From positions 1 through 37,389 of the IMG/VR virus record IMGVR_UViG_3300012944_000041: DNA of 37,389 nucleotides, one strand, 5' to 3'. The position numbers and the translations under genes were made by a program. How positions within the stretch are numbered: the first letter of the stretch is position 1; each line of letters opens with the position of its first letter. Below, piece after piece: positions 1 to 37,389 of the stretch. Origin of the DNA: a virus. The notes under the pieces were generated by a model. That model saw nothing but the letters and a program-made list of their open reading frames with translations, ran no database searches and was not told where the DNA came from.

Positions 1-56
1 CCGATTGCGCCTGCACTGGCGATCGCCCAGGCGATGAGCCGCTGCCACCAAGTCAT
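1..56 (-). CDS. Putative small membrane protein of the lysis cassette (C-terminal part lies outside the window)
   Basis: The gene starts with ATG at position 56 and runs off the left edge after 18 complete codons. The visible N-terminus, MTWWQRLIAWAIASAGAIG, has an aromatic/basic start followed by a hydrophobic stretch that looks like the beginning of a membrane helix. The ATG overlaps the endolysin stop codon in an ATGA junction, so translation is probably coupled to the endolysin. In phage lysis cassettes the gene after the endolysin is often an inner-membrane spanin (Rz-like), but a second holin or an unrelated membrane protein is equally possible from 19 residues. Confidence 0.5.
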   Translation of the reverse strand, partial: MTWWQRLIAWAIASAGAI

Positions 57-547
57 GAGCCGTCTCCTCTGGCCTCGCGCCATTTCGGATGCTGGACGTG
101 AGCACGGTCGGGGAAGCGGGGCCATCGGCCGCCCCACTCCATCCCTTCCTCGGTTGCCGCCGCGCCGATGATCGTGGACCAGCGGGGGTCGGCGTCGTGC
201 GCCCAATGGCGCTCTTGACCATGACCTTCGATGATCGCGATGTCGATTGCCTCGCCGAAGTTATGGGCCGAGTCGCCCGGAAGCGCACGCGTGATCACGC
301 GACCTATCTGGATCCAGTTCTTGGCGTCGAGCGCGCTGCCCCTGGGGTCAACCAGCTTGCGGCCCTGGGAGTAGAGCTCGAGCTGCTGCTGCATCGTCCG
401 CCGTCCATATACGAGCATGATCTCCACATCCTCATCGCGGCACCGATCGTCGGCGCGGATCAGGATGGCTTCGGCGATGGGGCGGAAGCGGATCGAGAGC
501 GAGTCGATCATTTCCATCTCGTGCTTGCTGAGGAGGCGGCTCGGCAT
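53..547 (-). CDS. Endolysin, peptidase M15 (L-alanyl-D-glutamate peptidase / VanY-like)
   Basis: This 164-aa protein most likely cuts the peptide stem of peptidoglycan to lyse the host. It has the M15C signature: SAHNFGEAID at residues 93-102, giving the zinc ligands H95 and D102, and FPDRAHVQ near residues 145-152 with the third ligand H150. EWGGRW (137-142) is the usual tryptophan/glycine run before the last motif. The length fits a single-domain enzyme without a cell-wall-binding domain. It has no signal peptide, so it would need the neighbouring holin to cross the membrane. It lies directly after the holin-like gene, with 3 nt between stop and start. Family assignment is confident; exact bond specificity is not. 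Confidence 0.9.
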   Translation of the reverse strand: MPSRLLSKHEMEMIDSLSIRFRPIAEAILIRADDRCRDEDVEIMLVYGRRTMQQQLELYSQGRKLVDPRGSALDAKNWIQIGRVITRALPGDSAHNFGEAIDIAIIEGHGQERHWAHDADPRWSTIIGAAATEEGMEWGGRWPRFPDRAHVQHPKWREARGDGS

Positions 548-550
548 TGA

Positions 551-802
551 TCAGCTCGGCGGGACAGAGCCCTGCACGGTCGCGGTAACGGTGGCCGAAT
601 TCGCCTTTGCCGCTTCCTTGGTACGATCGATCCAGCTCTGGCCGGCCAGCAGGATCGGTAGCCCGAGCGCGATCGCATCGGCGAGCTTGCTGGTCACGCC
701 CTCCGGAGCATCGAGGTAGACCATCGCGACCATGGAGATCAGCGTGATCAGGTAGATCAGATGCTTCTTCGACTGCCAGAGCTGTTGTTTGTCCTTGTCC
801 AT
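551..802 (-). CDS. Putative holin, two predicted membrane segments
   Basis: An 83-aa protein starting MDKDKQQLWQ. Two hydrophobic segments are visible, at about residues 14-30 and 41-57, joined by a short loop containing DAPEG. The tail (SWIDRTKEAAKANS) is charged. This size and topology, placed directly before the endolysin, fit a phage holin that permeabilises the inner membrane at the end of infection. The reading frame stays open far upstream, but that extension is the shadow of the preceding coiled-coil gene. ATG 802 was chosen because it sits in a TGATG junction with that gene's stop codon. Holins share little sequence, so the call rests on topology and position. Confidence 0.7.
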   Translation of the reverse strand: MDKDKQQLWQSKKHLIYLITLISMVAMVYLDAPEGVTSKLADAIALGLPILLAGQSWIDRTKEAAKANSATVTATVQGSVPPS

Positions 803-1128
803 CAGCGCCTCCGCTCGATCGTCACCTTGATCACCGCGACGTCCTGCTGCACAGCGGTGAGCTTGTCCCTGATCTCGTCGATGCGGGCGCCCGACGCCTT
901 GTCGGCTACTTCGTCGGAGAGCTTCTCGAGTTTCGTCTGCACCGCTTCGATCGCCTTCTCCGCCTCGGCGAGGCGGTAGTTGCCGACCGCATAACCGGTG
1001 GCGAGACCGAGCAGCGTGCCGACGACTGGGAGCCACCGGAGCACCATCGCGCCGAGCTTCTGGCCGAGATCGGCCGTCGTGTATTTCTCTCGCTGCGGCC
1101 GCAGATCGTCGGTGCGCTCCTCGGTCAT
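802..1128 (-). CDS. Membrane-anchored coiled-coil protein of the lysis region
   Basis: A 108-aa protein with a hydrophilic N-terminus, one hydrophobic segment at about residues 26-49 (MVLRWLPVVGTLLGLATGYA), and then a heptad-rich charged region to the C-terminus (about 53-105) with no helix breakers. Such single-span coiled-coil proteins occur in phage lysis and tail regions as i-spanins, antiholins or holin accessories. Here it lies between a lipoprotein gene and the holin-like gene, so an inner-membrane spanin partner of the lipoprotein is an attractive but unproven idea. ATG 1128 is preceded by an AGGAT-type ribosome-binding site and forms an ATGA overlap with the upstream lipoprotein gene. 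A longer in-frame start at 1191 would overlap that gene more and was rejected. Confidence 0.65.
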   Translation of the reverse strand: MTEERTDDLRPQREKYTTADLGQKLGAMVLRWLPVVGTLLGLATGYAVGNYRLAEAEKAIEAVQTKLEKLSDEVADKASGARIDEIRDKLTAVQQDVAVIKVTIERRR

Positions 1129-1343
1129 TGCTGCAATCCTAGACAGGATCGCTGCCCTTGCCAACACGAGGCCATCTCGCGGGAAATGCAAGTCGGCTCC
1201 GGCAGCAGGTCGCCATCATCGGTGCAGAAGCCCTGGACGCCGTTGAGGCATCTGCGGTACGCGCGCGAGCAGCCGTTCGGAGCCGAGCCCGGTCCGGCGC
1301 CGCAGCCGAGGAGGAGCGCCGCGGCGAGAAGGATGCGGGTCAA
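1125..1343 (-). CDS. Small cysteine-rich lipoprotein (possible outer-membrane spanin)
   Basis: A 72-aa protein with a textbook lipoprotein signal: MTR, a hydrophobic LLAAALLL core, and a lipobox ending in G13-C14. The mature part carries six more cysteines (C25, C32, C40, C52, C60, C67), consistent with up to three disulfides after export. Its position beside a membrane-anchored coiled-coil protein and the holin/endolysin pair would suit an o-spanin, but known o-spanins are not usually this cysteine-rich, so it could equally be a moron lipoprotein altering the host surface. The start is TTG at 1343; no ATG or GTG lies in frame before the lipobox. The stop overlaps the next start as ATGA. Confidence 0.65.
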   Translation of the reverse strand: MTRILLAAALLLGCGAGPGSAPNGCSRAYRRCLNGVQGFCTDDGDLLPEPTCISREMASCWQGQRSCLGLQQ

Positions 1344-1381
1344 GCGTCTCGTCCGTTCATGGCGCGCTCATCCTCCAATCC

Positions 1382-3082
1382 TCAAGGGCAGGACGCAGCG
1401 ATTGTAGGAACCGAAGCGTCGATCATGATGAAGCGTCGATAAAATCCGTTCACTCGCCAGAGCGCAAACGCTGGGTCTCCCATATCTATAGGCTGAAAGT
1501 TGCCGGCGATGTCCTGCGTGTTGCTCCCTGCGCCGGAGCCGGCGATCGTCCAGGATCGCGCGGAATGATAGGCGTAGAGGCACTCCTGGCTACCAGTGGC
1601 GCCGCCTCCCGGCAGATCGCAGGAGCCGTCTGGGAACGGGGCGCCGCCGGAGGTGTGGAGCTGACAGAATGCGCCGGAGCCTGGATTCGAAGAATAGAGC
1701 GATCCCGTTCGGGCGAAGTATATCCCAGCCGAGTTATGCATGATGTGGCAGCCCGTTGCGGTGGTGTCGCATGTCGTCAACGTGAAGTAGCTTGAGCTGA
1801 TTCCGTGTTCGAGTCGGATGTTCGAACCCGAAACCGGCCCGAAATCCCAGTTGTCATTGACTCCGTCGAAGCTGGCGCCGTTTGAGCCTTGATAGAGCGG
1901 CTCATCTCCCGCGGCATCGATGATCAGATTTCGGCCGAGGTGGCCTCGATTGTTTGGCCCACGATCGTTGATCGGAATCGCACATGCGATCGGGTCACCG
2001 GCGTTTGCTGCTGCGACAGTGCAAGCGGCGTCTGTGAACAGCGACGTCCCATTTGTTAGGCTGCGGAAATCGAAGGCTACGCCGCAGAAATTCACGCCGC
2101 ATCCATTCGTGGTGCTCGTCCTGACGAGAGAGATGCCTGCAGACTGATAAGGCGGATCGTATCCGCGCCAGTTGAGGATTTCTTGAGCGGTCTCAACATA
2201 GCGCGAGATCGAGATCTGTCCTAGATCGCATGCGCATGGCGATGTCCCAGCCGACGTGGCTCCGATGATCATCTCCGTGTTCGGCAGTCCAGGACTCAGC
2301 GCATTCGCGGTTCGCGTCATCGTTTCGGTGACACAGGATCCAGCGCTAGTCCCACAGGCTTGGAAAGATCCGTCAGATGCGCCTGCGGCTATGATAGTGA
2401 TCTCGCGGTCTCCACCGGCAATTGAGCAGGGAATCGATCCTGAGCTAGTATAGTCATAGATGTAGCTAGAGCCTGTCCCACGCATGACCTGTACGCGATA
2501 GCGATTGGTGCTCGCGCACCAGATAGAGACGCCGCGGTTAGCGCTCGTATTGTTCGCATTGTCGAATAGAACGCGCGTGGTCCCATCGCGGCCTGTCTGG
2601 CGATGCCGGAAGTGCCATGTCCAATTTGCAGTATCTCCCAGCCAGCGGAATGCGGTCGTATTCGACGGCGCTGCCGCGCCTGGGTTCAGACGCAAACGAT
2701 CATCTGTGCCGTCGAAGCTGAAACCCGTCCGAAAGCCAGCCGCGGCGACGGTAAGCAGAGGCCTTGTTACCGCTGTGCCTGCACGGAATTCAAACCCCTG
2801 CGCCGCATCGCTGACGCCGCCAAGTGGGTCACCTGCAGCAACTGGGCGCTGCGATGCCGCCGCAGTGGCGCTCTGAGATGTCATGTGCTCTAGGTAAGCC
2901 GTGTTGAGCGACAGCTCTGCGCCGCGAAGTTGATCCGGTGTGAAAGGAATCGCTGAAGTATCAGGGAACAAGAAATGCGTTCCGGTGGCCGCCCCGGCCA
3001 CGACCAACGCCAGGATGGCTCTACCGATCCAGTTTGTCTGCGCGTTTGCTTGGACCAATTTCCAGAGCTCCTCAGCTATCAT
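1382..3082 (-). CDS. Cysteine-rich protein with two LamG/concanavalin-like domains and an N-terminal hydrophobic segment
   Basis: A 566-aa protein. Residues 20-39 form one hydrophobic segment (GRAILALVVAGAATGTHFLF). Two beta-rich regions follow, each opened by a LamG-type signature: FDGTDDRL near residue 123 and FDGVNDNWDF near residue 410. These suggest two laminin-G-like sandwiches of the kind that bind carbohydrate. Sixteen cysteines are spread over residues about 190-565. Position after the fibre genes and before lysis suggests a receptor-binding or accessory tail protein. However, a membrane segment and many cysteines are unusual for a virion protein assembled in the cytoplasm, so an exported or membrane-anchored product is a real alternative. 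It overlaps the preceding gene by 11 nt. Confidence 0.6.
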   Translation of the reverse strand: MIAEELWKLVQANAQTNWIGRAILALVVAGAATGTHFLFPDTSAIPFTPDQLRGAELSLNTAYLEHMTSQSATAAASQRPVAAGDPLGGVSDAAQGFEFRAGTAVTRPLLTVAAAGFRTGFSFDGTDDRLRLNPGAAAPSNTTAFRWLGDTANWTWHFRHRQTGRDGTTRVLFDNANNTSANRGVSIWCASTNRYRVQVMRGTGSSYIYDYTSSGSIPCSIAGGDREITIIAAGASDGSFQACGTSAGSCVTETMTRTANALSPGLPNTEMIIGATSAGTSPCACDLGQISISRYVETAQEILNWRGYDPPYQSAGISLVRTSTTNGCGVNFCGVAFDFRSLTNGTSLFTDAACTVAAANAGDPIACAIPINDRGPNNRGHLGRNLIIDAAGDEPLYQGSNGASFDGVNDNWDFGPVSGSNIRLEHGISSSYFTLTTCDTTATGCHIMHNSAGIYFARTGSLYSSNPGSGAFCQLHTSGGAPFPDGSCDLPGGGATGSQECLYAYHSARSWTIAGSGAGSNTQDIAGNFQPIDMGDPAFALWRVNGFYRRFIMIDASVPTIAASCP

Positions 3083-3467
3083 TGAAGTCGAGGCGTAGAG
3101 TCCCGGCCCCTGCGCCGCTGGTGAACCGGACGCGCAGAAAGCCTGGCACCGGGAAATTCATTTGGATGTCTTGCAGGTCATCTCGCGCCGGAGCGCCGGC
3201 AGCGATGGCGAGCGTCGTCGCCGGTGAAGCGGTCGTGCCGAGGTTGAGCGGCTGCTCATGCGCCGCGTCAGTGGTGGTGTGCGGCTGCGCGGCTACCGCG
3301 GTCCCGCCGCCATCGACGCGCTGAACGGACAGCGTCCCGGCCACGTCACTGCGCGCAGCGATCGTTCCGACGATGGAGCCATCGCGGGGCCTCCAGTCGA
3401 TGTTGATCGTGGCGCCGACCCCGAACGCGAGCGCTCTGGTCCCTGGTCCTGTCATCGGGCTTGGCAT
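3072..3467 (-). CDS. Hypothetical beta-rich virion-region protein
   Basis: A 131-aa protein I cannot assign to a family. It is rich in Gly, Ala, Thr and Val and poor in charged residues, with alternating patterns typical of beta-structure, for example ATINIDW and FLRVRFTSGAGAGTLRLDF at the C-terminus. It lies between the fibre gene and the LamG protein, so a tail-tip or fibre accessory role is a guess from position. A strong ribosome-binding site (AAGGAG, 6 nt before the ATG) supports the start. The 3' end overlaps the LamG gene by 11 nt. Confidence 0.55.
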   Translation of the reverse strand: MPSPMTGPGTRALAFGVGATINIDWRPRDGSIVGTIAARSDVAGTLSVQRVDGGGTAVAAQPHTTTDAAHEQPLNLGTTASPATTLAIAAGAPARDDLQDIQMNFPVPGFLRVRFTSGAGAGTLRLDFNDS

Positions 3468-3497
3468 TACTTTCTCCTTATCGGTTGCTTTCGTCGC

Positions 3498-4997
3498 CTA
3501 AGCAAGCGGCGACTCCTCGTACATCGACATTATGTCCAGCGCAACTGCGCCAGGGGTGCCGCTGCCATTGTTGCTGAGATGGATCTGTCCGGAGAGAAAC
3601 GTGGTGCTGGTCGGGAGCTGCGAGCTGATCGTGCCATTGGCCTCGTGCGCATTCACGATCTCACGTACCCAATAGGTGAACGTGCCGCCGTTCGGCGGCG
3701 CCTGGAAGATCACGTGGTAGACGTTCGAGGTGCTGCTCTTGGCGAAGTTGCTGCCGAGGTCCGCGGCGCTGACAATGTTTCCTGCGCTGTCGTTCGAGTA
3801 GATGTGCAGGTTCGAATCGCCTGAGTCGCATCCCACGAACACGGTGTCGGTGGTGGCGAGCGGAGACGAGTACCCTGTCGGCGCCGCGTTGAAGGCGTGG
3901 ATCCCGACTTCAAAACTCATAGTCGTCAGCGTCGTCGAGATGGCGAAGATAGCCTCGAAGAAGATCCCGCCGAGACCAGCGCCGTTGCCGCGCCACAAGA
4001 AGTTGGCGGAAGACGACCCGTGCATGGTCCAACCTGCCGTGGCATTGGCACCGGTGCCAGTCGTGTTGCTCTGCCGCGTCAGCGACTGACGATAGGAAGC
4101 GGTGGACCGCGTCCCGAAAGCTTGGGTCCCACCGGTATTCTGTTGCCCTGCATTGCCAATCGCCACCATCGCGGTGCCCGCATTGGTTGGGGCGGAAAGG
4201 AGGCCGAACTGACGATTGCTTATCGGCGCGAAGGGCCGCGCTATGTTTTGGATGGCGGCCGCGCTGTGCAGCGGCACAGCGCCGACAGTAGCATCGTCGG
4301 TCCACGTCGGGGCTCCCGACCCATGCTCGGTCAGCACGCGGCCGGTGTTTGGGCCAGGCGCCAAAAGCACCCAGCCAGACGCTCCGGAGCCGCTGCTGCG
4401 ATAGAGAATGGCGCCCGCGGTTGAGCCGATGAGGTCCAGGGCCTCGCTAGGATAGTAGCCAACGATAGTAGAAATCGTCGAGCGCGCGATCAGCTGCGAC
4501 GCGCCGATGCTTGTAATTGGCAGCACGGTCGGTCCGCCGGTCTCGAGCAGCGCGACAACCTCAGCCGTAGCCTGGACCTCCCCCGATGGGTTGGTGAACG
4601 CCCACTCGATCGTGTTCGAGTCGAGGAAGTCGAGCGTGTCTTCGGTGCCTTCGGTCGTGCTGTTGTTGTGGCGGACCGTTAGCGTGCCGCCGCCGGTGAT
4701 GTCCGAGAGCAATGCGAGCTGGCCGTCAATATCCGGCCACTCGAGATGAATTTCGGTGACTATTTCGGCGCCTGTGACGAATGTCGAAGGCGTCAGGCTT
4801 CGCGTGACGGTGAGCGTACCAAGCGTGTCGCCATCTACCTCAATCTCCTCAGTCGCTCCGCCGCCGCGGATCTGCGCGACATATGGGAATCGGTTCGGCA
4901 GATTGAGATGCGTGCCGGTCTGAAGCGTGATGTCGGTTTCGACTGCATCGAGATCCTCGGCTGTGAAGGCGCGGGTGAGGATCGTGAATCCAAGCAT
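3498..4997 (-). CDS. Putative tail fibre / tip protein
   Basis: A 499-aa protein in the usual place for a fibre, directly after the tail hub gene. The N-terminal ~90 residues contain a compact region with LPNRFPYVAQI and TLTVTRSLTPST, resembling the virion-attachment part of many phage fibres. The middle is low-complexity, rich in Ser/Thr/Ala/Gly (SSGSGASGWV, repeated Asn/Thr tracts), and the C-terminal ~200 residues look like a beta-sandwich (FEVGIHAFNA, YHVIFQAPPNGGTFTYWV). No catalytic motif was recognised. The likely role is host recognition. Identification rests on composition and gene order. Confidence 0.65.
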   Translation of the reverse strand: MLGFTILTRAFTAEDLDAVETDITLQTGTHLNLPNRFPYVAQIRGGGATEEIEVDGDTLGTLTVTRSLTPSTFVTGAEIVTEIHLEWPDIDGQLALLSDITGGGTLTVRHNNSTTEGTEDTLDFLDSNTIEWAFTNPSGEVQATAEVVALLETGGPTVLPITSIGASQLIARSTISTIVGYYPSEALDLIGSTAGAILYRSSGSGASGWVLLAPGPNTGRVLTEHGSGAPTWTDDATVGAVPLHSAAAIQNIARPFAPISNRQFGLLSAPTNAGTAMVAIGNAGQQNTGGTQAFGTRSTASYRQSLTRQSNTTGTGANATAGWTMHGSSSANFLWRGNGAGLGGIFFEAIFAISTTLTTMSFEVGIHAFNAAPTGYSSPLATTDTVFVGCDSGDSNLHIYSNDSAGNIVSAADLGSNFAKSSTSNVYHVIFQAPPNGGTFTYWVREIVNAHEANGTISSQLPTSTTFLSGQIHLSNNGSGTPGAVALDIMSMYEESPLA

Positions 4998-5000
4998 CGA

Positions 5001-7751
5001 TCAGGGGCCCGGGTAGTTGTTTGAGAAGATGGGGTCGATCGCTGCATAGCCGGCTGCAACCAGGTCACAGTGACCGATCACGTCGGTATACTGACGCGGG
5101 AATGGCCACCAGTTGCGTAGCCCGAGTCCTGTCGACCGCAGCGCTCTTGGCCTATTGTCGACGGTGCGAAAGTTCCAATTGTCAGCTGAGCCCATGGCCT
5201 GAGCGCAGATCGCAGGATGCGCGATGTATGAGCCACCGAATGCGTCCGTGCCATCACCAGCGGCGCCGATCTGAAGAACGGAAGTGCCGGTCGTGAACGA
5301 TGCAGGTATCGATCCTGTTGTCGTGGTGTTGATGACTACACCATCCACCACCAATACCGAGCTCCCGGCAAGCACCGACCACATCACATGCATCCACCGC
5401 GCAGTTTGGAAGGTGATGTTGGTGGTTATGTAATTTGAGGAATCAGAAACAGAGCTCGCCACGTAGAGGCGTAAGGCGCCTAGCCTTGTCACCGCCAGGC
5501 GCCAAACATGCTGCCCCCCCTGGTACCGTCCCATCGGAGAGCCGCCGACCAAACTCTCTAGATAGATCCAGCAGGACAGCGTGAGCGCATTGGTCAGATC
5601 CATCGCTGCTGCATTGTATGGCGTCTCGAGGTAGCGCGTCTCAGGTCTGATATCTGTGTTGGAGATCGTCGAGTGAAAGTAGACCGAAGCGCGGACGCCA
5701 GGATACTCGACCGGATTCTCTGGCACCGAAACGATCGGAACTTGCGGCGTGATGACGCTCGGCGTGGTTTGGTAGACCCATCCAAGCGTCCAGTCGATCC
5801 GGTTGCCGTTCAGTTTCTTGGCGATCGGTCGCCACACCACGTCAGAAGTGGCGCCTTCTTCCGGGCAGCCCTCGAAAAGGCAAGCCGGGTGATCGAAGCT
5901 AATCAGATCTCCAAGTTGGATGTCGGCCTCGCTCATCGGCGTAGAAAGCGAAACGACAGGGAGCCCGTTGGTGAAGCGAATCCTGTCCTGTGCCATTTGA
6001 ACCGCGATCGTGATGTCGTAGATGACGGCACCATCTGATAGCGGCAGAGCGGTGCTTCCGAAGTGGCCACGCTCGACGGTGAAGAGCGCGATCGACGGAT
6101 ACGTGTATGGCGAGCCGAGAGGGAACGGAATTGCCTGCGGCCCAGGCTCAGCGGCGAACAGACCAGAGGTGGCGCTGATCGCGGTGACGCGCATGAACTC
6201 GATCGCCTGATCATAATCCGCATTCATCACCAAGAGGTATCCGTAGCGACCGGCGCTTGGATTGATCTGATCCTCTGGATACTGCTCCGGGTTCAAGTAG
6301 CCCACGCCATCGGCCAGCGCTCCGTCGGCGGTGACCAATGGGTAGCTCACCGTCGTAGGCGTTACCGCGGTGACCTGCACGGCCGTCGCTGCATTCACGC
6401 TCATATCGCTGGTCGTGAGCCATGCGCCGATGATGAACGGATTTTGATAGCCGGCAGCAAGAGTGGCCGTGGCAACATTGGACGTCACGGAAACCGAGGC
6501 CGTGAGCGCGCCGCCGATGACGATGCCGCCGCTGTTGGCGGAGCGGTATCCGTGCGCCCAGCGGGCGCCGCAGAAGCCGAGCATGCTGGGGTTATAGACA
6601 GAGATCGTCGTTGCCGAGCTTGACACCGAACCGAACAGCACCGACCAAACGCGGAGCCATGGCGAGGTCAGAGACTTTTGAAAGAAGGCCTCATCCCATC
6701 CCGGCGCCGCGTGATTCAATTGGCTGTTGGGATCTTCAATGCGGTACGTCCGCTGCGACGGTGGATTGTGCCCAGATTGGCTCGGGTGCCCGATGGTGCT
6801 GCTAGCGCCGACCTCGATCTCGAGCGAATTGCAGATCTTGTCGGCGATGCTGTTGAGCCTGAAGTTGGCAACCTTGTTGCGGGTCCAGTGGCGGACAGGG
6901 AGGCCGGTGCCTGTGAAGCGCGACTGCGTGAGCCTGCCCTGTTCATCGGTTCGCGCCGTTGCGTAGGATAGGACCAGTAGTTCCTGGATCAGCCCCCAGC
7001 CTTCCGCCGGCGTATCGAGCAGGCCGCCCTTATCCTTGGTGTCGGTTACGAGCCAGGTCTGGCCGAAGGCGCGGCCCATCTCTCCGCGCGCCGCCGCGGT
7101 GTAGTTGGCCTGCACCTCGATGTGCCGCGACCCCTCCCAGCGTGAAAGATTCCAGTGACTGATGGCGGTGTCGTCGCGCCATTGGAATGAGTCCTCATCC
7201 CAGAGCTCGGGCGGCACATGACCGAGACGCGAGTCCGATACGCCAGCGGTCGCGCTGTTGGCCATGATGTCGCGGACGATCTCGGTCGGGTGCTGCGATA
7301 TCCAGCCGCCCTTGATCAGGATACTTGAGAGGTAGCCGAACCCGTCTTGACCATGGACCGTGAGCTCGCCTTTGTCGTCTCCGGTGACGTCCTTGATGGT
7401 GCCGCACCAGTACGGGATGAAGTCGACAGCGAAGTCGTTCATGGCAGGCGTGCCGAGATGGATAGTCATCAGCTGCCCAATCAGGAAATTGGCTCGGAGC
7501 AATGCCTTGATCGCTCCGTCGGCGCGGAAGGTCACGCTGTGCTCACCGACCGTGGTCTCGCCGGTGAAGTCATCGAGGTCGAAGCTGCCATCGTTCACCG
7601 ATAGCACGCTTGGTGGATAGTCGAAGATCGACGTCTCTCCGTCACAGAAGTAGAAGGTCCCGTCGGCGGTATCGATCTGCACGACGCGGCGGATGTCCGC
7701 GTCTGGTCGCGCCATCTCCGCGCGCCACCTGGCCGATGTCGTCCAGACCAC
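5001..7751 (-). CDS. Tail hub / central tail protein with C-terminal LamG-like domain
   Basis: The largest protein in the window, 916 aa. Residues 1 to about 650 have the character of a phage tail hub: a start that evaluates flux-like segments (DTADGTFYFCDGE, VTFRADGAIKALL), a PYWCGTIKDV stretch and a late QLGDLISFDHP segment seen in hub proteins that form the tail-tip ring. From about residue 707 a LamG/concanavalin-like sandwich begins (MDLTNALTLSCWIYLESL, then WRLAVT, WMHVMWSV and SSVLVVDGVVI), which usually binds sugars. The start is GTG 7751, with GAGGG about 7 nt upstream and only 3 nt after the previous stop. The fusion of hub and LamG would place a glycan-binding module at the tail tip (inference). 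Confidence 0.7.
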   Translation of the reverse strand: MVWTTSARWRAEMARPDADIRRVVQIDTADGTFYFCDGETSIFDYPPSVLSVNDGSFDLDDFTGETTVGEHSVTFRADGAIKALLRANFLIGQLMTIHLGTPAMNDFAVDFIPYWCGTIKDVTGDDKGELTVHGQDGFGYLSSILIKGGWISQHPTEIVRDIMANSATAGVSDSRLGHVPPELWDEDSFQWRDDTAISHWNLSRWEGSRHIEVQANYTAAARGEMGRAFGQTWLVTDTKDKGGLLDTPAEGWGLIQELLVLSYATARTDEQGRLTQSRFTGTGLPVRHWTRNKVANFRLNSIADKICNSLEIEVGASSTIGHPSQSGHNPPSQRTYRIEDPNSQLNHAAPGWDEAFFQKSLTSPWLRVWSVLFGSVSSSATTISVYNPSMLGFCGARWAHGYRSANSGGIVIGGALTASVSVTSNVATATLAAGYQNPFIIGAWLTTSDMSVNAATAVQVTAVTPTTVSYPLVTADGALADGVGYLNPEQYPEDQINPSAGRYGYLLVMNADYDQAIEFMRVTAISATSGLFAAEPGPQAIPFPLGSPYTYPSIALFTVERGHFGSTALPLSDGAVIYDITIAVQMAQDRIRFTNGLPVVSLSTPMSEADIQLGDLISFDHPACLFEGCPEEGATSDVVWRPIAKKLNGNRIDWTLGWVYQTTPSVITPQVPIVSVPENPVEYPGVRASVYFHSTISNTDIRPETRYLETPYNAAAMDLTNALTLSCWIYLESLVGGSPMGRYQGGQHVWRLAVTRLGALRLYVASSVSDSSNYITTNITFQTARWMHVMWSVLAGSSVLVVDGVVINTTTTGSIPASFTTGTSVLQIGAAGDGTDAFGGSYIAHPAICAQAMGSADNWNFRTVDNRPRALRSTGLGLRNWWPFPRQYTDVIGHCDLVAAGYAAIDPIFSNNYPGP

Positions 7752-7754
7752 CGG

Positions 7755-8675
7755 CTAGCCCTCCTTCGAGACGAACGGAAGCTGCTCGACGATCGGGATC
7801 GTCACCTCCTGCTCAGTGCCTGAGATGGGGACGACGGATAGGGCCGGCTCGGTGCGCGCGAAATAGCACGATGCCGCCGAGCTCGACGGCGCAGGCGCCC
7901 AGAGGAAGGGATGCAGTCCGTAGCTCGTCCCAGCGAACCAGGTGCGGAATTGGTCAGCGTAGACGGTGCTGTCGGGACGCCACCGAGGCCCGAATGCGAG
8001 TCTACCGGTATAGATCGACGTCAGCCGCTCCGGTCCGAAGTCAGTCTCGAGCACATCGATCTGACTCTCAAGCTGGCTCTCATCCACCGGCGTCTCCGGT
8101 CGGTTGGGCAGAGCGGTTCGTATGCCGAGGAAGATCTCTGCGAGCTGCGGCGGCGGCGCCGGAGAGGTGGCGTTGTAGACGATGACGATCCTGGCGAAGT
8201 CGACCGCGCTGTAGCGCTGGAACGTCCCAGTTGCGTGGTCTAGCCCGAACGATGCGAGGCGCCGCGTGAGCCCGGTGGTCCATCGGTAGATGATCTGATT
8301 GTTGCTCGTGAATGATAGATCGTTGGCGATCTCGAGTCGGATCTCGAAGCTGACACCGCTCTGCGAGAGCAGGTCGAAGTTGTGTCCAAGGATTGCAGCA
8401 TGGTCGAAAGTTGCCGCGCTGAGCTGGAAGATCAAGCAATGCGTGATCGGTCCTGTTTCTTCCTGCGGCCGCGTCAGCAAATAGCCGGCATCGTCGTAGG
8501 CTCGCGCGCCTGGGAAGAATGGCTCGGTGGTATCCGGGTCGACGCCGTCACCGCTCACATTCCAGATCGGGTCAGCGATCGAGGTCTGCAGAGCATTGCG
8601 ATAGCCCAAGATCGGCAGGTCGGCAGCGAGCCTAGTCAGCTCGGTCGCGGTGAGATTTGCGCTCGTCCAAGGCAT
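7755..8675 (-). CDS. Distal-tail-like protein, second copy of a tandem paralogous pair
   Basis: A 306-aa protein homologous to its upstream neighbour (8675-9577). Shared landmarks run along the full length: an N-terminal MxWxxAxL start with a DLPxL segment, a central AILxHNxD motif, a WF/WWA-G-YG-PFL-P segment and a C-terminal ending EQxPF(V/I)S. Neither contains catalytic motifs. Location right after the tape measure and before the hub is where siphophages encode distal-tail and tail-tip attachment proteins, so both copies probably build the tail tip. The start ATG overlaps the stop of the first copy as TGATG, and a GGGAG ribosome-binding site lies upstream. The duplication itself is a direct observation; the structural role is inferred. 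Confidence 0.65.
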   Translation of the reverse strand: MPWTSANLTATELTRLAADLPILGYRNALQTSIADPIWNVSGDGVDPDTTEPFFPGARAYDDAGYLLTRPQEETGPITHCLIFQLSAATFDHAAILGHNFDLLSQSGVSFEIRLEIANDLSFTSNNQIIYRWTTGLTRRLASFGLDHATGTFQRYSAVDFARIVIVYNATSPAPPPQLAEIFLGIRTALPNRPETPVDESQLESQIDVLETDFGPERLTSIYTGRLAFGPRWRPDSTVYADQFRTWFAGTSYGLHPFLWAPAPSSSAASCYFARTEPALSVVPISGTEQEVTIPIVEQLPFVSKEG

Positions 8676-9577
8676 CAGCCTGCTCCCGAGATGAACGGCG
8701 TCTGCTCAAGCCAGTGAAAGTTGACGGTGCGGTCGGCGAAGTCTTTCCGTTCCAAGCTGAGCGCGCGATCCTCCGAGCGCATCAGCAGGAAGGAATGCGG
8801 GGCGGTAGCTGGATTGGGAACGAACAGGAACGGCATGGACCCATAGCCGCACTCGGCCCACCACGATCGCAGCGTGTCGGAGTCGAGCAGTCCGGCGGCA
8901 TCGTCCCGCGGTGTGTAGCTTAGACTCAGCGCGCGCGAGCCGATTGAATTGGCGAGGCCGATGCCCGCGCCGGCACCGTCGCTGACAACGATCCGGCTCC
9001 TCAGCGCCTGGATGTCTCCGCCGGGCTTATGCGAGGAGCGAAGCTGACGCGTGCGACCGATCCAAAACTCGCCTACGATCGGGGCGAAGCTCCCGCCGTG
9101 CTGAAGCCGGATCCGGATGTAGCCTCCGCCGGAGAGACGTGTCAACGATGCGAGCGCGAGGTGGCGATCGGCCGTGACATTGGTGAAGCTGATATATCCG
9201 GTGATGAGATTGGTCGAGAAGGTTGCGTTGTCGGCTACGTCGACCCGCACCGTGATGCCTACGAAGTCGTCAAGGTTATGATTCAGGATCGCGATGCAGT
9301 CGAATGAATTGGTCGGCCGCGTCGCATCGAGCACGTACCACCATGTTGTCGCGGTGGTGTTAGTCGTGGTCTGAATCCATCCTGACCGGTCGATGCCGTA
9401 GTAGGCAGGCCCATCTGTGTCCTCGCGATTGGTCTCGACCATCGTACCCGATCCGTTGGACCAGATCGGCAGGAAGGCTAGGGGACTATCTCCGGCCTGC
9501 AGCCCGATGAGCATCGGCAGGTCTAGCGCTCGAGCGGCAAGCTCCTCGACGCTGAGGCTTGCTGCGCTCCAGGCCAT
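8675..9577 (-). CDS. Distal-tail-like protein, first copy of a tandem paralogous pair
   Basis: A 300-aa protein directly after the tape measure gene, the normal place for a distal tail protein that joins tube and tip. It aligns end to end with the next gene: MAWSAASL versus MPWTSANL at the N-terminus, IAILNHNLDD versus AAILGHNFDL in the centre, SWWAECGYGSMPFLFVP versus TWFAGTSYGLHPFLWAP, and HWLEQTPFISGAG versus PIVEQLPFVSKEG at the end. The two have diverged considerably, so the duplication is not recent. The ATG follows the tape measure stop direction with no intergenic space. Function is assigned from position only. Confidence 0.65.
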   Translation of the reverse strand: MAWSAASLSVEELAARALDLPMLIGLQAGDSPLAFLPIWSNGSGTMVETNREDTDGPAYYGIDRSGWIQTTTNTTATTWWYVLDATRPTNSFDCIAILNHNLDDFVGITVRVDVADNATFSTNLITGYISFTNVTADRHLALASLTRLSGGGYIRIRLQHGGSFAPIVGEFWIGRTRQLRSSHKPGGDIQALRSRIVVSDGAGAGIGLANSIGSRALSLSYTPRDDAAGLLDSDTLRSWWAECGYGSMPFLFVPNPATAPHSFLLMRSEDRALSLERKDFADRTVNFHWLEQTPFISGAG

Positions 9578-11470
9578 TCACGCACCCGCCGGCCTGAATT
9601 TGCCAATGCGGAACATGTGCTCCATAGCCGGGACGATTGCCTTACGAACCATGTCCTCCACATCGGCGCGTCGCAGCGGCGTATGCGTCTCGGCATGCAC
9701 GTGTAGCGCGAACGGAGCGCCGCCTTGGCTGCCGCGCGCTGACCCGCTGTCGTCAGGAGCCCTGCCCTCGGAGACGTTCTTCCGGACCTGCTCGGCGGGT
9801 ACTACGAATTCTCCTGGCATTGCTGCCATCAGCACAGAGTCGCGACCGGCCTGACCTCCGCGCACGAGACCGCCCTGCGCCAGTGGGATCGCTGCTTGGA
9901 ATGCCATCGCACCGCTGTAAGCCGTGGCGGCTGCAGCCGCGGCGAGTCCAGGGCCAACGAACGGGATCCCGACGTAGGCCGCGAAGGCAGATGAGGCTGC
10001 CACCGCGGCGTTGCCGGCCACCTCGGCCCGGTTCGCGATCAGCTTGGCGATCTTCGACACCACGGCGCCAACCGCTGCCTGCACGCCAATCTGGATCAAG
10101 GTATCGATGATCGTCTTGCCGATGCTCTTGAAAAGACCCCCGATGATCTCGGATGCATTGTGGCCTCCCTCGATGATCTGATCGAAGGCTGTGGTGAACG
10201 CGCTCCCGATTCCGCTGCCGACTTGCTGCGCCATCTCGATCAGCGGCTTGAACGCCTCCATTTGCGCCTCGGTGGCCTGATGAGTGACCTGGACGATCTG
10301 GGCCTGGAGCTCCTTCGAACGCTCAAAGTTGCGCTGCTTGATCGCCAGCTGCTTTTCTTCGGAGAGGCGCACCGCCTCGGTGCGGAGGTCTGCTGCTTGC
10401 TGGCCGGCCTGCGTCTCTTTGCTGATGAGATACATCCGCTCTGCTGTTGCAGCATCGACCATCACATTGCGTGCGTCTTGCTCGCGGCCCTCGATCTCCG
10501 CGCGCCGCTCCGCATTGGTTTGCGTACTCTCCGTGATGTGAGCCTGCATGGCCTTGATGCCGTTCTCCTCCGCGGCGAGAGCAGCCATTCGCAGCGCCCG
10601 AGAAGCTGCGGCGCGGGCCTCAGCCGCAGGATCGACGAACGCATCGCCGAGCTTCTTCGCAGCCTTCTTGGCAACCTCCGCCGAATGGTCGAGCGCGCGG
10701 TCGACGACGCCCAGGGTCTTGGTGATGCCGGCCTTGTAGGCCTCCATGGCGGCCAGATCCTTGGCGGCGTCAGCCGCTCCTGAGTCGGCCCATGTCTCGG
10801 ATGCCTTCGCATTCGCCTCGTAGGCCTTGGCTCCTTTCAACAACAGATCGCGCAGCGGATCGATCTTGCCATGATTGTCCACCGCGGCCGCGCCGGCTTT
10901 GAGCAGCCAAGCCGTTCCTGATTGGACTTCGGCATTGAACGACCCCGCGGCGCTCTTGGCCTCGTGCCAGGCCATCTTCAAGCCCTGGATCGCCATGACA
11001 CCAAGACGCGCGCCGACCGCGAGGCCCATCGCCAGATCCTTACCGGCATCGATCGCCCACTTGGAGATCTCAACCGCGGTAGCTTCCCGCGTGGCCTTGT
11101 TCATGTCGGTCAAGCCCTTGAGAACTTCAGCGAATGCGGTCCCCAGCGCAAGCGCGGCGGGAAGGAAGAGGTCGCCGATCTTGCCGCCGCCCTCGTTGAT
11201 CGAGGCGATCATGGTCTCGAAGGCGATGCGATTGGCGTTGAGCTTGTCCCTGAACTCGATCGCCTTGCCAACGGTGGATGCGAAGGCCTGCTGAACCAGC
11301 CCGATCGCGCGCGAGGCGAGCTGCGAAGCCTGAGATAGGACGATGATCGCGGAGTGGACGCCTTTGGTTGCGTCTTGGGCGTTCTTCAGGCCCTTCTTGA
11401 GCGAGTCGATCTCCTTCGAAGCGTTGTCCTTGGCCCCGATGGTGACGCCGACTTTGACTTCTCGTCCCAC
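9578..11470 (-). CDS. Tail tape measure protein
   Basis: A 630-aa, mostly helical protein with long Ala/Lys/Glu-rich stretches, and a hydrophobic region at about residues 455-540 (IIDTLIQIGVQAAVGAVVSK, then AAAAAATAY). The C-terminal part carries the widely shared tape-measure signature PLAQGGLVRGGQAGRDSVL followed by AAMPGEFVVPAEQVRKN. The N-terminus (VKVGVTIGAKDNASKEIDSL) is also typical. Tape measures set tail length; at about 0.15 nm per residue this predicts a tail near 95 nm. The start is GTG 11470 with GGAGGT 7-8 nt upstream. It is shorter than many tape measures and shows no peptidase domain. Confidence 0.9.
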   Translation of the reverse strand: MGREVKVGVTIGAKDNASKEIDSLKKGLKNAQDATKGVHSAIIVLSQASQLASRAIGLVQQAFASTVGKAIEFRDKLNANRIAFETMIASINEGGGKIGDLFLPAALALGTAFAEVLKGLTDMNKATREATAVEISKWAIDAGKDLAMGLAVGARLGVMAIQGLKMAWHEAKSAAGSFNAEVQSGTAWLLKAGAAAVDNHGKIDPLRDLLLKGAKAYEANAKASETWADSGAADAAKDLAAMEAYKAGITKTLGVVDRALDHSAEVAKKAAKKLGDAFVDPAAEARAAASRALRMAALAAEENGIKAMQAHITESTQTNAERRAEIEGREQDARNVMVDAATAERMYLISKETQAGQQAADLRTEAVRLSEEKQLAIKQRNFERSKELQAQIVQVTHQATEAQMEAFKPLIEMAQQVGSGIGSAFTTAFDQIIEGGHNASEIIGGLFKSIGKTIIDTLIQIGVQAAVGAVVSKIAKLIANRAEVAGNAAVAASSAFAAYVGIPFVGPGLAAAAAATAYSGAMAFQAAIPLAQGGLVRGGQAGRDSVLMAAMPGEFVVPAEQVRKNVSEGRAPDDSGSARGSQGGAPFALHVHAETHTPLRRADVEDMVRKAIVPAMEHMFRIGKFRPAGA

Positions 11471-11474
11471 CGAT

Positions 11475-11756
11475 TCACCTCCGCGGCTGCTTCAGCAGCT
11501 CAGTACGAACTCGCTCAGCCTCCGCGATCTTCTTCTGATCCTCCTCGCGGCCCCACGCCCTCGCCTCACCCTCGGCAAGCTCGATCGCTTCGACCACGAA
11601 TCGAAGCTGATCCTGTAGCGCCCCAGGCGCTGGCAATGCACCGAACGTCTTCCATTGGGCCCACCATTCGATCGCCTCCCAAGCAGGGGCTGGGATCTCC
11701 GACCATGGGCAGAGTGTCATCCCTGGCCCCCAGATCGGAGCCGAGGCGAGGGTCAC
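11475..11756 (-). CDS. Tape measure chaperone, gpGT-like downstream frame
   Basis: A 93-aa protein immediately before the tape measure. It contains PAWEAIEWWAQWKTFG and LPAPGALQDQ, a Trp-rich plus Pro/Gly-Leu-Leu-Asp-Gln-like pattern typical of the second half of gpG/gpGT tail assembly chaperones, which hold the tape measure during tube assembly. The apparent start is GTG 11756, overlapping the upstream stop as GTGA. The frame is -1 relative to the upstream gene and is open for some distance before the GTG, so a -1 frameshift fusion, as in lambda G-T, is possible. I saw no canonical slippery heptamer, and the purine-rich GGAGGAGG tract lies about 20 nt before the GTG. Confidence 0.65.
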   Translation of the reverse strand: MTLASAPIWGPGMTLCPWSEIPAPAWEAIEWWAQWKTFGALPAPGALQDQLRFVVEAIELAEGEARAWGREEDQKKIAEAERVRTELLKQPRR

Positions 11757-12391
11757 GCTGTCGCAGTTGTGGAGCCTCCTCCATTCGCGATCGGTGTACG
11801 GCTCTCCGGTCGACTGAGTGACCTTTCGCTCTCGACCACAGCGCCGACATCCCCAGTCCCAGATCCGGGTGGAGCCGACGACTCCGCCCCTGAGGCAGAG
11901 CCGGACGCCGGCACGAATTTTCCCAAGAGACCCTCGGAGAGGACCGACGCGTCACCGATCGCGGTCATCAGCTGCGACAGGATCTTCTCCCGCTCGTCTT
12001 CGGAGACGCGGGCGTCTGATAGTGCCTTGACCAACTCGGCCCCGGTCTTCGGCGCGAGCTCGGCGCAGCGCCAGCGCATGACAGTCGGGACGTGCCTGGA
12101 GACCACTTCGTCTCTGTGCCGCTGGAAGCGCGCCGCCATCAGCACCGCCAGCTGCTCCTCGGAGATCTTCCCACGACGCTTCTTGGCGAGCTTAGTCCCG
12201 TCGCGCGTGGCCATGGTGAGCTGGAGCGCGTTGAACTCGTGGGATGTCAGCGGGATGATCTCGCACGCCATCGGCTCCGGATCCTTCCGGTTGTCCCATT
12301 CCACTTCTCCGTCGCTGTTCTCTAGCACCACGTCGGGCACGAACCAGACGTTGCCGGCGAAGGTTGGGAGCGGAGTAGCTTCACGTCCCAT
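11753..12391 (-). CDS. Tail assembly chaperone, gpG-like
   Basis: A 212-aa soluble protein between the tail-tube region and the tape measure, the place of the gpG-like chaperone that protects the tape measure before tube polymerisation. The N-terminal half is globular (PTFAGNVWFVPDVVLENS, LTSHEFNALQLTMATRDG). The C-terminal 45 residues are disordered and rich in Ser/Gly/Ala (SGSASGAESSAPPGSGTG). Its stop overlaps the start of the gpGT-like frame, and it overlaps the preceding small gene by 11 nt. The family is assigned by position and pairing, since these chaperones conserve little sequence. Confidence 0.6.
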   Translation of the reverse strand: MGREATPLPTFAGNVWFVPDVVLENSDGEVEWDNRKDPEPMACEIIPLTSHEFNALQLTMATRDGTKLAKKRRGKISEEQLAVLMAARFQRHRDEVVSRHVPTVMRWRCAELAPKTGAELVKALSDARVSEDEREKILSQLMTAIGDASVLSEGLLGKFVPASGSASGAESSAPPGSGTGDVGAVVESERSLSRPESRTPIANGGGSTTATA

Positions 12392-12725
12392 CGTCTTCTC
12401 CCTTCTTGCCGAACTTCTTGCTCGGGGCGGCTTCGATCTTGGCAGCCACCGAACTCTTGGAGACGGATGGCGGCGGCTCGCTCTTTACCGGCGGCGGCAC
12501 AGCCTTCGAAGTCACCGGCAACGGCTCTTGCACGAAGGCCTGGAGTAGGTCGATCCGCTCGAGCCACGCCGAAGCGATCGATTGCGGCTCGCTCGATTTG
12601 GCGACCTCGGTGATCTTGTCGCCGATGAAGCCTGGCGGGATGTACCCGTCGAGTGCCTTGATCAAGCGATCGCGCTGTTCCTTTGGGAGCTGTATCAGAG
12701 CAAAGGCAACGTCGTGCAGATTCAT
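12381..12725 (-). CDS. Hypothetical tail-region protein with Pro/Lys-rich tail
   Basis: A 114-aa protein of unknown function between the tail tube and the gpG-like chaperone. The first ~70 residues look helical (MNLHDVAFALIQLPKEQRDR) and the last ~40 are low-complexity with PPPVKSEPPP and KKFGKKGEDD. ATG 12725 is favoured over GTG 12731, because the AGAGG ribosome-binding site is well spaced only for the ATG. It overlaps the next gene by 11 nt. An assembly role is likely from context but cannot be shown. Confidence 0.55.
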   Translation of the reverse strand: MNLHDVAFALIQLPKEQRDRLIKALDGYIPPGFIGDKITEVAKSSEPQSIASAWLERIDLLQAFVQEPLPVTSKAVPPPVKSEPPPSVSKSSVAAKIEAAPSKKFGKKGEDDGT

Positions 12726-12740
12726 GGACACCTCTGTATC

Positions 12741-13898
12741 TCAGGTGAAAGCGATGTTGAAGCCATCGGAGCTGGATGCGGTCGACTCGAGCGCCTTCCA
12801 CGGGATCTGGACCTCGGCCTCATCGGCGCCTTCCGGGAAGTTGATGGGGCCGCCTTCGAGGCGCGTTCGGTCCATGTTGACGGTGATGATCGATCCCGCA
12901 ACCGACCCGATGATCAGCTGGACGTCACGCGCCGTCGTGATCGCGTTTAGCCGCCAGCCCAGCAGCCGCGCCATGTCGCGCCTCATCTTGACCGTCACCG
13001 TCCCGGTCACTTCCTGCCAGCCCTCGGTGTAGTCCTGGACGTACGCGTTGAGCGCATGCCGCTGCGGCTTCATGTTGTTTTTGACGTTCATCTCGAACGC
13101 GGTCCAGGCTCCGTAGTTGGTGCCGTCCAGCGTGAGCGAGCCGTCGATCCCGCTCGCCGGAGATCCTGCGGTGGTCTCGAGCGGCATGTACGGGAGCACG
13201 TCATCTGCGGTCGTGCTGGTCATCGACGACTCGAGCGTGAGCACCGCACCTGCGCGGGAGACGACGCGGAAGCCGGTGCCGCTGTTCGTATTGGCGCCGA
13301 TCCGGACCAGGCTGTTGGCCATGAACGAGTTCTGATCGGCTGAAGCAACGGTCTGGTTGGCAGACGTGGTGCCGGATGGGATCGTGCTGGCGCCGGTGAA
13401 GACGTAGTTCGATGCACCGCCGCTGGCCTCAACGCGCGGCTCGTCGCTGCCGTTGACGGTGAGCTTGAAGTTGTCGACCCAGCACCCATACGCCGACTCG
13501 CCGGAGACCGCGGCCCATCGGTGCAAGCTGAAGCTCCCATGATCGCCCTGCGCGAAGCTCGGATCGTAGGTGACCGAGACGCCGCCGACGGTGGTCCTAG
13601 CGCCGAGCGCAGTGCGGAGGATGATGTCCCAGTCGGGTGCCGTTCCCGCTGCTCCGCTGGGCACCAAGAAGCCCTTCGCGGTCCAGCTGACATCCAGGTC
13701 TCCGAGGATCAACTCGTAGTCGCCGCGGGTAACGCGGTTGTCTCGGCGCGGCCGCTGTGCCTGCTTCGCGTCGATGGTGACCTGCAGTGCCTTGAACGCA
13801 TCCGTTGCCGCCGGCCGCACCCACGTCGCGTAGACCGTCTCGTCGCTGGCGTAGAACCGTTGCTCGAACGCTTGGGAGTGTAGTTGCTCTTGGCCCAT
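12741..13898 (-). CDS. Major tail (tube) protein
   Basis: A 385-aa protein, beta-rich and without helix-rich regions, at the position of the tail tube gene between the tail terminator and the chaperones. Recognisable tube-protein features are the segment CWVDNFKLTVNGSDEPRVEA, common to siphophage tube proteins as part of the sandwich strand/turn, and a second matching strand set near YGAWTAFEMNVKNNMKPQRH. Residues ~165-240 look like an inserted Thr/Ser/Ala-rich domain. Many copies would polymerise around the tape measure. A strong ribosome-binding site (GAGGAG) precedes the ATG, consistent with high expression. Confidence 0.8.
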   Translation of the reverse strand: MGQEQLHSQAFEQRFYASDETVYATWVRPAATDAFKALQVTIDAKQAQRPRRDNRVTRGDYELILGDLDVSWTAKGFLVPSGAAGTAPDWDIILRTALGARTTVGGVSVTYDPSFAQGDHGSFSLHRWAAVSGESAYGCWVDNFKLTVNGSDEPRVEASGGASNYVFTGASTIPSGTTSANQTVASADQNSFMANSLVRIGANTNSGTGFRVVSRAGAVLTLESSMTSTTADDVLPYMPLETTAGSPASGIDGSLTLDGTNYGAWTAFEMNVKNNMKPQRHALNAYVQDYTEGWQEVTGTVTVKMRRDMARLLGWRLNAITTARDVQLIIGSVAGSIITVNMDRTRLEGGPINFPEGADEAEVQIPWKALESTASSSDGFNIAFT

Positions 13899-13910
13899 CT
13901 GCTTTTCTCC

Positions 13911-14414
13911 TCAAGTGATCGGAGCGGTTCGGCTGGTGCTTCTGAAATAGACGCACTCGATGCGGAGCACGAACAGTCCGCGCCCTCCGCTCGAGTCGCG
14001 CTCCTCATCGAGAGAGTCGGTTGTCCAGCAGTCAACGACCTTGGTGCTGGTGGCGTTCCGGATTCCGGCCGTCGTTCCTCGGTAGAGGTCCACGAACAGC
14101 GCGGCGATGGTGTCATCGAGGAGCTGATCGATCGCGGTCGCGCGCGTAGCGGCGTCAGGCGCGAGCACGCAACCGTAGATGTCGAAGGGCACAACGCATC
14201 GGATCTGCCGCGCGGCCAGCTCCTCGAGGCGCGTCGGATCGGGCTCGGTCACCACGACCAAGCGGGGGAGCTCGCCGGCGCCGAAGCCGAATGGCGCGCG
14301 GAGAACGCGATCGACACCGATGACCGTCTGCGCGTAGCCGTTCGGGATCGTGATGCCCTGGAGCGTCGAGACGATGTTGGTCTCGATGATGGATTTGTTC
14401 GGGGATGACGGCAT
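13911..14414 (-). CDS. Putative tail terminator / tail completion protein
   Basis: A 167-aa protein in the slot between the gp10-like connector protein and the tail tube, where siphophages encode the tail terminator that caps the finished tube and joins it to the head. It shows the alternating alpha/beta pattern of that family: helix (KSIIETNIVSTLQGI), strand (LPRLVVVTEPDP), strand (IRCVVPFDIYGCVL), helix (ATRATAIDQLLDDTIAALFV) and two C-terminal strands ending LRIECVYFRS. No enzymatic motif is present. The assignment is from order and fold pattern. Confidence 0.6.
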   Translation of the reverse strand: MPSSPNKSIIETNIVSTLQGITIPNGYAQTVIGVDRVLRAPFGFGAGELPRLVVVTEPDPTRLEELAARQIRCVVPFDIYGCVLAPDAATRATAIDQLLDDTIAALFVDLYRGTTAGIRNATSTKVVDCWTTDSLDEERDSSGGRGLFVLRIECVYFRSTSRTAPIT

Positions 14415-14417
14415 GGC

Positions 14418-15032
14418 TCACCCCGATTCCTTGGCAGCGGCCTCGATGCCCTGACCGAGGATCTCAGCGATGCCGTCCTCCGCCTTGGCCGCGGCCTCCT
14501 CGAGGTAATGGTGCGGCTTGATGTAGACCTGCTTTGCCAGCGCGAACAGGGGGCGCCATCCGGCCTTGGAATTCTTCCGGTTCCCTGAGCTGCCGACGGT
14601 GCCGGTGCTCATTCCGAGGACCTTGCCGACTCGGAAGAGCGAGCCGGCGGGGAAGTGGCGGGGCCATTTGCCTGGCGGGACACCGGCGCCCTTGAGCGGG
14701 ATCGCCAGGAACTGACCGGTGCGAGGCCGGATCGTGCCCCCCTGGTCCTGGATGCCGGCATAGATCTGGTCGGAGACGGCTGCGGCGCCCGCGATCATTC
14801 CGCCAAAGCCACCGCCCTCGGTGAAGCCGGTGGCCTGCATGAACGTGGCGCGGAAGCTCCGGGCGAGTCCGCCGCGGCCCTTCATCTTCGAATAGATGAC
14901 GGTGCGAATTTCGCCGACCGTGTGCTCGGCCGCGAGCAGCATGCGGCGCTTGATCTCTTCCGGGAACTTCTTGCCGAACTCGTCGAGGAACCTCGAGAGC
15001 TCATCGTCGATCTTGACCGAAAGCTCGAGCAT
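14418..15032 (-). CDS. HK97 gp10-like head-tail / tail-completion protein
   Basis: A 204-aa protein. The N-terminal helical segment (FLDEFGKKFPEEIKRRMLLA), the phrase LARSFRATF, and then YAGIQDQGGTIRPRTGQFLA match the pattern of gp10-like or virion-morphogenesis minor tail proteins, in which a beta-hairpin precedes an extended loop. It lies between the connector and tail terminator genes. The start ATG overlaps the upstream stop as TGATG. It probably forms part of the neck joining the capsid portal to the tail. Confidence 0.65.
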   Translation of the reverse strand: MLELSVKIDDELSRFLDEFGKKFPEEIKRRMLLAAEHTVGEIRTVIYSKMKGRGGLARSFRATFMQATGFTEGGGFGGMIAGAAAVSDQIYAGIQDQGGTIRPRTGQFLAIPLKGAGVPPGKWPRHFPAGSLFRVGKVLGMSTGTVGSSGNRKNSKAGWRPLFALAKQVYIKPHHYLEEAAAKAEDGIAEILGQGIEAAAKESG

Positions 15033-15511
15033 CAGGGGCTCCCAACTTGGCCCCCGCCGCCGATGTTGCCGACGTTCGAATCCTGGCCGATCTCGAAGCG
15101 CGGCGGCTTGTAGTCCTCATTCGAGAGGATGGAGTCGCGCTGCGAAATGGAGACGCCACCGAGGCGGACCGTCATGGCCTCCGTCAGCTCGCGTTCGAGG
15201 ATTCGGAGGAGCTCCCGGTAATGGTCCCAGGCTTGTGAGGTCTGCGCGCTGAGGTTCCCGCCGCCGCGATCGACGTCGCGAGCGATGAGCCCGAGAATCT
15301 GCTTCACGCATTCGATCGCCGATGCCACGATGCCGGGCCGTTCGGCGTAGACCGCCAGGATCTGTTCGTCTTGAAGGTAGATCCGGCCGTTCCCGGCCTC
15401 TCCGCCGTTGTCGCCGATCTTGACGCGAATCTGCGAGAGCGCCGAGGTGAAGTCGGTCGAGTTGACGATCGGATCCGTTGCCGTCGTGGGCCTGGCGACC
15501 GTCCTTGTCAT
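15032..15511 (-). CDS. Head-tail connector-like protein
   Basis: A 159-aa, largely helical protein (ILAVYAERPGIVASAIECVK, then YRELLRILERELTEAMTVRL) with a Gly-rich C-terminus. Adaptor proteins that dock below the portal have this small helical-bundle character and position, immediately before the gp10-like and tail terminator genes. The ATG overlaps the upstream gene's stop as ATGA. The family call is by order and helix content; no diagnostic motif was recognised. Confidence 0.55.
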   Translation of the reverse strand: MTRTVARPTTATDPIVNSTDFTSALSQIRVKIGDNGGEAGNGRIYLQDEQILAVYAERPGIVASAIECVKQILGLIARDVDRGGGNLSAQTSQAWDHYRELLRILERELTEAMTVRLGGVSISQRDSILSNEDYKPPRFEIGQDSNVGNIGGGGQVGSP

Positions 15512-15849
15512 CCTGCTTTGCGCTTCCCTTTCGCTAGCTCGGCCTCGTGCGCCTTCCAGCGATCGACCTCAGCATCGGTGGCTACGCGGAGGTCACCGAG
15601 ACGAAGCATGGTCTGCAGCCCGTTCCAGCGCTTCGCCTCGGGGAGCATGTCGCCTGGCTTGCGGTATGCTTGACCGACCTTGATGGGCCGGCATGCGACG
15701 TACTCCTCGCCCTTGTCGATCCGAACGTCGCCGATGTGAAGCAGCGTTTCGAGATTGGGCATGGTGGCCGCTTCCGGGATCGCCTCGCCGATCTCGCGCA
15801 CCCGCTTGCCGACGAGCATCCTGCGACCGACGACGTATCGAACTTCCAT
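15508..15849 (-). CDS. Neck-region protein with a 31-residue internal duplication
   Basis: A 113-aa protein built mostly from two copies of one motif, residues 13-43 and 58-88. Aligned without gaps they are identical at 13 of 31 positions: VG, then R, G, PEA, L, T, L, GD, R. Each copy reads roughly VGxxxRxxGxxIPEAxxxxxLxTLLxxGDxR. The function is unknown; it sits between the capsid genes and the connector. ATG 15849 is preceded by GAGGG, and the long upstream extension of this frame is the shadow of the secreted-protein gene. The ATGA overlap with the connector gene points to coupled translation. Confidence 0.65.
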   Translation of the reverse strand: MEVRYVVGRRMLVGKRVREIGEAIPEAATMPNLETLLHIGDVRIDKGEEYVACRPIKVGQAYRKPGDMLPEAKRWNGLQTMLRLGDLRVATDAEVDRWKAHEAELAKGKRKAG

Positions 15850-15857
15850 GGTGTCCC

Positions 15858-16550
15858 TCAGAGCTTCCGGAAGAACTTGCGACCTTGCGCGATGACCGAG
15901 ACCTGGTACCCGTCGAGGATGGAGGCGTTGAAGGTGATCGTTGTGCCGCCTCCGGCGCTCGCCGCCCCAGCCGCCGTGCCGCAGTACCATGGGGAGTTGG
16001 ATGCTTTGAAGCACGCGCCAAGGATGCCGGCCGAACTCGCAAGGATGACGCCCGGAGCAAGTTCGCGCGGCGCGACCCGCAGCTGGATCAGATCGGATGC
16101 GGCACCGCCGGAGCAACCGGAGATCACCATCCGCGTGATCGCGGTATAGGCCCGCGCGCTGGTCGCGCCGGTCTCGCCGACGTTGGTCAGCGTCTCGTCG
16201 GTGGTCTGCATCCCCTGCGCGTCGATCCCTCGGAGCAGCACGTTCGTGCAGACCAAGGTGCCGTTCGAACCGGAGTCGAAGTAGTCGAGGAGGACGCGCG
16301 CCTTGTACGGCAGCTGCGAGAAGCTCGAGTAGGTTGCACCGGCGACCGCGTTGAAGGTCTGCGTCAGCAAGCAGCCGTGACGGCCCAGCGTGCAGGCTGC
16401 GCTGGAAGTGGCCGTAGCGTAGACGATGATCGCCGGACTCTGTTCGGTGACCGTCTCGAAGATCGGTTGCTGCGCCAATGCTGGCGACATCCCGGCGACC
16501 GCGAGCAGCATCGCGAGTCCGGCCGTCTTGAGCTTCTGGATCATCTTCAT
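15858..16550 (-). CDS. Secreted protein with Sec signal peptide, inside the head gene cluster
   Basis: A 230-aa protein with a classical signal peptide: basic n-region MKMIQKLKT, hydrophobic core AGLAMLLAVAGM, and cleavage motif ALA at residues 24-26 before QQ. The mature part has six cysteines (C53, C60, C101, C146, C180, C190), which would suit three disulfides in the periplasm or outside the cell. It lies directly downstream of the major capsid gene, 22 nt after its stop or less, with AGGAG upstream, so it would be expressed at late, high levels. I do not recognise the family. It could be an exported effector, a host-surface modifier or an exported moron. GTG 16553 just upstream is an alternative start. 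Confidence 0.7.
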   Translation of the reverse strand: MKMIQKLKTAGLAMLLAVAGMSPALAQQPIFETVTEQSPAIIVYATATSSAACTLGRHGCLLTQTFNAVAGATYSSFSQLPYKARVLLDYFDSGSNGTLVCTNVLLRGIDAQGMQTTDETLTNVGETGATSARAYTAITRMVISGCSGGAASDLIQLRVAPRELAPGVILASSAGILGACFKASNSPWYCGTAAGAASAGGGTTITFNASILDGYQVSVIAQGRKFFRKL

Positions 16551-16575
16551 CACCCGATCTCCTCTCGCCCTTCGA

Positions 16576-17523
16576 CTAGTTGATCAGGGTTCCGAAGAAG
16601 TAGCCGCAATCCGTCCCGGTGACGCGCATGTCCTCGTAGGCCCAGCCACCGTAGTAGTCGGAGCGCACGCCCTCGTCCCAGTGACGGTACCGGGCCACCG
16701 CTGCCGCACCATCGGCGCTGACGTTGTCGAAGTCCGACCAGCTGAACATGTAACCCGCGGATGGCTCCATGATGGCCGGGGCCGGTGCGACGTAGCAGAG
16801 GAGGGCGCACGCGGTGACGAAATAGGCCATCGTCGCCGTCTGGCCCTCGGCAGCCGTGTTGTAGATGTGGTCGGCCACGATGACGCGCTCGACGTCGAAC
16901 ACGTTCTGCAAGAAGTCGGTGGTGATGATCTGGTCCTTGGTGATGGCGAGGCGCGAACGGATGTCCGGGCTCTGCTGCAGCGCGCGGAGCACGTCGCGAG
17001 CGATCACCATCGTGTTAGGCTCGTACTCGGTCGAAGCCTGAATCGTTTGCTTTGCGGTCGCCACCTCGGATACCGGGGTCGCGCCAGGCTGATCCCATCG
17101 GGTAGTCGGGGCGAAGTCGGTGCCCCAAACGCCGGTGGTCATGTATGTAGTGCTGAACTGAAGATCCTCGGCCAGCTGGAGCTTCTTCGAGACGTGGCCG
17201 ACGGCGGCGCGATCGATGTCGAAGTCGCTCTGAACACGGACCTCATCCGGCACCAGGTGGCGATAGCTCCATTCCTGGCAGTTGAATGTCCCTGTCGACG
17301 CAGTCCACCCGCCTTCGGCCGGGGTACCGCCCGGGGCCCTGCGCTTGGCCTCGTTCCTGTACTGATCGCCTTTGTTGAAGGTGAAGAAGAGACCGCTCTT
17401 CTTGTTCACGGGGACGACCGGGAACACGGTCCGCGCCAGCGACGGCTTCGTCTGCATGTACGCGATCGACATGTTCGTCAGCGCTTGGTCGATGTGAACT
17501 TGTGCGAGAGTCGGTTGGGCCAT
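16576..17523 (-). CDS. Major capsid protein, HK97-fold
   Basis: A 315-aa protein whose N-terminal part (SIAYMQTKPSLARTVFPVVP, then GLFFTFNKGDQYRNEAKRRA) matches the gp5/major-capsid type found in many siphophages, where this region leads into the E-loop. EWSYRHLVPDEVRVQSDFDI follows in the usual place. The size is right for a capsid protein without a fused scaffold. The gene order scaffold, decoration, capsid supports it. AGGAG lies about 8 nt before the ATG, as expected for a highly expressed gene. The C-terminal portion contains YRHWDEGVRSDYYGGWAYED, probably in the axial domain. Confidence 0.85.
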   Translation of the reverse strand: MAQPTLAQVHIDQALTNMSIAYMQTKPSLARTVFPVVPVNKKSGLFFTFNKGDQYRNEAKRRAPGGTPAEGGWTASTGTFNCQEWSYRHLVPDEVRVQSDFDIDRAAVGHVSKKLQLAEDLQFSTTYMTTGVWGTDFAPTTRWDQPGATPVSEVATAKQTIQASTEYEPNTMVIARDVLRALQQSPDIRSRLAITKDQIITTDFLQNVFDVERVIVADHIYNTAAEGQTATMAYFVTACALLCYVAPAPAIMEPSAGYMFSWSDFDNVSADGAAAVARYRHWDEGVRSDYYGGWAYEDMRVTGTDCGYFFGTLIN

Positions 17524-17567
17524 CGTGGATCTCCTGTTTCAGCGATTTCGACTTGAGGCGTCAGCTA

Positions 17568-17963
17568 TCAGCTGAAGCTGTTGATCCCGGCATGGACGAT
17601 CATGATCTCGATGACGTCTCCGTCGACGCCGTCCTCCAGAGCCATAGCCAACGCATAATCAGCGTTCGCCGCGATCGGGATGACCCGCGAGGTGGTCACT
17701 TGCGATTTGAGCAACTGACCGGCGGTGACCGCTGCGCCAGCTCGCGCCTTGCATGGACCGAGCGAGCAGACCTCTGCCACCTGACTTGCCGTCGGTGAAT
17801 TTTCCAGAATTCCGTAGCCCCTCTGGCCGTCGGTCGTGGTCCTGGTGACCGAGACGCCGTCTGTGCCGGAGATGGCGACCACCAAGAATTGTCCGGTGGT
17901 GGAGTAGTCCGCGGCAGCGACTCGCGTGGTGTCGACAAAGCCTCGAGAGAAGGTACTGGTCAT
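17568..17963 (-). CDS. Capsid decoration / cement protein (DUF2190-like)
   Basis: A 131-aa protein directly upstream of the capsid gene. It has the DUF2190-like pattern of head decoration proteins: a Gly/Ala/Thr-rich beta-barrel with GYGILENSPTASQVAEVCSL, then GAAVTAGQLLKS, and near the end ALAMALEDGVDGDVIEIMIV. Such proteins bind the capsid exterior after expansion and stabilise it. AAGGA precedes the ATG. Two close cysteines (C67, C71) flank a Leu-Gly-Pro turn. Confidence 0.75.
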   Translation of the reverse strand: MTSTFSRGFVDTTRVAAADYSTTGQFLVVAISGTDGVSVTRTTTDGQRGYGILENSPTASQVAEVCSLGPCKARAGAAVTAGQLLKSQVTTSRVIPIAANADYALAMALEDGVDGDVIEIMIVHAGINSFS

Positions 17964-17993
17964 GGTATTCGGTTCCTTTTCCTTGGCTCGGGA

Positions 17994-18815
17994 TCAGGCC
18001 CCGGAGCTGCGGTGCTCGCTGTAGAGGGACGGGTTCTGACGCGCAGCCTGCTCGAAGGCCTGCGCCTCAGTGAGCGTCGGCGTTTTCTCGACCAGAGCCT
18101 TCGCGATGGCGGTGAGCTTCCCGAGAGAGGACCCGTCGGTCACGGTCGAGCCGCGGGTGCCGAGCTGCTTCTTGTAGTGCGCGGCCTCGACGGCTTGGCC
18201 CTCATACGCGGCCAGGATGCGGCGGAGCTCCTCGCCCTCGGCCTTGTCGAGCGCGATGCCTTTGTCGGCCTTGCGCAGGATCTTGGCCAGAGCCACGGGC
18301 TCTCCGGACAGCGTCTTGAACTCGGTGCGGACCTTCTCGACCAGCTCTCGGACTTCACCGTCGGCCTGAAGTTTCTCGATGATGTCGCTCTGCTTCTTCA
18401 GCTCGGCATCGCGCTTGGCCAACTGCTCCTCGGCGTCCTTGCGCTGCTTCGACAAGAACTCTTCGACCTCCGGGTCGAGCCGCTTGCCGAAAGGGTTGTG
18501 AGGAGGGGGCGGACCGCCTCCGCCGCCGCCAGCGCCCGCGGCCGGAGATGCGCCGCCCGGATTCTGGGGCTGGCCTCCGCCGCCGAGCGCCTGCATCGCC
18601 TGCGCCTTCTGCTCGGGAGTGAGATCGGCCAACATCTTGAGCAGGTCTTCCATGGTCATGCCTATGTCCTTTTTGACTTCGCTTCGGCGCTTCCAGAGCG
18701 CGATCCTGGCAGGAAAGAGGTCGGTTCCAGCGGCGCCCTTGTCGACCAGCGCCACCGCGTCGAGCCTGAGATTCTTGAGGAGCGTCCGCTTGAATGGCTT
18801 GGTTTTGGTGGTCAA
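17994..18815 (-). CDS. Capsid scaffold protein with XkdF-like leader
   Basis: A 273-aa protein that probably guides capsid assembly and is then removed. Residues 12-45 (LLKNLRLDAVALVDKGA) resemble the linker that follows the protease domain in XkdF-type proteins. A Gly/Pro-rich disordered stretch (about 77-108) follows, then a long charged coiled coil (about 115-235: VEEFLSKQRKDAEEQLAKRD and onward), characteristic of scaffolds. The start is TTG 18815, overlapping the protease stop as TTGA, so protease and scaffold are translationally coupled and may once have been one chain. No ATG lies between that TTG and the conserved leader. Confidence 0.75.
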   Translation of the reverse strand: MTTKTKPFKRTLLKNLRLDAVALVDKGAAGTDLFPARIALWKRRSEVKKDIGMTMEDLLKMLADLTPEQKAQAMQALGGGGQPQNPGGASPAAGAGGGGGGPPPPHNPFGKRLDPEVEEFLSKQRKDAEEQLAKRDAELKKQSDIIEKLQADGEVRELVEKVRTEFKTLSGEPVALAKILRKADKGIALDKAEGEELRRILAAYEGQAVEAAHYKKQLGTRGSTVTDGSSLGKLTAIAKALVEKTPTLTEAQAFEQAARQNPSLYSEHRSSGA

Positions 18816-19210
18816 GCCGGCACCCGCTCGCCCGCGCCCTGGATCGAGAGCTCGGCCAGCTCACCCGACCTCACCCGCGCGATCGCCTCCGGATCATGGA
18901 TCTCCATGGTCAGCCACCAGCCGTCGGGGCCTTCCGGGATGCCCATCGCCTTCCGTTTTTCGGCGGTGAACACCACCGACTCGACCAGGCGACCGACCGG
19001 TGGGCCCTCATGGAGGACGTTCGCGACCGGAGCCGCTGACTTGACGAACTCGCGGACCGCCCGCTCCATCTCTGCGGTGTCGATCGCATCTTCCTCATGG
19101 TCCCAGATCAACGCGCCATCGGCGTCCTTGGAGAAGAGGGCCCAGCCGGAGACGCTGAATGGCTCCCCGGCTGGGCTCTCGATCTTGGCGATGGGGACTC
19201 GGATCTGCAT
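18812..19210 (-). CDS. Capsid maturation protease, XkdF-like (peptidase S78-type)
   Basis: A 132-aa protein matching the XkdF-like prohead protease family. FSVSGWALFSKDADG opens the domain; NVLHEGPPVG carries the likely catalytic histidine; GWWLTMEIHDPEAIARVRSG leads to LAELSIQGAGE, with the likely nucleophile serine in the LS-I-G motif. It would cleave scaffold and perhaps capsid N-termini during maturation. ATG 19210 was chosen over TTG 19213; the ribosome-binding site is weak in either case. The gene is the first of the minus-strand head group after the divergent regulator and overlaps the scaffold start by 4 nt. Confidence 0.8.
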   Translation of the reverse strand: MQIRVPIAKIESPAGEPFSVSGWALFSKDADGALIWDHEEDAIDTAEMERAVREFVKSAAPVANVLHEGPPVGRLVESVVFTAEKRKAMGIPEGPDGWWLTMEIHDPEAIARVRSGELAELSIQGAGERVPA

Positions 19211-19316
19211 CAAGGCGACCGGACTGCTGACGGGACCATGGTGCAGAGCGGCGGGCCGGTTCTAGGGGAAATCGGTTTACTGGTGGCGCGCGTGAGTTGA
19301 TTGCGCTGATGTTGTA
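19211..19316. promoter_or_regulatory. Divergent intergenic region between HTH gene (+) and protease gene (-)
   Basis: The only divergent gene pair in the window is separated by about 106 bp, so at least a plus-strand promoter for the HTH gene must lie here or nearby. A TGTAAT hexamer at 19313-19318 matches five of six positions of a sigma-70 -10 box, but no good -35 at normal spacing was seen. The region also holds an 8-bp palindrome (ACCATGGT) and an imperfect dyad described separately. Promoter placement is tentative. Confidence 0.35.
19256..19275. promoter_or_regulatory. Imperfect inverted repeat, candidate operator
   Basis: CCGGTT (19256-19261) and AATCGG (19270-19275) form a dyad with five of six bases paired around an 8-nt centre. 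It lies in the divergent region about 40 bp upstream of the HTH gene, where an autoregulatory XRE-type protein would be expected to bind. Such a short imperfect dyad can arise by chance in high-GC DNA. Confidence 0.2.
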
Positions 19317-19676
19317 ATGGTACCTCTTGAGTCCATGAAAGAACCCCGCGCCTTCGGGCCGCGACTCAAGGATCTCCGACTTGCCAGTGGCACGAAGGCC
19401 TCGGCGCTGGCGGCTGAAATGGGGGTGAGCGCGACTCGGCTGTCGGCGCTGGAGAATGGGTGGGCGCGACCGCCGGCGGCGGATCGGATCGTCAAGGCCG
19501 CAGCGTTCATCGGCGCCGATCCGGGAGAGCTCCTCGCGCTCGCGGCGCGGGATCGAGAGATCTACGTGCTCGAGGCCATCACCGCCGAGCACGTGCTCAC
19601 CGCCGAGGCGATCATCTCGCGGTGGCGGTCGCTCAGCGGGGCCCAGCTGGTCAAGCTGCGCGCGCTGGTGGCCTAG
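19317..19676 (+). CDS. XRE-family helix-turn-helix regulator, only plus-strand gene
   Basis: A 119-aa protein with a Cro/C1-type HTH at about residues 14-72: RLKDLRLASGTKASALAAEM, then VSATRLSALENGWARPPA, the recognition-helix and following-turn pattern of this family. About 45 C-terminal residues (ITAEHVLTAEAIISRWRSLS) may form a small dimerisation region. It is encoded against all other genes, between portal and protease, and its stop codon shares CTAG (19673-19676) with the portal stop. It could be a repressor, an antisense-acting regulator of late genes or a moron. ATG 19335 (MKEPRAFG) is an equally good start, and neither has a clear ribosome-binding site. Confidence 0.75.
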   Translation: MVPLESMKEPRAFGPRLKDLRLASGTKASALAAEMGVSATRLSALENGWARPPAADRIVKAAAFIGADPGELLALAARDREIYVLEAITAEHVLTAEAIISRWRSLSGAQLVKLRALVA

Positions 19677-21226
19677 CCTACGATCGGAGACGGCGGCTGG
19701 ATGATCGCCGAACCGGGGCCTATCGATGTTCCGTTCCCGCCCGGGTACACCGATGCAACGATCGGCGATGGCGGCGGCGGAGCAAGCGCGGGGACAGGGA
19801 TCAACTCCGGGTCTTCGCCGAGCGGCTCGATGTCTCCGAGCTCTCGGTAGCGGGTCTCGATGTTCTTGTCGATCGTGAGCGCGCCGCTTTCGACGCCGAG
19901 CTTGACGTAGTTCGCGAACGCCTCGGCGTCTTGCGCCCGAAGGTCCTCATGCTCGAAGGTCCCGCGAAGCATCTTCGGGATCCCGTTCACCGCGTACAGC
20001 TTGTCGAGCGCCTCATTGAGCGTCTCGCGCATCTTGGCCAGGATCGTGTTCCCGGTGAGCAGGAAGGTTGAGACTTTGCTTTCGTCGAGGGAGCGGGCTC
20101 CAACTCCATCCATGCCAGCGAGCATGAAGCCCGCGCCGAGGCCGGCGGCGATCCGCATCTCGTAGCGGCGGATCGGAATGTCTGCGGAGACAGCACGGGC
20201 GCCGCCGGAGGTCATCAGCCGGAACTTGTATCCGGTGGGCCCGTTGTTATCGATCTCGCACGGGATCACCGCGCCTTCGAAGGCGTCGCGGCGGATCTTC
20301 TGCACGAAGTCCCACATATCTTCGAGGGTCTGATTCTCCGCCGCGCTCCGCCCCTGGCTCTTGATGACGGCGAGCGGCACCTCCATCACCGGGTAGCCGC
20401 AAAGGTCGCGCTCGAGCCCTACGAGTTCATGCTGCTGCGCGCTGCTCTTGTAGTAGTAAGCTTGCTCGGCGATGGACAGAAGCGAGATTCCTTCTGGCGA
20501 ATTCTTCGCGCCGCGAAATCGGAAGTTGCTGATCTTGGCGGCGGGGATGTCGACGATCTTGTAGACGGGAGGGGCTTGCTGCCGCCACACCGACGGACTG
20601 TCGCTCTCGAGATCCCAGTCGTATTCCCAGATCGTCTCGAGCGGCCTGATGCCCCAACTCTTCCAGCCGACGAAGCCATCAGCGATCTTGCTGTTGTCGG
20701 CGTCGCATCGCTTGAGCGTCCGCTCCATCGGGGCGGCGCCATCGCGCGCGGCAAAGTAAATGACCTCGTCGACGAACTCCTCCCACGTCTGGTCCATGTC
20801 GGTCATCGCGCGCGTCATCCGTTCGGCCCACTTCTCGGAGCCGGGGACGACGGCCTCGGACTCTGGCAGCTTCGGCGGCTCAACTCGCCACTTCGCGGAA
20901 CCGAGGAAGAGTTGCAGATTCCAGAGATAGCCGCCGACGATCAGATCGACGTCGGCCATCTCGCGAAAGACGGCCCACTTCTTCTTCCCCTGGAGCCGCT
21001 TCCTCCACTCCTCGATGATCCTCGTCCTTCCAACCTCGCTGGTCCGCTTCAGGCCGCGCGAGCCGTAGATCGACACCTCGGGCACAGGTTGCTCGCCCGG
21101 CGTCATCGCCCCGATTGGTTGGCTCGGCCCCGGTGAGAGCACGCCGATCGGGTTCTGCGGCGTCACAGGCGGAGAGCCGGGGAGGATGGTTCTAATGCCG
21201 CCGACGATGCTGTTGATGATGCCCAT
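19673..21226 (-). CDS. Portal protein (Mu gp29-like)
   Basis: A 517-aa protein forming the DNA-entry ring at one capsid vertex. Portal features are the MADVDLIVGGYLWNLQLFLG segment (near residue 90) and W-R-V-E-P, then a long helical stem with FVDEVIYFAARDGAAPMERT. The late RYEMRIAAGLGAGFMLAGMD resembles the Mu gp29 / DUF935 group. Both ends are low-complexity and Pro/Gly-rich. GGAGG precedes the ATG, and the start overlaps the previous stop as TAATG. The 3' end is convergent with the HTH gene, sharing the CTAG that encodes both stops. Unusually it follows rather than precedes the gpF-like gene. Confidence 0.8.
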   Translation of the reverse strand: MGIINSIVGGIRTILPGSPPVTPQNPIGVLSPGPSQPIGAMTPGEQPVPEVSIYGSRGLKRTSEVGRTRIIEEWRKRLQGKKKWAVFREMADVDLIVGGYLWNLQLFLGSAKWRVEPPKLPESEAVVPGSEKWAERMTRAMTDMDQTWEEFVDEVIYFAARDGAAPMERTLKRCDADNSKIADGFVGWKSWGIRPLETIWEYDWDLESDSPSVWRQQAPPVYKIVDIPAAKISNFRFRGAKNSPEGISLLSIAEQAYYYKSSAQQHELVGLERDLCGYPVMEVPLAVIKSQGRSAAENQTLEDMWDFVQKIRRDAFEGAVIPCEIDNNGPTGYKFRLMTSGGARAVSADIPIRRYEMRIAAGLGAGFMLAGMDGVGARSLDESKVSTFLLTGNTILAKMRETLNEALDKLYAVNGIPKMLRGTFEHEDLRAQDAEAFANYVKLGVESGALTIDKNIETRYRELGDIEPLGEDPELIPVPALAPPPPSPIVASVYPGGNGTSIGPGSAIIQPPSPIVG

Positions 21227-21387
21227 TAGTTCCTCCGCTCATCGAACCCTAGCAGGGTCCAACAGAGCCCCCAAAGCAGCGGCGCAATGAGCACAGCTTC
21301 TTGGTCTGCGATGTCGCCGTCTAGCCAATATTCCCACACAGCATTGCCGTGCGGGCTCATTGCGAAGACGATGGAGTGCTCGCTCAT
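21226..21387 (-). CDS. Hypothetical 53-aa protein
   Basis: A small protein, MSEHSIVFAMSPHGNAVWEY at the start and a hydrophobic centre near the C-terminus (AVLIAPLLWGLCWTLLGF). That segment could be one membrane helix or an amphipathic helix. ATG 21387 was chosen because it overlaps the upstream stop as ATGA; the frame is open a little further. The stop overlaps the portal ATG as TAATG, and the GGAGG for the portal lies inside this gene. Function unknown. Confidence 0.5.
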   Translation of the reverse strand: MSEHSIVFAMSPHGNAVWEYWLDGDIADQEAVLIAPLLWGLCWTLLGFDERRN

Positions 21388-21803
21388 GCTCCGTTTGCGG
21401 CAGCCGGCCACGGCTCGACAGGATCCGGCTCAGCGGCTGCGCGCGTAGGCGGCACGACCAATGCCGACTTCGGTTCGTTCGGCGTGATATGCACGATCTG
21501 GCGAACCCGCTGCGAGATGGGGTCGACCAATCCGGCCATGCCGGGCTGCTGCTGCAAGATGGCGCCGATGACCATGTCAGCCACGGCGCGCATCGTGACG
21601 AGATGGCAGAGCTCCGCGGTGATCATGAGCGGCCCGGGTGGCAAGACAGCTCGACGATGGATGCCCATTTGCTGCAACGCTGCCAGCACGAAATCGGAGG
21701 CGAAAGGGATCTCGAGCGCGGCCACTTGCTCGACCTGCTGCTGCATCTGACCGGCCTGCTTGACCTGCCGCTGTAGCATCGCATCCTGAAGTTTCTTGTT
21801 CAT
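21384..21803 (-). CDS. Hypothetical head-region protein
   Basis: A 139-aa protein with a Gln-rich helical N-terminus (MNKKLQDAMLQRQVKQAGQM, then QQQVEQVAAL), a central region with MITAELCHLVTMRAVADMVI, and a Pro/Ala-rich tail. I recognise no family. It is one of three small genes between the gpF-like protein and the portal, linked by ATGA overlaps on both sides. A GGAG site lies before the ATG. A role in portal assembly or DNA packaging is possible from place only. Confidence 0.5.
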   Translation of the reverse strand: MNKKLQDAMLQRQVKQAGQMQQQVEQVAALEIPFASDFVLAALQQMGIHRRAVLPPGPLMITAELCHLVTMRAVADMVIGAILQQQPGMAGLVDPISQRVRQIVHITPNEPKSALVVPPTRAAAEPDPVEPWPAAANGA

Positions 21804-22054
21804 CGTGGCTCCGGATCTGCGTCGACGACGCGCGCGATCGCATCGCGTTCTTGGGTCATCAAGTCGAGCTGCGTCCGCAGCGACATCACTTGCCGCGCGA
21901 GCCGCTGGTTGTCCGCGGCCTGCTGCTGATACGCGCGGAGCTGCGTGAGCGCAAGCTGCAGTGTCGTCACCGCGCTGGTCACCGCAGCCACGGCGCTATC
22001 AAGGTCGTTCGGGCCCGTGCTCAAGTCCACGGTCACGGATGGTTCGTCGCTCAT
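21800..22054 (-). CDS. Small coiled-coil protein
   Basis: An 84-aa protein starting MSDEPSVTVDLS. Residues from about 20 to 78 are helical with heptad-like spacing (VAAVTSAVTTLQLALTQLRA, then QRLARQVMSLRTQLDLMTQE). ATG 22054, with GGAGGG upstream and an ATGA overlap with the gpF-like stop, was preferred to the longer start at 22102. It may be an accessory or chaperone-like factor for the head proteins beside it; this is inference. Confidence 0.5.
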   Translation of the reverse strand: MSDEPSVTVDLSTGPNDLDSAVAAVTSAVTTLQLALTQLRAYQQQAADNQRLARQVMSLRTQLDLMTQERDAIARVVDADPEPR

Positions 22055-23166
22055 GCCGCCCTCCGTCCTGTCGCTGACGAGATAATCGCGCGTGTCGTGC
22101 ACCGACAGTTGATGGTCGAGGCAATGGGCGCGCTCGGGTCGCCGGGATAGCGCAGCTCATTCCCGAGGCCGTCGGTCCACGTCTCGTGTATGCCGCGCCG
22201 CACCCGGTTCAGCTTCTCGTGGTGTCGCGCGCCGGAACGCCCATCGCTCTGCGCGAGCCACTCCACCTCTTGGATGCCAGCAGCCTGGTAGCCTTCGAAG
22301 ATGCCTGTATTCTCTGCCTGTGCCAGTTCGGTCTGCGCAATGATCGCTGCGCGTTCGGGTGAGAAAACAAACAACCGCTCATCGCTTGAACCGGCGTGGA
22401 CCTGCGTGTGAAGTCGCCGCGCGATCTCTCCCGCGCTCGGCTTCGGCACCTCGGCCGACCATTCGGCGATGGAGTCTCGCACCTGCGTCCTGACCTGGTG
22501 CTGGAGTCCAGCGCTGATCCGGTCCGCGCGCTGGATGATGCCTTGGCGCATCTCCCAAAACCATTTGATCCCGGTCGATGCGCCAGCGAGCGCCTGGGCC
22601 TGGAGCGACTCGGGCACCACGTCGGGAGCCACGCGGTTCGCCGCGGCTGAGGCCTGTTTCATGCCGAAAAGCAGCAGGAGCTTCCGCAGCTCGAGCTCCG
22701 CCTGGTGCTCGTTCGGCTGCAGCGTTGACTCGGCTGGCAGAGGGACGTGCATCAACCCTGGCGCGATCGCTCGATCCGCGACCCGGTCCTCCGCGGCCAG
22801 CGCCCGCTCGATGGCTTTGGTCTTCGCCTCGGTCTCGGCGATCTGCCGCTCAAGCTCCTTCGCCCGGGCCTCCTGAGCCGCGGTCTCGTGCTGCACGGCT
22901 TGGATCCGCGCGAGGTCTCGCTGGGCCCGATCGGTCTTCCGGCGCTGCTCCTCGAGGGCTTGCTGCGCTGCTTCCCGCCGGCGCCGCGCCTCATCGAGGT
23001 CAGCCTGCGTGAGCGGCCGCTTCACCTTGGCGAAGCTCGAGCCCAGCATCGCCAGCTCGCGGGTGAGGTACCGAGCCGACCAGCGCCGGAGCCACTCGTC
23101 CACGTGCCGCGCCAGCGCCAGGGTCGGGGCGATGATCCGACGATTATGGGCAGCCAGCGTGGTCAC
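22051..23166 (-). CDS. Head morphogenesis / minor capsid protein (Mu gpF-like)
   Basis: A 371-aa protein. Residues ~50-135 form a highly charged coiled coil (DEARRRREAAQQALEEQRRK and onward). The C-terminal ~110 residues have the gpF/SPP1 gp7-like domain: AIIAQTELAQAENTGIFEGY, VEWLAQSDGRSGARHHEKLN and a final STINCRCTTRAII, the conserved Cys-Arg-Cys end. Such proteins are present in few copies in the capsid and help connect portal and DNA. The start is GTG 23166, overlapping the upstream stop as GTGA. The order terminase, gpF-like, portal is the reverse of the usual portal, gpF-like order. Confidence 0.8.
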   Translation of the reverse strand: MTTLAAHNRRIIAPTLALARHVDEWLRRWSARYLTRELAMLGSSFAKVKRPLTQADLDEARRRREAAQQALEEQRRKTDRAQRDLARIQAVQHETAAQEARAKELERQIAETEAKTKAIERALAAEDRVADRAIAPGLMHVPLPAESTLQPNEHQAELELRKLLLLFGMKQASAAANRVAPDVVPESLQAQALAGASTGIKWFWEMRQGIIQRADRISAGLQHQVRTQVRDSIAEWSAEVPKPSAGEIARRLHTQVHAGSSDERLFVFSPERAAIIAQTELAQAENTGIFEGYQAAGIQEVEWLAQSDGRSGARHHEKLNRVRRGIHETWTDGLGNELRYPGDPSAPIASTINCRCTTRAIISSATGRRAA

Positions 23167-23453
23167 GCGTCCTGGTCGCGCCCTGAGAAGCCTCCACGCG
23201 GTCCGAGTGGCGGGAAGGTGTCCTTGACCGCCTCGGCCTCCGCGAGACCACTGGCGGCAGTCTGCGGAAGCGCACGCAGCGCCTTGGCCACCTGGCTCGC
23301 CGCACCGGGCTCCGTCTTGGCCCCGCTGCCGGTCGTGCCGACGTAGGTGCCCGGCTCCACCTCCTCAGCGGTCCCGATGACGAGGTCGCCGCACCGCACG
23401 ACGCGGATCCCCCCGGCGTCCGGATCGGAGAAGGTGAAGTTCGCTGCGGTCAT
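23163..23453 (-). CDS. Hypothetical protein between terminase and gpF-like gene
   Basis: A 96-aa protein with a small beta-rich N-terminal part (FTFSDPDAGGIRVVRCGDLV, IGTAEEVEPGTYVG) followed by an Ala/Gly-rich and probably disordered C-terminus. No family recognised. ATG 23453 was preferred over TTG 23483, which lies only 3 nt after the terminase stop; neither has a clear ribosome-binding site. The stop overlaps the gpF-like GTG as GTGA. Confidence 0.45.
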   Translation of the reverse strand: MTAANFTFSDPDAGGIRVVRCGDLVIGTAEEVEPGTYVGTTGSGAKTEPGAASQVAKALRALPQTAASGLAEAEAVKDTFPPLGPRGGFSGRDQDA

Positions 23454-23486
23454 GAGGTGGTTCTGCCACAAGGTCGGCTCCAAAGT

Positions 23487-24887
23487 CTAGTAGACCGCGC
23501 TCTCGCGGACCCGGGTGCGGTGCCCGCTGCTCACCGGCGGCGCGGTGTTCGAGTCGGTGATCAGATCCGTGAAGGCCCACACCAGCGCGTCCAGCCGGTC
23601 CGGCGATGGGCTGCCGGGCACCCACGTGCACAGCTGGTCCTCGAGCTCGGGCGCCGCGATCGCATGGCGGATGCGACCCTGCTCGTACAGCGCGGCGACC
23701 GGTTCGGCGCGCGCCTGCTTCGAGCGGGACGCGTGCACTATCGTGACCGGGATGTTCGGGTCGATGGTCCGGATCGTGTGCTCGACCATCAGCCCGCCTT
23801 GGTTGCCCTCCGCGATGACCCGGTCCGCGCGCAGCTCGCGGTAGAGCTGCACCGCTCGGGTCGCCCACTGATGCGGGAGCAGCACGCCGCTGCGGTCCGC
23901 GAGCAGCCACCCGCTCCGGTCAACGTCGACGGCACAGCCAACGATCCCGGTCTCGTCGCTCCCCTCATCAGCGGTGATGGCCGGATCGACAGCGATGACC
24001 GTGCGCGCGAGCCGCTGCTCTCCGCGTCCCAGTTCTCGCGCCTGCTCGACCATCGCCAGCGTCCACAGCGCGCCGGGTGTATCGGTGAGCACCTCAGCCA
24101 TAAGCTCCTGACGGCCCAGGCGGGTGCCCTCATAGCGGCGCCGCAGTTCCGCGAGAGCGACGGCCGGCAGGTTCGCCGCATTGTCGAACGTCGAGCCGCG
24201 CGTCACGTAGCAGCCTGGGCTCTGCTTCGCGTCGAGCAGCTGGCGCAACAGCTTCGTCGGGCGCGGCGTCGTCGTCACGATGGCACGCGGGTGCTCGCCC
24301 AGGCGCAGGCCGAACAACAGCTGGTCCCACGTCTCCGGGTACCGCCACGCAGCGAGTTCGTCGCACCACGCTAGGTGCTCCTGTGGACCGCGCAATAGAT
24401 CCGGCTCATCACCCGAGTACGTAGTCGCCTGGGACCCGTTCGGCCAACTGAGACGACGCAGGGCCGGCTGATAGTGCGGCCTGAAGTCAGGAGGGGAGCA
24501 CGCCATGATCCCGCTCTCGCCCTCGACCATCACGTCGCGCACGTCGGCGGCGGTGCGCGCGATGAGCGCGATCCGGATCCCGCCCTGCTCGCGCGCCTCC
24601 TCGATCACCGCCTCGGAGCCGCTCCGCGACTTCCCCGCACCACGGCCCGCGACGTAGATCCAATAGCGCCACCGCTCGAGCGCTTGCTTGCGCTGCTCTA
24701 TGCCGTGCGCTGTCGACCATGGACTGAGCTGCTCTGGTCGAGACCAGATGGACCAGGTGTAGCGGATCAAGTCGAGCTCAGCCGGGCTCAAGCTCGCGAG
24801 CAGGCTGTCCCGCTCGGACCGCGACAGCGAGGCGATCAAACAGGACAGCGAGCTCAGCGCGCCGCTCTGGTGTCGAGGGCTGGTCAA
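23487..24887 (-). CDS. Terminase large subunit
   Basis: A 466-aa DNA-packaging motor and nuclease. The ATPase part has Walker A AGRGAGKS (80-87), Walker B WCDE with D176-E177, and a coupling motif TTTPRP (205-210). The nuclease part shows the RNase H-like acidic residues D301 (VIAVDPAITADEGSDETG), E360 (ADRVIAEGNQGG) and D433 (SPDRLDALVWAF). The start is TTG 24887, chosen because GGAGG lies 6 nt upstream and no ATG or GTG precedes the conserved N-terminus. It therefore overlaps the small subunit by 110 nt. Length is typical for the family. Confidence 0.9.
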   Translation of the reverse strand: MTSPRHQSGALSSLSCLIASLSRSERDSLLASLSPAELDLIRYTWSIWSRPEQLSPWSTAHGIEQRKQALERWRYWIYVAGRGAGKSRSGSEAVIEEAREQGGIRIALIARTAADVRDVMVEGESGIMACSPPDFRPHYQPALRRLSWPNGSQATTYSGDEPDLLRGPQEHLAWCDELAAWRYPETWDQLLFGLRLGEHPRAIVTTTPRPTKLLRQLLDAKQSPGCYVTRGSTFDNAANLPAVALAELRRRYEGTRLGRQELMAEVLTDTPGALWTLAMVEQARELGRGEQRLARTVIAVDPAITADEGSDETGIVGCAVDVDRSGWLLADRSGVLLPHQWATRAVQLYRELRADRVIAEGNQGGLMVEHTIRTIDPNIPVTIVHASRSKQARAEPVAALYEQGRIRHAIAAPELEDQLCTWVPGSPSPDRLDALVWAFTDLITDSNTAPPVSSGHRTRVRESAVY

Positions 24888-25140
24888 TTCGCGCCTCCAC
24901 TGCCTGCACCGTGCGGCCGTACGCGCGGTCGAGAATCAGCTCCGCAGCTCGCATGCGCACGGTCTCGCGCTCCGATGTCATCATGATGTCGATGAGCGTC
25001 TGCATCGCCGGGATCGAGTGCTCGCGCGCGAGCAGGACCACCTCGTGGAGCGTGATCGTTGGCGGCGCTCTTCCGGCTGGATTGCCACTGGAGCCCTTTT
25101 TCCAGAGTCCGTTGGGTTCCCGGGTTGAAGCCGTGCTCAC
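24778..25140 (-). CDS. Terminase small subunit
   Basis: A 120-aa protein beginning NGLWKKGSSGNPAGRAPP near residues 10-27. This Gly/Pro-rich segment is typical of small terminase subunits that recognise packaging DNA, and a helical part follows (TLHEVVLLAREHSIPAMQTL, ETVRMRAAELILDRAYG). It precedes and overlaps the large subunit. The start must be GTG 25140, because an in-frame TAG lies inside the palindrome only 9 nt upstream. There is no obvious ribosome-binding site; a perfect 12-bp palindrome occupies that place. Confidence 0.75.
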   Translation of the reverse strand: MSTASTREPNGLWKKGSSGNPAGRAPPTITLHEVVLLAREHSIPAMQTLIDIMMTSERETVRMRAAELILDRAYGRTVQAVEARIDQPSTPERRAELAVLFDRLAVAVRAGQPARELEPG

Positions 25141-25142
25141 GA

Positions 25143-25154
25143 GGTACTAGTACC
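25143..25154. repeat. Perfect 12-bp palindrome at the terminase small subunit start
   Basis: GGTACTAGTACC is its own reverse complement. It ends 3 nt before the small terminase GTG, exactly where a ribosome-binding site would be, and contains the in-frame TAG that fixes the start codon. It could be an operator, a terminase-binding site or an mRNA structure limiting initiation. Confidence 0.5.
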
Positions 25155-25288
25155 AGGGTTCTTCCGGGAGCGCAACCAATCACCGAAATGTGGGTGTTTT
25201 TTGGTAGTGGCGCGTAGCGGCGTTGATCGACACCTACTCTATATATCTTCTTCTCTCTCTCTATTTTTCTCATATGCGATAAATAGAG

Positions 25289-25302
25289 GTAGATGCATCT
25301 AC
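25289..25302. repeat. Perfect 14-bp palindrome in the late-control region
   Basis: GTAGATGCATCTAC is its own reverse complement. It lies 22-35 nt downstream of the primase stop on the minus strand and before the AT-rich part. Both palindromes share GTA/TAC outer arms. It may be a dimeric regulator site; no U-tract follows, so it is not a good terminator. Confidence 0.45.
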
Positions 25303-25323
25303 ACAACGCTACCATTGACCTTT

Positions 25324-27645
25324 TTACCATGCGCGTAACCCTATGCCTATATATGAGAGTTTCTGCTTCCCGCGCCCACCCGGACGTGAGTCTTCCAGTT
25401 CTGGGCATGCACCTCTCAGCGACGCACCGAAGCTCTGTTTGGTAGAAGCGTCCTTTCGTCCGTTCTTGTCGCACCATTTACTCCATTCGGCAAAAAGATC
25501 ATCGATCGTCGTGATAAGGCTTGACTCTCGCTCGCAGCACTCGGCCACGAACGCACCGATTCCAGAGGTGAGACCTTCCAGTTCGCGAATGAGCGTCTTT
25601 CCGCTCTGTGGTTGCTGGAATCTTCCGCGCTTTCTGAGGCGATCAAGCCCGCCTAGCGCGCGGTTCAGGATCGCTGGCAATTCGGCAGTGAGTTTATTCT
25701 CCAACTCGAGGTCTTCCTGTCCGATGAATGAGTGCGTCATTCGCAGCACGAGAAATCTCGAGACGAGCGCGCCGCTGCCATCGCTCATCTTGAGCAGGTC
25801 GTTCGACACGAGCATGAGCCGCGTGCGGAGTCGGCCAGTCCACGGCACGAGGTTCTTGCGGTCGACTGTTAGGTAGTCCTCGCCAGTAATGGACAGAATG
25901 GCCTGAATCAAAGGGCCATGGTCCTGTTTAGACGTGACACGCGCATCGCTGATGGTAGCCACCGTCTTGCCGATGAGGGCCCATAGACCGAAGCGGTCAC
26001 CGAGGTCGGACATGCGCGGGGAGCAGACGTTGCGCGGGCCAACCAGCGACGAGAGCACGCGCGTAATGGTGCCTTTGCCACTCCGTTTGGGGCCGATCAT
26101 CATCATCGCCTTCTGCTGCCGCGTATCCTGCGTAAGGCAGTAGCCGAACCATTCCTCGAGGAGATCGATCGACTCGGGGTCACCGGGCCAGAGCCTCTCG
26201 AGGAAGTCGCACCACTGCGGCGCCGAGCTTGCCGTCGGGCTGTACTTGAACGGGGCGGCGTTCATGTTGATGAGCGATGGCGTCGGAGGAATGCTCTCGC
26301 GCGTCGTGTAGTCGAGCAGACCCGCCTCGAACGCGATCAGGTTGACGGCCGGTCTGTCTCCGCTCTCACGCCACGCTGGCGGCTCCAGATCTTGGTCAAC
26401 CTGCGTGAGCGCCTGAAGCGAAGAGAACACTTCCTCGACGATGCTCTTCTTGGGCTTGATGGGCTCTACTCCGCCATCACGGGAAGGCGCGCAGCACTTC
26501 TCGAGGAAGAGGTAGATCTCGGACTTGAGCTGTTCGATGCCGATGGTTGACCAGCAACAGGCTGCAGCGGACCAGCCGAAGAACTCGCCGCGCCAACGCA
26601 TGAGGTGTATTCTGTTGGCCAGCTGCATGAAGCGGCGCGCCATATCGAGCGGGTTCTTTGGGTCGAGCACCGGCCAATCGCGGTACGTCGACGTCGATGC
26701 GCCTGACGCTTCCTCCTCGGGCGACTGCTGATGCGGTGCCACAGTTCCGTTGCCGCGCGGCGAGCGGTTGAACGGCACCACCTTCATCGGCGGCTCTTTC
26801 GGATGCGCGAGCCCTGCGCGCCAGGCCGACTCGAACGTGGTATTGGCCTCGCGGTCTGGTGTACCGAGCCCGAGACAAATCTGTCGCAGCTCCTCGACGA
26901 GGTGTCGCGGCAGTCCGTACTGCGCGCACGCATAGACCTCATTGTTGAGCGTCTGGTTCCTGTTCTCCCCCGGCGTGGCGCCGCGCATCCGCTCGAGCGA
27001 GCGCGAGAGCAGTCCACGCTGATAGGCGCTCATTTCGTCGCTTCGTAGCGGAGGGATGCTCGGCTGCGATGGCTGACTCGGGCGCTGGCGTGTTAGACGC
27101 TCAACCCAGGCTTGCGGCAGAGCCGCAACGGGCCTGTCGTGCAGCGTCTCGTAGACGACGCCGGAGGGGTGTACAGCACCAGGGCCGAGCACCTGGCTCC
27201 CGTCGCCCATAACGTCGAGCTTGGCGAGCAGCTTGACCTTGCGCTTGATGATGACGCCTTGACCGATCGCGAAGAACATGTGCCGCCCGCGCGCAGTCTT
27301 GTGCTCGCGCGTGGAGGGGAGCGGTCCTAGCTTCCTCTCGAGCGCAGCGAGACCTTCTTCGCCCTCAGGGCCATCGACGTCGATGACGACCATAAGCGCC
27401 ACCGCGCCGGTGAGGATGCCATAATTGCAGTTCGGCCATCGCGCGAACCAATCACGGATCTCTGCTTCGTCGGTGGTGCCGCGGCCAGGCCACCCATCAT
27501 AGAGAGGCTTCTTGCCTGTGATGCGGCCGTCGACCTCGCCGACCGGCTCCTCGACCGGTATGAGCTTGAAGCCGAGCCGGGCGAGCGCGAGAGCAAGCAT
27601 GAGCGCTGGCGGGTCTCGGTTGTCGGGCGGTGAGTCAGCGCTCAT
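25324..27645 (-). CDS. Primase-helicase: N-terminal prim-pol domain plus D5/SF3-like helicase
   Basis: A 773-aa bifunctional replication protein. The prim-pol part (about 10-190) has VVIDVDGPEG with D89 and D91, ARGRHMFF with H122, and GDGSQVLGPGAVHPSG, all in the right order for priming and short synthesis. The C-terminal half (about 490-720) is a D5-type SF3 helicase: Walker A GPKRSGKGT (518-526), a Walker B-like TISDAR with D567, a sensor SND (N615) and an arginine-finger candidate R630 in SRFLVLRM. A Pro/Ser-rich linker joins them. It ends the early module; the 183-nt control region follows. The ATG overlaps the nuclease gene stop as ATGA. Confidence 0.88.
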   Translation of the reverse strand: MSADSPPDNRDPPALMLALALARLGFKLIPVEEPVGEVDGRITGKKPLYDGWPGRGTTDEAEIRDWFARWPNCNYGILTGAVALMVVIDVDGPEGEEGLAALERKLGPLPSTREHKTARGRHMFFAIGQGVIIKRKVKLLAKLDVMGDGSQVLGPGAVHPSGVVYETLHDRPVAALPQAWVERLTRQRPSQPSQPSIPPLRSDEMSAYQRGLLSRSLERMRGATPGENRNQTLNNEVYACAQYGLPRHLVEELRQICLGLGTPDREANTTFESAWRAGLAHPKEPPMKVVPFNRSPRGNGTVAPHQQSPEEEASGASTSTYRDWPVLDPKNPLDMARRFMQLANRIHLMRWRGEFFGWSAAACCWSTIGIEQLKSEIYLFLEKCCAPSRDGGVEPIKPKKSIVEEVFSSLQALTQVDQDLEPPAWRESGDRPAVNLIAFEAGLLDYTTRESIPPTPSLINMNAAPFKYSPTASSAPQWCDFLERLWPGDPESIDLLEEWFGYCLTQDTRQQKAMMMIGPKRSGKGTITRVLSSLVGPRNVCSPRMSDLGDRFGLWALIGKTVATISDARVTSKQDHGPLIQAILSITGEDYLTVDRKNLVPWTGRLRTRLMLVSNDLLKMSDGSGALVSRFLVLRMTHSFIGQEDLELENKLTAELPAILNRALGGLDRLRKRGRFQQPQSGKTLIRELEGLTSGIGAFVAECCERESSLITTIDDLFAEWSKWCDKNGRKDASTKQSFGASLRGACPELEDSRPGGRGKQKLSYIGIGLRAW

Positions 27646-28007
27646 TTACTCTCCTGCTTTCGTGCTTGGATCTGCCGGTCGAGATCCTCATTGGCCTGTG
27701 CTGCGGACCTCGCGACAACGTGGAAGCCGCGCGACAGGACGATTAGATCGCGCCACTTCAGCTGCTCCGCGCTGAGCCTGCCGCTCGCCGACTTGCATTC
27801 GACGCCAAGGATGACGGGAAGATCGGCGAAGAAGACCCAGCCGAACAGATCGGGGAAGCCAGGCGGAACGAACTGGCAGGGGATAAAGCCTTTAGCAGCG
27901 CGGACCCAGCCGTTGCCGGCGGCGAAGCGGAAGAGTCGCACGTCAGCGCGCGAGCCGAGCGAGAGCCTGACCTCGCGGAGGATGTCGGCTTCTTTAGCTG
28001 CGCTCAC
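27642..28007 (-). CDS. VRR-NUC domain nuclease
   Basis: A 121-aa protein with the VRR-NUC pattern of small phage nucleases: an early glutamate (KEADIL, E6), GNGWVRAAKG, PPGFPDLFG with D53, then VECK with E70 and K72, and a later Gln in AEQLKW (Q82). These form the PD-(D/E)XK active site. VRR-NUC proteins act on structured DNA such as Holliday junctions, and they are often found next to phage primase-helicases as here. The start is GTG 28007, chosen because it overlaps the previous stop as GTGA; the longer frame above is a shadow. Confidence 0.82.
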   Translation of the reverse strand: MSAAKEADILREVRLSLGSRADVRLFRFAAGNGWVRAAKGFIPCQFVPPGFPDLFGWVFFADLPVILGVECKSASGRLSAEQLKWRDLIVLSRGFHVVARSAAQANEDLDRQIQARKQESK

Positions 28008-28213
28008 GCGGTCCGCTCGCGGTCCACGTACGGATCTGGCTCCAGGCCCAGCTTCACAGCTTCGAGGCGCGTCAGCCTGCGCGGCGGCTTCGGAGCGGTG
28101 CCGCATTCGTACCAGCAGTCCTCGACAGAGCTGTACTGGTACGGCGGCTTCGTTGTCTCATCGTAATGCGTCCCTTCGGATCCGCCTTCATACGTCATCA
28201 TCAGGTCGATCAT
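28004..28213 (-). CDS. Hypothetical 69-aa acidic protein
   Basis: A small protein with an acidic, Tyr-rich N-terminal half (YEGGSEGTHYDETTKPPYQY, SVEDCWYECG) and a basic, Leu-rich end (PRRLTRLEAVKLGLEPDPYV). Two cysteines (C33, C37) could form a weak metal site, but no family is recognised. It is coupled by ATGA/GTGA overlaps to genes on both sides, so it is clearly part of the operon. Confidence 0.5.
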   Translation of the reverse strand: MIDLMMTYEGGSEGTHYDETTKPPYQYSSVEDCWYECGTAPKPPRRLTRLEAVKLGLEPDPYVDRERTA

Positions 28214-28476
28214 TTCTTCTCCTTTGGCGTGTCTGTGGCCACCGCGCCGGATGGGTTGTTGGCTTTGGCCGCGCCAATCCGTGAGACCACATCGCCGCGC
28301 ACGAAGTCCTCGATGGCCGAATAGAGGTGGTCCAGCACAGCCTTCATCGCGGGCTCGGATGGACTCAGATCGAAGCCTGCCGCATCCAAGTCAGCGCACA
28401 CGAGCACTGTGCGGATGCGTGCAATCCGCATCGCCTCCTCGTGCAAGCTAAGCTTTGGTGTGTTCACTTCAGCCAC
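28210..28476 (-). CDS. Hypothetical 88-aa protein with a tail shared with another small gene
   Basis: The start is GTG 28476 (MAEVNTPKLSLHEEAMRIA). The body is helical (AMKAVLDHLYSAIEDFVRGD). The last ~35 residues, IGAAKANNPSGAVATDTPKE, align with the C-terminus of the 83-aa protein at 28848-29099 (INxP, then STDTPPEER), so the two genes share a duplicated 3' end. The Pro-Lys-Glu of the tail encodes the AAGGAG ribosome-binding site of the next gene. Function unknown. Confidence 0.5.
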   Translation of the reverse strand: MAEVNTPKLSLHEEAMRIARIRTVLVCADLDAAGFDLSPSEPAMKAVLDHLYSAIEDFVRGDVVSRIGAAKANNPSGAVATDTPKEKK

Positions 28477-28714
28477 GCCGATTCATCGCAGTCTCAGCGA
28501 TCCGCAGCGCTGCGGCCTTGTCCGAGCTGGTCATCGGGCCGTCGAGGAGCTCGAGGAGCTGCATCATCGCGTCGGTCATCTCGGCATGAGCCTTACGCAA
28601 AGCATCTCGCTCGGAGAGCAGTTTGATCCCAAGCTGTGACTGGGCTCGGCTCATCGCCGCGGCTTGCTCGAGGTTCTGTGGCCCGTGCGCGGGCGCCGCT
28701 TTCTTTCGTTTCAT
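28469..28714 (-). CDS. Hypothetical 81-aa helical protein
   Basis: Starts MKRKKAAPAHGPQNLEQAAA, with a basic N-terminus followed by helices (SQLGIKLLSERDALRKAHAE, MTDAMMQLLELLDG). ATG 28714 has a perfect AAGGAG site and an ATGA overlap with the 46-aa gene before it; the longer upstream frame is shadow. It overlaps the next gene by 8 nt. A DNA- or RNA-binding role is possible given the basic start, but no family was recognised. Confidence 0.5.
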   Translation of the reverse strand: MKRKKAAPAHGPQNLEQAAAMSRAQSQLGIKLLSERDALRKAHAEMTDAMMQLLELLDGPMTSSDKAAALRIAETAMNRRG

Positions 28715-28851
28715 GTCACTCCTTTTGGGTTGTTCTTCGAGACCAAGCCACAGCATCGCTCGCGCAGCCACGCCCACGGCATGTAGCAGCGCCAGTCGAA
28801 GATGAATCCCCAGTGACCGTTGAGCGGATGCGGCGGTACGGGAGGGATCAT
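28711..28851 (-). CDS. Hypothetical 46-aa protein (very short gene)
   Basis: An uninterrupted 46-codon frame: MIPPVPPHPLNGHWGFIFDW, then RCYMPWAWLRERCCGLVSKN and NPKGVT. It starts with ATG 28851 overlapping the 83-aa gene's stop as ATGA, has GGAGG 6 nt upstream, and ends in an ATGA overlap with the next gene. These junctions on both sides make it a real gene despite its size. It is Trp/Pro/Cys-rich. Function unknown. Its final codons (NPKG) carry the ribosome-binding site of the next gene. Confidence 0.55.
   Translation of the reverse strand: MIPPVPPHPLNGHWGFIFDWRCYMPWAWLRERCCGLVSKNNPKGVT
28727..28735 (+). repeat. Copy of the GGGTTGTTC motif (coding strand GAACAACCC)
   Basis: One exact copy of a 9-bp motif that recurs in the small-gene array. 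On the coding strand it runs straight into the AAAAGGAG ribosome-binding site of the 81-aa gene. Other exact copies are at 30096-30104, 30456-30464 and, inverted, 30470-30478; near copies are at 28253-28261 and 30955-30963. Confidence 0.45.
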
Positions 28852-29099
28852 CGTTCCTCCGGTGGCGTGTCCGTCGAAGACAAGCCATCACCTGGGTTGT
28901 CTCTTTGAATCGCGCCAACGTGCAGGATTGCACCAGCGATTCGGTTGAGCGCCACTTCGATCGCCTGAAGCGCCTTTATGTGCTGCTCTCCAAGTTCGCG
29001 GGCCAGCTCTGCAGCGACGTGGGCTTGATGGCCGACGGAGTTGGCGTCGCCACCGCAGTCATCGCAGTACCAGCCTGCGTGCGCTCCGCGCTCGCTCAT
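28848..29099 (-). CDS. Small zinc-ribbon-like protein (83 aa) with shared tail
   Basis: The N-terminus WYCDDCGGDANSVGHQAH has C12-x2-C15 and H24-x2-H27, a plausible zinc site. A helical middle follows (AAELARELGEQHIKALQAIE). The C-terminus, GAIQRDNPGDGLSSTDTPPE, is homologous to the tail of the 88-aa protein at 28210-28476. GAGGAG precedes ATG 29099, which overlaps the 55-aa gene's stop as ATGA. A nucleic-acid-binding role is possible from the zinc motif. Confidence 0.5.
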   Translation of the reverse strand: MSERGAHAGWYCDDCGGDANSVGHQAHVAAELARELGEQHIKALQAIEVALNRIAGAILHVGAIQRDNPGDGLSSTDTPPEER

Positions 29100-29263
29100 G
29101 GCTTATTCTCCTCGGTCGGCTTGTCTTGGTTACGTTCGCACTTCTTCCGATCTCGACAACGCACCCACCCACCGGTCCAAGACGCAACCATCGTTTCTTC
29201 TTTGGCTTCGCCAATCTCGCCGCACTCCATGCAGGCCACGCGATATGCTCCTCCCCACTTCAT
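29096..29263 (-). CDS. Hypothetical 55-aa zinc-ribbon-like protein (very short gene)
   Basis: A complete 55-codon frame starting MKWGGAYRVACMECGEIGEA, with C11-x2-C14 and later C36 and C42 (VRCRDRKKCERN). This is the layout of a small zinc ribbon. It ends in ATGA overlap with the 83-aa gene, and its last codons hold that gene's GAGGAG site. No ribosome-binding site was seen for its own ATG 29263, which lies 20 nt after the previous stop, so reinitiation is likely. Confidence 0.5.
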   Translation of the reverse strand: MKWGGAYRVACMECGEIGEAKEETMVASWTGGWVRCRDRKKCERNQDKPTEENKP

Positions 29264-29282
29264 GGCTTATCGAGCTCGAACT

Positions 29283-29429
29283 TCAGGGATCATCGGGGCC
29301 GACGTCCCGAACTAGCTCAGCAGCGATCTTGAGCATGCCTGCTCGCACCTCGTCGATCTTGCAGGCCACGCAATCAAGTCCGGTCAGCACACCGGAGTGG
29401 TAGGTGCAGGCCGCGTAGGGATAGATCAT
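29283..29429 (-). CDS. Hypothetical 48-aa cysteine-containing protein (very short gene)
   Basis: A 48-codon frame: MIYPYAACTYHSGVLTGLDC, then VACKIDEVRAGMLKIAAELV and RDVGPDDP. Cysteines 8, 20 and 23 with H11 could bind one zinc. The start ATG 29429 overlaps the stop of the 87-aa gene as ATGA, which is the best evidence that it is translated. Function unknown. Confidence 0.5.
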   Translation of the reverse strand: MIYPYAACTYHSGVLTGLDCVACKIDEVRAGMLKIAAELVRDVGPDDP

Positions 29430-29689
29430 GGCTGTTTCTTTCCAATCGCGCCGAACGCCAGCCTGGTCTCTGCAGCCGTGAGTTCCACACCGCAGTAAGA
29501 GCTGACTGCCAAAGCGAGTTTTTCGCGTATTTGTCTGAGCATGGGTTTCGGTCGGTACTTGCGCTCCATGCGCGCTGCCAGCTGGTTGATCTGTGCCTGC
29601 TGGCGCCTATCGCATTCGACGCAGTAGGCGAAGCCATCATCAGCATCGATGGAGTTGCCATGCGGGCACAGCGTTGCGCTGAGCTTCAC
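29426..29689 (-). CDS. Small zinc-binding protein (87 aa)
   Basis: Starts GTG 29689 with a perfect GGAGGT site 8 nt upstream. The N-terminal part, ATLCPHGNSIDADDGFAYCV then ECDRRQ, has C8, H10, C23 and C26, a good four-ligand zinc site. The remainder is basic and helical (ARMERKYRPKPMLRQIREKL) and could contact nucleic acid. It is one of a run of small Cys-rich proteins. No named family is recognised. Confidence 0.55.
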   Translation of the reverse strand: MKLSATLCPHGNSIDADDGFAYCVECDRRQQAQINQLAARMERKYRPKPMLRQIREKLALAVSSYCGVELTAAETRLAFGAIGKKQP

Positions 29690-29723
29690 TTTCTACCTCC
29701 CGTGTCTTTGGCGGACACGCCAT

Positions 29724-30080
29724 TCAATCCTGCCGGTCCTCGGCGACGACGAAAATGATCGTGCGAATCACCGCGCCGACCATCTTGCGGACCTTCTGCT
29801 CTGGCGTCAGGTCGAGCCCCTGTATTTTGGTGAACGCCGCTTCGAGTCGCCGAGCGATGTTCGAGATCCATGCTGGCTTGCTGTGGCTGTGTCCGATGTG
29901 AAAGCCGGTGCAGAACTCGCACTCGTACACATTCAGCCGCGTGGCATAGATCTCGTTCTCCTTGATGATCTCGTGCGGCTGAGCCCGCAGCCGGAGCAGC
30001 TCCGGTATGCCTGCCGAGACCGAACTGTAACGAACCTTCCCGCGGCAACCAGCGCGGTGCTTGTAGTCGATGGCGCTCAA
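29724..30080 (-). CDS. Small zinc-ribbon protein with CxxC...HxxH pattern (118 aa)
   Basis: The N-terminal half has C12 followed by GKVRYSS, then VYECEFCTGFHIGHSH with C54, C57, H61 and H64. This C-x-K-x-x-Y ... Y-x-C-x-x-C-x-x-x-H layout is widespread in small phage proteins. The C-terminal half is helical and basic (RLEAAFTKIQGLDLTPEQKV). The start is TTG 30080, immediately after the upstream TGA, with AAGGAG 9 nt before it. A nucleic-acid-binding role is likely but unproven. Confidence 0.55.
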   Translation of the reverse strand: MSAIDYKHRAGCRGKVRYSSVSAGIPELLRLRAQPHEIIKENEIYATRLNVYECEFCTGFHIGHSHSKPAWISNIARRLEAAFTKIQGLDLTPEQKVRKMVGAVIRTIIFVVAEDRQD

Positions 30081-30974
30081 TCACTTCGGCTCCTTGGGTT
30101 GTTCGGATAAATCATGCGGAGGCGGCACCCAAATGTGCTCGCTTGGGAAAGCGCCGTAGTCCATGAGCACGCGCGCCAACCGCTCGGCGTCTTCTCGGCG
30201 GCTGAAGCGAATCGCGTCATTGGCAAGCTGGGTCCAGGTCCAGCGCGATGACAGGAACGCGTCGAAGTGAGTCAGCCATTCGGGCCTCTGGCCCGTTGGT
30301 GAAGTTGAGACGAGGCGTTCGACCAACCACGCGGCTTGTTCTGGTTGGACATGCCGATGCCCTTCCACCAGCTGCCGCCCGCATTTTTCATGGACGATAT
30401 AGATCGTCTTGCCTTCAGCCACCGGCCCGGCCGGCTCGCGACACACGTCGCAGGTGGGTTGTTCTAACCGAACAACCCGATTGACGACCTCTACTGCCTG
30501 TCTTGCTCGCTCAAGCACGTCACGCACAAATTCGTCGCCGCCGTGACCGCCGAACCCGAACTTCGGCCCGTGCCAGCGCTGCGCAATCGCGAGCGCTGCT
30601 GGAGACGCAGCAACGCGCGCGGCACGAAGCGCTTGGACGTACGGCTCGCGGTGGCCGACTAGAGAGGCCTCCCATGCTTCATCGGCGGCGTGGTCATCCA
30701 AGCCGCGCCGAACCAGTTCTCCGAGCAGGAAGGCAATCGCATCGCGAGCAGGAGCGCACTCGCTGAATCGCCCGCTGTGGAGGTGGGCTCGGATGATGCC
30801 CTCGCGCGCCTCAGCCTCGGCGTGTTCGTTCTGAACAAGCGGCTTCTTGTCGTCGGTCATCTCAGCTTCTCCTGGCTTGCACATTGAGCAGAACAGACTC
30901 GGATACGCGCGCCATACGCCTCCGTTGGGACAAAGGTGGCCGAAGGCGGGAGGCGGGTTGTTTGGATTAGACAT
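30081..30974 (-). CDS. Hypothetical 297-aa early protein with cysteine pairs
   Basis: The N-terminal ~35 residues contain HLCPNGG and FCSMC, a possible zinc ribbon. The middle is helical (AFLLGELVRRGLDDHAADEA, then FVRDVLERARQAVEVVNRVV). A second Cys cluster follows (TCDVCREPAG and HEKCGRQ). The C-terminal third (WLTHFDAFLSSRWTWTQLAN) precedes RFSRREDAERLARVLMDYGA. No family recognised. ATG 30974 overlaps the previous gene by 8 nt. ATG 30860 (MTDDKKPL) has the better ribosome-binding site (AGGAG, 8 nt) and may be the true start, giving 259 aa. An inverted repeat lies inside the gene. Confidence 0.5.
   Translation of the reverse strand: MSNPNNPPPAFGHLCPNGGVWRAYPSLFCSMCKPGEAEMTDDKKPLVQNEHAEAEAREGIIRAHLHSGRFSECAPARDAIAFLLGELVRRGLDDHAADEAWEASLVGHREPYVQALRAARVAASPAALAIAQRWHGPKFGFGGHGGDEFVRDVLERARQAVEVVNRVVRLEQPTCDVCREPAGPVAEGKTIYIVHEKCGRQLVEGHRHVQPEQAAWLVERLVSTSPTGQRPEWLTHFDAFLSSRWTWTQLANDAIRFSRREDAERLARVLMDYGAFPSEHIWVPPPHDLSEQPKEPK
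30096..30104 (+). repeat. Copy of the GGGTTGTTC motif
   Basis: Second exact copy of the dispersed 9-bp motif. On the coding strand GAACAACCC is followed directly by AAGGAG, the ribosome-binding site of the 118-aa gene, just as at 28727-28735. The shared motif-plus-RBS unit suggests a duplicated translation-initiation segment. Confidence 0.45.
30456..30478. repeat. Perfect 9-bp inverted repeat made of the GGGTTGTTC motif
   Basis: GGGTTGTTC (30456-30464), loop TAACC, GAACAACCC (30470-30478). The arms are exact and can form a 9-bp stem with a 5-nt loop on either strand. It lies inside the 297-aa gene, where codons encode VRLEQP, so it is not required by an obvious protein motif. It may be a protein-binding site or mRNA structure. 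Confidence 0.45.
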
Positions 30975-31212
30975 GCGAACTATTGCTCCAAACCACACCA
31001 GTCCCGCGACAGGCTCGGCAGTCATAGAGAGGGTCTCCGGTTCCGGACCAAGACGGAACGTCGCCAGCAATATACGGCGGGCGTGAGACCTTTCCTGCAC
31101 CAGCACAGACCGGACAACAGTACGGGATCGGGTTGGCGAGTGCTGTGTGCATCCCGCAGTCTCCGGCTATCATCTCCCTGCATCTTGGGCAGTACGGATC
31201 CCTAAACTTCAT
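30967..31212 (-). CDS. Small DnaJ-type zinc-finger protein (81 aa)
   Basis: A cysteine-rich protein: CPRC (8-11), C19, then CCPVCAGAGK (32-41) and CRACRGTG (65-72). The paired CxxCxGxG motifs are those of the DnaJ zinc-finger domain, often found alone in phage early proteins. ATG 31212 has a GGGGGAG site close upstream; the longer frame to 31359 is the shadow of the methylase gene. It overlaps the next gene by 8 nt. It may act in protein or nucleic-acid binding. Confidence 0.6.
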   Translation of the reverse strand: MKFRDPYCPRCREMIAGDCGMHTALANPIPYCCPVCAGAGKVSRPPYIAGDVPSWSGTGDPLYDCRACRGTGVVWSNSSHV

Positions 31213-31268
31213 CACTCCCCCTTCGGCGTGTTGTCGCCGCCAGCGCCAATCTTCATGTTCGATTCCAT
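31212..31268 (-). CDS. Possible 18-aa mini-gene
   Basis: A short frame, MESNMKIGAGGDNTPKGE, fills most of the gap after the methylase stop. ATG 31268 has GAGGA about 8 nt upstream, and the TGA overlaps the next ATG as TGATG. Its tail (DNTPKG) resembles the ends of other small genes here and contains the ribosome-binding site of the next gene. It may be a degenerate duplicate tail or only a spacer; translation is uncertain. Confidence 0.25.
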   Translation of the reverse strand: MESNMKIGAGGDNTPKGE

Positions 31269-31279
31269 CGCGCCGATCC

Positions 31280-31795
31280 TCACACGTCGCGGCTTCTTCG
31301 GCGGGGTTGCCGCAGCTCAGCAACCACGATTGGCTTCCTGAAAACCACAACACAGACATCCTCTGGGCAGCTCGAATTCTTCTCTCCGTCAGGCCGATCG
31401 AACTGCGGCCGGCCGCGAAGGAAGAGGATCAGCTCCGCCTTCTCACGGCACTGCGCGAACCAAGCGGTCCCAGTGCGGGCGGGCAGCACCATCACCACGA
31501 CCGAGGCTCTACCGCAGTCCACCTCGGTGATGGCCTTGTTCACCCACGGGGCGATGACCGACCATGGCGGATTGGCGAAGCAGCACCCTCGCCATTCGTG
31601 GGTGAGCCCGCTTCCGCGCTGCCGCCCATCGTACCATTCGGGTGCGACCGAGCTGTCCTCGTCTGCTGCGACGTCCAGATCAAAACCTCCACTGGCATAG
31701 CGATTCGCCAGCTCACAGTGGAGCCAACCTGGCGTCCGTCGCGTGTCGCCGAACTGAGTCTCCGAGACCCGCCTCGGCCGCATCGAAGCAGTCAT
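31280..31795 (-). CDS. DNA N6-adenine methyltransferase (phage Dam-like)
   Basis: A 171-aa protein of the phage adenine-methylase family. FDLDVAA (38-44) is the cofactor-binding strand region, and FANPPWS (73-79) is the catalytic N/D-P-P-W motif. ASVVVMVLPARTGTAWFAQC and ILFLRGRPQFDRPDGE complete the usual order. It would transfer a methyl group from S-adenosylmethionine to adenine in a short site, often to protect phage DNA from host restriction. No restriction enzyme partner is visible, so it is an orphan methylase. The ATG overlaps the helicase stop as ATGA. Confidence 0.82.
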   Translation of the reverse strand: MTASMRPRRVSETQFGDTRRTPGWLHCELANRYASGGFDLDVAADEDSSVAPEWYDGRQRGSGLTHEWRGCCFANPPWSVIAPWVNKAITEVDCGRASVVVMVLPARTGTAWFAQCREKAELILFLRGRPQFDRPDGEKNSSCPEDVCVVVFRKPIVVAELRQPRRRSRDV

Positions 31796-33246
31796 CCCAG
31801 CCCACTCTGCGACCGGACCTCATCCGAACGCCGCAGACTATCCTCCGCCATCAGCACCTGGTCCGCCGACGGGAAGTGTCCGAACTTGTCTTTGAACACG
31901 AAGTGCGCCCACCCGCGCTTGCGCCCATGCTTCCGCGCCGAGAAGTACAGTTTGATCAGCGTCGACTGCATCTCAGCCTTCGAGGCCGGCAGCTTCACCG
32001 AGTCGGCACCGACGCGCTCGAGCGAGCCATCGACCATCTCTGGCCCATCGCGAGACGCCACCGGGAAGACCTGGCCACAGCTCGGGCACTGCTTCGTTGC
32101 CGATACGACAGCCAGCCCGCACTTCATGCAGTTCTTGACGTTCGGCGCAGACGGGACCGACGGCGCGCCCTTCTCCAGCGACCAGTCGCGCGGCGCGGTA
32201 GGCCAGCCGAGCCGCCGCACTGTCCCCCCATGGTCGAGCACCAGCGCGCGCCCCTTACCCTGAGCGGGCCGCAGTACTCGGCCGATCATTTGAAGGTAGA
32301 GCCCGATCGACTTGGTGGGCCGCGCGAGCACGACCGCATCGAGCTCCGGCACGTCGACGCCCTCGGTGTAGACCTGGCAATTGACCAACACCTCGCACGT
32401 CCCGTCGCGCAGCTCGGACAGCGCCGCGTTCCGTTCGCTCGCCGCGAGCTGCCCGTCGACGTGATGCGCGCGTACGCCGGCAGCGCGGAAAGCCTCGGTG
32501 AGATGGAGCGAGTGCTCGACGGAGCAGGCGAAGACGATGGTGCGCTTGCCGCGCCCGACGATGCGGCTCCAGTTGGTCACCACATCGCCAACGAGTCGCG
32601 GCTTGTCGATGAGCGAGGACAGCGCGGCCTCGGCGTAGTCCCCGCGCTGGGTCGGCACCTTCCGCAGATCCGGCTCGGCTCCGCAGTAGATCTCTGGCTC
32701 GACAAGCCATCCGCCGGCAACAAGTTCGTTCGGCTGCGCGATGACCACCATCTCCTCGTAGATCTCGCCGAGTCCCTTGCCGTCGATGCGGCATGGCGTT
32801 GCGGTGAGGCCGAGGGTCACGGCGCCAGGCTGAGCCTTGGCCATCTCCAGATACGTCTTGGCCATCGAACGGTGAGCCTCGTCGATGATGAGCAGCTGCC
32901 ACCAAGGCACGCGCTTCGCCTTCTTCAGCTGCGGTCCGAGCGTCTGCACCGAGGCCACCATTACCGAGCTGCCGACGCCGCGGCGCCAGTGGTTCCTTTG
33001 GATGATGCCGTGCTCGACCTGCCACTCGTCGAGGCGCGCCGAGCACTGGTCCAATAGCTCCTTCCTGTGCGCGAGGAAGACAGATTGCGTGCCCTTCGCG
33101 GTGGCGGAATGTATCAGTTCGGCGGCGAGCGTTGTTTTTCCACTGCCGGTCGGCGCGACCAGTAGTATGCGCTTCTTGCCGCGGCGGATCGCGTCCCGTA
33201 CGCGATCGAGGCCATCGAGCTGATACTGCCGGAGCGGCTGTCTCAT
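31792..33246 (-). CDS. DEAD/DEAH-box (SF2) helicase with C-terminal zinc finger
   Basis: A 484-aa helicase with all core motifs in order: APTGSGKTT (31-39, Walker A), IIDEAH (DEAH at 122-125), LTATP (147-151), TEGVDVPELDAVV (294-306) and QMIGRVLRP (319-327, with arginine fingers R323 and R326). A zinc finger follows, C373-x2-C376 and C387-x2-C390. The DEAH/zinc layout resembles phage recombination helicases of the RadD/UvsW kind (inference). It probably unwinds branched DNA during replication or recombination. It lies between the RecE-like exonuclease and the methylase, coupled to both by ATGA overlaps. Confidence 0.88.
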   Translation of the reverse strand: MRQPLRQYQLDGLDRVRDAIRRGKKRILLVAPTGSGKTTLAAELIHSATAKGTQSVFLAHRKELLDQCSARLDEWQVEHGIIQRNHWRRGVGSSVMVASVQTLGPQLKKAKRVPWWQLLIIDEAHRSMAKTYLEMAKAQPGAVTLGLTATPCRIDGKGLGEIYEEMVVIAQPNELVAGGWLVEPEIYCGAEPDLRKVPTQRGDYAEAALSSLIDKPRLVGDVVTNWSRIVGRGKRTIVFACSVEHSLHLTEAFRAAGVRAHHVDGQLAASERNAALSELRDGTCEVLVNCQVYTEGVDVPELDAVVLARPTKSIGLYLQMIGRVLRPAQGKGRALVLDHGGTVRRLGWPTAPRDWSLEKGAPSVPSAPNVKNCMKCGLAVVSATKQCPSCGQVFPVASRDGPEMVDGSLERVGADSVKLPASKAEMQSTLIKLYFSARKHGRKRGWAHFVFKDKFGHFPSADQVLMAEDSLRRSDEVRSQSGLG

Positions 33247-33998
33247 TCGACCTCCACCGTCTCCCCGTCGATTTGGAGTTCGAACGAATCATCGATGACG
33301 TCGAATGGGACGACCGCCTCGCAGTAGCCAGGCCACGAGCCGGACGCTTCGCATACGAGCAGCCGCTCCATCCACAGCCGGCACATCCGTTCGCCCATGT
33401 CGAGCGCGCGCGGCGTCAGCTGATGGATCGTGATCGGGTACGGCGCTGCGGACTCCACTGCGACGATGAACGCCTCCTCCGGCCGCTTCCCCAGCGTCGA
33501 CTCGATCCCGTTCAAGTACCAGGCCAGTTGCGCATGGTACCCGTACCAGATCGCGTCTCGCCTGAACTTATCCGGGTGGGCATTCCTGGCCGTCTTCAGA
33601 TCGACGATGCGCTTGCTGGTGAAGCAATCCGGAGTGCCGCGGCATTTGCGACCTACGTAGTCCCAGCGGAGCGTGTGCTGCCGGTCGCCGTCGAGCAGCT
33701 GCATCGCGAGATCGTGCCGCTGGATCGCCAGCGCCATCTCCTTCGCCGGCTCGAATTCGGACAAAGTGAAGATGTCGGCATTGATGTTGGTCGCCTTGAA
33801 CGCGTCCCAGGCTTTGCCGCGACGAATGCCATCCCAGATGACGACGCCAGGCGTCTCGAAGATGATCGCGTCGGTGAGTCTGCCGAGGCGTAGTGCCAGC
33901 GTGTCCTCGCGCTGCTGCTCTACTGAGTAGCGATAATGCGCAGGGGACCTGGACATGTTTTTCAGGTTCGAAAACCTGACTTCTTCCTGCAGCTTCAT
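33243..33998 (-). CDS. RecE-like PD-(D/E)XK exonuclease
   Basis: A 251-aa protein matching the RecE / exodeoxyribonuclease VIII nuclease domain. The N-terminal SNLKNMSRSPAHYRY is the family's typical opening. The active site is D124 (GTPDCF), D133-x-K135 (IVDLKT), and the QxxxY motif Q157-Y161 (HAQLAWYLNG) follows. It would resect double-stranded ends to give 3' single strands for annealing or recombination. It is coupled by ATGA to the 133-aa conserved phage protein upstream and to the helicase downstream. Confidence 0.85.
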   Translation of the reverse strand: MKLQEEVRFSNLKNMSRSPAHYRYSVEQQREDTLALRLGRLTDAIIFETPGVVIWDGIRRGKAWDAFKATNINADIFTLSEFEPAKEMALAIQRHDLAMQLLDGDRQHTLRWDYVGRKCRGTPDCFTSKRIVDLKTARNAHPDKFRRDAIWYGYHAQLAWYLNGIESTLGKRPEEAFIVAVESAAPYPITIHQLTPRALDMGERMCRLWMERLLVCEASGSWPGYCEAVVPFDVIDDSFELQIDGETVEVE

Positions 33999-34396
33999 CC
34001 GTTGCTCCCGGGCTCAGGCGACGGATCGATCGTCGTCGTCGGACCGTTCGGCTCACGCTGTCGGCGCTGAGACTTCGCAGGCGGCCTGACACGGATGCAG
34101 TCGACAGTCTCGATGCCGAACGTGGTGGTAGTCGGGTATAGAGTGATCTGTTTGCCGGCCCATTTCTCGGTGTCGTTGCCGTAGAGCTGCGCGATGATCT
34201 TGCCGTTGGTTTTGTTGCAGGCCAGGCCCTTTTCCTTGCCTTCGAAATAGATCACCGGCTTCTTGGTCTTTCGGTTGCCCTGGCTCGTCAACGTCGCCGC
34301 AGCGACCTTCGCGATCGTGACGGTGACTTCGCGACCGTCGAGGTCCCAGTGCCCCAGATAGTCTCGGTCGAACATCGAACGCCAGTCGGTGGTCAT
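33995..34396 (-). CDS. Conserved phage protein next to RecE-like exonuclease, candidate ssDNA-binding/annealing partner
   Basis: A 133-aa protein of a type common in phage recombination modules. Its core reads MFDRDYLGHWDLDGREVTVT, then KKPVIYFEGKEKGLACNKTN, IIAQLYGNDTEKWAGKQITL and IETVDCIRVRPP. It is compact and beta-rich, which would suit an OB-like fold. The C-terminal ~25 residues are disordered and polar. No annealase or single-strand binding protein is otherwise visible, and its position directly before RecE makes it the best candidate partner, but this is inference. Coupled by ATGA on both sides. Confidence 0.6.
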   Translation of the reverse strand: MTTDWRSMFDRDYLGHWDLDGREVTVTIAKVAAATLTSQGNRKTKKPVIYFEGKEKGLACNKTNGKIIAQLYGNDTEKWAGKQITLYPTTTTFGIETVDCIRVRPPAKSQRRQREPNGPTTTIDPSPEPGSNG

Positions 34397-35049
34397 GGCT
34401 GTGAAAACTCCTTCTGACGCGCCAGATACTGCGCGCGATCCTTCTCTTGTCGTTCGCCCAGAATCCTCTGCGCGCTCAGCACCTCATCGATGGTGCGCGG
34501 GAATGCTCCTGGGCGTTCCTCGACCAGCGTACGGAAGAGGCGCCAGGTTGCTTCGCAGTCAGACAGCGCGTCGTGTGCTTTCAGCGTCGGCACGTTCCAC
34601 CGGCGGCACGTGGCCTCGAGACGATGCCGCCCTTGGCCCGGCACGTACCGATCGATCTCGCGCACCCAGATCAATGCGTCGACCGGGTACCGTTCCGAGA
34701 TCGTCTTCCCAGCGTGCAGGAATTCGGCGCGGACAAACGGCGCGTCGAAGTGCGCAGCATTGTAGCCCAGCAGATGCCGACCCGCGGCCAATTGGGCAAC
34801 GATCGGAGCGATGCGCCAGAACTCCTGAGCCTCACGCACCGCACCGTCGAAGATGCCGTGCACATTCGACGCCGCTTCGGGGATGGGCCGTTCCGGGTTC
34901 ACGAGCGAGACCCAGCGGTGGACGATCTCGCTCTTGTCGATCTGCAGCGTAGCGATCTGGACGATGCGATCAACCGAGTGGTCCAGGCCGGTGGTTTCGA
35001 TGTCGAACACAAGAAACCGTTCATTGGTGAGCCAGTCGGGGGGCTTCAT
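34393..35049 (-). CDS. DnaQ-like 3'-5' exonuclease (DEDDh)
   Basis: A 218-aa exonuclease of the DnaQ family. Exo I FDIETTG holds D16 and E18; Exo II LLGYNAAHFDAPF has D102; Exo III HDALSDCEATW provides H159 and D164, marking the DEDDh type. It may proofread, trim DNA ends or degrade RNA/DNA during replication. The tail after residue 175 is helical and basic. It lies in the replication/recombination group, overlapping the next gene as ATGA. No polymerase was found in the window. Confidence 0.88.
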   Translation of the reverse strand: MKPPDWLTNERFLVFDIETTGLDHSVDRIVQIATLQIDKSEIVHRWVSLVNPERPIPEAASNVHGIFDGAVREAQEFWRIAPIVAQLAAGRHLLGYNAAHFDAPFVRAEFLHAGKTISERYPVDALIWVREIDRYVPGQGRHRLEATCRRWNVPTLKAHDALSDCEATWRLFRTLVEERPGAFPRTIDEVLSAQRILGERQEKDRAQYLARQKEFSQP

Positions 35050-35309
35050 CGCGTCGTGGTTTCCTCAGCGTGCATCTCGCCCCGCTCATGGCGCCACATC
35101 GCGATCACGTCGACCAGCTCCACGTGCCCGTACGCACGCGGATCCTTCCTCGCGGCGCGCCCGATCAGCCATTGGACGAATTCCTCTGCCAGGTCAGCGG
35201 CGGACTCGCTGTAATTTCCGTGGAAGAGCGGCCCGAATGCGGCCTCGGAGACCAAGTCGTAGAATACGGCCAGGTCTTTCTCGGCGTCGTAGAGGATCCT
35301 CGTGCTCAC
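35046..35309 (-). CDS. Hypothetical 87-aa protein
   Basis: An acidic protein starting GTG 35309 (MSTRILYDAEKDLAVFYDLV). It is helical (SAADLAEEFVQWLIGRAARK) with no motif I can name. A GGAGGTGAG site precedes the GTG, and the start overlaps the stop of the alanine-rich gene as GTGA. It is the likely translational partner of that gene. Function unknown. Confidence 0.5.
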   Translation of the reverse strand: MSTRILYDAEKDLAVFYDLVSEAAFGPLFHGNYSESAADLAEEFVQWLIGRAARKDPRAYGHVELVDVIAMWRHERGEMHAEETTTR

Positions 35310-36166
35310 TGCTCACCTCCAAGCGCAATCATTCGCTCGACCAATTCGACCGCGCTGATTTGCAGACGCTCGCGCGTTGGCGCGAGCGCGGCCCAGGCGG
35401 CGTCCCTGGCGGCGTCCCCGGCGGCGGCCCAGGCGGCGCCCCAGGCGGCGTCCCCGGCGGCGGCACTGGCGGCGTCCACGGCGGCGACCCTGGCGGCGCC
35501 CCAGGCGGCGGCACTGGCGGCGCCCCAGGCGGCGTCCCAGGCGGCGGCACTGGCGGCGTCCACGGCGGCGTCCCAGGCGGCGGCCCTGGCGGCGGCACTG
35601 GCGGCGGCACTGGCGGCGTCCCCGGCGGCGGCCCAGGCGGCGACCCTGGCGGCGCCCCAGGCGGCGTCCCCGGCGGCGTCCCAGGCGGCGACCCTGGCGG
35701 CGACCCTGGCGGCGTCAACAGTCTTGCGCGCCGCCTGAGCCGTGCGCATGTCCACGATCGGAGAGAGGCCGCGCAGCGAGGCTGCATGCGCCTTGAGCTC
35801 GGCCCTGAGATCCAGCCACTCCGGCGTGTGCGCGCGAATCAGCCAGTCCAAGGCGAGGAAGGAACGCTGCTCCTCGATCGCTGCAGTGGACTTTGTCCCG
35901 ACGATCTTTGGCAACAACGGCCGTAGCAGCTTCGTACGCTCCTCAGCCGGCAGCGCGTCGTTCCAGCTGCGCAGGAAGGCTGCGATCACCGGACAGGCGC
36001 ATGACGGAGAGTCGGAGTGCTTCTTGCCGGCCAGCCAGGCCACTGCCTCCATAGCGCACAGACCTTCCTCGCGCGTGGAGTGCGAGCCGCTCTGCAGCTT
36101 GATCGACTTGAGCAGCTTCGCCGGCAACGACCGGTCGAGATACTTTTGGAGTGCTTTGCTGATCAT
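35306..36166 (-). CDS. Alanine-rich protein with 27 tetrapeptide repeats
   Basis: A 286-aa protein in three parts. Residues 1 to ~145 form a conserved-looking domain (EEGLCAMEAVAWLAGKKHSD, then ACPVIAAFLRSWNDALPAEE, and DWLIRAHTPEWLDLRAELKA) that I recall from alanine-repeat proteins of phages and high-GC bacteria, with no known function. Residues ~150-257 are 27 tandem four-residue units, each ending AA (RVAA, WDAA, GDAA, WGAA, SAAA). A short helical end (RERLQISAVELVERMIALGG) follows. The repeat would make a long amphipathic helix with Trp or Arg on one face and small residues on the other. Role unknown: binding rod, immunity-like protein or scaffold. Coupled to neighbours by ATGA and GTGA. 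Confidence 0.7.
   Translation of the reverse strand: MISKALQKYLDRSLPAKLLKSIKLQSGSHSTREEGLCAMEAVAWLAGKKHSDSPSCACPVIAAFLRSWNDALPAEERTKLLRPLLPKIVGTKSTAAIEEQRSFLALDWLIRAHTPEWLDLRAELKAHAASLRGLSPIVDMRTAQAARKTVDAARVAARVAAWDAAGDAAWGAARVAAWAAAGDAASAAASAAARAAAWDAAVDAASAAAWDAAWGAASAAAWGAARVAAVDAASAAAGDAAWGAAWAAAGDAARDAAWAALAPTRERLQISAVELVERMIALGGEQ
35396..35719. repeat. Minisatellite: 27 perfect-register copies of a 12-bp unit
   Basis: The unit on the plus strand is GGCGGCGNC followed by three variable bases. The first seven bases and the ninth are the same in all 27 copies; base 8 takes all four nucleotides, and bases 10-12 are mostly CCT, CCA, CCC, ACT, CAC or AAC. No copy is interrupted by an indel, so the reading frame is kept throughout. 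It lies inside the alanine-rich gene. Because the period is a multiple of three and the unit contains no stop, all six frames are open over it. Confidence 0.95.
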
Positions 36167-36399
36167 CCCGCCACCGCCTTCCGCCGAGCCTGCTCCGCGT
36201 AATTCTCCGCGATGACAATGTCGCGGAGTCGCTCATTGTAGAGCTCGACCAGACCGAGCTTCAACGCGGTCTCGGCGGCCGCGCTGTACCGCTCCGCCAA
36301 GGCCGCCCAGAATTCTGCCGACTCGACCGGAGTCATCCCGTTGATCAGGACGCCAGAGACGCGCCAGCTATCGATCGCCCTCTTCACCTCGTCACGCAT
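36163..36399 (-). CDS. Hypothetical 78-aa protein
   Basis: Starts MRDEVKRAIDSWRVSGVLIN and continues with helices (PVESAEFWAALAERYSAAAE, TALKLGLVELYNERLRDIVI). ATG 36399 has a perfect GGAGGT site about 8 nt upstream; the longer frame is shadow. It overlaps the previous gene by 8 nt and the alanine-rich gene by an ATGA. No family was recognised. Confidence 0.5.
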   Translation of the reverse strand: MRDEVKRAIDSWRVSGVLINGMTPVESAEFWAALAERYSAAAETALKLGLVELYNERLRDIVIAENYAEQARRKAVAG

Positions 36400-36988
36400 C
36401 ACGTACCTCCGACCGCACCGCGGCCTCAGCTTCGAGCATTCCGTAGAGCAGTGCGCGTTCCTCCGCCTGCCGCACCGTCTCACCCCAATGGACCGGCAGC
36501 GTCTCCATCTCCGGTGCGATACCGGAGCCGTCTGGCGTCAGGCACGACCACTCGACCAGACGCTCTTCCGCCGAGCTCGGCCATACGAGTCGCACAGACA
36601 GCGTGTAGCCAGCGGCGCGTGCGGTCCGCAGCTGACCATCCTTGGTCCATTGCAGTGACGGCGGCAGTCGCCGGTCCCCGGCGCCGTAGCACTCGGAACA
36701 GACGTAGTGGTCACCGACCTCGCCAGTACCAAGGCATGTCGGGCACTGATCGGCGAGCCGCGCTGCCTCCTCGATGAGCGCGATGGGGGGCTCGTGCTCG
36801 TTGAGCCAGCTCGGAGCGTCGTGCCCGGCAAGGCCCACGCCTGCCGCCTCGGCCACCAGCTGGCCCAGGCGGGCGTAGCGGGTCCGAGATGAGCGCGAGA
36901 CCAGCGCCACCGCCTGCGCCGCGCTGAAGCCGGGAGCCTGCTCGCGCATCAGACCAGCGGCGTCGAGGAGATCCTGCGCGGCGGTCAT
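36392..36988 (-). CDS. Early protein with DnaJ-type zinc motif (198 aa)
   Basis: The N-terminal ~75 residues are helical (TAAQDLLDAAGLMREQAPGF). A DnaJ-type zinc finger lies at about residues 82-104: CPTCLGTGEV, then CSECYGAGDR, with C82, C85, C97 and C100. The C-terminal half is beta-rich and contains GYTLSVRLVWPSSAEERLVE and EMETLPVHWGETVRQAEERA. ATG 36988 was chosen for its ATGA overlap with the 63-aa gene. It has no recognised family beyond the zinc motif. Confidence 0.55.
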   Translation of the reverse strand: MTAAQDLLDAAGLMREQAPGFSAAQAVALVSRSSRTRYARLGQLVAEAAGVGLAGHDAPSWLNEHEPPIALIEEAARLADQCPTCLGTGEVGDHYVCSECYGAGDRRLPPSLQWTKDGQLRTARAAGYTLSVRLVWPSSAEERLVEWSCLTPDGSGIAPEMETLPVHWGETVRQAEERALLYGMLEAEAAVRSEVRDA

Positions 36989-37176
36989 TGCTTGGCCTCG
37001 CGGACCAGCCAAATGACGACAGAGTATGGCGCATCCTGGTCGGGCTCGCCCGGCGACCACCAAGGGTCCGCGTTGAAGGAGTCGGCTCGAGCCTGCGCAT
37101 CAGCGTGGCTTTCCCACACCGAGGAGACCTGACCGCCTGAGGTCATCAAAAGGGAGACCGTCTTGTCGACGTTCAT
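36985..37176 (-). CDS. Hypothetical 63-aa protein
   Basis: MNVDKTVSLLMTSGGQVSSV, then WESHADAQARADSFNADPWW and a C-terminal strand (APYSVVIWLVREAKQ). It looks like a small alpha/beta protein. The start ATG 37176 overlaps the stop of the next upstream gene as ATGA, and a longer frame to 37347 is shadow. Function unknown. Confidence 0.5.
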   Translation of the reverse strand: MNVDKTVSLLMTSGGQVSSVWESHADAQARADSFNADPWWSPGEPDQDAPYSVVIWLVREAKQ

Positions 37177-37389
37177 CGCGTACCCCCGCGGAGCAGCGAG
37201 CTGCAGATCTCTTTGCGCTCGATCTCGCGGCTGCGCTTTCCGCTCTCGGGTTCGGTCACGCAGACGGAGAGGATGGAGGCACCGACGGCCGCGAGGCGGT
37301 CGAGCATTCGGATGGCAGCGCCGGGCGTCTCCGGCATCACCGCGCATGCGCCGCCGCGCACGCGGTACTCGATGAGGAAGCTGCGGCGG
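37173..37389 (-). CDS. Hypothetical protein, N-terminus beyond the window
   Basis: The frame is open to the right edge of the window, so the start is outside (GTG 37361 is an internal alternative). The visible part reads FLIEYRVRGGACAVMPETPG, then AAIRMLDRLAAVGASILSVC and a basic end with REIERKEICSSLLRGGTR. It resembles a small alpha/beta protein; no family recognised. ATGA overlap with the following gene. Confidence 0.45.
   Translation of the reverse strand, partial: RRSFLIEYRVRGGACAVMPETPGAAIRMLDRLAAVGASILSVCVTEPESGKRSREIERKEICSSLLRGGTR

Follow-up and report, generated by a model that had tools for sequence, protein, structure and literature searches.

A 12-bp tandem repeat with nearly frozen silent sites and polymorphic residue sites encodes a probable helical arm in an uncharacterized phage protein

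The array gene and its surroundings

The window analyzed here is the whole of a 37,389-base IMG/VR virus record, which may be incomplete; its genes include PHROG matches to tail, head, terminase, primase, helicase, methyltransferase, and exonuclease functions. On the minus strand lies a complete gene (bp 35306-36166) with an ATG start, which N-domain homologs support; it encodes a protein of 286 amino acids (plus the stop codon) made up of an N-terminal domain, a repeat arm, and a C-terminal helix. Two further minus strand genes in its neighborhood are a homolog of the RNase_T/DNA polymerase exonuclease subunit (bp 34393-35049) and an exonuclease VIII-like (DUF3799) gene (bp 33243-33998). The initial annotation, made from the letters alone, called the array gene a phage early gene, and the adjoining exonuclease, recombination, and helicase genes make an early position plausible. 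Another neighbor (bp 36392-37063, minus strand) encodes a 223 amino acid protein with a weak match, below the Pfam cut-off, to the DnaJ zinc-center (CXXCXGXG). The window contains no tyrosine integrase, and a nucleotide search of the phage collection returned no close relatives of this phage. A conserved neighborhood was not found; a homolog of a window neighbor lies nearby in just 5 of 110 loci with the N-domain, many of which are short.

The array itself (bp 35396-35719, minus strand) is composed of exactly 27 contiguous 12-bp units with zero indels, and these encode residues 150-257 as units of the form [WRGSV][DAVG]AA. TRF gives it a score of 378 at period 12, and a 48-bp period scores higher. 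On the plus strand, the GGCGGCG-C skeleton is invariant in 27 of 27 units, any of the four nucleotides can be found at base 8, and there is variation at bases 10-12, so that the register, skeleton, and variable bases described initially are all as stated. On the coding strand, the unit is NNN-GNC-GCC-GCC, in which variation is confined to the first codon and to the second position of the next. The first residue is W in nine units, R in six, S in five, G in four, and V in three; the second is D in 11, A in eight, V in four, and G in four, followed always by Ala-Ala, which agrees with the narrow residue set reported at the outset. The array had also been described as open in all six frames. Five are fully open, but in the sixth the first unit contains one TGA (GTT GAC), which leaves that frame open over 26 of the 27 units; this openness is a consequence of the composition of a unit whose length is a multiple of three, and it carries no information.

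The two variable codons within a unit of the window array are linked (0 of 5000 shuffles gave as high a value), adjacent units are unlinked, and the order of the units is indistinguishable from random. There is no higher-order block duplication in this array, and no 3-unit word is repeated in it. Among 70 longer arrays, there are 117 repeated 3-unit words versus 57 expected, or twice the expected number. We infer the recombination history of the window array, itself without block-duplication structure, from the array class as a whole.

The N-terminal domain and the predicted fold

Alignment and a structure model delimit an N-terminal globular domain (residues 1-139; bp 35750-36166, minus strand) with the motif G-x-H...C-A-M-E-A-V-A-W...S-D-x-P-x-C...N-D. 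Besides the start, residues H29, C37, E40, P54, C56, D70, and R77 are invariant in the 36-37 aligned members of this CAMEAVAW family, to which the window protein belongs with 31-60% identity and all conserved columns present. By tblastn, the domain is found in 24 IMG/VR contigs and in 33 bacterial contigs that include Methylobacterium, Planctomycetota, Arthrobacter, and Leucobacter; among the fetched loci, 110 carry it overall. When the N-domain was compared with protein families, as the initial annotation had suggested, it gave weak matches (E 0.0015 to 0.012 when searched on its own) to phrog_3416 and phrog_13065, which are phage proteins of unknown function; the alanine tail exaggerates the significance of the 1e-8 obtained with the full-length protein. 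Neither the window protein nor its N-domain matches any Pfam or NCBIfam profile; Imm5_like (PF21805), DUF7666, and DUF6197 gave no match to E = 1 with the whole protein or to E = 10 with pieces of it, and no NACHT, NB-ARC, or WD40-type Pfam domain and no match to the PADLOC defense models was found in it. Searches of the PDB by sequence hit nothing beyond the alanine tail, with weak low-complexity matches, and searches by fold gave nothing significant for the models of the window protein or of an array-free Methylobacterium homolog. By homology, then, the N-domain is a widespread uncharacterized family, and the initial suggestion of a conserved N-terminal family is borne out by the two PHROGs and the tblastn loci.

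Nearly all viral members of the family have an alanine-rich tail of their own flavor (WDAA, ENAA, ESAA, AAY, or ASAY), and in many the tail is followed by a common C-terminal helix (LxPT..LQ.SA..LVERMI). In the window protein the partial last unit and C-terminal helix (WAALAPTRERLQISAVELVERMIALGGEQ; bp 35309-35395, minus strand) are common to relatives with unrelated array lengths, and pLDDT is 92-97 over residues 261-280. The Ala-rich tails of the relatives are 64-156 amino acids long, and sequence identity is no predictor of similarity in length. The array is absent in relatives L020, L023, and L025, as well as in the Planctomycetota and most Methylobacterium homologs (the array-free homologs in these genomes are L169-L176, L182 and L158-L168, L180). 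Chromosomal Methylobacterium homologs have a short non-repeat helical segment at the array's place, with traces of the motif (AAAWDAA...AAGWDAAYAAAYAAAR), and the structure model of the array-free homolog has several shorter predicted helices there.

An AlphaFold2 model of the window protein, built with the 36 aligned members, has a pLDDT of about 95 over residues 21-150 and contains two 67-residue helices (residues 140-206 and 215-281), with pLDDT values of 34-50 in the middle of the arm and 92-97 in the last helix. The product of the repeat is thus probably a long helical arm, in keeping with the alanine helix proposed initially. The two predicted helices are of equal length and meet near the center of the array, and this feature of the model suggests a hairpin that returns the C-terminal helix toward the globular domain. 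The amphipathic nature attributed to the helix was not borne out. With a strict 4-residue period, the variable residue turns by 40 degrees from one unit to the next, covering the helical wheel and canceling the mean direction in nine units; because the variable residues rotate around the helix in this way, a simple amphipathic helix lacks support, and what is conserved is not one amphipathic face.

Similar arrays in other phages

In IMG/VR, at least 119 stretches fit the exact unit pattern and at least 120 fit a wobble-blind pattern, which ignores silent sites, making up a non-random sample; among the matches listed, the wobble-blind sample comprises 124 arrays and 1,486 units. The 196 upstream regions fall into 22 groups of leading sequence, ten of which have at least two members, and closely similar arrays thus recur in phages downstream of some 20 mutually unrelated groups of leading sequence. 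Some of the array-bearing proteins match DUF7666 (PF24703), DUF6197 (PF19698), or Imm5_like, and a weaker match to DUF6745 is below cut-off. These phage proteins have their own domains with similar Ala-rich 4-residue arrays, and the window protein differs from them in matching none. The Imm5_like and Imm5 (PF14423) families are of putative immunity function; the L054 array protein matches Imm5_like at 36.5 bits (cut-off 25) over the helical region leading into its array. A sister flavor with [DYRH]AAT units is present on DUF6745-like proteins in L052, L065, L124, and L064/L077. Isolate phages also carry arrays (Pseudomonas phages AF and PPpW-3, Erwinia phage phiEt88, and Burkholderia phage Bcep176), so they are not an artifact of metagenome assembly.

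Several paralogous array genes are present in single phages (L127, L207, L244, and L262). Three of these contigs (L127, L244, and L262) have 3-5 tandem or dispersed paralogs each, with conserved flanks (LPNAKYID... and ...ALIAWDD) around an Ala-rich array that differs from one paralog to the next. The L207 paralogs (bp 2397-2672 and 3659-3970) have similar flanks and different silent codon pairs, GCG GCC versus GCC GCA, which indicates that their arrays are homogenized separately.

Many IMG/VR contigs end inside or beside arrays (for example L034, L041, L042, L055, and L087), which suggests that arrays break short-read assemblies and are under-counted. Frame shifts in or near the arrays of L154 (MW202621) and L130 give rise to LGRRQGRR or GPPPGPP tails and are either sequencing errors or real frame changes. 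Deposited annotations of the array genes of L153 (MW202691), L148 (phiEt88), and L155 (KY981271) are in the wrong frame, antisense, truncated, or labeled "tail fiber protein"; the spurious annotations that had been predicted for such sequences are therefore present in related records. The open-access papers searched here yielded no description of such arrays.

Changes between related arrays

Pairs that are at least 99.6% identical over their shared stretch for the most part have identical arrays (L006/L007, L057/L101, L059/L107, L083/L089, L195/L197, and L210/L214). In L030/L126, two silent changes and one that alters a residue lie within the array or at its end. In L153/L289, the N-domain has no silent change and 12 of 63 array codons differ, all of them changing the amino acid, with lengths equal. 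Two near-identical pairs, L003/L024 and L064/L077, have differences inside their arrays that lie beside contig ends and so are not counted as rapid change. Where N-domains are about 86-91% identical (L149/L232/L290 and L237/L274), copy number or length and unit order both differ, which is the comparison between relatives proposed at the start. The idea that the gene varies quickly needs to be qualified: copy number and unit order do change between relatives at this distance, but the identical arrays of the near-identical pairs argue against extreme instability.

The arrays of phages AF and PPpW-3 differ by 21 amino acid and 0 silent changes, compared to 24 and 52 in their flanks (Fisher 4e-9), an excess that may largely reflect reshuffling of existing unit types and so is no proof by itself of selection for novelty. 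Unit types also differ between these orthologs, with RD and WA in AF and RA, WD, and GD in PPpW-3.

Silent and residue-changing sites within arrays

When units of the window array are compared with each other, pN is.215 and pS is.025; most other arrays examined have a similar pN excess, and it is weaker or absent in L013, L149, and L155. Across the 124 wobble-blind arrays mean diversity is.527 at base 1 and.426 at base 5 versus.054,.043, and.031 at bases 6, 9, and 12. Both Ala wobbles are fixed in 98 of these 124 arrays, and arrays in which base 1 alone is polymorphic outnumber those in which a wobble alone is by 96:0, 103:0, and 108:0. Within arrays of two N-domain families, silent diversity is.03-.04 versus.49-.50 at residue sites. 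Between phages, however, 14 of the 16 possible wobble pairs are used across the 124 arrays, and arrays differ more in their wobble pairs the further their N-domains have diverged at fourfold sites (0, about.35, and.5-.7). Wobble pairs therefore diverge roughly like the fourfold sites of the N-domain, which indicates that wobble sites mutate freely and that no particular base is required. Arginine codons AGG and CGG, which differ at base 1, the very base that varies, are mixed in 4 of 102 arrays versus a shuffled mean of 83.

Silent sites that are fixed within arrays and free between phages, together with mixed residue sites, suggest that units are homogenized by recombination and that selection keeps the residue mixture; this combination speaks against both a fixed mutational cold spot and a requirement for one DNA sequence. 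This pattern and the window pN/pS values support the selection on residues proposed by the initial annotation, and they appear to reflect selection at the level of the protein encoded by the arrays. The comparison of silent and residue-changing sites could fit both diversifying selection for new variants and selection that preserves a soluble, charge-balanced mixture.

Possible roles of the arm and alternative explanations

The most probable reading, to which we give a probability of about 0.6, is that the gene encodes an accessory protein with a helical arm whose array is under concerted evolution and selection for a mixture of residues, with a contact or spacer role. The conserved globular N-domain would carry a projecting alanine-rich helical hairpin that returns to let the conserved C-terminal helix pack near it, and the length of the arm would be set by the number of 12-bp units, each contributing four residues. 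Whole 12-bp units would act as cassettes that are gained by duplication, lost, and swapped in register, and this turnover would homogenize the silent sites, while selection would maintain a mixture at the first two positions, drawn from W (aromatic), R (basic), G and S (small), and D (acidic). Such an arm would most likely serve as a contact surface or spacer of variable length for a partner from the host or the phage, as its anatomy and a parallel with fungal receptor repeats suggest. In the NACHT/WD-repeat (hnwd) genes of Podospora anserina, among them het-d and het-e, concerted evolution homogenizes the repeats, amino acid variation is found at few codons, repeat exchange is frequent, and positive diversifying selection has been reported at four codons (PMC1805685, PMC2873952). 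The phage repeats resemble these high-internal-conservation repeats in their mode of evolution, being near-identical with homogenized silent sites and few variable codons. However, the fungal units are WD40 beta-propeller units in NLR-type receptors, whereas the phage unit is four residues long and probably helical, is found in proteins without NACHT domains, and is unrelated in sequence.

Concerted evolution could also operate with a different selected property. Selection might preserve composition only, if a soluble helical arm needs W, R, and D mixed and recognizes nothing, in which case unit order would be free. This sub-case of the above account is a serious contender, although at rather less than even odds, and is close in probability to a contact arm. 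The random unit order in the window fits it, as do a mean net charge per unit near zero (R+K.38 versus D+E.44) and the presence of both W and R in 92% of arrays of at least eight units. On the other hand, R and D counts correlate weakly (r =.18), G is common in spite of weakening helices, and the AF and PPpW-3 orthologs differ in unit types, not just in their order.

A constraint on the repeat DNA or its codons, by which the DNA itself must stay identical for recombination, structure, or translation speed, would account for the near-invariance of silent bases within arrays, including the window array, in which 54 of 54 Ala codons are GCC versus 33% in the other genes of the phage (p ~5e-27). 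This is improbable, since different phages use nearly all wobble pairs, which diverge about as N-domain fourfold sites do, and since arrays keep to one of AGG and CGG although the base that distinguishes the two otherwise varies. Low-complexity slippage, in which tolerant C-terminal regions would let GC-rich 12-bp minisatellites expand because alanine runs there are harmless and residue variation is neutral, is very unlikely. The location of the arrays in uncharacterized accessory genes, the relatives without arrays, and the unpredictable tail lengths all agree with it, but neutral drift should strike wobbles at least as often as residue-changing bases, which is contradicted in 124 arrays, and the W/R/G plus D/A alphabet recurs on 14 silent backgrounds and behind about 20 leading sequence groups. 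Targeted mutagenesis, for example by a diversity-generating retroelement, would similarly confine variation to defined codon positions but is highly implausible, as the window has no reverse transcriptase (control genomes gave hits), the changes are not adenine-specific, and the near absence of arrays with both AGG and CGG indicates that base 1 is not hypermutated.

Biological significance

In addition to concerted evolution with selection for a residue mixture, a stronger proposal is that the arrays are portable, rapidly reshuffled helical recognition arms on many unrelated phage domains, with residues diversified against host partners. We regard this as tentative and on balance unlikely; if true, the arm would be the phage counterpart of the diversifying repeats in fungal immune receptors. 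The arrays also account for one recurrent kind of gene-calling error. More generally, they carry a strong signature of what appears to be protein-level selection in a class of sequence that is usually dismissed as low complexity, in well over a hundred phage contigs and in isolates. The wobble bases, which lie a few letters from the selected ones, provide a built-in neutral control, and the tempo and cause of repeat evolution should thus be testable in phages that can be grown.
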